Shown here piece after piece: positions 1 through 34,331 of a stretch of DNA of 34,331 nucleotides (position 1 is the stretch's first letter; each line of letters opens with the position of its first letter). A program made the translations under genes and the position numbers. A model generated the notes under the pieces. The model had not been told where the DNA came from. It searched no databases and worked only from the letters and a program-made list of their open reading frames with translations. This DNA is from Flavobacteriales bacterium (GTDB taxonomy: Bacteria > Bacteroidota > Bacteroidia > Flavobacteriales > Flavobacteriaceae): assembly GCA_027024205.1 (NCBI GenBank), contig JALVST010000081.1, forward strand, positions 1-34,331, in the 5' to 3' direction.

Positions 1-131
1 TATTGGTTTTTGTATGAGCAACAATTGCGATGTAAAAGGATTCACCGAAGGTAAATCCAAAAAAAATAGATTTTAGATTTATTAAATTTATAATTGACAT
101 TAACTTTTGACTTGTCCCGGGTTATCCGGAC

Positions 132-156
132 CTACCAGGTTTCAAAAACCTAGTAG
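132..156. repeat. Imperfect palindrome downstream of tgt
   Basis: Eleven-base arms (132-142 and 146-156) pair with one mismatch around a 3-base loop. The hairpin lies 13 bases past the tgt stop codon. No T-tract follows on the minus strand, so it is a weak terminator candidate and may instead be a dispersed intergenic palindrome. Confidence 0.45.
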
Positions 157-168
157 TAGATCTCTATC

Positions 169-1299
169 CTACAACCTACGCCCTATCTTAATCACCATTT
201 GTTCTTTCCAAGTTTTAAAATCCCCGTCAATAATATGTTTACGGGCTTCCCTGACCAGCCACAAATAAAACCCGAGATTATGTACCGAAGCGATTTGTTT
301 GGCCAAAAATTCATTGGATGCAAACAAGTGTCGCAGGTAAGCTTTGCTGTAAGCTGTATCGACAAAAGTTATCCCCATAGGATCAACGGGGCTAAAATCG
401 TTTTTCCATTTGGCATTTTTGATATTGATAGTGCCTTCCGCAGTAAATAACATCCCGTTCCGGGCGTTACGTGTCGGCATCACACAATCAAACATATCTA
501 CACCCAAAGCAATGTTTTCCAAAATATTGACCGGTGTCCCGACGCCCATCAGATAACGCGGTTTATCCTCAGGTAAAATATCGCATACCAATTCCGTCAT
601 TTCATACATTTCCTCAGCCGGTTCGCCTACCGACAAACCACCTATTGCATTGCCGTCCGCTCCTTTTGAAGCGATATACTCCGCCGATTGTATCCGCAAA
701 TCTTTAAATGTACTCCCTTGGACTATCGGAAATAAACTCTGCTCATAATCGTATTTGGGCGGTATTTTTTCCAGATGTTCGATACAGCGGTCTAACCATC
801 TGTGTGTCATTTCCATAGACGCTTTGGCATATTTGTAATCCACCGGATAATCGGTACATTCGTCAAAAGCCATGATGATATCCGCCCCGATACTTCTTTG
901 AATTTCCATGACCCGTTCGGGCGAAAAAAAATGGTAAGACCCGTCGATATGTGATTTGAATTTAACGCCTTCCTCTGAGATTTTCCGGTTATCAGCCAAA
1001 GAATATACTTGAAAACCACCGCTATCGGTCAAAATGTTGCGATGCCAACCCATAAACCGGTGTAAACCTCCGGCTTGTTCTAAAATATCCGTACCGGGAC
1101 GTAAATATAAATGGTAAGTATTCCCCAAAATAATATCCGCCTTGATATCTTGTTTCAACTCCCTTTGATGTACCGCCTTTACCGTGCCTATTGTTCCCAC
1201 AGGCATAAAAACCGGCGTTTCAACAATGCCATGTGACAAACTGATAATGCCGGCACGTGCCTTGGTATCACGGTCCTTCTTAATCAAATCGAAATTCAT
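169..1299 (-). CDS. tgt: Queuine/preQ1 tRNA-guanine transglycosylase
   Basis: The 376-residue product is full length for bacterial Tgt, which swaps guanine-34 of GUN-anticodon tRNAs for preQ1 in queuosine synthesis. Visible motifs are DSGGFQ at 92-97 (D92, base recognition/acid), DECT at 146-149, GGLSVGEP at 220-227 with the bacterial Val after Ser, and MFDCVMPTRNARNG starting at 269, where D271 is the expected nucleophile. The C-terminal zinc site is odd. The position where most bacterial enzymes carry C-x-C-x2-C reads DPMGITFVDTAYSKAYLRHL (306-325) with no cysteine, while the fourth ligand histidine (H340 in SVHNLGFYL) is kept. From memory, other Bacteroidota Tgt sequences look similar, so this may be a clade trait. 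The gene stands alone and is divergent from the gene at 1450. A TAnnTTTG match precedes it. Confidence 0.96.
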   Translation of the reverse strand: MNFDLIKKDRDTKARAGIISLSHGIVETPVFMPVGTIGTVKAVHQRELKQDIKADIILGNTYHLYLRPGTDILEQAGGLHRFMGWHRNILTDSGGFQVYSLADNRKISEEGVKFKSHIDGSYHFFSPERVMEIQRSIGADIIMAFDECTDYPVDYKYAKASMEMTHRWLDRCIEHLEKIPPKYDYEQSLFPIVQGSTFKDLRIQSAEYIASKGADGNAIGGLSVGEPAEEMYEMTELVCDILPEDKPRYLMGVGTPVNILENIALGVDMFDCVMPTRNARNGMLFTAEGTINIKNAKWKNDFSPVDPMGITFVDTAYSKAYLRHLFASNEFLAKQIASVHNLGFYLWLVREARKHIIDGDFKTWKEQMVIKIGRRL

Positions 1300-1318
1300 A
1301 CAACATTTTTATTTGCAG

Positions 1319-1326
1319 CAAAGATA
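1319..1326 (-). promoter_or_regulatory. Candidate -7 promoter element for tgt
   Basis: On the minus strand this reads TATCTTTG, a full match to the Bacteroidota -7 consensus TAnnTTTG, 19 bases upstream of the tgt ATG. No TTG sits at the usual -33 distance, so only half of the promoter is convincing. Confidence 0.45.
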
Positions 1327-1427
1327 ATTTAAAATATCAATCAATTTATCGATAAAATTGTAATTTTAACAGCTAAAACGATAATTTATTTTGTATCTTT
1401 ACGTTCTCTATTGAGACTATTTTATCT

Positions 1428-1435
1428 TAATTTTG
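1428..1435 (+). promoter_or_regulatory. Candidate -7 promoter element
   Basis: TAATTTTG matches TAnnTTTG and ends 14 bases before the ATG at 1450. It supports 1450 over the in-frame ATG at 1411, which lies upstream of this element. A TTG at 1411-1413 is closer than the usual 19-base spacing. Confidence 0.4.
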
Positions 1436-1449
1436 TAAAAAAGTATATC

Positions 1450-2040
1450 ATGAAACATTTTTTGATTCTTTTACTGTTTTTATCTACCATATTATCATCC
1501 GCCCAATCCAATTCCAAAAAAACTATTGACTTAAGACAAGGTAATATTGAAGAAAAATTTAATGAAATTTACTCTAAATCAAGTAATTACCAAGAATATA
1601 AAGTTATTAAAAAATATCATTTTCTCCAACTGAAAAAACAAGTTTTGGATAGCTTATCCAAACAAAAAAACGACTACAAAAAAGCCAGGAATGAAATTTT
1701 AAAATTGCAAAACCGTATCAATAAATTACAAGCGAATTTAACGCAATCCCATTCACAAATTAGTAATCTTACAACAGAAAAAAATCAAATAGAATTTATC
1801 GGGATTCCTGTTAAAAAATCCAAATATCAATGGATTGTTTGGACCATAATAAGTATTTTGATTTTACTTTTAATTTATTTTATTTACCTTTATACCAACA
1901 GCCAAAAACTTACCAAAACTGCAAAAATAAATCTGTCCAAATTGGAAGAAGAGTATTTCAATTTCAAAAGTACGGCTTTGGAAAGAGAACAAGCCTTAAA
2001 ACGTCAATTACTCGACGAAAAAAACAAAAATCAATCTTAG
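1450..2040 (+). CDS. Exported coiled-coil protein with one membrane segment, function unknown
   Basis: The product has 196 residues from the ATG at 1450. That start gives a clean signal peptide (MKHFLILLLFLSTILSSAQ); the earlier ATG at 1411 would prepend 13 residues to it and lies upstream of the likely promoter. After the signal peptide comes a charged segment, a heptad-like Lys/Leu/Gln-rich coiled coil (roughly residues 65-115), a hydrophobic stretch (IVWTIISILILLLIYFIYLY, about 128-150) and a second coiled coil to the end. Similar flavobacterial proteins are, as I recall, often labelled 'tRNA (guanine-N1)-methyltransferase'. Nothing here supports that: no SAM-binding or knot motif is visible. 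The nuclease gene at 2070 follows after 29 bases, suggesting co-transcription. Confidence 0.75.
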   Translation: MKHFLILLLFLSTILSSAQSNSKKTIDLRQGNIEEKFNEIYSKSSNYQEYKVIKKYHFLQLKKQVLDSLSKQKNDYKKARNEILKLQNRINKLQANLTQSHSQISNLTTEKNQIEFIGIPVKKSKYQWIVWTIISILILLLIYFIYLYTNSQKLTKTAKINLSKLEEEYFNFKSTALEREQALKRQLLDEKNKNQS

Positions 2041-2069
2041 ATGCTGTATTGTTAGATTATTAATTTTTT

Positions 2070-4844
2070 ATGCCTCAAAAATTCTTACAACGGATAGTCG
2101 GAGAATTGATCAAGTCCGGACATTTACATGAAAAAATAATTGTTTTACCCAACAAACGTTCAGGATTATTTCTCAAAAAAGCATTGATTGAAACGCTGCA
2201 AAAACCGGTTTTATCACCGCAAATTCTCACTATTGAAGAATTTTTGGCCGGCATGACTCCTTTTGTACAAACTGACTGGTTAGAATTGATTTTTGATTTT
2301 TTTCAAACATATATAGGACTTTATGGTGACACAAGTCAAAGTTTTGATGAATTTATTCGCTGGGCACCTACCCTATTGGATGATTTTAATCAAATAGATG
2401 CCTTTAATGTCGATGCCAAAGAAGTTTTCACTTACATCAATGAAGTTAAAAAAATAGAAGATTGGCAACTCAAACCCGGCAGTCCGAAAATGATTACGGA
2501 CTATCTCAAATTTTACGATTCCCTTTACGATTTATACCAAAATCTAAAAAAACGTTTACAAGATAAACATTCGGCTTATCCGGGAATGATCAGCCGTTAT
2601 GTAGCAGATCATATCGAAAAACTGTCTGAAAATTTTGAAACGGAACAAATTATTTTTGCCGGATTCAATGCTTTAAATTCCAATCAGGAAAAAATCATAA
2701 AACAGTTGATTATCAACGACAAAGCCCGTATTTTTTGGGACACCGACCAATATTATTTGCAACCGCATTTTGAAGCCGGCAGGTTTATCAACCGGCATCT
2801 GAAAAGTTTTAAGGATTTTAATTGGATTTTTGATCATTTCAAACACCCCAAACAAATAGACATTATTGGGGTTACCGGCAATATAACGCAGACCCAAGCC
2901 ATAGCACATATTTTGGAAAATGAACTCATAGAACATCCCGGAAAAGACCTGACTGAAACAGCTATCGTTCTCAATGAAGAACATTTGTTGTTACCGTTAA
3001 TCAATAGTTTGCCTGAGAGTATAGATGCCGTAAATATCACATTAGGCTTACCACTTAAAAATTTACCTATCAGTCGTTTTTTCGAATTGTTAGTACAATT
3101 GTATGCCGAGAAAGAACAATACGGACGTTTCCGTTTGGATACCATTGTCAGTATTATCAATCAAAATCTGTTTGAACAAATTTTGTCTGACCGTGAACAA
3201 CGTGCCAACCGGTCATTACTTGAAGAATTAAAAAAATTTAAAACCAATCTGATTTCGCAAGATTTATGGATACGCACGCTTCAAGATAGCAAATCGTTTA
3301 TCAAAGGATTGATTATCAACGACTTTTCCGTATTAAAATTTACAGAGTCATTGTTAAAACTCATCGATTTTTTTGCCCGTCAAAATCCCGGTCGATTGGA
3401 TGGTTTGGCATTGGTAAAATTTGAAAAAATATTCAAACAATTACAAGATTTTATCACCCAAACCGGAGAAATCAGAGATATGCGCACCTTCCGGTATTTA
3501 TTTAACAGGTTACTGCATCAAGAACGATTGGCATTTGAAGGTGAACCGCTTGAAGGTTTGCAAATTATGGGAATACTTGAAACGAGATTATTGGATTTTG
3601 AACATGTCATTATCACCTCGATGAATGAAGGGGTTATGCCACGTGGTCGTAACGACCGGTCTATCATTCCGTTTGAAATCAAAAAACATTTCGGTTTACC
3701 GCTACACCACGACCAAAATGCCATAATTGCCTATCATTTTTACCGTTTGTTGCAACGGTCGAAAAAAATCAGTTTGATTTATAATATTTCCGCTGACGGA
3801 TTCAGCGCCGGAGAACAAAGCCGTTTCATCACCCAAATAGAAAACGAATCTGACCGCAATGTTCATCAAATCAATCATCGCATCTTTGACTTGTCAACAG
3901 ACACAAAAGCCGTTGAAAAAGAACAAATTACAAAAACTCCATATACCTTTCAAAAATTAATGGAAATAGCCCGTTCAGGCTTTTCCCCCTCGGCACTCGG
4001 CACATACATTCGTAACCCGCTGAAATACTATAAAAATTATATCCTCAATTTGGATGAACCACAAGAAATTGGCGATGCGATTCCGGTTTTTACCATGGGA
4101 AATATCATCCATGAAGTCATTGAATTATTGTATTTAGATTACACGGGAAAAATATTAAAAACAGACTATTTCGACACTTTTTTAAAACGTTATGAACAAC
4201 TGGCATTAAAATTATTCATTGAAGAAAGTTTTGGAAAAGATGTTCCCGTTAAACCGGAAATGATTACCGGAAAAAATTTGATAGTTTATGAAATAATTAA
4301 AAAAAATATCAAAGACATACTTCTATATGATCTACAAACCGTCAAAGCAGGAAACCACTTGGAAATTGTAGCTCTGGAACAAAAGTTAAAAGCCCGATTA
4401 CCCGTTCAAGATAAGGAGATCTACATTAGAGGTAAAGTGGATCGTATAGACCGGCTCAATGGGACTTTAAGAATAGTGGATTACAAAACCGGCAGTGTAA
4501 AATATGAAAATATTAATATCGGAAAAGCCGGGAATAAAGAACAAGATTTTGTTCCGGATTTAAGTCTATTACGAAGTAATGCCATTAAAGAAAAACTTTT
4601 TCAATTACTGACTTATGCATGGTTATACTACCAGCAGGGCAATTTTTTAACGACCGACTGGCCCTTTGAAGTTGGTATTTTATCTACCAGAAATATCCGT
4701 CACGGTTTATTAAAAGCCAATATTTACGGTAGCACAAATATCGATATCACAATCTTAAAGCATTTTGAAGAGCAACTAATTTTACTGATAGAAGAATTGT
4801 TTGATCCGAATATTCCTTTTATTGAAACCGATAGTGCCTACTAA
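2070..4844 (+). CDS. AddB/RecB-like PD-(D/E)XK nuclease family protein
   Basis: This 924-residue protein has the layout of an AddB-type subunit: an N-terminal inactivated UvrD-like helicase region and a C-terminal RecB-family nuclease domain. A degenerate P-loop, VLPNKRSGLFLKK (25-37), lacks the GKT/S signature. A helicase-fold remnant, VIITSMNEGVMPRGRNDR, lies near residue 512. The nuclease motifs are intact: H681 in GNIIHE, D791 in RGKVDRID, and D804-x-K806 in VDYKTG. I count no cysteine in the protein, so the Fe-S cluster that staples classical AddB nuclease domains cannot form; the usual first-cysteine position reads YIRNPLKYY. A role in double-strand-break end processing or recombination is inferred from the family. 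No addA-like helicase lies in the window. Confidence 0.85.
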   Translation: MPQKFLQRIVGELIKSGHLHEKIIVLPNKRSGLFLKKALIETLQKPVLSPQILTIEEFLAGMTPFVQTDWLELIFDFFQTYIGLYGDTSQSFDEFIRWAPTLLDDFNQIDAFNVDAKEVFTYINEVKKIEDWQLKPGSPKMITDYLKFYDSLYDLYQNLKKRLQDKHSAYPGMISRYVADHIEKLSENFETEQIIFAGFNALNSNQEKIIKQLIINDKARIFWDTDQYYLQPHFEAGRFINRHLKSFKDFNWIFDHFKHPKQIDIIGVTGNITQTQAIAHILENELIEHPGKDLTETAIVLNEEHLLLPLINSLPESIDAVNITLGLPLKNLPISRFFELLVQLYAEKEQYGRFRLDTIVSIINQNLFEQILSDREQRANRSLLEELKKFKTNLISQDLWIRTLQDSKSFIKGLIINDFSVLKFTESLLKLIDFFARQNPGRLDGLALVKFEKIFKQLQDFITQTGEIRDMRTFRYLFNRLLHQERLAFEGEPLEGLQIMGILETRLLDFEHVIITSMNEGVMPRGRNDRSIIPFEIKKHFGLPLHHDQNAIIAYHFYRLLQRSKKISLIYNISADGFSAGEQSRFITQIENESDRNVHQINHRIFDLSTDTKAVEKEQITKTPYTFQKLMEIARSGFSPSALGTYIRNPLKYYKNYILNLDEPQEIGDAIPVFTMGNIIHEVIELLYLDYTGKILKTDYFDTFLKRYEQLALKLFIEESFGKDVPVKPEMITGKNLIVYEIIKKNIKDILLYDLQTVKAGNHLEIVALEQKLKARLPVQDKEIYIRGKVDRIDRLNGTLRIVDYKTGSVKYENINIGKAGNKEQDFVPDLSLLRSNAIKEKLFQLLTYAWLYYQQGNFLTTDWPFEVGILSTRNIRHGLLKANIYGSTNIDITILKHFEEQLILLIEELFDPNIPFIETDSAY

Positions 4845-5168
4845 TAAGGCTGAATTTAAATACTTTAAAACAGAGGAACTCTATTCTGTGCAAATTGACT
4901 TTTCTTTACTTTTATTTTTTTGCGGATAACTAAAACATTCAAATAACGTGAGAAAATATTACTATAGCCGCACTGGTAAAGATACTATAAAAATCATTTA
5001 ACTTTGAATTATCAACATTATGTTATTTAAAAAAGATGTTATTTTTTCATAAAAAATGAAAAAATGACATTTTTTAATGACAAATTGAACGTCTGCAAAA
5101 CATTTTTACAGGTTGGTATTTATTTTGATAAAGTTTAAGTGAGTTTAACCCATAAAAAATAAAAAATT
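4845..5168. other. Intergenic region, no gene seen
   Basis: This is a very AT-rich gap of 324 bases between the nuclease gene and hsp20. It holds only short ORFs without support. No clean TTG-n19-TAnnTTTG promoter for the heat-shock gene could be placed; the nearest match, TATTTTG around 5118, is one base short of the consensus. Confidence 0.5.
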
Positions 5169-5597
5169 ATGAAACCTATAATCAGAAAACCCATAAACGA
5201 TCCGATTTTATCATTCTTTGATGATTTCTTAACCAATCAATTGGCTAAAGTAGGTAATGAACAATTGGTTGTACCTGCTGTCAATATCATAGAAAACGAT
5301 AAAGAAGTTAAAATAGATGTCGCTGCTCCCGGATTGAGCAAAAAGGATTTTGAAATCAGCGTTGAAAACAATACTTTGACCATTTCGGCTCACAAAGAAG
5401 TGGAAAAAGTGGAAGAAGGTACTAATATTGTCAAAAAAGAATTCGGATACGAAAATTTCCAACGTTCGTTTACTTTACCAGAAGAATTGTTTGATGTAGA
5501 AAACATTAAAGCATCTTACAAAAACGGCGTTTTGGAAATCACTATTCCGAAAAAAGAAGAGGAACAAAAGAAAGTTAAGAAAATTCAGATTTCATAA
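5169..5597 (+). CDS. Small heat-shock protein, Hsp20/alpha-crystallin family
   Basis: The 142-residue ATP-independent holdase chaperone binds unfolding proteins in the cytoplasm. The alpha-crystallin domain spans about residues 35-135. It includes VDVAAPGLSKKDFEISVENN, the FQRSFTLPEEL strand region and the signature GVLEITIPK. The C-terminus ends KKIQIS, supplying the I-x-I oligomerisation motif (I139, I141). Length is typical. The gene is monocistronic: a 324-base gap lies upstream and a strong terminator begins 22 bases after the stop codon. Confidence 0.95.
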   Translation: MKPIIRKPINDPILSFFDDFLTNQLAKVGNEQLVVPAVNIIENDKEVKIDVAAPGLSKKDFEISVENNTLTISAHKEVEKVEEGTNIVKKEFGYENFQRSFTLPEELFDVENIKASYKNGVLEITIPKKEEEQKKVKKIQIS

Positions 5598-5618
5598 CTA
5601 ATTCTTAATGAATATTTT

Positions 5619-5652
5619 AAGAGGCGTTTCGAAAAAAACGCCTCTTTTTTTT
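5619..5652 (+). terminator. Rho-independent terminator of hsp20
   Basis: Perfect 11-base arms (AAGAGGCGTTT and AAACGCCTCTT) enclose a 6-base loop and run into a T-tract ending at 5652. It also separates hsp20 from the convergent gene ending at 5692. Confidence 0.9.
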
Positions 5653-5691
5653 AAAATCGTTTTATATACAAAAGGCCGGCATGTCAAATCT

Positions 5692-7170
5692 CTATTTCAT
5701 TCCTTCTTTGAAATCATGTAACATCTTATATTTACGTTTTTTATATTGACCGACGATAAAATCTAATAATTTGTTTTTAAAAATCAACCCCAACAATCCC
5801 AATGCTACAAAAAAGGCGACCCCATATTCAAATCCGAAATATTTTTTGATGACAATATAAAATATGATAGGTAAAAAAATGCGTAGCATGGAAACAACAA
5901 AGGTTTTCATCTTAAAACTGTCTTTTGTTTGAAAAGCTTTGACTTTTTCGTTTAATTTGACAGGAGTCGTGCGAAATATTCCGGCATATAAAATCAATGG
6001 CATATTAAATCCGAGGGTAAAAATACTCATTGCCAACAACAACGCATATACTTGCCAACCTAAAAATAAAAAAGGTAAAGTCAATATCAAAATCAAGATC
6101 ACTGACACACTCAGAAGATACCATTTGGCTTCAATATACTGCCGGTAAGTCAAATTTTGGGTCATCAATAACGGATAATATTCACTATCCCAGGCCGGAA
6201 TAAAAGTTCCGAATTGCAAAACGAAATAGCCCGCAAGCATCATCAAAAAAAGGATTTTGTTAAATTCCGGCTGGTATTGTCCTCCGTATTGAGACATTAA
6301 AAAAAACGACATCACATAAAAAACAAAAAATCCGTATAACGATTGCCGTGGACGGACATTTCTCCAAATCAAACGCAAATCATTACGGATTAAACTTCCG
6401 GTAATACCGAAACGTTCCGTCCATGACAAGTTCATCGTTTGTACTTTATTTTTCTTGTGTCCTTTGATAGCATCATCCAAATAAAAGCGTTTTTTAAAAT
6501 AAAAATACAGTCCGGCCAACGTTAATCCTAAAAGTAACACCGGTCCTAATACGAGTATCTTATTTTTATAAACGGCTACGAAAAAATTACCTATAAACTG
6601 TAAATGGACCGTAAGCCATTTGATTTTATATATGATTACAAAAACCATCAAACTCATTACCACACTAACCCAAGTATTACGGCTACTAAAAAATAAAGCT
6701 AATTCGATAACAAAAGTAAAACTCAATACAGCCAATGCCCAGAACAATAATGAAATCATATCATAGCCGCTGTGATAAAACAATCCCACCGCCAAACCTG
6801 TCATCGAAAAAAATACCAAATTTACCGGCATTGTCAAAACTTTCAATAGTTGAAATTTGATAATTTTAGATTTACGAACCGGTAAAATCATAAAAGGTTT
6901 GACTTCCATGGAATCAAAATTGATATACATCATCACGTAAAAAACAATAAATAAATAAATATAGAGGTAAGAATTGGCTTTAACAAACAAGTCAGTTGCG
7001 GGATACTCTTTTTTGATGTCTAAATACAACACAACAACGAGTAAAATCATATAGGCGGCAAAAAAAAGATAACCAATAAAACTAAAAATTTTACCAATCA
7101 TCCTGGTTGATAAACCGGGACGCCGCATAAATTTTTTGTATGATAATTTGAACAAATCCAAGTATGTCAT
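5692..7170 (-). CDS. DUF5687-type multi-pass membrane protein (ABC-2 permease-like)
   Basis: The 492-residue protein has about 10-12 hydrophobic segments, the first near residues 25-50 and the last near 445-465, separated by short basic loops. The central cytoplasmic stretch, RNDLRLIWRNVRPRQS followed by FFVFYVMSFFLMSQYGG, and the later PAWDSEYYPLLMTQNLTYRQYIEAKWYLL match what I recall of the Bacteroidota DUF5687 family, presumed permease components of ABC exporters. Such genes usually sit beside an ABC ATPase gene, but none is adjacent here: hsp20 lies downstream and fadE upstream. The substrate is unknown. A TAnnTTTG element lies 24 bases upstream of the start. Confidence 0.8.
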   Translation of the reverse strand: MTYLDLFKLSYKKFMRRPGLSTRMIGKIFSFIGYLFFAAYMILLVVVLYLDIKKEYPATDLFVKANSYLYIYLFIVFYVMMYINFDSMEVKPFMILPVRKSKIIKFQLLKVLTMPVNLVFFSMTGLAVGLFYHSGYDMISLLFWALAVLSFTFVIELALFFSSRNTWVSVVMSLMVFVIIYKIKWLTVHLQFIGNFFVAVYKNKILVLGPVLLLGLTLAGLYFYFKKRFYLDDAIKGHKKNKVQTMNLSWTERFGITGSLIRNDLRLIWRNVRPRQSLYGFFVFYVMSFFLMSQYGGQYQPEFNKILFLMMLAGYFVLQFGTFIPAWDSEYYPLLMTQNLTYRQYIEAKWYLLSVSVILILILTLPFLFLGWQVYALLLAMSIFTLGFNMPLILYAGIFRTTPVKLNEKVKAFQTKDSFKMKTFVVSMLRIFLPIIFYIVIKKYFGFEYGVAFFVALGLLGLIFKNKLLDFIVGQYKKRKYKMLHDFKEGMK

Positions 7171-7194
7171 GGGTCCTTTTGATTTATTAAATCA

Positions 7195-7202
7195 CAAAGT
7201 TA
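7195..7202 (-). promoter_or_regulatory. Candidate -7 promoter element of the DUF5687 gene
   Basis: On the minus strand this reads TAACTTTG, a full TAnnTTTG match 24 bases before the ATG. No TTG is seen at the expected -33 position. Confidence 0.4.
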
Positions 7203-7253
7203 TTCATTTTCATTTATAATGGCAGTCTTTTTTTGTTCCAACTTATATGTAGT

Positions 7254-7281
7254 AAAAAAAAAGACGCTCTTTCGAACGTCT
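7254..7281 (-). terminator. Rho-independent terminator of the fad operon
   Basis: On the minus strand an 8-bp stem (one G-T pair) closed by a GAAA tetraloop occupies 7281-7262 and is followed by nine T. It lies 18 bases beyond the fadE stop codon, and would end the marR-fadN-fadA-fadE transcript. Confidence 0.85.
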
Positions 7282-7299
7282 CCTTATTGTATTGTTCCA

Positions 7300-9108
7300 T
7301 TAGTATCCGTTAAACGCATACCGGTTATCTTCCCTGACTTTTTTAGCAATAATACGACGTAACTCGTTGAGATTAGGCGTATTGTTATATTTGGTAAAGC
7401 GTTTGACACCCATCAACATCATCCGTAATTCATCACCTTGTGCAATGGAATAAATAGCTTCGGTAGCTTTAAATTTGATTTTTTCCACGGCATTGAACAA
7501 ATTCAGTTTACTCATGGCTATTTCTGCATTAAAATCTGCATCCGGATTTTGTATGAGTTTCTTTTGAGTCGCCAAAATAGTACTTTCTGCCATATAAATT
7601 TCAATCAATATGTCAGCTGCATCCAATACCAGTTGCTGTTGTCCGCCGAGTTTATTTCCGAATTTTTGTGCGCCGGTTCCGGCTATCATTAAAAAGACCT
7701 TTTTCAACCGCTTAATCATATCCAGTTCTTCATCCAAAGGACGATTAAATTCCGGTTTATCAAAAGAAGGTATCCCCATCAATTCGCCGGCTACCGCCTT
7801 TGCCGGGCCCAACAAATCCAATTGTCCTTTCATAGCCTTACGAAGTAACATGCTGATAGTTAAGAGTCTATTAATCTCATTAGTTCCTTCGTAGATACGG
7901 GTTATTCGGGCATCACGCCACCAACTTTCCATGGGCATTTCTTCGGAAAATCCCATACCACCGAAAATTTGCAAGCCTTCATCCGAAACAACTTGTGTCC
8001 CGTCAGACACATAAACTTTTAAAATAGCCGCTTCTATGGCATATTCTTCAAAAGTTTTCTTTTCGGCTTCCACTTCGGTCAGTCCGTTAGCTTTGTGTTC
8101 GGCTATCTTGTCACTGATATCTTTGGCAGCCCGGTAAATTCCAGATTCCGAAACGTAAGTTCTTGTTGCCATCTCGGCAATCTTTTTCTTTATAGCACCG
8201 AAATTTATCAAAGGTTGTCCGAATTGTTTACGTCCGTTGGCATAACGGATACTTTCATTGATAATTCGACGCATGGCATCAACAATACCTGCTGCCAATT
8301 TAATCCGGCCGATATTCAATACGTTTAAAGCAATTTTAAAACCTTCTTGACGTTTTCCCAACATATTTTCTACCGGAATTTTCGTATCGGAAAAGAAAAT
8401 TTGACGTGTCGATGACGAGCGAATACCGAGTTTCTTTTCTTCTTCTCCCAATTTAAAACCATTAGGATTTTTAGGATCATATTCAAAGATAAAAGCCGTT
8501 AATTTATCGTCTTTTTCGCCGTTTTCCACGATTTTGGCAAAAACAATAAAGGTATGCGCAAAACCCGCATTACTGATCCACATTTTTTGTCCGTTAATAA
8601 TCCAATGTTTACCGTCATCAGACAAAACAGCCGTTGTTTTACCGCTATTGGCATCCGAGCCTGCCGTCGGTTCGGTCAATGCATAAGCACCTATCCATTC
8701 TCCCGTAGCCAATTTGGGTAAATATTTGGCTTTTTGTTCTTCGGTTCCGTAAAGAAAAATCGGCATCATCCCGATACCTGTATGTGCCCCGTAAGCCGTT
8801 GCAAATGAACCGGTTGCTCCGGAAATACGATCACATACCAACATAGCACTGACAAAATCCATACCCATACCGTTGTATGCTTCGGGAATACCCACGGATA
8901 AGAATCCCATGTCACCGGATTTTTTCATCAATTCTAAAACCAAATCGTAATCGTGAGCTTCAAAACGCGGTTTGACCGGCATCATCTCACGGTCAACAAA
9001 TTCCGTAGCGGCTTCCGCCATCATTTTTTGTTCTTCCGATAAATCATCCAAAGTAAAAATGTCTTCGGATTTGTAATCTTTTATAATAAAATCTGCTCCT
9101 TTTTTCAT
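7300..9108 (-). CDS. fadE: Acyl-CoA dehydrogenase, long (VLCAD/FadE-type) form
   Basis: The 602-residue flavoenzyme catalyses the first, FAD-dependent oxidation of acyl-CoA in beta-oxidation. The ACAD core covers about residues 25-420, with the FAD/substrate signature ALTEPTAGSD (143-152), WISNAG (177-182) and the catalytic base E407 in RIYEGTNEI. The extra C-terminal domain (about 440-602) is typical of the ~600-residue VLCAD-like and B. subtilis FadE-like enzymes. It is the last gene of a minus-strand unit fadN-fadA-fadE, the same order as the B. subtilis fadNAE operon. A 443-base gap separates it from fadA. The bases just upstream of, and including, the ATG are part of a 115-bp repeat also found at 29347. 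Confidence 0.95.
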   Translation of the reverse strand: MKKGADFIIKDYKSEDIFTLDDLSEEQKMMAEAATEFVDREMMPVKPRFEAHDYDLVLELMKKSGDMGFLSVGIPEAYNGMGMDFVSAMLVCDRISGATGSFATAYGAHTGIGMMPIFLYGTEEQKAKYLPKLATGEWIGAYALTEPTAGSDANSGKTTAVLSDDGKHWIINGQKMWISNAGFAHTFIVFAKIVENGEKDDKLTAFIFEYDPKNPNGFKLGEEEKKLGIRSSSTRQIFFSDTKIPVENMLGKRQEGFKIALNVLNIGRIKLAAGIVDAMRRIINESIRYANGRKQFGQPLINFGAIKKKIAEMATRTYVSESGIYRAAKDISDKIAEHKANGLTEVEAEKKTFEEYAIEAAILKVYVSDGTQVVSDEGLQIFGGMGFSEEMPMESWWRDARITRIYEGTNEINRLLTISMLLRKAMKGQLDLLGPAKAVAGELMGIPSFDKPEFNRPLDEELDMIKRLKKVFLMIAGTGAQKFGNKLGGQQQLVLDAADILIEIYMAESTILATQKKLIQNPDADFNAEIAMSKLNLFNAVEKIKFKATEAIYSIAQGDELRMMLMGVKRFTKYNNTPNLNELRRIIAKKVREDNRYAFNGY

Positions 9109-9220
9109 CTGTTTATTTTTTTATTTTAACATTATGGTCAGATGTAACCTTTGATGAATAAAATAATCATTACGATGTGTGTTTAATGATTTTTTTAATC
9201 TTGTCGGTTTCATTTTTTTT
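9104..9220 (-). repeat. 115-bp repeat, copy 1: fadE leader with hairpin
   Basis: This segment aligns with 29347-29460 over its whole length, with about five substitutions and one 8-9-base insertion (near 9132-9140). Its hairpin arms are 9154-9170 and 9186-9202, pairing at 14 of 17 positions around a 15-base loop. Read on the minus strand, it forms the fadE 5' leader and the similarity ends at the fadE start (ATGAAA). It could be a regulatory leader, a small RNA or a mobile palindromic element. Confidence 0.75.
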
Positions 9221-9371
9221 GTTTTAATTATTTCTTATTAATCACTGAGCGTCTCACTGAGCTTGCCGAAGTGTTACACAGAGTATCACAAAGTTTTTAG
9301 TTTTCTATAAATAGATTCCTCATCGCTTTGCTCTGCCGGAATGACTGTGGGTTTCATTTCAAACGTCCAAC

Positions 9372-9462
9372 TGTCATTTCGATCCCGGCTTTGGCAGGGA
9401 GAGAAACCTCATTATTATTTTCAAGCTTTAGATTTCTCAGTCATACCTCTTTCAAAATGACA
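9372..9462. repeat. MITE-like palindromic repeat, copy A
   Basis: About 91 bases start TGTCATTTCGA and end AAATGACA, with internal GAGAAACCT and AGATTTCTC motifs in inverted orientation. The same design occurs at 10801-10895. It lies in the fadA-fadE gap. The rest of that gap (9221-9371 and 9463-9551) contains no ORF worth calling. Confidence 0.65.
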
Positions 9463-9551
9463 ACGAACACTACTATCTGACTGATTAACAACTGATTATA
9501 TTTTCTAACCAACGAGGAACCAGAGAAATAATCTAATTATCACTTTTCAAT

Positions 9552-10751
9552 TCACAATAATTCGAATATACCGGCAGCACCTTGTCCGGCACCGACACAC
9601 ATAGTCACCAGCCCGTAACGTCCGCCGGTTTGTTTCAATTCGTCCAAAATTTGCACTGTCAATTTAGCACCGGTCATGCCGAGCGGATGTCCCAAAGAAA
9701 TAGCTCCTCCGTTTATATTCACTATGTCAGTATCCAATTCTAAATTTTTAATCACGGCCACAGATTGCGACGCAAAAGCTTCGTTCAATTCTATTAAATC
9801 GATATCGTCTTTTTTCATGCCTGCTTTTTTCAGAACTTTTGGTATGGCATAAAGCGGTCCGATACCCATAATTCGCGGCGGCACACCGACAACGGCATAA
9901 TCGACCAAGCGGGCATAAGGTTTCAATCCGAGTGCTTCCATTTTTTCTTTGGACATCACCAACACAAAAGCGGCCCCATCCGATGTTTGTGACGAATTAC
10001 CCGCTGTAACCGTGCCACCTTGGGCAAAGACGGGTCGCAGTTTAGCCAATTTTTCCAAGGTCGTATCGGGACGCGGTCCTTCATCGGTATCCATAATAAA
10101 TTTTTTACTTTTTTTCTTACCCGACGTTGCATCGTAGTAAATCTCTTCTACTTCTACCGGTACAATTTGATTTTTAAACTTGCCTTCTTTGATAGCTTTA
10201 ACCGCCCGCATATGTGATTCGTAAGCAAAACGGTCTTGTTCTTCACGGGAAATATGATATTCTTTGGCTACGGCTTCCGCTGTTAAACCCATACCCCAAT
10301 ACCAATCGGGATGACCGTTCTTGACCACACTGTAAGCCAAAGACGGTTTAAAACCACCCATAGGCACCATTGACATACTTTCCGAACCGCCGGCAATTAT
10401 AATATCGGCATGACCGGTTTGAATTTTTGCCACAGCCGTCGCAATGGTTTCCAATCCGCTGGCACAAAAACGATTCATTATTTGTCCGGGAACTTTAACG
10501 GTATCCAAACCCATTAAACTGATCATGCGTCCCATATTAAGCCCTTGTTGGGCTTCGGGCATAGCATTGCCAACAATGACATCGTCAATCATTTCAGGTT
10601 TGAATGCACCACCTGTCTCTGCCTCTACTTCTTTGATTAAATATTTGATGACGTCAGCCGCCAAATCATCGGGACGGTAATTTTTAAAACTACCCTTTTT
10701 GGCTTTGCCTACGGCTGACCTGTATCCTTTTATAATATATGCTTCTTTCAT
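9552..10751 (-). CDS. fadA: Acetyl-CoA C-acyltransferase (3-ketoacyl-CoA thiolase)
   Basis: The 399-residue thiolase carries out the CoA-dependent cleavage that ends each beta-oxidation cycle. The nucleophile C96 lies in NRFCASGLET, H355 in GGAISLGHPLGMTGA, and the second active-site cysteine C385 in MCVGAGQGAAG; NEAFA is at 323-327. The length matches degradative thiolases. Position between fadN and fadE supports a beta-oxidation rather than a biosynthetic (acetoacetyl-CoA) role. No promoter element was seen in the 180 bases upstream, so transcription from further upstream is likely. Confidence 0.96.
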   Translation of the reverse strand: MKEAYIIKGYRSAVGKAKKGSFKNYRPDDLAADVIKYLIKEVEAETGGAFKPEMIDDVIVGNAMPEAQQGLNMGRMISLMGLDTVKVPGQIMNRFCASGLETIATAVAKIQTGHADIIIAGGSESMSMVPMGGFKPSLAYSVVKNGHPDWYWGMGLTAEAVAKEYHISREEQDRFAYESHMRAVKAIKEGKFKNQIVPVEVEEIYYDATSGKKKSKKFIMDTDEGPRPDTTLEKLAKLRPVFAQGGTVTAGNSSQTSDGAAFVLVMSKEKMEALGLKPYARLVDYAVVGVPPRIMGIGPLYAIPKVLKKAGMKKDDIDLIELNEAFASQSVAVIKNLELDTDIVNINGGAISLGHPLGMTGAKLTVQILDELKQTGGRYGLVTMCVGAGQGAAGIFELL

Positions 10752-10800
10752 TTTATTTTTGGTTATTTGTTTATACTGGTTAATCGGTTATTTGATGATT

Positions 10801-10895
10801 TGTCATTTCGAACGAACGAGATACGAGTGAGGAGAAATCTTATTATCAATTATCAATTAAATAGATTGCTCAGTCGTTCCTCCTTCCAAATGACA
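10801..10895. repeat. MITE-like palindromic repeat, copy B
   Basis: The element begins TGTCATTTCGAACGAACGAG and ends CTTCCAAATGACA, with inner motifs GAGAAATCT and AGATTGCTC inverted around an AT-rich centre. A third half-copy, TGTCATTCCGAATGCAGTG followed by AAAAATCT, lies at 10902-10928. Both occupy the fadN-fadA gap. Confidence 0.7.
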
Positions 10896-10931
10896 GCTGT
10901 TTGTCATTCCGAATGCAGTGAAAAATCTAAA

Positions 10932-13334
10932 CTAGTTCCTCAAAGGTTTACCCGTTTTCAACATGTGTTCGATTCGTTCTAAAGTTTTACGTTCACCGAG
11001 CAAACTCAAAAATGCTTCTCTTTCGAGTTCAATCAAATAGTCTTCACTGACTTTTGCCGGTCCGGACAAATCACCACCGGCAATGACATAGGCCAATTTA
11101 TCGGCAATCTTTTGGTCATGTTCAGAAATATAGTTACCGGCTCTCATACTGTCAGCGCCTACCATGAATGTACCGAGGACTTCTTGTCCTAAAACTTTGA
11201 TATCATTACGTTTTATTGGCTTGACATAACCGTCTTGTACCATTTGTAATGCATAACGTTTGGCAGTAGCTATTTGACGGTCTTTGTTTAAAACAACAAT
11301 GTCACGTCCTTTTTGTAAAAAGCCTAATTTAAATGCTTCGTAGGCACTCGTTGCAACTTTTGCCATGGCAATCGTCATAAAAGTTTCAGTATAGCGGTTA
11401 ATTTCGACATCGCCTTTTACCAAACTATCAGAGGTACGTAATACCATTTCTTTGGTACCGCCACCCGCCGGAATCAAACCGACCCCAAATTCGACCAAAC
11501 CGATATAGGTTTCGGCTGCCGCTACAACTTTATCAGCATGTAAAGTAATTTCACAACCACCACCAAAAGTCATACCGTGCGGGGCTACCACGACTGGGAT
11601 GCCCGAATAACGCACCCGCATCGCCGTTTCTTGAAATGTTTTAACGGCCATATACAATTCATCCCACTCTTGTTCAACCGCTAACATTAATACCAAGGCC
11701 AAATTGGCGCCTACGGAAAACTGAGCCCCTTGATTACCGATAACCAAACCGTCATATTTTTCTTCCGCCATATTGATTCCCCGGTTAATAGCTTCAATCA
11801 CACCGACACCCAAGGTATTCATTTTGGAATGAAACTCTACATTGATGATACCGTCACCCAAATCGATGATAGATGCATCGTCATTATGCCACAATGTATG
11901 AGTTTGCCGGTAATTGTCGAGATAAATATAATCGTCTTGACCGGGTACTTTTTGATAGGCTTGCTTTTGAATATCGTAATAATAAGTCGCCCCGTCTTTA
12001 ACGGAATAAAAACTCTCAACACCGTTGGCAAGCATTTGGGACACCCAATCCGGTATAGTTTTGCCTTCTTTGGTCATCATTTCTACGGCTTTGGCAACAC
12101 CTAAGGCATCCCAAATTTGAAACGGTCCGTACTCCCAACCGAAACCGGCCCGCATGGCATCGTCAATTTGATACAGATTATCGGCAATTTCGGGAATGCG
12201 ATGTGACGCATAAGAAAATAAACCGCTAAACGTTTTACGGTAAAATTCGCCGGCTTTGTCCTTACCTTTTACCAATACTTTGTAACGGTCTTTGACATTG
12301 TCGATATTTTGGGTCATCAACAACGTATCAAATTTCACTTTTTGCTTCGGACGGTATTCCAAAGTTTTCAAGTCCAAAGCTAAAATTTCTTTTTTACCGT
12401 CTTTTTTAATTTTTTTATAAAATCCCTGCCCTGTTTTGTCTCCTAACATGTTGTTTTTCAACATCTTTTGAACATAATCCGGCAATTTAAACAACTCATG
12501 AGCTTCATCATCCGGAACGGCTTCATACAACCCCGATGCTACGTGTGCCAGCGTGTCTAATCCGACAATATCAGCGGTTCTAAAGGTAGCGGATTTTGGG
12601 CGTCCTATAACAGGCCCGGTCAGTTTATCGATTTCTTCAACAGTATAATCTCCCCCTTCTACCAAATGAAAAATATCCATTATCCCATACACGCCTATAC
12701 GGTTACCGATAAAAGCCGGCGTATCTTTGGCCAGCACGGTGGTTTTGCCCAGATATTTATCACCATAATCCAAAAAGAATTGCACCAATTCAGGATCCGT
12801 ATCTTTGGTAGGAATAATTTCCAGTAATCGCAGATATCGTACCGGATTGAAAAAATGTGTCCCTAGAAAATGTTTTTTAAAATCTTCCGAACGTCCCTTT
12901 GCCATCAGAGAAATAGGTATCCCCGACGTATTGGATGATACAATGGTACCGGGTTTACGGTATTTTTCAATTTGATCAAATACAGCATTTTTAATATCCA
13001 AACGTTCCGGCACTACTTCAATAATCCAATCGACACCGGCAATTTTTTCCATATCATCTTCCGTATTACCAACTGTGATACGGTTGGCAAAGGCTTCATC
13101 ATAAAATAAAGCCGGTTTGGATTTTAAGGCTTTTTTCAGGTTTTCCCTTGCAATACGATTACGCACAACAGGACTGTCCAATGTCAATCCCTTGCCTTTC
13201 TCTTCATCGGTAAGTTCACGCGGTACAATATCCAGCATTAAGACTTGTATACCGGTATTGGCCAAATGGGCGGCAATACCGGAACCCATGATACCCGAAC
13301 CGATAACTGCTGCTTTTTCAATTCGTCTTTTCAT
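10932..13334 (-). CDS. fadN: 3-hydroxyacyl-CoA dehydrogenase / enoyl-CoA hydratase fusion (FadN-type)
   Basis: The 800-residue bifunctional enzyme performs hydration and NAD-dependent oxidation of enoyl-CoA. The dehydrogenase half comes first, as in B. subtilis FadN and opposite to E. coli FadB. The Rossmann loop IGSGIMGSGIA is at 11-21, SSNTSG at 133-138, and catalytic H160 and E172 lie in THFFNPVRYLRLLEII. The crotonase domain lies in the C-terminal half, with FSVGANL (oxyanion hole), GGGCEI and VEFGVGLIPAGGGT retaining both catalytic glutamates. It is preceded by marR after about 200 bases and followed by fadA after 180 bases. Confidence 0.95.
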   Translation of the reverse strand: MKRRIEKAAVIGSGIMGSGIAAHLANTGIQVLMLDIVPRELTDEEKGKGLTLDSPVVRNRIARENLKKALKSKPALFYDEAFANRITVGNTEDDMEKIAGVDWIIEVVPERLDIKNAVFDQIEKYRKPGTIVSSNTSGIPISLMAKGRSEDFKKHFLGTHFFNPVRYLRLLEIIPTKDTDPELVQFFLDYGDKYLGKTTVLAKDTPAFIGNRIGVYGIMDIFHLVEGGDYTVEEIDKLTGPVIGRPKSATFRTADIVGLDTLAHVASGLYEAVPDDEAHELFKLPDYVQKMLKNNMLGDKTGQGFYKKIKKDGKKEILALDLKTLEYRPKQKVKFDTLLMTQNIDNVKDRYKVLVKGKDKAGEFYRKTFSGLFSYASHRIPEIADNLYQIDDAMRAGFGWEYGPFQIWDALGVAKAVEMMTKEGKTIPDWVSQMLANGVESFYSVKDGATYYYDIQKQAYQKVPGQDDYIYLDNYRQTHTLWHNDDASIIDLGDGIINVEFHSKMNTLGVGVIEAINRGINMAEEKYDGLVIGNQGAQFSVGANLALVLMLAVEQEWDELYMAVKTFQETAMRVRYSGIPVVVAPHGMTFGGGCEITLHADKVVAAAETYIGLVEFGVGLIPAGGGTKEMVLRTSDSLVKGDVEINRYTETFMTIAMAKVATSAYEAFKLGFLQKGRDIVVLNKDRQIATAKRYALQMVQDGYVKPIKRNDIKVLGQEVLGTFMVGADSMRAGNYISEHDQKIADKLAYVIAGGDLSGPAKVSEDYLIELEREAFLSLLGERKTLERIEHMLKTGKPLRN

Positions 13335-13393
13335 ATTTATTTGTTATATGTTTATACTTGTCATTATAATATTATTAAATTTTTTATGTCATC

Positions 13394-13433
13394 ATAGATT
13401 TCTCTGTCGTGCCTTCTTAGGAGAGAAATCTAT
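13394..13433. repeat. 12-bp-arm inverted repeat between marR and fadN
   Basis: Perfect arms ATAGATTTCTCT (13394-13405) and AGAGAAATCTAT (13422-13433) enclose 16 bases. The AGATTTCTC/GAGAAATCT core is the one shared by the MITE-like copies near fadA and fadE, so this looks like a shortened family member. Confidence 0.6.
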
Positions 13434-13536
13434 TTTTCCATTTTCAATTCTGACGGACAGTCGTGGCTCTCCACACTTTATTCCATTTACAGAGACAAAA
13501 AGCAATTCGTCTCTATACATTATATAAAATTTCAAT

Positions 13537-13971
13537 TCAAAAAATCTCTCTCTTATTAACCATTTTCAATATTTTTTGAGAGACATCTCTAAAAATCTCC
13601 AATTCTTTTTCTCCGATTTTTTCTTTTAAAACCTCATTAAATTTCAAAACGGTTTCTTTAGATTTATCACGCATTTGACTGCCAAAATCCGTTAACTTTA
13701 TCAAAACACTCCTGCCATCATACGGATTTTTTTCTCTGTAAATCAATTTTTTTTCTTCCATTTTTTTCAATGTCCTTGACAAACTGGTCGTTTCCATACC
13801 AAGCATAGGGGCCAGAGCTGTTGATGGTGTTCCCACTAGCGGGTCTATTTTTAACAAGACATATCCAATAGCCATTGTACCACCGTATTTCGTTGCTTCT
13901 TCATTATACAATCTGGTGATGCTCATCCAAAGTTCCCTGATTAATTGATCGGTTGTCTTTTCTTTGGTCAT
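13537..13971 (-). CDS. MarR-family transcriptional regulator
   Basis: The 144-residue protein has the MarR winged-helix layout: an N-terminal dimerisation helix, the recognition region TALAPMLGMETTSLSRTLKK (about 56-75), and the wing KNPYDGRSVLIKLTDFG with the conserved D-x-R-S. It is the first gene of the marR-fadN-fadA-fadE run. That position, and the palindrome overlapping its promoter, point to an autoregulated repressor of beta-oxidation, perhaps responding to acyl-CoA; the ligand is inference. The start is the ATG shortly downstream of a TAnnTTTG element. Confidence 0.92.
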   Translation of the reverse strand: MTKEKTTDQLIRELWMSITRLYNEEATKYGGTMAIGYVLLKIDPLVGTPSTALAPMLGMETTSLSRTLKKMEEKKLIYREKNPYDGRSVLIKLTDFGSQMRDKSKETVLKFNEVLKEKIGEKELEIFRDVSQKILKMVNKREIF

Positions 13972-13991
13972 CTTATTTATTGATTAGCATA

Positions 13992-14025
13992 CAAAATTAA
14001 AAAAAAATATTATGCGTGCATAATA
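13992..14025 (-). promoter_or_regulatory. marR promoter with overlapping 18-bp operator palindrome
   Basis: The minus strand reads TAATTTTG at 13999-13992, a full -7 match 20 bases before the marR ATG. Upstream at 14008-14025 is a perfect 18-bp palindrome (TATTATGCGTGCATAATA), covering the -33 region of the same promoter. Length, symmetry and placement fit a MarR dimer site that would block RNA polymerase. Confidence 0.75.
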
Positions 14026-14065
14026 ATTTATAAAAAAAAAGGCGATAATTATTCATTTAAAAATT

Positions 14066-17000
14066 TTACGGCTCTGTTTTTACGGAAATTCCAAATTTTT
14101 TCAAAATATCTGAAAAAGTATCAAAATCCACTTGATAAGATATGCCGATACCTTGGGTATAACCTTCCTGTTGTCCCAAGTATTCCAATTCGGTTTGTTT
14201 ATTAAACACTCTGAAGATTAAATTTCCTTTTTTATCGAGATAAACTTCCAATTCCACATCTCCGACGATAGAAGATTTGGTATAACGACCGACCGGGATG
14301 GCCACTTTACCGTTGATATATACCTTTTTATTGATTTGGGTCACCAAACTCAAACCGACTTGGGGGTCGGTAATTAAATTACGCTCAATATTCTCATTAC
14401 CGCTGGTATAATTGAGATTGACCTGAAATTTGTCATCTTGTGCCATCAAGCCGTTTAAGATATTCAAACCTTTCTCGGTAAAGGTTTTAACCACACCTTC
14501 TCCTGCCCTTCTGGAAAGATTATAATCGTTTTCATTGATAAAATCACCGAATGATAAAAGCGATAAAACTTGTAAAGTTTTTTTGTCCGGATCACTCAAC
14601 AAATAATCTACTTGAGAACGCAAAACAGCATTGGCTTTGGGCAATTTCAAATCAAAAGAGATAGCCGGTTTTATCAATTTGTCCCTCAGATATATGATGA
14701 CTTCTACGGGTATTTTTTTAGCTGTCAGGCCTTGTTCTGAGAGTAAGACTGTCGGGTCGGCAAATGTTTCATAAACCGCTTTGATATCCAACGTAGCATC
14801 ATACGGGTCGCCTTCCCAACTGACGTAACTACCCGGTTCAACCACAAATTTCTTATCTATAACTCCGGCATATTTAAAATTATAAACTCCTTCTTCAACA
14901 GCAAAATCACCGAAAATATTGAACTGACCGTTGGTATTGATATTCATCAAAACCAATCCGGTGCCTCTGGCAACCAATGTGCTTCCGAATTCCTGATCAA
15001 GTAAAATTTCGACTTGGGCATCCGGAGTAATATCCAAATCAAAATTCATTTCCAGCCCTTCATAAACTTTTCGGCGTTTTTTTATGCTTCTTTTTTCTTT
15101 GTTATAATCTTTTTTAGATACAATTCTGACAAAGTCATTTTCACCGAAAGACTCAAAATCAGTTAAGGTAATAACCAAATATGTTTTGGGTTTTGTCTGC
15201 ATTTCCGCATCTATTTTCAAATGATTTACCGAACCGTAAATCCGGGCTTTTCCGGCCGTAAATACAGTGCCGTAAAACATTTCCATAGGGTCTTTTGGAG
15301 TATCCAATACCAGTAAATTATCCGTATCAATGTTTAAATCCAAATGCCAATTTTCAAAATTATGATGCCTAATCGTTCCGGTAAGGCCTGCTTCCGTTTT
15401 GTAGCGGGTATCAATAAAACGGGCGTTTTTTAATTCGAATGTTTGATCGTGCAAATACACAACCGTTTGATTTTTAAATTTGTAATCGGTATTTAAAGCT
15501 AATATTTTCAATCCCAAATCATTGGTAAATAATTTTCCATCAAAAGAAAGATTTTTCATTTGACCTGAAACTTTTACCCTGCCGGATATTTTACCTCTGA
15601 TATTGCCAAAAGTTTCTTTAAACAGATTTTGCAGTGGTTTGACAGAAAAATCATTAAGAACCAGATTGGCACTAAGTCCGGGCGTTTGTTTTTTCATATC
15701 GACATATCCCAATAATTTTAACGATTGAACCGATTCTTTCAACACGGTCATGTCCACAAAAATATGTTTGCCGGGTAAAGCGCTGACTTTCAGATTTAAA
15801 TCTCCTAAAAGATTGTTGTTTAGTTTAAAATTTTTAATACCCAAAACAGCCGAAGGTAAAGTATTGTTACGGTATTTGGTCAGATGGACTTCACCGTTAA
15901 TTTTGCCTTCAAAACTAAAATCGTGAAATTGCGGCGTAATATGTGTAAGATCTATACTGTCCAAACGGGCTACAAAATCAAGAGAATCATTATATTTCAT
16001 TCCGTTAATCCAGATTCTTTCGTTATCGTGATAAATCCCTACATCATCGATTTTTAATGAATCAGAAGTCGGTTTGTAAACTATTCTGTTTAGATTTACT
16101 TCCGGATTAATTATCCAAGGTATATTTTTAAAATTTAGAACGGACTTTTGCAATCCGAATACAAAATTTTGCAACTGGTCCATGGTATAAAAAAACGATA
16201 CGTCATAACGGTCCTTAAATTGGCTTCCTCCTTCAAATTTTGTTTTTAAGTATAATGTATCATGTATGGTTGTGTTTAACAATCGTAAGTTTTTAAATTT
16301 ATAAAATCCCGTATTAATAGTATCAATTTTTAAAAATATGTTATACAATGGGTTTTTATTATCGATATTAAAATTCAGTTGGTCAAATTCGTTACCGTCA
16401 TACGTTATTTTGGGCGATATGAATTTAAATTTCAATTGATTGTTTTCCGAATCGATTTTACCTTTGATTACCGTATTTTTTGCAATCTGAACATCCGGAT
16501 TTAACAAATTGACAATTTTGTTGTGAACACGTAATTTATAAAACATATACTGTTGATTCTCAACAGGTTTTAACGGGTAATTTACAAATACACTTCCCAA
16601 TGCATTTTGAATTAAAACCGGTACGGATTTAAACTTGAATTTTCCTCTGATATATCCGTTAATTATATCATCCGAATCGAAAAGTATTTGACGTTCCATC
16701 TTATCATTAAAAACGGAAGATACGGTAAAGTCGTTAAAATTATAGGTATTATATTGATTTACGATTTTCAAATTATGTGACTCCAACTTTCCCACAACAT
16801 CTTCAATTCCAGTCCATTCTGTTTTTACATCAACTTCGCCATAGACACGCGTAAATTCATCTTTTGCAAAATTGAGATTATATAAATTAGCATAACAGAC
16901 TTCCATAAAAAAATCCAGCTTACGTTTAGGTTTTGAAAAATCTATCAAACCGTTAAAATCCATTTCCAAACTTTTGTCATTAATATCAACTTGTCCTTGG

Positions 17001-18406
17001 AACAACTTATTTTGGAAGGTACCGTTTATCTCAATATTATGATAAGTGTAATTATTGTAAGTTACCGAACTTATACTACCAATTAAGTTGGCATTCAACG
17101 AGTTTAATGTCAATCCGGAACCTTTGATGTTAAAGCCGGCAGACAAATTATCAACCGGTTCTTTGAAAAAAGGTTTTATTATAAAATTTTCCGTCACAAT
17201 ACGCCCTTTATAAGAGGTTTTTGATAATTTGGTTAAATTGTTCATTACCAAATTAACAGAAAAGTCACCGAGTTCGGTTAAAACCTCCAAATTTGTTTTC
17301 AGATTTTCAATTCCGTAAAACAAATCACCGGTCATTTCCAAATCACCAAATGGCTTGAAAGTGTTTACCAACCGTGAATTGATAACATCAGGAAGTAACA
17401 TTTTCAATTTTGCAAACGAAATATTTAATTGACTCAAGTGGCTGACCACAATGAAATGGTCATCATTAAATATATTTTTTAAAATGAGGCCTCCTTTGAT
17501 ATAAATACTATTGTCGGTAGAAGCTTTTAAACTATGAAGTTTTAAATCGTTTAAAGTTCCTGACAATGCCGTTTTAAGATTCAAATGCCGTTTACCGTTA
17601 AATATTCCGGTAAATATATTCAAATCGGCAGTGGATATGTTGGCTTTTTTTATGTTTCCTTTTATCTGTACGGTATTCTCAAAATCACGATAACCTTTAT
17701 CAGGAGATATAAAACGTAAATCCATAGCCAAGGCTGACCCGGGCGTTTTCATTTTAAGATTTTTAAAGTTGATACCATGGTCATTGTATTCAAAATTTGT
17801 CGTCAATTTTTTTATTTTCAGCCCCCGGTAATCAAGCATTTGAAGACGATTGAGCCGGAAGGCTACTGTATCAGCAACTTGTTTAAAATCAGACAGTTCC
17901 GATTCCAATTTACTAAAATCCAAGATTTTCGGATGTTTTAAATTATAATCAAGATATTTAAAATCGGAATGTTTCAGACGTATTTTTTGAATATTGACGG
18001 CAAAGGCTTTTTGTTTTTTTTCACTTTTGGAATTTCCGTTTATTTTTTGAATAAAAATATCTAAATTCGATTTTTTACGGCCTTTATAAGTAATAACTTT
18101 ACCTCTTAAATTATCGATTTTCGTCAGTCCGAATTTTAAGTTCCGTTCTTTATTAAAGGTCCAAGGATTCCGGATATAAGTTTGCAGTTTTTTAGCATAA
18201 AAAATTGTATCCTGATGCGTGTCAAAAGCAATAAACTCTTTTATAATGATTGCACCTGACAAAGTAACTTGAAGTTTGTCAATCTTAATATTCACACCGG
18301 TATCGGCATTAATCTTGTCGGTTACGCGCCGGGCAATAGCAGTTTGAACTGACGGTAAGGCCAAAATTAATGACAATAATATACTGATTATCAAAAAGAT
18401 AATCAA
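14066..18406 (-). CDS. tamB: TamB-like translocation/assembly module protein (DUF490)
   Basis: The 1446-residue protein has one N-terminal hydrophobic anchor (about residues 1-18), then long stretches of alternating-polarity beta strands typical of AsmA/TamB proteins, and a C-terminal DUF490-type region (roughly 1050-1440) containing the VEEGVYNFKYAG and LSLLSFGDFIN segments. TamB-family proteins bridge the periplasm and are implicated in outer-membrane protein assembly or lipid transport. The listed start is a TTG at 18406. No in-frame ATG precedes it nearby, and the open frame continues upstream with a basic KKILKILSRI stretch, so translation may begin earlier from a non-ATG codon. The gene is divergent from tsaD, an arrangement I recall as common in flavobacteria. 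Confidence 0.88.
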   Translation of the reverse strand: MIIFLIISILLSLILALPSVQTAIARRVTDKINADTGVNIKIDKLQVTLSGAIIIKEFIAFDTHQDTIFYAKKLQTYIRNPWTFNKERNLKFGLTKIDNLRGKVITYKGRKKSNLDIFIQKINGNSKSEKKQKAFAVNIQKIRLKHSDFKYLDYNLKHPKILDFSKLESELSDFKQVADTVAFRLNRLQMLDYRGLKIKKLTTNFEYNDHGINFKNLKMKTPGSALAMDLRFISPDKGYRDFENTVQIKGNIKKANISTADLNIFTGIFNGKRHLNLKTALSGTLNDLKLHSLKASTDNSIYIKGGLILKNIFNDDHFIVVSHLSQLNISFAKLKMLLPDVINSRLVNTFKPFGDLEMTGDLFYGIENLKTNLEVLTELGDFSVNLVMNNLTKLSKTSYKGRIVTENFIIKPFFKEPVDNLSAGFNIKGSGLTLNSLNANLIGSISSVTYNNYTYHNIEINGTFQNKLFQGQVDINDKSLEMDFNGLIDFSKPKRKLDFFMEVCYANLYNLNFAKDEFTRVYGEVDVKTEWTGIEDVVGKLESHNLKIVNQYNTYNFNDFTVSSVFNDKMERQILFDSDDIINGYIRGKFKFKSVPVLIQNALGSVFVNYPLKPVENQQYMFYKLRVHNKIVNLLNPDVQIAKNTVIKGKIDSENNQLKFKFISPKITYDGNEFDQLNFNIDNKNPLYNIFLKIDTINTGFYKFKNLRLLNTTIHDTLYLKTKFEGGSQFKDRYDVSFFYTMDQLQNFVFGLQKSVLNFKNIPWIINPEVNLNRIVYKPTSDSLKIDDVGIYHDNERIWINGMKYNDSLDFVARLDSIDLTHITPQFHDFSFEGKINGEVHLTKYRNNTLPSAVLGIKNFKLNNNLLGDLNLKVSALPGKHIFVDMTVLKESVQSLKLLGYVDMKKQTPGLSANLVLNDFSVKPLQNLFKETFGNIRGKISGRVKVSGQMKNLSFDGKLFTNDLGLKILALNTDYKFKNQTVVYLHDQTFELKNARFIDTRYKTEAGLTGTIRHHNFENWHLDLNIDTDNLLVLDTPKDPMEMFYGTVFTAGKARIYGSVNHLKIDAEMQTKPKTYLVITLTDFESFGENDFVRIVSKKDYNKEKRSIKKRRKVYEGLEMNFDLDITPDAQVEILLDQEFGSTLVARGTGLVLMNINTNGQFNIFGDFAVEEGVYNFKYAGVIDKKFVVEPGSYVSWEGDPYDATLDIKAVYETFADPTVLLSEQGLTAKKIPVEVIIYLRDKLIKPAISFDLKLPKANAVLRSQVDYLLSDPDKKTLQVLSLLSFGDFINENDYNLSRRAGEGVVKTFTEKGLNILNGLMAQDDKFQVNLNYTSGNENIERNLITDPQVGLSLVTQINKKVYINGKVAIPVGRYTKSSIVGDVELEVYLDKKGNLIFRVFNKQTELEYLGQQEGYTQGIGISYQVDFDTFSDILKKFGISVKTEP

Positions 18407-18455
18407 AATACGGGATAATATTTTCAGAATTTTTTTAATATCGTTAAGATAATGG

Positions 18456-18463
18456 TAATTTTG
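18456..18463 (+). promoter_or_regulatory. Candidate -7 promoter element of tsaD
   Basis: TAATTTTG is a full TAnnTTTG match 21 bases before the ATG at 18485. The in-frame ATG at 18452 would be upstream of this element, so transcripts from here cannot use it. Confidence 0.55.
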
Positions 18464-18484
18464 CGTATAAAAATAGCAATTTTT

Positions 18485-19540
18485 ATGCCTGAAAAAGCAA
18501 AAGACAAAAATAATAAAAGCATTTATATTTTAGGAATAGAATCGTCATGTGACGATACAGCCGCGGCAGTTTTAAAAGACGGCAAAATCATCAGCAATAA
18601 AGTTGCCAATCAAAGCATACACGAACAATACGGCGGTGTGGTTCCCGAGTTGGCTTCCCGGGCACATCAACAAAATATTGTACCGGTTGTCGATATTGCA
18701 TTGAAAGAAGCAGGAATAGAAAAAAAAGATTTGTCCGCTATTGCCATAACCGAAGGTCCGGGTTTACTTGGTTCGTTACTGGTCGGCGTATCATTTGCCA
18801 AATCTCTAAGTTTGGCATTAGACATTCCGCTTATCGGTGTCCATCACATGAAGGCCCATATTTTGGCACATTTTATCAAAGACAACGAGATGAAATTGCC
18901 CGAATTTCCATTTTTAGCCTTAACCATCAGTGGTGGTCACACCCAAATCGTTCAAGTGAACGGTTATTTTGATTTTATCGTATTGGGCGAAACATTGGAC
19001 GATGCCGTTGGAGAAGCTTTTGACAAATCCGCAAAAATTATGGGACTACCCTACCCCGGTGGTCCGTTGATCGACCGGTATGCCGCCAAAGGAAATCCGC
19101 AAGCTTTTAAATTTACCAAACCGCGGGTTGACGGTTTAAATTTCAGTTTTAGCGGACTAAAAACCGCTATTTTATATTTTTTACAAAAACAAACCAAAGA
19201 AAGTCCTGATTTTATCCAAGAAAACCTGGCTGATTTATCCGCCTCCATTCAATATACCATTGTAGAAATTCTTATGGATAAACTCAAATCGGCCGTAGCA
19301 CAAACCGGTATTAACCGGATTGCAATAGCCGGTGGGGTTTCAGCCAATACCGGCATCCGCAAGGCACTACAGGATGCACAAAAACAATGGGGTTGGGAAG
19401 TTTTTATACCAAAATTCGAATATACAACAGACAATGCCGCCATGATTGCCATTGTAGGCTATCTTAAATATTTGGACGGTCGATTTTCATCATTAAGTTT
19501 GATCCCGAAAGCTCGAATGCCATTAAAACATATAGATTAG
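18485..19540 (+). CDS. tsaD: tRNA N6-adenosine threonylcarbamoyltransferase TsaD
   Basis: The 351-residue ASKHA-fold enzyme, with TsaB and TsaE, transfers threonylcarbamoyl from TC-AMP to A37 of ANN-reading tRNAs. GIESSCDDTAAAV (17-29) is the family N-terminus, H121 and H125 in GVHHMKAHIL are metal ligands, SGGHTQIV follows, and TTDNAAMIA near the C-terminus supplies the aspartate ligand. I use the ATG at 18485 because the in-frame ATG at 18452 adds an AT-rich, non-conserved N-terminus and precedes the likely promoter. No terminator was recognised in the gap after the gene. Confidence 0.96.
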   Translation: MPEKAKDKNNKSIYILGIESSCDDTAAAVLKDGKIISNKVANQSIHEQYGGVVPELASRAHQQNIVPVVDIALKEAGIEKKDLSAIAITEGPGLLGSLLVGVSFAKSLSLALDIPLIGVHHMKAHILAHFIKDNEMKLPEFPFLALTISGGHTQIVQVNGYFDFIVLGETLDDAVGEAFDKSAKIMGLPYPGGPLIDRYAAKGNPQAFKFTKPRVDGLNFSFSGLKTAILYFLQKQTKESPDFIQENLADLSASIQYTIVEILMDKLKSAVAQTGINRIAIAGGVSANTGIRKALQDAQKQWGWEVFIPKFEYTTDNAAMIAIVGYLKYLDGRFSSLSLIPKARMPLKHID

Positions 19541-19798
19541 ACATATTAGTAACCGGGCACAGAACAAGAAATATTGATTTAATCTGTGAAACTCAAAAAT
19601 TAATAATCGATTTCGGTGTGAACAAGATTTGGGACCGTTTTTTTAGGTATGGTAAATTCAGATTCAATTTATCATGGTTAATATATCTATGATACAAAGA
19701 AAGTCAGTAAACCTGCAAAATTGTCAGTTTTTTTTAACAAAATTTTTAGAATAATATTAAAATTATGCTAATTATAAGCTTCTCAACATTACTTGGCA

Positions 19799-19806
19799 TA
19801 ATTTTG
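19799..19806 (+). promoter_or_regulatory. Candidate -7 promoter element of the bat cluster
   Basis: TAATTTTG matches TAnnTTTG. It lies 13 bases before the first in-frame ATG of moxR (19820) and 31 before the second (19838). No -33 TTG was found at the usual spacing. The preceding gap (19541-19798) shows no gene. Confidence 0.5.
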
Positions 19807-19837
19807 TTGTAAAATTGCAATGAAAAAATTTTTTATT

Positions 19838-20833
19838 ATGGAAAATACTATAAATGTTATCGAACTTAATGAACGTGTCAAAGATGAAAGCACTTTTATT
19901 GACGTGCTTAAATTGGAAATCAACAAAGTGATTGTCGGACAGGACAAAATGATAGACCGTTTGCTCATAGGCTTATTGGGCAAAGGACATATTTTGTTAG
20001 AAGGTGTTCCCGGATTAGCAAAAACGTTAGCTATCAACACTTTGGCAAAAGCTATCAATGCTAAATTCAGTCGTATTCAATTTACCCCGGACTTATTGCC
20101 GGCAGATGTTATCGGAACATTGATTTACAATATACAAGAAAACAAATTTGAAGTCAAAAAAGGACCGATTTTCGCCAATTTGGTTTTAGCGGACGAAATT
20201 AACCGGGCCCCAGCAAAAGTGCAATCGGCTTTGCTAGAAGCTATGCAAGAACGCCAAGTAACCATTGGTGAAAAGACCTACAAGCTTGAAGAACCATTTC
20301 TGGTAATGGCGACCCAAAACCCTGTGGAACAAGAAGGAACATATCCGCTTCCGGAAGCCCAAGTGGACCGGTTTATGCTCAAAACCATTATCGACTATCC
20401 ATCTCAAAAGGAAGAATTGGAAATTATGCGTCGTAACTTACAAGGTGATCTTTCCAACGTGCAACCGGTTACCAATACGGAACAAATTTTAAAAGCCCGT
20501 GAAGTGGTCAAAGAAATCTACATAGATCCCAAAATAGAACAATATATTTTGGATATCGTTTTTGCCACCCGTTATCCTGAACGTTACGGCTTGGAAAATT
20601 TAAAACCGCTGATTAATTTCGGAGCATCTCCACGTGCCAGTATCAATTTGGCTATCGCCTCCAAAGCCTATGCTTTTATCAACAAACGCGGTTTTGTTAT
20701 TCCGGAAGATATCAGAGCCATGGTTCACGACGTTTTGCGTCACCGTATCGGGCTGACTTATGAAGCGGAAGCCGAAAATGTAACGACAGAAAATATCATC
20801 AATAAAATAGTTAATACGGTTGAAGTGCCTTAA
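19838..20833 (+). CDS. MoxR-family AAA+ ATPase
   Basis: The product has 331 residues from ATG 19838; the in-frame ATG at 19820 would add MKKFFI but leave a very short leader after the promoter. Walker A is GVPGLAKT (56-63), Walker B LVLADE (115-120) followed by INRAP, then a sensor-like MATQNP, and an AAA lid domain at the C-terminus. MoxR ATPases are thought to remodel or mature partner proteins together with von Willebrand A proteins. The next five genes on the same strand (DUF58, BatD/DUF4381-like, BatA, BatB, BatC) are its classic partners. A 220-base gap with G/A-rich repeats separates it from the DUF58 gene. Confidence 0.94.
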   Translation: MENTINVIELNERVKDESTFIDVLKLEINKVIVGQDKMIDRLLIGLLGKGHILLEGVPGLAKTLAINTLAKAINAKFSRIQFTPDLLPADVIGTLIYNIQENKFEVKKGPIFANLVLADEINRAPAKVQSALLEAMQERQVTIGEKTYKLEEPFLVMATQNPVEQEGTYPLPEAQVDRFMLKTIIDYPSQKEELEIMRRNLQGDLSNVQPVTNTEQILKAREVVKEIYIDPKIEQYILDIVFATRYPERYGLENLKPLINFGASPRASINLAIASKAYAFINKRGFVIPEDIRAMVHDVLRHRIGLTYEAEAENVTTENIINKIVNTVEVP

Positions 20834-21000
20834 TATATTGATGAATTGATGAACTGAGGAGTGAGGAGTGAGGAATGAGGAAGTGTGCTTCGATACAATC
20901 CCTTCCCCGGCCTTCTTCGGGGGAATCACTCAGCGAACTATCCTCAATTCCTCAAATTGCCAGACGAATATACGGTATGAGGTAATGAATAACGTCAAAG
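20834..21000. repeat. Purine-rich degenerate repeats between moxR and the DUF58 gene
   Basis: The gap starts with TGATGAATTGATGAACTGAG and several copies of GAGGAGT/GAGGAAT (about 20857-20881), followed by complementary pyrimidine-rich motifs (ATTCCTCA near 20947). The same words recur at 23525-23660 and, more loosely, at 26780-26880. No ORF is supported. Confidence 0.5.
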
Positions 21001-21053
21001 AATGAAATGTTCTATGAAACGCAACATTCAACATTAAACATTTAACTAAACAA

Positions 21054-21920
21054 ATGACCACAAAAGATATACTAAAAAAGGTTAGAAAAATTGAAATTAA
21101 AACCAAACGATTGTCAGATCATATTTTCGGCGGCGAATATCACAGTTCGTTTAAAGGACGTGGTATGACGTTTTCGGAAGTCAGGCCGTATGCTTACGGG
21201 GACGATGTGCGTAATATCGATTGGAATGTAACAGCCCGCTACAGGACCCCTTTTGTCAAAGTTTTTGAAGAAGAACGGGAACTGACCATGTTGTTGGCTG
21301 TTGACATCAGCGGGTCGCAATGGTTCGGAACACGCGGACAACTTAAACATGAAATGATAACTGAAATTGTTGCCACCTTGGCATTCTCAGCGACACAAAA
21401 CAACGATAAAGTCGGATTGGTTTTGTATTCCGACGAAATCGAATTGTTTATTCCACCGCAAAAAGGTCGCTCGCATGTTTTGCGCATAATCCGTGAACTG
21501 ATAGATTTCAAACCGCAACACACCCGTACAGATACGTCAATGGTTTTGAAATTTATATATAATATATTGAAGAAAAAAGCTATTGTTTTTTTAATCTCGG
21601 ATTTTGTGGATGAAAATTACGAAGAAACTTTGAAAATCGTCGGAAAAAAACACGATTTAACGGGAATTATGGTTTATGACCCCATTGAAAAAGAGATGCC
21701 CGATTTGGGATTTGTCACCATGAAAGATTTAGAAACCGGACAACAAGCTTTTATTGACACCAGTAATAAAAAATTACGTAAGACGCACAATGCCAATTTT
21801 TTACGACGATTAGATTATTTCAAAAAATCATTTCAGAAATCGGGAAGCGGTGTGATATGGGTATCCACTACCGGATCATATATCAAAAAAATGTTACAAT
21901 ATTTTAAAGCAAGAGGATAA
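21054..21920 (+). CDS. DUF58 protein with von Willebrand A-like fold
   Basis: The 288-residue cytoplasmic-looking protein carries the DUF58 signature: FKGRGMTFSEVRPYAYGDD (33-51), then RNIDWNVTAR (53-62). It also has a MIDAS-like D84-x-S86-x-S88 in LAVDISGSQW. DUF58 proteins are near-constant partners of MoxR ATPases. Its position directly after moxR, with the next gene starting seven bases after its stop, supports a role in the bat complex. No membrane segment is seen. Confidence 0.92.
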   Translation: MTTKDILKKVRKIEIKTKRLSDHIFGGEYHSSFKGRGMTFSEVRPYAYGDDVRNIDWNVTARYRTPFVKVFEEERELTMLLAVDISGSQWFGTRGQLKHEMITEIVATLAFSATQNNDKVGLVLYSDEIELFIPPQKGRSHVLRIIRELIDFKPQHTRTDTSMVLKFIYNILKKKAIVFLISDFVDENYEETLKIVGKKHDLTGIMVYDPIEKEMPDLGFVTMKDLETGQQAFIDTSNKKLRKTHNANFLRRLDYFKKSFQKSGSGVIWVSTTGSYIKKMLQYFKARG

Positions 21921-21927
21921 ATAATCA

Positions 21928-23538
21928 ATGAAAAAGATAATGAAATATATCATTCACATATTTTTAGTATTCGCTGCCGGTTTGTTGCATGCCCAGGATT
22001 TACCCGGCGTGCAGGTGCAAACCGACACGACACAAATCCGTATCGGCGAACAAATTCAATTATCGGTAAAAGCCAAAGCAGACACCTTGTCATTTGTCGA
22101 TTTTCCCGAATTGTCAACTTTGGGTGATTTGGAAGTCGTCCGTTCAACCCCTGTTGATACTTTGCAAGCCAAACCGTTCAGGCATTTGCAAAAAAACTAT
22201 TTTATTACACAATGGGACAGCGGTAAGTATGTTGTACCTCCCATACATATCAAAATCAACGACAGTATTTTTGTTACCGATAGTCTTAACATTAAAGTGT
22301 TACCCGTCGCAATCGATACAACCAAACAAGGTCTTTACGGTTTTAAAGAACCGGTCAATATCGAAGGAAAGCCTGTAAACAAAAATACCAACTCTCACTC
22401 AAAACTGTGGTGGCTGTTACTCATTCCCGTTTTAGCAATTGCTTACTATTTTTATCGCAGACGCCGTCAAAAAATTGTAGCACGTAAAGTGTTGACACCT
22501 TATGAAATAGCACAAAAATCATTGCAACAATTATCGCAAGAAAAATTGTGGTTACAAAATCAAACGGATGAACATTATTTACGTTTGACAGATATACTCA
22601 AGGATTATTTGGAAAACGAATTAGATTTGTCAGCCAAAGAAAAAATATCGCGGGAACTGTTACAAGAATTGAAAAAATACCGTTTTGAAAACGGGGCCTA
22701 TTTCAATATCGAATTATTACAACGCTTGGAAGAAACATTAAGACGGGCAGATTTAGCCAAATTTGCCAAACTCGCACCCAATCCGGCTGATATCGATTTG
22801 GATTTCAATGTTATTAAAGATGTCATTGGTTTTGCCCATCAAATTGTTCAAAGCATAGCCGATGAAAAAGCCGCTGAAATAACCAAAACGGAAGCCGCTA
22901 AAAAGCGTAAAAAACGAATAGCGATTGTAATAGCCGGTGTGATCGTCTTGTTAATCATGATAATTGGCGGTGCCGGTTACTATTATCTCAAAAAAATGAA
23001 ATTGGTGGATACCCTCAAAGAAAATATGTCAAAACCCGAATGGGTTTACAGCGAATACGGGAGCACACCGGCATTAGGATTAACTACGCCTCACATTTTA
23101 CATGACGTTGATATATCGGCGGTTTTGGATACATTACCCAAAAATGTAACCCAACTATACGATGAAATTGCTATTTACAGCGATCAAAATTTGGTCAAAA
23201 AATACGTCATCCTTAGCGGAAGTATGGACTTTAAACAACAAATTCCTGAAAAGACCGATATCACAAAGGTAAGTGTAGCCGGGATTTTGCAACAGCTTAA
23301 AGCCCGTGAGGTCAATTTACAAGAGGCTGATATTGAAAGCGGTAAACGGTATTTCGGAAGTTTTGTAACGGATTTGCCTATCATTGGCAATAATCTGAAA
23401 GTACAATTTGACAGCCGTTTTTATCAAACGGATACCGGAGAAAAATTTGTTCTCGGCATGTATTTGCAAGGTAATAAAGATAATGAAGCCTTAATAGACA
23501 GAGTAATGCAATCGGCAGAGCTTATTAATGAGGAATGA
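21928..23538 (+). CDS. BatD/DUF4381-like exported membrane protein
   Basis: The 536-residue protein starts with a signal peptide ending LLHAQ (about residue 23). A BatD-like beta-rich periplasmic domain follows (about 25-150, with TQIRIGEQIQLSVKAKAD). Then come a first membrane helix (about 158-176), a basic cytoplasmic segment with helices to about 325, a second membrane helix (about 329-352) and a C-terminal globular domain rich in beta strands. Placement between DUF58 and BatA is normal for flavobacterial bat loci. Since no separate batD follows batC, this gene may be the only BatD-like component. Function is inferred from context only. Confidence 0.75.
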   Translation: MKKIMKYIIHIFLVFAAGLLHAQDLPGVQVQTDTTQIRIGEQIQLSVKAKADTLSFVDFPELSTLGDLEVVRSTPVDTLQAKPFRHLQKNYFITQWDSGKYVVPPIHIKINDSIFVTDSLNIKVLPVAIDTTKQGLYGFKEPVNIEGKPVNKNTNSHSKLWWLLLIPVLAIAYYFYRRRRQKIVARKVLTPYEIAQKSLQQLSQEKLWLQNQTDEHYLRLTDILKDYLENELDLSAKEKISRELLQELKKYRFENGAYFNIELLQRLEETLRRADLAKFAKLAPNPADIDLDFNVIKDVIGFAHQIVQSIADEKAAEITKTEAAKKRKKRIAIVIAGVIVLLIMIIGGAGYYYLKKMKLVDTLKENMSKPEWVYSEYGSTPALGLTTPHILHDVDISAVLDTLPKNVTQLYDEIAIYSDQNLVKKYVILSGSMDFKQQIPEKTDITKVSVAGILQQLKAREVNLQEADIESGKRYFGSFVTDLPIIGNNLKVQFDSRFYQTDTGEKFVLGMYLQGNKDNEALIDRVMQSAELINEE

Positions 23539-23822
23539 GGAGTGATGAATTGATGAATTGATGAGTAAGTCACTGAGTGATTTTGCGAAGTATGAGCAAA
23601 ATTGTATCGAAGTGACCGGGTTGATGAATTGAGGAATGAGGTATGAGTAAAAATATTTAAGTTATAAAAAATCTCTATTTCTCAATAATTGCAGTTTGAA
23701 TCACAAAACATTCATTTAAAAAATCCATATCGTATAAAACAAAGCAAATTCTCAATTCCTCAAATATAAATACGAGCATATTGTATAAAACAGAATACAA
23801 CTATCAAAGAAGAAAATAATCA
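23539..23822. repeat. Gap with degenerate ATGAATTG/GAGGAATGAG repeats
   Basis: The 284-base gap between the BatD-like gene and batA opens with repeats of TGATGAATTGATGAATTG and GAGGAATGAGG, then CTCAATTCCTCAAAT near 23752, the same words as in the moxR-DUF58 gap. No ORF or promoter match is visible. If the cluster is one operon, these spacers are transcribed. Confidence 0.5.
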
Positions 23823-24842
23823 ATGAAACTATTAGACCATTACGAATTATATACGCCATATGCACTACTGTTATTATTGCTAGTGCCTGTACTGGCCATA
23901 TGGCTTTACCGCAATCGGTATAACGAACGGGCAAAATTTTTATACTCAGATATAGCATCATTCGGTAGTTTTAAAACAATTAAGAATAAAATGTTACCGT
24001 TATTGACCGGTTTGGTTTTGATTTCGTTAGCATTGATTAGTTTGGGGATTGCCCGGCCACGTTCTGTGGATGTAACTGCTAAAACCAAGAAAACCAAAGG
24101 GATAGACATTATGTTGGCCGTAGATGTTTCTGCCAGTATGTTAGCCCGTGATTTAAAACCGAACCGTTTGGAAGCCTTGAAAAAAACCGCTATCAATTTC
24201 ATCAAAAAAAGACCTAATGATAGATTCGGGGTTGTTTTATATGCCGGAGAAGCTTTTACACAAGTGCCTATTACCTCAGACCAACGTGTTGTCATGCAGG
24301 CTATCAGGAAGATAAATTTCAATCAACTCTTTAACCAACTGGAACAAGGAACGGCTATCGGTATGGGATTGGCAACCGCTGTAAACCGTTTAAAAGACAG
24401 TAAAGCTAAAAGCAAAGTCATTATTTTGATGACCGACGGGGTCAATAATACCGGTGAAATAGATCCGAACACGGCCTTGGAACTGGCCAAAGAGTTCGGT
24501 ATTAAAGTTTATACCATCGGTTTGGGAACTAACGGGTATGCGCCAACCCCCGTAGGCTTGCGTCCGGATGGTAGTTTCGTATATCAAAATGCAAAAGTGG
24601 AGATAGATGAAAATCTGTTGAAAAAGATTGCAAAGGAAACCGGTGGAAGGTATTTCAGAGCAACTGATAATCGTAAACTCAATAAAATTTACAAAGAAAT
24701 TGATAAACTGGAAAAAACGGAGATCAAAGAAACAAAATACTATAATTACAAAGAATTATACCGTCCTTATGTATTGATTGCCATTGGTTTGATTTTCTTG
24801 ACCGGTTTAATACGCTATACATGGATGAAAAGTTTTGTATAA
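23823..24842 (+). CDS. batA: BatA-like von Willebrand A membrane protein
   Basis: The 339-residue protein has two N-terminal membrane segments (about 12-28 and 57-76), then a VWA domain (about 95-290) and a C-terminal helix (about 312-333). The metal-ion adhesion site is complete: D101-x-S103-x-S105 in AVDVSASM, the threonine in GTAIGMG and the aspartate in LMTDGVNNTG. Bat proteins were first linked to aerotolerance in Bacteroides. They are thought to form an inner-membrane complex with MoxR and DUF58 proteins, with the VWA domain facing the periplasm. batB follows after 13 bases. Confidence 0.92.
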   Translation: MKLLDHYELYTPYALLLLLLVPVLAIWLYRNRYNERAKFLYSDIASFGSFKTIKNKMLPLLTGLVLISLALISLGIARPRSVDVTAKTKKTKGIDIMLAVDVSASMLARDLKPNRLEALKKTAINFIKKRPNDRFGVVLYAGEAFTQVPITSDQRVVMQAIRKINFNQLFNQLEQGTAIGMGLATAVNRLKDSKAKSKVIILMTDGVNNTGEIDPNTALELAKEFGIKVYTIGLGTNGYAPTPVGLRPDGSFVYQNAKVEIDENLLKKIAKETGGRYFRATDNRKLNKIYKEIDKLEKTEIKETKYYNYKELYRPYVLIAIGLIFLTGLIRYTWMKSFV

Positions 24843-24855
24843 TTAAAAAATTAAT

Positions 24856-25908
24856 GTGGAAATGTATCAAATAGAAGCACCGGAATATTTTATTTTGCTT
24901 GTTATCATACCTGTTCTTTGGGTAGTTTATTTTTATATGCGTTTTTGGCAAAGAAAAAAACAAAAGGCTTTGTTTGAATCCCGGTTGCTGGATAAAGTTG
25001 TTATAGAGCGTTCCCGATTTAAGCCTTTTATCAAATTGATATTGTTGTCATTATCCTTATTGTTTTTAATTACCGGCTTGACCAATCCGAAAATGGGTAG
25101 CAAACTGGAAACCGTCAAACGTCGCGGAGTAGATATTGTCTTTGCCATTGACGTATCCAAAAGTATGGATGCAGAAGACATTGCCCCTTCACGTTTGGAA
25201 AAAGCCAAACGTTTGGTATCCAAAATAATAGACAATTTGGTATCTGATAGAATCGGCGTTATCGCTTATGCCGGTGAGGCTTATCCTTTATTGCCAATTA
25301 CGACAGACTACGCTGCTGCCAAAATCTTTTTACAAAATATGAATACCGGTTTGGTCAGTTCGCAAGGAACAGCCATAGACGATGCTATCAATCTGGCTAC
25401 AACATATTTTGACGAAGAAGACACAAACAAAATCCTGATAATTTTGTCCGACGGGGAAGACCACTCACAAAAAGCCGTTGATGCCGCTAAAGAAGCTACA
25501 AAACAAGGTGTTACTATTTTCTCCATAGGAATAGGAACGAAAAAAGGTTCCGTAATCCCGATAAAAAGTAACGGTGTCCTTTACGGATATAAAAAAGACA
25601 AAAACGGACAAACGGTAATTACCCGGCTCAATGATAAAATTTTAAAAGAAATAGCCAGTGTAACCGGTGGCAAATATATCGACGGAACCAATACCAAAAA
25701 GGTTGTGGCATACATCAAAGATGCCCTCGATAAAATGGATAAACGTGAATTTGAAACGACTAAATTTTCGGAATATGAAGACCAATTTCAATGGTTTTTA
25801 TTAGCCGGATTGCTATTTTTAGTGATGTATCTTATTGTTTTAGAACGAGAAACCCAGTGGTTGCGCAAACTGAACTTGTTTAATGAACTTGATAGGATTG
25901 AAAATTAA
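24856..25908 (+). CDS. batB: BatB-like von Willebrand A membrane protein
   Basis: The 350-residue paralogue of the preceding gene has hydrophobic segments at about 12-30 and 58-76, a VWA domain (about 93-290) and a C-terminal helix (about 315-333). The MIDAS is intact: D99-x-S101-x-S103 in AIDVSKSMDAED, GTAIDDAI and LSDGEDHS. BatA and BatB proteins are believed to hetero-oligomerise. Tight spacing after batA indicates co-transcription and translation. Confidence 0.92.
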   Translation: MEMYQIEAPEYFILLVIIPVLWVVYFYMRFWQRKKQKALFESRLLDKVVIERSRFKPFIKLILLSLSLLFLITGLTNPKMGSKLETVKRRGVDIVFAIDVSKSMDAEDIAPSRLEKAKRLVSKIIDNLVSDRIGVIAYAGEAYPLLPITTDYAAAKIFLQNMNTGLVSSQGTAIDDAINLATTYFDEEDTNKILIILSDGEDHSQKAVDAAKEATKQGVTIFSIGIGTKKGSVIPIKSNGVLYGYKKDKNGQTVITRLNDKILKEIASVTGGKYIDGTNTKKVVAYIKDALDKMDKREFETTKFSEYEDQFQWFLLAGLLFLVMYLIVLERETQWLRKLNLFNELDRIEN

Positions 25909-25991
25909 AAATTATAGATTTTCCCGTCCGGCATGTCTCTGAGTCGTTTTTAAAATAATTCATATCCCATAAACAGTTAAATGAAAAAAAT

Positions 25992-26780
25992 ATGAAAACA
26001 AAAATCCTTATAATCATATCACTTTTATTTTTTAATGTTACCGCTCAACAACAAAACCACAAGCAAAACAAAGAGATTGAAAATTTGATCAATAAAGGAT
26101 TAGAAGCCTATGATAATGCCGATTACAGCGATGCTGAAGTGAATTTCAGAAAGGCATTGGCTAAAGATCCGCTCAATGCTGTAGCTTCCTATAATCTGGG
26201 GTTGACAGAAACCGAAATGGAAAAAAATTTGGAAGGCGCCCATTTCTTTGAAAAAGCTGCTCAACAAACCGATGATCCGCTGTTAAAATCAAAAGCTTAT
26301 TTTAACGAAGGAAATATTTGGTATCAAAAGAAAAAATACGATAAAGCCGTTGAAGCGTATAAAAACGCTTTACGTCAAAATCCCGACGATGAAGAAGCCC
26401 GTTATAATCTGGCTTTGGCCATGCAAAAACTAAAACAACAGCAAAAAAATAATAAAAACAAAAATAATAAAGATAAAAACAAACAAAATCAAAACAAACA
26501 AAAGAAAAATAACAAAAGCGACCAAAAGAAAGACCAAAAGCACTCAAACAAAAACCAACAGCAAAAAGACAAACAAAAACAACAAAACCAAAATAAGAAC
26601 GGTCAAAAACCCAAACAACAAAATAAACAGGGACAAAAACGTAAAACCAAATTAACGCCACAACAGGTAAAACAAATATTGGTTGCTTTGAAGAATAAAG
26701 AGCAAAAAACACAGAAGAAAATCAAAGCTAAAATCTTAAAAGGTAAAGCCAAAAAACATAAACAAGATAAGGATTGGTAA
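25992..26780 (+). CDS. batC: BatC-like TPR protein with Lys/Gln/Asn-rich tail
   Basis: The 262-residue protein begins with a signal peptide (MKTKILIIISLLFFNVTAQ). Three tetratricopeptide repeats follow (about residues 28-145), including YDNADYSDAEVNFRKALAKD and YDKAVEAYKNALRQNPDDEEAR. The last 110 residues are almost entirely K, N and Q, low complexity and strongly basic. BatC proteins scaffold the Bat complex through their TPRs. The basic tail could bind nucleic acid, envelope polymers or membrane; this is inference. A short ATG frame at 25981 stops at once, so 25992 is the start. The usual next gene, batD, is absent. Confidence 0.88.
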   Translation: MKTKILIIISLLFFNVTAQQQNHKQNKEIENLINKGLEAYDNADYSDAEVNFRKALAKDPLNAVASYNLGLTETEMEKNLEGAHFFEKAAQQTDDPLLKSKAYFNEGNIWYQKKKYDKAVEAYKNALRQNPDDEEARYNLALAMQKLKQQQKNNKNKNNKDKNKQNQNKQKKNNKSDQKKDQKHSNKNQQQKDKQKQQNQNKNGQKPKQQNKQGQKRKTKLTPQQVKQILVALKNKEQKTQKKIKAKILKGKAKKHKQDKDW

Positions 26781-26984
26781 TTAAGTAATGAGTAACAAGT
26801 GGCATGTAGCGACATCCAGTGTCCCCGATAGCTATCGGGGGAGCGGGATAGCAAGTAACAAGTGGCGAATAGCAAGTTGCTCGGGGAATATCATGATATT
26901 TAGTAAACAAAAGAAATGGAGAATCATAAACAACAAAATATATTTTTTAGGCTAAATGTCTATAAGTTAGTATGAAAAACAATT
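26781..26984. repeat. Gap after batC with an 18-bp perfect palindrome
   Basis: The gap from batC to the subtilase gene is 318 bases. It holds a perfect palindrome CCCCGATAGCTATCGGGG at 26823-26840, flanked by repeats of AGTAACAAGTGGC (26789 and 26855). The palindrome resembles dispersed intergenic palindromes I recall from Bacteroidota. No ORF is supported. Confidence 0.6.
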
Positions 26985-27017
26985 AGAGATGTAAAGCTTT
27001 GCGTCTCTATTTTTTTT
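26985..27017 (+). terminator. Rho-independent terminator of the bat cluster
   Basis: AGAGATGTAAAG pairs with CTTTGCGTCTCT (24 bases, two G-T pairs), followed by eight T. It is the only convincing terminator after batC. Confidence 0.85.
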
Positions 27018-27048
27018 ATCCATAACAAAAAAGTTACAAATAAACCAC

Positions 27049-27056
27049 TATATTTG
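27049..27056 (+). promoter_or_regulatory. Candidate -7 promoter element of the subtilase gene
   Basis: TATATTTG is a full TAnnTTTG match 42 bases before the ATG at 27099, just after the bat terminator. No TTG at -33. Confidence 0.5.
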
Positions 27057-27098
27057 TACGATTTCTCAAGATAAAATCAATTTTTCCAATAAATTATT

Positions 27099-28670
27099 AT
27101 GAGACAAATTATTTTTTTACTGATTTTACTACTTTTTCAAACCGGTTATTCCCAAGAGGATGCTTGGGTATTTTTTACAGATAAACCGCAGGCGAATAGT
27201 TATTTATCCAATCCGTTAAGTATGTTGTCACAACGGGCTTTGGACCGGCGAAACCGGTTGGGTATCAATTTGGATATTATAGATGTGCCGGTTGATAATA
27301 ACTATCTCAACCAAATCAAACAAGCGCCAGGTATTACTTATAAAGGTAAATCCAAATGGCTCAATGCCGTTCACGTTACCGGATTGCAAACGTACATTGA
27401 TAATCTGCTCAATCTCAATTTTGTCAATAAAATAGAATATGCCAACAAAAATATCGGTGTGGTTACACGTCCGCAACCTTTTAAAGAACCGGTAATTCCC
27501 ATGACATCCCGGCGTGTAAATTTTGACTACGGCTATGGAGCCAATCAAATCAATTTAATGCACGGTGAAGTCATGCATCAACATAATTACACTGGAGATG
27601 GCGTACTTATAGGAATTATCGATGCCGGTTTTATAGATGTCGATACGGCCCCGTTGTTTCAACATTTATTTCAAAACAATAAAATTCTCGATGTTTACAA
27701 TTTTGTAAGTAACAATGCCAACGTTTATCAATTCAGTATGCACGGCAGTGGGGTATTATCGACTATTGCAGCCAAAACACAAGGAGAATTGGTAGGTACG
27801 GCGCCCGATGTCAGCGTAGCCCTTTACGTATCGGAAGATGTGAATCAAGAAATGCCCATAGAAGAAACATATTGGGCGGAAGCTGCCGAACGCGCAGACA
27901 GTCTCGGTGTTGATGTGATTAATACCTCATTGGGATATCAAACCTACGATATACCCGAATACAGTTATACCATGTCAGATATGGACGGACAAACTTCTTT
28001 TATTAGCCGGGCAGCGGATATAGCTGTGTCACGTGGTATCAATGTAGTTATAGCAGCCGGAAATTCAAACGGCACATCTTGGCCGAAAATCGGCACGCCT
28101 GCCGATGCCTCTAACGTTATTACAGTTGGAGCAGTAGATTGGAACGGTATAATTGCGAGTTTTAGCTCGATAGGTCCCACTGCGGACGGCCGTATCAAAC
28201 CCGATGTTACAGCACAAGGTTTAGGAACGGCAGTCTATTGGAACGGACAAGTTCAAGGAGGGAGCGGAACTTCTTTTGCTTCTCCCATAATAGCAGGTAT
28301 GGTTGCTTGTATGGTCCAAGCTTTTCCTCAGAAAACACCGGCACAAATAAAACAAGATCTAATTGGTATATCAAACCGGTATAATAATCCCGATATTGAA
28401 TACGGTTACGGCATCCCCGATTTTTCGCAATATAATTTGAGTGGCATTAAAACTTATTATCAAACTTCCGGTCTTATTTATCCTAATCCCGCCAACGGAT
28501 ACATTTTTGTAAAATTAAACAAAGATGTTGATTACCAAATATATACAATAGACGGTAAAATGGTTTTATCAGGCAAAAGCCAACGAAAAAAAATCGATAT
28601 CAGCAACTTATCCAACGGTATTTATTTTTTTAAAACCGGAAATTTGATTCAAAAATTGGAAGTAAATTAA
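27099..28670 (+). CDS. Secreted subtilisin-like (S8) peptidase with type IX secretion C-terminal domain
   Basis: The 523-residue protein has a signal peptide ending GYSQ (about residue 19) and a prodomain-like region to about 160. The S8 catalytic domain carries D175 in GIIDAGF, H215 in SMHGSG, N322 in AAGNSNG and the nucleophile S392 in GTSFASPIIAG. The last ~70 residues form a type A T9SS sorting domain: IYPNPANGYIFVKL, then YTIDGKMVLSG and LSNGIYFFKTG, ending with a basic K-L-E-V-N strand. It should be exported by Sec, then moved across the outer membrane by T9SS. It stands alone; the bat terminator precedes it. Confidence 0.95.
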   Translation: MRQIIFLLILLLFQTGYSQEDAWVFFTDKPQANSYLSNPLSMLSQRALDRRNRLGINLDIIDVPVDNNYLNQIKQAPGITYKGKSKWLNAVHVTGLQTYIDNLLNLNFVNKIEYANKNIGVVTRPQPFKEPVIPMTSRRVNFDYGYGANQINLMHGEVMHQHNYTGDGVLIGIIDAGFIDVDTAPLFQHLFQNNKILDVYNFVSNNANVYQFSMHGSGVLSTIAAKTQGELVGTAPDVSVALYVSEDVNQEMPIEETYWAEAAERADSLGVDVINTSLGYQTYDIPEYSYTMSDMDGQTSFISRAADIAVSRGINVVIAAGNSNGTSWPKIGTPADASNVITVGAVDWNGIIASFSSIGPTADGRIKPDVTAQGLGTAVYWNGQVQGGSGTSFASPIIAGMVACMVQAFPQKTPAQIKQDLIGISNRYNNPDIEYGYGIPDFSQYNLSGIKTYYQTSGLIYPNPANGYIFVKLNKDVDYQIYTIDGKMVLSGKSQRKKIDISNLSNGIYFFKTGNLIQKLEVN

Positions 28671-28875
28671 GCAACGAGTAGCCTATCAAGAGGGAAGCGG
28701 GATAACCAATAGAAAATTAATAATGGAGAACAAGCTCAGTGATAAAATCGAAAAATTTAAATTTGCACGAAATATTTGAATGGATTTATTTTATGTCTTT
28801 GTGCGTGTCCCCACTTTCTTTCGCAGGAGGGAAAAATCCAAAATAATAACACGCCTTATTTCCTCAAATAATTAT

Positions 28876-28883
28876 TAAATTTG
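28876..28883 (+). promoter_or_regulatory. Candidate -7 promoter element of ridA
   Basis: TAAATTTG matches TAnnTTTG, 25 bases before the ridA ATG. A second identical match lies at 28758-28765 in the same gap. No TTG at the usual -33 distance. Confidence 0.45.
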
Positions 28884-28908
28884 CATTACAATCACAAAAT
28901 TTAAAACC

Positions 28909-29298
28909 ATGTCAATGAAAAAACAAATTACTTCAAACAACGCTCCCGCCCCCATCGGTCCATATAGTCAAGCTATTCAAACCGGAGGCATAATGTTCAT
29001 TTCCGGACAAATTCCTTTGAACGCTTTAACCGGTGAATTAATTACCGATAATATTGAACTGGCAACCCATTTGGTTATGGAAAACCTGCGTGCTATATTA
29101 AATGAAGCGGACATGAACTTCGGTAACATTGTAAAAACCAGTATTTTCTTAAAAGACATGGATGATTTTGCCGTAGTCAATGAAATATATGGCGGTTATT
29201 TTAAAGGCAAAACGCCACCGCCTGCCCGTGAAACCGTTCAAGTAGCCAGATTACCCAAAGATGTGCAAGTGGAAATTTCAGCTATTGCCGTTAAATAA
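28909..29298 (+). CDS. ridA: RidA-family reactive imine/enamine deaminase
   Basis: The 129-residue protein belongs to the YjgF/YER057c/UK114 family, trimers that hydrolyse reactive imines and enamines made by PLP enzymes. Visible landmarks are PAPIGPYSQAI (13-23, Y19), FISGQIPL, R107 in PPPARETVQVA, which binds the carboxylate in active members, and E122 in VQVEISAIAVK. All residues expected in the active Rid subgroup seem present. Two ATGs (28909 and 28915) are possible. A weak hairpin (29322-29336) follows the stop codon, before the convergent kinase gene. Confidence 0.95.
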   Translation: MSMKKQITSNNAPAPIGPYSQAIQTGGIMFISGQIPLNALTGELITDNIELATHLVMENLRAILNEADMNFGNIVKTSIFLKDMDDFAVVNEIYGGYFKGKTPPPARETVQVARLPKDVQVEISAIAVK

Positions 29299-29346
29299 TA
29301 AAACATTTTAAAAGAATACGACTAAATTTCATTTAGCCGGTTTTAT

Positions 29347-29460
29347 TTCATCTGTTTATTTTTTTATTTTAACATTTATGTAACCTTTGATGATTAAAAT
29401 AATCATCACGATGTGTGTTTAATGATTATTTTAATCATGTCAGTTTCATCTCTTTTTTTT
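29347..29460 (-). repeat. 115-bp repeat, copy 2: perfect 17-bp hairpin at the kinase 3' end
   Basis: This matches 9104-9220. The arms 29390-29406 and 29422-29438 are perfectly complementary over 17 bases around a 15-base loop. The TGA stop of the kinase gene (29435-29437) lies inside one arm, and the last codons are also in the repeat. At the other end it keeps the ATGAAA that begins fadE in copy 1, but here TAA follows at once. Confidence 0.75.
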
Positions 29461-30298
29461 GATGATAAGCCACTAACCGGTCAATAGGACGGCGAATTAC
29501 ATCTTTGATTTTGATGCCGTATTTTTTGGCTGTTTCTTCAAGGACAGGACGAAAAAAATATGCAATAGAACCGATAAAATATACCGGTACTTCTTTGGCT
29601 TTCGGATACGGCAAGATACGTTTTTCGATAAATTCTTCAAAACCTTTGGCAATGAGTTGACGCATATAAGCTTCGTCTTTATGGTCAAACATAAATTCTG
29701 CAAACTGTCCCAAATAAGCATTAGGACTATCCTCTTGATATAAATGCCGTTTAATTTCATCGGGTTCCAAATTATATTTACGAATGAAATCTTTGACAAT
29801 TTCATCAGGCATTTGTTTGTAAAAATAATCTTGCAGCAGTTTTTTTCCAAAATAATTGCCACTGGCTTCGTCCATGAGTATGTAACCCAAAGAAGGAACA
29901 TTTTGATGCATTTCTTTGCCGTCAAAATAACAAGAATTAGAACCGGTTCCTAAAATACAGACAATAGCTTCTTCTCCACCCGATGCTGCATAAACAGCCG
30001 CTAACATATCTTCGGCTACATTGATCGCGGCATTTGGAAAAAGTTTTTCCAATACTTTTTTCAATTTGCCAGTGGGTCCCGATGTTCCACAACCTGCTCC
30101 GTAAAAATAAACTTCTTTAACTTGTCCGGCATTTTTGGTCAGTTCGTAATTATTAATCAACCTGTTTTCCAACTGTTGTTCTGTTAAAATAGCCGGATTT
30201 AAACCTCTGGTACGGGTTCTGAACAATTCTTTTTTATTATCATCATCTAACGCGATCCAATCCGCTTTGGTAGAACCGCCATCTGCAATTAAAATCAT
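29435..30298 (-). CDS. BadF/BadG/BcrA/BcrD-type ATPase, N-acetylglucosamine kinase-like
   Basis: The 287-residue ASKHA-fold sugar kinase has DGGSTKADW (6-14) as phosphate-1 loop, YGAGCGTSG (66-74), GTGSNSCYFDG (117-127) as phosphate-2 loop, and GYILMDEASGNYFGKKLL with the conserved Asp/Glu/Gly pattern. Similar flavobacterial proteins are annotated N-acetylglucosamine kinase, feeding cell-wall amino-sugar recycling; substrate assignment is inference. The final residues and stop codon lie within the hairpin repeat at 29347-29460, so the C-terminus may have been set by that element. Confidence 0.85.
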   Translation of the reverse strand: MILIADGGSTKADWIALDDDNKKELFRTRTRGLNPAILTEQQLENRLINNYELTKNAGQVKEVYFYGAGCGTSGPTGKLKKVLEKLFPNAAINVAEDMLAAVYAASGGEEAIVCILGTGSNSCYFDGKEMHQNVPSLGYILMDEASGNYFGKKLLQDYFYKQMPDEIVKDFIRKYNLEPDEIKRHLYQEDSPNAYLGQFAEFMFDHKDEAYMRQLIAKGFEEFIEKRILPYPKAKEVPVYFIGSIAYFFRPVLEETAKKYGIKIKDVIRRPIDRLVAYHQKKEMKLT

Positions 30299-30359
30299 AG
30301 TTATCAGTTTATTAACTTTGTAATATAAAATCTATACAGTCATGAAAACCAAGCAGGTC

Positions 30360-30494
30360 TTATTGTTTTTTAAGTAAAACATAATACCCCCAAACAGGCA
30401 AATTTATTTTACCGGACAAATCTACATTTTTTCCGGTAAAATAATCTTTATACGTAACTTTTATTTTAAACATAAATTGTTGCGGTTTATCCGA
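30360..30494 (-). pseudogene. Remnant of a glycoside-hydrolase C-terminus
   Basis: A 44-codon open stretch on the minus strand ends at TAA 30360-30362 and is blocked upstream by a TAG at 30495-30497. The peptide YKDYFTGKNVDLSGKINLP followed by VWGYYVLLKK resembles the last beta domain of GH13-type amylases and glucosidases, where a 'GK-V-LSG-I-LP-WGY-VL' pattern is common. The rest of such an enzyme is missing. It sits just upstream of the kinase gene, on the same strand. Confidence 0.5.
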
Positions 30495-31080
30495 CTATTT
30501 TTGACCCTCAAGGTGCCACGGAAATTTACCTCTACCTTTGGGTGGAAACGGTCAAACAAACCCGCCATTATCAACCATGTATAACGACGATTGGAATGAC
30601 TCAAGCGGTTTGATTCTCATAAATTATGATACGAATACTCAAAAATTTACCGGTAGCATAGATTTTAACACACATGATTTTAGTGAAGAAGGGGTTACCC
30701 CTGCCGGAACACAAATCAATAATTTTAAATTGATTTTGCGTAACCAAGCAAGAGATAGGCAATCTGCCGACTTATTAGCTTCCGACTACGGTTTCCAACC
30801 GACCACTACGGCCGATATGACCGAATTGGCAGCATCCGAAGTGATGTACATTAATAACGGTCAACTGTATGTATGTCCCGAATTTACACAGCAAAATGTT
30901 AATATTAAGATATTTGACATGAACGGCAAATTGGTCTTAGAAACACAAAGTGTAAAAAAAACTTTAAATTTATCAAATTTGTCAAGCCAAGTATATATTA
31001 TCAAAGCGGTTATCAATAAAGAAAAATTTGCCGTGATGAAAATGTGCTGTAAGGTTTGTATTTTTCAACAAAATATCAAA
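30476..31080 (+). pseudogene. Frameshifted remnant of a T9SS-sorted secreted protein
   Basis: Two frames carry one protein. From 30476 the first reads PTIFDPQGATEIYLYL; after about 30537 the -1 frame continues GGNGQTNPPLSTMYNDDW onward. One lost base near 30535-30541 would reconcile them. The second frame holds a beta-rich region (to about 30800), then a type A T9SS sorting domain (MYINNGQLYV, IFDMNGKLVLE, LNLSNLSSQVYIIKAV, ending EKFAVMKM near 31043). Beyond that it runs without a conserved end through a terminator to a stop at 31185. No signal peptide remains. The N-terminal part resembles regions seen in secreted flavobacterial amylases, so this and the fragment at 30360 could be debris of a starch-degradation locus. 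Confidence 0.55.
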
Positions 31081-31083
31081 ATT

Positions 31084-31108
31084 CCGCTAATTTTAGCGGG
31101 ATTTTTTT
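31084..31108 (+). terminator. Rho-independent terminator
   Basis: CCGCTAA (31084-31090) pairs with TTAGCGG (31093-31099), followed by seven T at 31102-31108. It probably terminated the decayed gene upstream and insulates engB. Confidence 0.8.
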
Positions 31109-31117
31109 ATAATAATG

Positions 31118-31125
31118 TATATTTG
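31118..31125 (+). promoter_or_regulatory. Candidate -7 promoter element of engB
   Basis: TATATTTG matches TAnnTTTG, 14 bases before the engB ATG, directly after a terminator. The leader would be under ten bases. Confidence 0.5.
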
Positions 31126-31139
31126 CCAAAAAATATTTT

Positions 31140-31775
31140 ATGCCTATTCACAAAGCCGAATTTATCATCAGCAATACCGACGTGAACAAAGCCCCGCAAG
31201 AGCCTTTACCGGAATATGCTTTTATCGGGCGAAGCAATGTCGGAAAATCGTCGTTGATAAATATGCTGACCAATCAAAAAAAATTGGCCAAAACATCCGG
31301 AACACCTGGTAAAACACAGTTAATCAATCATTTTAAGATTAACGACTCTTGGTTTTTGGTCGATTTGCCCGGTTATGGCTATGCACGCACCTCAAAGACT
31401 ACCCGTAAAAGGTTTCAAAAAATTATTACGGATTATTTTTTAAAACGTAAAAACCTGGTCAATGCTTTCGTATTAGTCGATGCCCGTCACGAACCGCAAA
31501 AATTTGATTTGGAATTTATGCGTTGGCTGGGCGAACATGGTATTCCTTTTTCAATTGTTTTTACAAAAGCGGATAAATTGAGTAGTAACGAATTAGGAAA
31601 AAATTTACGCAAATACAAATTGAGATTTCTCAAAGACTGGGAAAGCTTGCCAAAAACTTTTACAACTTCGGCCAAATCAAAATTGGGCAGAGACGAAATA
31701 ATCAATTATATTGAACGTTTAAATGAAACGGTCAAAGATGACATCAAAAAATTTATTCAAAATAAAACATCATAA
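31140..31775 (+). CDS. engB: Ribosome biogenesis GTPase EngB/YsxC/YihA
   Basis: The 211-residue essential TRAFAC GTPase acts in late 50S assembly. All G motifs are present: G1 GRSNVGKSS (30-38), G2 threonine in GTPGKTQ (54-60), G3 DLPGYG (75-80), G4 TKAD (142-145) and G5 SAK (177-179). The length is normal. The gene likely starts an operon with the beta-barrel gene, which begins 13 bases after its stop. Confidence 0.96.
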
Positions 31776-31788
31776 ATACGGTTTGCTT

Positions 31789-32709
31789 ATGTTAAAAAAA
31801 ATTTTTCTGATAAGTTTGTTTTTTATCGTTAGCGGCACTTATGCACAAAGATTGTTTAGTAATTCACGGTCATTCGACTTATTCAACGGTTATACCAAAT
31901 GGGGGCTGCAACTTGACGGACTTTTATATTTTCCGGCCGAAATAGATAAAACGAATAATTTTTCGTTTCACAGTCAGTTTGGTATCGGTTATAAATTCGG
32001 AGCCGTTTATAATCTCAATGCCTCTGACCATTTCGGGTTCCGATTTGGTTTATTGGCCGGACAAGTTCCGGCAATCAACACTTATTTTGTTTTAGATAAA
32101 GATGAAATAAATGCCGGCAGTGATTATCAATACAAAAAAGGTTCATCATATAGCCCAATATTTAATTTTTCTATTCCCATTCTGTTTGAATACCGTAATT
32201 TTTTAATTAACCGTTACACGATTAGCTTGGATGCCGGTATCCAAATAGAATTGACAAAGGGAGCGACTATATCAGAAACTTATGAAAATTACTATCACAC
32301 AACTGTTGCCAATCCGGGTAGCTGGGATGTTGATTTGGTGATTAAAGGCGGTTGGTATTTCCAATTTAAACCGGTTATGGTACAAACTTCCGTCGTTTAC
32401 AAACATCGTTTTGTCGACCAATATCAGGGAACATATACATTTGAAAACTTAAAAAACACACCTGATTTTTCAGGTAAATATACCCAGAAAGGCGATTATA
32501 TCGGGTTAAGTTTCAATTTCTTTTTCCACCGTCAAGGCCGTGAGGTCGATTTGGGATGCCGTGGTACCGTTCACAGCAGACTCGTAAGAAAACGCCAAGA
32601 ACGGATATTTAAAGAAAAAGAAAAAATACGCAGACGACAAGAAAAAATAAAACGCAAACGCGCCAAAAAAATGCGAAAAAAAGCCAAAAAAAGATGGATT
32701 TTTTGGTAA
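31789..32709 (+). CDS. Outer-membrane beta-barrel protein with basic C-terminal tail
   Basis: The product has 306 residues from ATG 31789, which gives a clean signal peptide (MLKKIFLISLFFIVSGTYAQ). An in-frame ATG at 31723 would overlap engB by 53 bases and bury the signal peptide, so it is unlikely. Alternating aromatic strands such as FGIGYKFGAVYNL, HFGFRFGLLAG and GDYIGLSFNFFFH indicate a barrel of about eight or more strands. The last ~45 residues (from RKRQERIFKEKEKIRRRQ) are extremely basic and probably helical, unusual after a barrel strand. Function unknown. Confidence 0.75.
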   Translation: MLKKIFLISLFFIVSGTYAQRLFSNSRSFDLFNGYTKWGLQLDGLLYFPAEIDKTNNFSFHSQFGIGYKFGAVYNLNASDHFGFRFGLLAGQVPAINTYFVLDKDEINAGSDYQYKKGSSYSPIFNFSIPILFEYRNFLINRYTISLDAGIQIELTKGATISETYENYYHTTVANPGSWDVDLVIKGGWYFQFKPVMVQTSVVYKHRFVDQYQGTYTFENLKNTPDFSGKYTQKGDYIGLSFNFFFHRQGREVDLGCRGTVHSRLVRKRQERIFKEKEKIRRRQEKIKRKRAKKMRKKAKKRWIFW

Positions 32710-32752
32710 AAAATAATCAGTAATCCTTCGGTTTTTTATAATTCATTAAAAA

Positions 32753-32779
32753 AGCTTAATTTTACCAAAAATTTAAGCT
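32753..32779 (+). promoter_or_regulatory. Hairpin abutting the udk start codon
   Basis: AGCTTAA (32753-32759) and TTAAGCT (32773-32779) are exact inverted repeats, and inner TTTT/AAAA extend the pairing around a short loop. The second arm ends one base before the udk ATG. A near-match to the -7 element (TAATTTTA, 32757-32764) lies inside the first arm and loop, so it could be promoter DNA rather than an RNA structure. Confidence 0.4.
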
Positions 32780-33385
32780 ATGTTGATTATTGGTATTGCC
32801 GGTGGAACCGGGAGCGGCAAAACAACGGTTGTCAATCAGATAGTCAAAGAATTTGCCAATGAGGATGTCGGCATTATTTCACAAGATTCATACTACAAAG
32901 ACAACAAACATTTATCGTTGGAAGAACGGGCCAAAATTAATTTTGACCACCCTCGTGCCATCGACTTCGATTTACTTTATGAACATTTGACCCGGCTTAA
33001 AAACGGCGAAACCATAGAACAACCGGTTTATTCGTTTGTGCAACATACCCGCACGGGCGACACGATTTTGACCCATCCCCGTAAAGTAATGTTAGTTGAA
33101 GGGATTTTGATTTTCAATGATAGAAAATTACGAGAGTTGTTTGACGTCAAATTGTTTGTACATGCCGATTCCGATGAACGGCTCATCCGGCGTATCCGTC
33201 GTGATATTACCGAACGCGGCAGGACAGTGAACGAAGTTTTGTCACGCTATCAAACGACTTTAAAGCCTATGCACGAACAGTTTATAGAACCGACCAAAGC
33301 TTACGCCGATTTGATTATCCCCAACGACCGGCGCAACAAAGTAGCCATTGATGTCATTGTCAGTTTAATTAAAAACAATATCTGA
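32780..33385 (+). CDS. udk: Uridine kinase
   Basis: The 201-residue P-loop kinase phosphorylates uridine and cytidine in pyrimidine salvage. Walker A is GGTGSGKT (8-15); SQDSYYKD and FDHPRAIDFD are the nucleoside-binding landmarks; RRIRRDITERGRT is the lid arginine region. The length is normal for bacterial Udk. The stop codon overlaps the ATG of the following divIC-like gene by one base, indicating translational coupling. Confidence 0.96.
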   Translation: MLIIGIAGGTGSGKTTVVNQIVKEFANEDVGIISQDSYYKDNKHLSLEERAKINFDHPRAIDFDLLYEHLTRLKNGETIEQPVYSFVQHTRTGDTILTHPRKVMLVEGILIFNDRKLRELFDVKLFVHADSDERLIRRIRRDITERGRTVNEVLSRYQTTLKPMHEQFIEPTKAYADLIIPNDRRNKVAIDVIVSLIKNNI

Positions 33386-33684
33386 TGAAATCCGAATATC
33401 TTAAATATCTGACCAACCGATATGTAGTGGCTATCATTGTTTTTGTCGCTTGGATTAGTTTTTTTGACGATAATTCGTTGTTATACCAGCACGGCCTTAA
33501 CAAACAAATTAAAGATTTGAAAAATAAAAAAGCTTTTTATTCGGAAGCTATTAAGAAACAAAAGCAAATGTTAAAAGACCTCGACGACGACAAAAAACTC
33601 GAAAAATACGCCCGTGAAAAACTATTGATGAAACAACCGGGCGAAGATGTTTATATTATTGATAATGAAAAAAATAAGGAATGA
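33385..33684 (+). CDS. FtsB/DivIC-type septum formation initiator
   Basis: The 99-residue bitopic protein has a short basic N-terminus, one membrane helix (about 12-27, RYVVAIIVFVAWISFF), a periplasmic coiled coil (about 36-70) and the conserved tail EKYAREKLLMKQPGEDVYII. This is the FtsB/DivIC layout; such proteins bind FtsL and FtsQ/DivIB in the divisome. It overlaps udk by one base; the pair is a recurring flavobacterial arrangement as I recall. Confidence 0.9.
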   Translation: MKSEYLKYLTNRYVVAIIVFVAWISFFDDNSLLYQHGLNKQIKDLKNKKAFYSEAIKKQKQMLKDLDDDKKLEKYAREKLLMKQPGEDVYIIDNEKNKE

Positions 33685-33794
33685 GTTTTTTTGGATTAAT
33701 TATATTTTTATGTTGTGGCTCATAAAAAGTAAGATTAAAACATTACTTGATTGAACATCCCCGATTTCCCTTAAAATTAACTTCGAGAAATATT

Positions 33795-33824
33795 TTGAAA
33801 TTTGTAACTTTTAAGTTACCTTTG
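33795..33824 (+). promoter_or_regulatory. Canonical Bacteroidota promoter before the toxin relic
   Basis: TTG at 33795-33797 and TACCTTTG at 33817-33824 are separated by 19 bases, matching both -33 and -7 elements. This is the only place in the window where I found both halves at the textbook spacing. Confidence 0.65.
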
Positions 33825-33828
33825 CGTT

Positions 33829-34184
33829 ATAAAAAAAGTAAGGGAAGTTATTGCTTATAAGGATTACTTTATTAATTTTCTTAAAAGTCAACCTGAAAAG
33901 GTTCAAAATAAAATTTATAAAGTGATTGAAATTATTGAAACTTTTGAACGCATTCCGAAAACATATTTAAAACAAATAAAGAAAACAAATGGACTTTATG
34001 AAGCACGAATTAGAATTGGAAAAAATATTTGGCGAGTTTTTTGCTTCTTTGATAATGGACAATTAGAGTTATTTTATTAACCGGATTTCAAAAGAAAACT
34101 CAAAAAACACAAAAAAAAGAAATTAAAAAAGCAGAAAAATTGATGCGAGAATATTTTAACGAAAAAAATGAAAATTATGGCTAA
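33829..34184 (+). pseudogene. Decayed HigB/Gp49-type toxin gene
   Basis: The frame reads (ATA)KKVREVIAYKDYFINF and on through GLYEARIRIGKNIWRVFCFF to ELFY, then a TAA at 34078-34080. The family's conserved tail, GFQKKTQKTQKKEIKKAEKL, continues in another frame (34083-34184). One missing base near 34075-34082 would join them as ...LFYxTGFQKKTQKT. The expected start codon is ATA at 33829, and no ATG, GTG or TTG precedes the conserved region in frame. Intact members are RelE-fold mRNA interferases of about 110-120 residues. With two lesions the gene is unlikely to make active toxin. Confidence 0.75.
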
Positions 34185-34251
34185 TAATATCAAAACTTGG
34201 AAAGAACTAAACCACTATGGACTGAAAGTCCATAGGTTTGGGAAGGACTGA
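34168..34251 (+). pseudogene. Truncated HigA-type antitoxin
   Basis: It overlaps the toxin relic's 3' end, the usual toxin-first order. From ATG 34168 it reads MKIMANNIKTWKELNHYG, then runs into the first REP-like hairpin and stops at TGA 34249-34251. The 'IKTWKEL' start is the typical N-terminus of antitoxins paired with Gp49-type toxins, as I recall; those continue for about 70 more residues with a helix-turn-helix domain. That domain is absent here, so insertion or deletion at the hairpin boundary removed it. Confidence 0.55.
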
Positions 34252-34258
34252 AAGTCCT
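34216..34258. repeat. Two tandem REP-like hairpins
   Basis: TATGGACT-GAA-AGTCCATA (34216-34234) and AGGACT-GAA-AGTCCT (34244-34258) share the core GGACTGAAAGTCC, perfect stems of 8 and 6 bp and an identical GAA triloop, spaced 28 bases apart. They lie at the end of an ORF that continues off the right edge, like REP elements beside a REP-associated tyrosine transposase. Confidence 0.65.
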
Positions 34259-34331
34259 ATTCAATTATAAAATTGTCTTGACCATCTTGATTGGGCTTTC
34301 TGTGATGTTCCAAATATTCATTCAACATCTC
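34257..34331 (-). CDS. Partial ORF off the right edge, possible transposase C-terminus
   Basis: Minus-strand reading gives 24 residues, EMLNEYLEHHRKPNQDGQDN then FIIE, before TAG at 34257-34259. The frame is open to the window edge. The stop codon overlaps the second REP-like hairpin. The peptide alone identifies no family; the REP context makes a Y1-type transposase a reasonable guess. Confidence 0.35.
   Translation of the reverse strand, partial: EMLNEYLEHHRKPNQDGQDNFIIE

Follow-up and report, generated by a model that had tools for sequence, protein, structure and literature searches.

A short palindromic element bounded by ATGAAA, probably mobile, often lies just before Flavobacteriaceae genes as a presumed 5' leader

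The DNA just upstream of a fadE-like gene most probably belongs to a mobile, non-autonomous element about 105 bp long, which is targeted to ATGAAA in a fixed orientation and often becomes the 5' leader of the gene; we put the probability of this reading at roughly 0.8. An earlier, sequence-only reading of the window (the whole stretch of 34,331 nucleotides that was analysed) had listed a non-autonomous mobile palindrome supplying the fadE leader among its options. This option was strengthened by 26 copies in the source genome, by empty orthologous sites and by counts of 0 to 44 matches per genome, and the attenuator, RNA thermometer, protein-binding site or small RNA listed beside it gained no direct support.

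The window contains two copies, both on the minus strand, at 9103-9213 (copy A, 101.9 bits) and 29346-29449 (copy B) in a cmsearch with covariance model R1; copy A is one of the 35 sequences inside the model, and copy B is not in its alignment. The features discussed below are the following.

9103..9213, minus strand: element copy A (cmsearch with R1, family alignment), with ATGAAA at both ends, the right one being the fadE start
9186..9202, minus strand: left arm of H1, the long helix, in copy A (14 of 17 pairs; H1 covariation in 35 copies)
9154..9170, minus strand: right arm of H1 of copy A (sequence and H1 covariation)
9139..9144, minus strand: CATCTG arm of helix P2 of copy A (covariation with CAGATG across copies)
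9106..9111, minus strand: CAGATG arm of P2 of copy A, with the fadE start codon inside (covariation, folding)
9121..9213, minus strand: putative 30-codon upstream ORF from the left ATG of copy A (sequence reading)
7300..9108, minus strand: fadE-like acyl-CoA dehydrogenase, its start codon being the insertion target (NF058590 above cut-off; Pfam)
29346..29449, minus strand: element copy B, between convergent kinase and RidA-like genes (cmsearch, 84.2 bits)
29422..29438, minus strand: left arm of H1 of copy B (17 of 17 pairs)
29390..29406, minus strand: right arm of H1 of copy B (sequence, folding)
29435..30298, minus strand: BadF/NagK-like kinase, ending in the codons ATG AAA CTG ACA TGA, which form the left end of copy B

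Read on the minus strand, both copies start with ATGAAAC(C/T)GAC and finish with AAACAG ATGAAA, the second ATGAAA delimiting the opposite end of each copy. Aligned over 111 columns, their sense strands show 5 substitutions and 7 gap columns, and the local alignment score of 163, where the best of 1000 single-base shuffles reached 40, agrees with the earlier statement that the similarity is far above chance. The earlier count of about five substitutions also held, the proposed indel of 8-9 bases came out as 7 gap columns, and the spans were slightly shifted. The similarity had been said to stop at ATGAAA, which was an error: those six bases belong to the shared stretch. The hairpin was recovered as described, with 14 of 17 pairs in copy A, 17 of 17 in copy B and a 15-base loop differing in one base, and RNA folding gave z-scores of -2.8 (copy A) and -4.6 (copy B). 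The label of a kinase gene fits a BadF/NagK-like protein, on the basis of weak matches below curated cut-offs. Copy B provides the last four codons and the stop of this gene, which in the source genome reads ...HQKKE-ATG AAA-CTG ACA TGA; since a TAA follows directly after the right end of the element, the kinase probably ended with ...KKEMK* before the insertion. The location of copy B in the last codons of the kinase indicates that the hexamer itself, and not gene starts as such, is the target, and that a start codon is not required for insertion. Two other repeat types were seen in the window: A-rich repeats (AAAACAA-like) at 26417-26651, within the ORF 25992-26780, and short TGATGAATTGATGAA repeats directly past gene ends, at 20839-20865 and 23543-23640.

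A search of the source genome (G000; 2.38 Mb in 151 contigs) with one copy returned 25 near-full places and pieces, and reading of the loci brought the number to 26 copies (L001-L026) with unrelated flanks; at least three diverged relatives (L040, L042, L043) were recognised by eye besides. The search of this genome and its relatives, which the sequence-only reading had proposed, also yielded matches in nine further genomes of the genus. The 25 copies that were typed (L026 was excluded) are 91-140 bp long. The left hexamer is ATGAAA in 24 of them (AAGAAA in the remaining one), and so is the right hexamer (the remaining one being ATAAAA). For 17 of the 25, an ORF that is at least 100 aa long, or that runs off the examined stretch, begins with the right ATGAAA; in the other eight this hexamer opens frames of 2-28 codons, one of them within the left end of another element. 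Most typed copies open with a four-codon frame, MKPT*, and the fadE copy has lost this stop, which gives the 30 putative codons listed above. The genes downstream of the copies, which were named by eye unless a family search is given, look unrelated within and between genomes, and some copies sit between convergent genes or ahead of other elements. Nesting was observed as well: the last bases of L002 are the ATGAAA of another, different element (L043), and in L003, which occupies the FAH-like site of G000, the new copy follows an apparent element remnant. The long variants L020-L026 carry a small GC-rich palindrome (TGTCCCGGCCGATGTCGGGA-like) in the H1 loop, and L023-L026 have a second GC-rich palindrome in the place of the CATCTG arm, which resembles another repeat nested inside the element. 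By eye, the copy in L024 starts a cas2-like frame.

The comparison of filled and empty orthologous sites showed the precision of insertion. In a covariance search, the element was present in 4 of 55 orthologous stretches of the genus outside G000 and missing from 51, with none further at E 1. The fadE orthologs (found at the limit used in 7 of 13 genus genomes, G000 included) were filled in 0 of 6 cases outside G000, and all six begin with ATGAAA after a short leader. The element is thus not a conserved fadE regulator, and the conservation of the hairpin in orthologous fadE leaders, which the sequence-only reading had considered, was absent from 6 of 6 orthologs in the genus. The kinase site was filled in 0 of 7; these seven closest orthologs end without the element, and other genomes have just relatives of about 40% identity. 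The aroQ-like (0/8), trpD-like (0/5), abhydrolase (0/8) and lipoprotein (0/1) sites were filled in G000 alone among the genomes examined. The serC-like site (2/9 outside G000) was filled in G000, G006 and G010 and empty in seven genomes, and the FAH-like site (2/11, one truncated) was filled in G000 and G006, filled by a truncated copy in G008 and empty in nine others. At the FAH-like site the filled G006 reads aacttaaaagaacaaaactc-ATGAAACC...AAACAG-ATGAAAATAATCTG and the empty G007 and G001 read aacttaaaagaacaaaactc-ATGAAAATAAT, with the left flank and ATGAAA identical to the filled sequence. No bases were lost, and ATGAAA alone was doubled, being present on both sides of the filled site and once in the empty one; this may represent either a 6-bp target duplication or an element end equal to the target. 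Movement of the element into ATGAAA is well supported. Match counts, which include pieces, ranged from 3 to 44 in nine other genomes of the genus (44 in G006; 3, 27 and 7 in G005, G007 and G009; fragments only in G004) and were 0 in three (G003, G011 and G012).

The window contains 73 ATGAAA hexamers, of which 9 are gene starts, 48 are intragenic and 16 lie elsewhere. In a sample of 24 copies, scored with our own gene calls, the 17 start sites exceeded the 9 of 73 expected from all ATGAAA (P about 5e-11) and the 9 of 25 expected from non-coding ones (P 5.5e-4), the window sample containing the two copies themselves. As the excess over non-coding sites is moderate, the loss of harmful insertions can explain much of the start-codon bias. 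Copies were also seen at dnaN-like gene starts of two genera with different flanks, L188 (G192) and L223 (G152), and these insertions are possibly independent.

The covariance modelling proposed by the sequence-only reading was carried out on an alignment (A1) of 35 diverse copies, in which both the H1 and P2 helices covary. P2 pairs CATSTG with CASATG, and the latter includes the downstream start codon. In H1 and P2 together, 13 of 24 pairs were changed on both sides, compared to 4-7 pairs in controls with a slid structure; as one of the sequences served to draw the structure, it is favoured in this control. The cells changed on both sides numbered 38, against a shuffled mean of 9.3, and none of 500 shuffles reached this value. 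The central P2 pair in the 35 rows was C-G in 17, G-C in 11, A-U in 1 and unpaired in 6. In 77 chosen family-wide rows the P2 site was G-C in 49, C-G in 22, T-A in 1, G-T in 2 and unpaired in 3, so that Watson-Crick pairs were found in 72 of 77 rows versus about 41 matches expected from the margins; nine genomes have both pair types. The CATSTG arm was missing in 5 of the 25 typed G000 copies. An outer pairing, ATG.AACC/GGTT.CAT, was rejected: it was kept in 93% of cells with little covariation, and 10-26 of 500 shuffles reached the measures. The right end can pair, over the start codon, with a segment inside the element, so the element may affect the translation of the downstream gene.

In G000, the left ATG at the abhydrolase site is preceded by a TAAATTTG box that begins 35 bases upstream; in four empty relatives its distance from the gene start is, counted by eye, 31-34 bases. 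The upstream position of the box in both filled and empty sites suggests that the element there probably lies within the 5' leader. In a promoter scan for TAnnTTTG, the Bacteroidetes -7 box consensus, just 4 of 24 copies had this sequence in the 80 nt that precede their left ATG. Rfam gave no match in the window above the gathering score, and at seven loci it gave one match (E 0.011), below the gathering score and outside the element.

The element extends across the family. Matches at E 1e-6 were found in 30 of 299 family genomes with just two candidates scored per genome, and a right-module pattern with up to 3 mismatches, which misses the type of the window itself because of its different spacer, matched 62 of the 299 genomes, from 57 of 236 genera; the reversed control pattern was not found among the matches listed. 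The covariance model detected the element in at least 7 of 395 genomes across the order, a weak lower bound since 9 of thousands of candidates were scored per genome. Exact degenerate-pattern matches were obtained in 12 contigs, including those of Lutibacter litoralis, Paucihalobacter ruber, Avrilella dinanensis and Winogradskyella flava. Two metagenome contigs were labelled outside the family, as Chitinophagaceae and Deltaproteobacteria; the latter has its locus in common with a Flavobacteriaceae contig and is possibly a binning error. The stems differ between subfamilies (ATGAAACGAGC, ATGAAACATCCAT, ATGAAATGAGC and others). Among 47 examples of the right module (loci L190-L230), ATGAA was found no more than 100 bases upstream in 41, at a distance of 54-57 bases in 32 and 68-69 in 4. 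An ORF of at least 60 aa follows in 39 of the 47, and five of the other eight are inner units of tandem arrays. Such head-to-tail arrays, with a period of 89-90 bp, have four units in G025, three in G145 and two each in L196, G119 and G100. Phages gave just short, insignificant matches to the window copy, and no phage, plasmid or viral match was obtained in other scans, the plasmid scan having used one copy, from Avrilella dinanensis, as its query. We found no description of the element in the literature covered, from which subscription papers were mostly excluded.

The search for the mobilising enzyme identified no transposase, as no Y1 subclass tracks the copies across the element-rich genomes examined. 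Some Y1 gene, of differing subclasses, was present in 13 of 14 element-rich genomes. Y1 was not found in G005, G007 and G009 despite their element matches, nor in G233, and G003 has Y1 without the element. One Y1 type, the only one for which the frequency in element-free family genomes was measured, occurred in 11 of 26 element-positive versus 6 of 26 element-negative family genomes and in 2 of 13 genus genomes. None of the Y1 genes at 46 loci has the element's ends around it; two of these loci (L242 and L127) contain the element, on one side only, and one more gave a weak match (E 0.1). In L127 the element lies about 0.6 kb downstream of a RAYT-like (subclass-2.6-like) gene, where the following gene begins. 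By eye, the subclass-2.6-like genes of L127, L128 and L123 (G002 and G006) lie near different repeats, e.g. ccacacgatacaatcgtgcggtag, and no such gene was found in G000. The resident Y1 genes of G000, two full IS200-type genes and a fragment, were considered and rejected, with no element in the examined stretches around them. The split copy L174, with about 320 bp extra in the loop, was rejected as an autonomous copy, the insert having no frame longer than 61 aa.

Among known systems, palindrome-associated transposable elements (PATEs) are non-autonomous derivatives of IS200/IS605 with a hairpin, a guide-like segment and a short fixed target. Our element likewise has a hairpin and a guide-like segment complementary to its end, inserts beside a short fixed target and lacks terminal inverted repeats; however, it has a single long hairpin and a target-like hexamer at both ends, and no parent IS with the same ends was found. 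On the complement of the sense strand, TTTCAT comes before the CASATG guide 5' of the hairpin and then GGTTTCAT, an order that resembles the IS200/IS605 guide pairing described in PMC8266576. Like MITEs, the element is short, multi-copy and gene-free with precise empty sites, but in alignment A1 its ends are, by eye, not inverted repeats of one another (the left ATGAAACC and the right AAACASATGAAA are not reverse complements). To our knowledge, it has no known parent transposon. Inserts that undergo translational bypassing (T4 gene 60, Magnusiomyces mitochondria) share with it a codon repeated at both ends, a hairpin and an early stop, features given for T4 gene 60 in PMC5009743. In the element, by contrast, the downstream copy of the codon is itself a start codon, preceded by an A-rich leader, which makes direct initiation sufficient.

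Several other explanations have to be weighed against a mobile element targeted to ATGAAA. Chance local duplication of a single leader, for which nothing speaks beyond the view of two copies, is refuted by the copy number in G000 and by matches across the genus (nine other genomes at E 0.001, that of G004 being fragments), besides the family-wide relatives, and we assign it practically no weight. In another explanation, the copies would be members of a regulon under a conserved cis-regulatory RNA, be it an attenuator, a thermometer or a protein-binding leader. This could account for the covariation of the helices, including the one that spans the start codon, and for the gene-start position of 17 of 25 typed copies. 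However, the downstream genes look unrelated by eye, 51 of 55 orthologous sites lack the element, and copies are found between convergent genes and before other elements, which makes this explanation very unlikely. Site-specific recombination by an integron-like or other recombinase, with ATGAAA as the crossover core, would explain the tandem arrays, whose junctions share ATGAA; yet the array units are nearly identical where seen, so simple duplication suffices, and we regard recombination as rather doubtful.

The element could also be an ordinary REP moved by a resident RAYT (TnpA_REP), perhaps of the Bacteroidetes subclass 2.6 with its atypical structures. Similarly to REP/BIME sequences, it is a chromosomal, multi-copy palindrome without a gene of its own; according to PMC6006769, subclass 2.6 genes have atypical structures on their flanks, of which further copies occur at other places in the genome, and L127 places the element near such a gene. 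On the other hand, the element is about 105 bp long against 20-40, is bounded by ATGAAA, sits at gene starts and has no closely flanked RAYT. In the 35-copy consensus, neither foot of H1 shows, by eye, the GT[AG]G tetranucleotide of REP. With three subclass-2.6-like genes of G002 and G006 near other repeats and none found in G000, we consider this explanation unlikely.

In our preferred reading, the mobile element inserts at ATGAAA in one orientation and leaves ATGAAA at each end, most surviving insertions being at gene starts. The downstream hexamer stays intact, with the A-rich right end of the element as new sequence just before the start; the coding sequence remains unharmed, and the element joins the 5' leader, presumably being transcribed as part of it. 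A folded single strand is probably used for mobility, H1 marking the element. The internal CATSTG has its complement in the CASATG end and, on the complement strand, in TTTCAT-type ends, which would allow a pairing of guide and cleavage site like that of IS200/IS605-like HUH transposases acting in trans; by this analogy, a single-strand (HUH-like) enzyme perhaps moves the element. A bolder proposal is that the element finds gene starts by base-pairing with the start-codon sequence and rebuilds the start codon, that it brings a leader of its own whose internal segment, the one used for finding starts, can pair with either ATGAAA end, and that ribosomes are handed from the old to the new start by reinitiation, shunting or bypass. 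We hold this to be improbable; if true, insertion would be nearly silent even before apparently essential genes.

Many mobile elements break the gene that they enter, whereas this family restores a hexamer that is common at gene starts of these bacteria. Since the target is restored, the element can sit before dnaN-, pyrH- and accC-like genes (named by eye), where it may have replaced the leaders. The upstream ATGAAA could mislead the annotation of start sites. Bacteria of this group have mRNAs without Shine-Dalgarno sequences, as stated in PMC6847099, and the element would offer a direct way to study which enzyme moves it and how a mobile element rewrites translation initiation without them.
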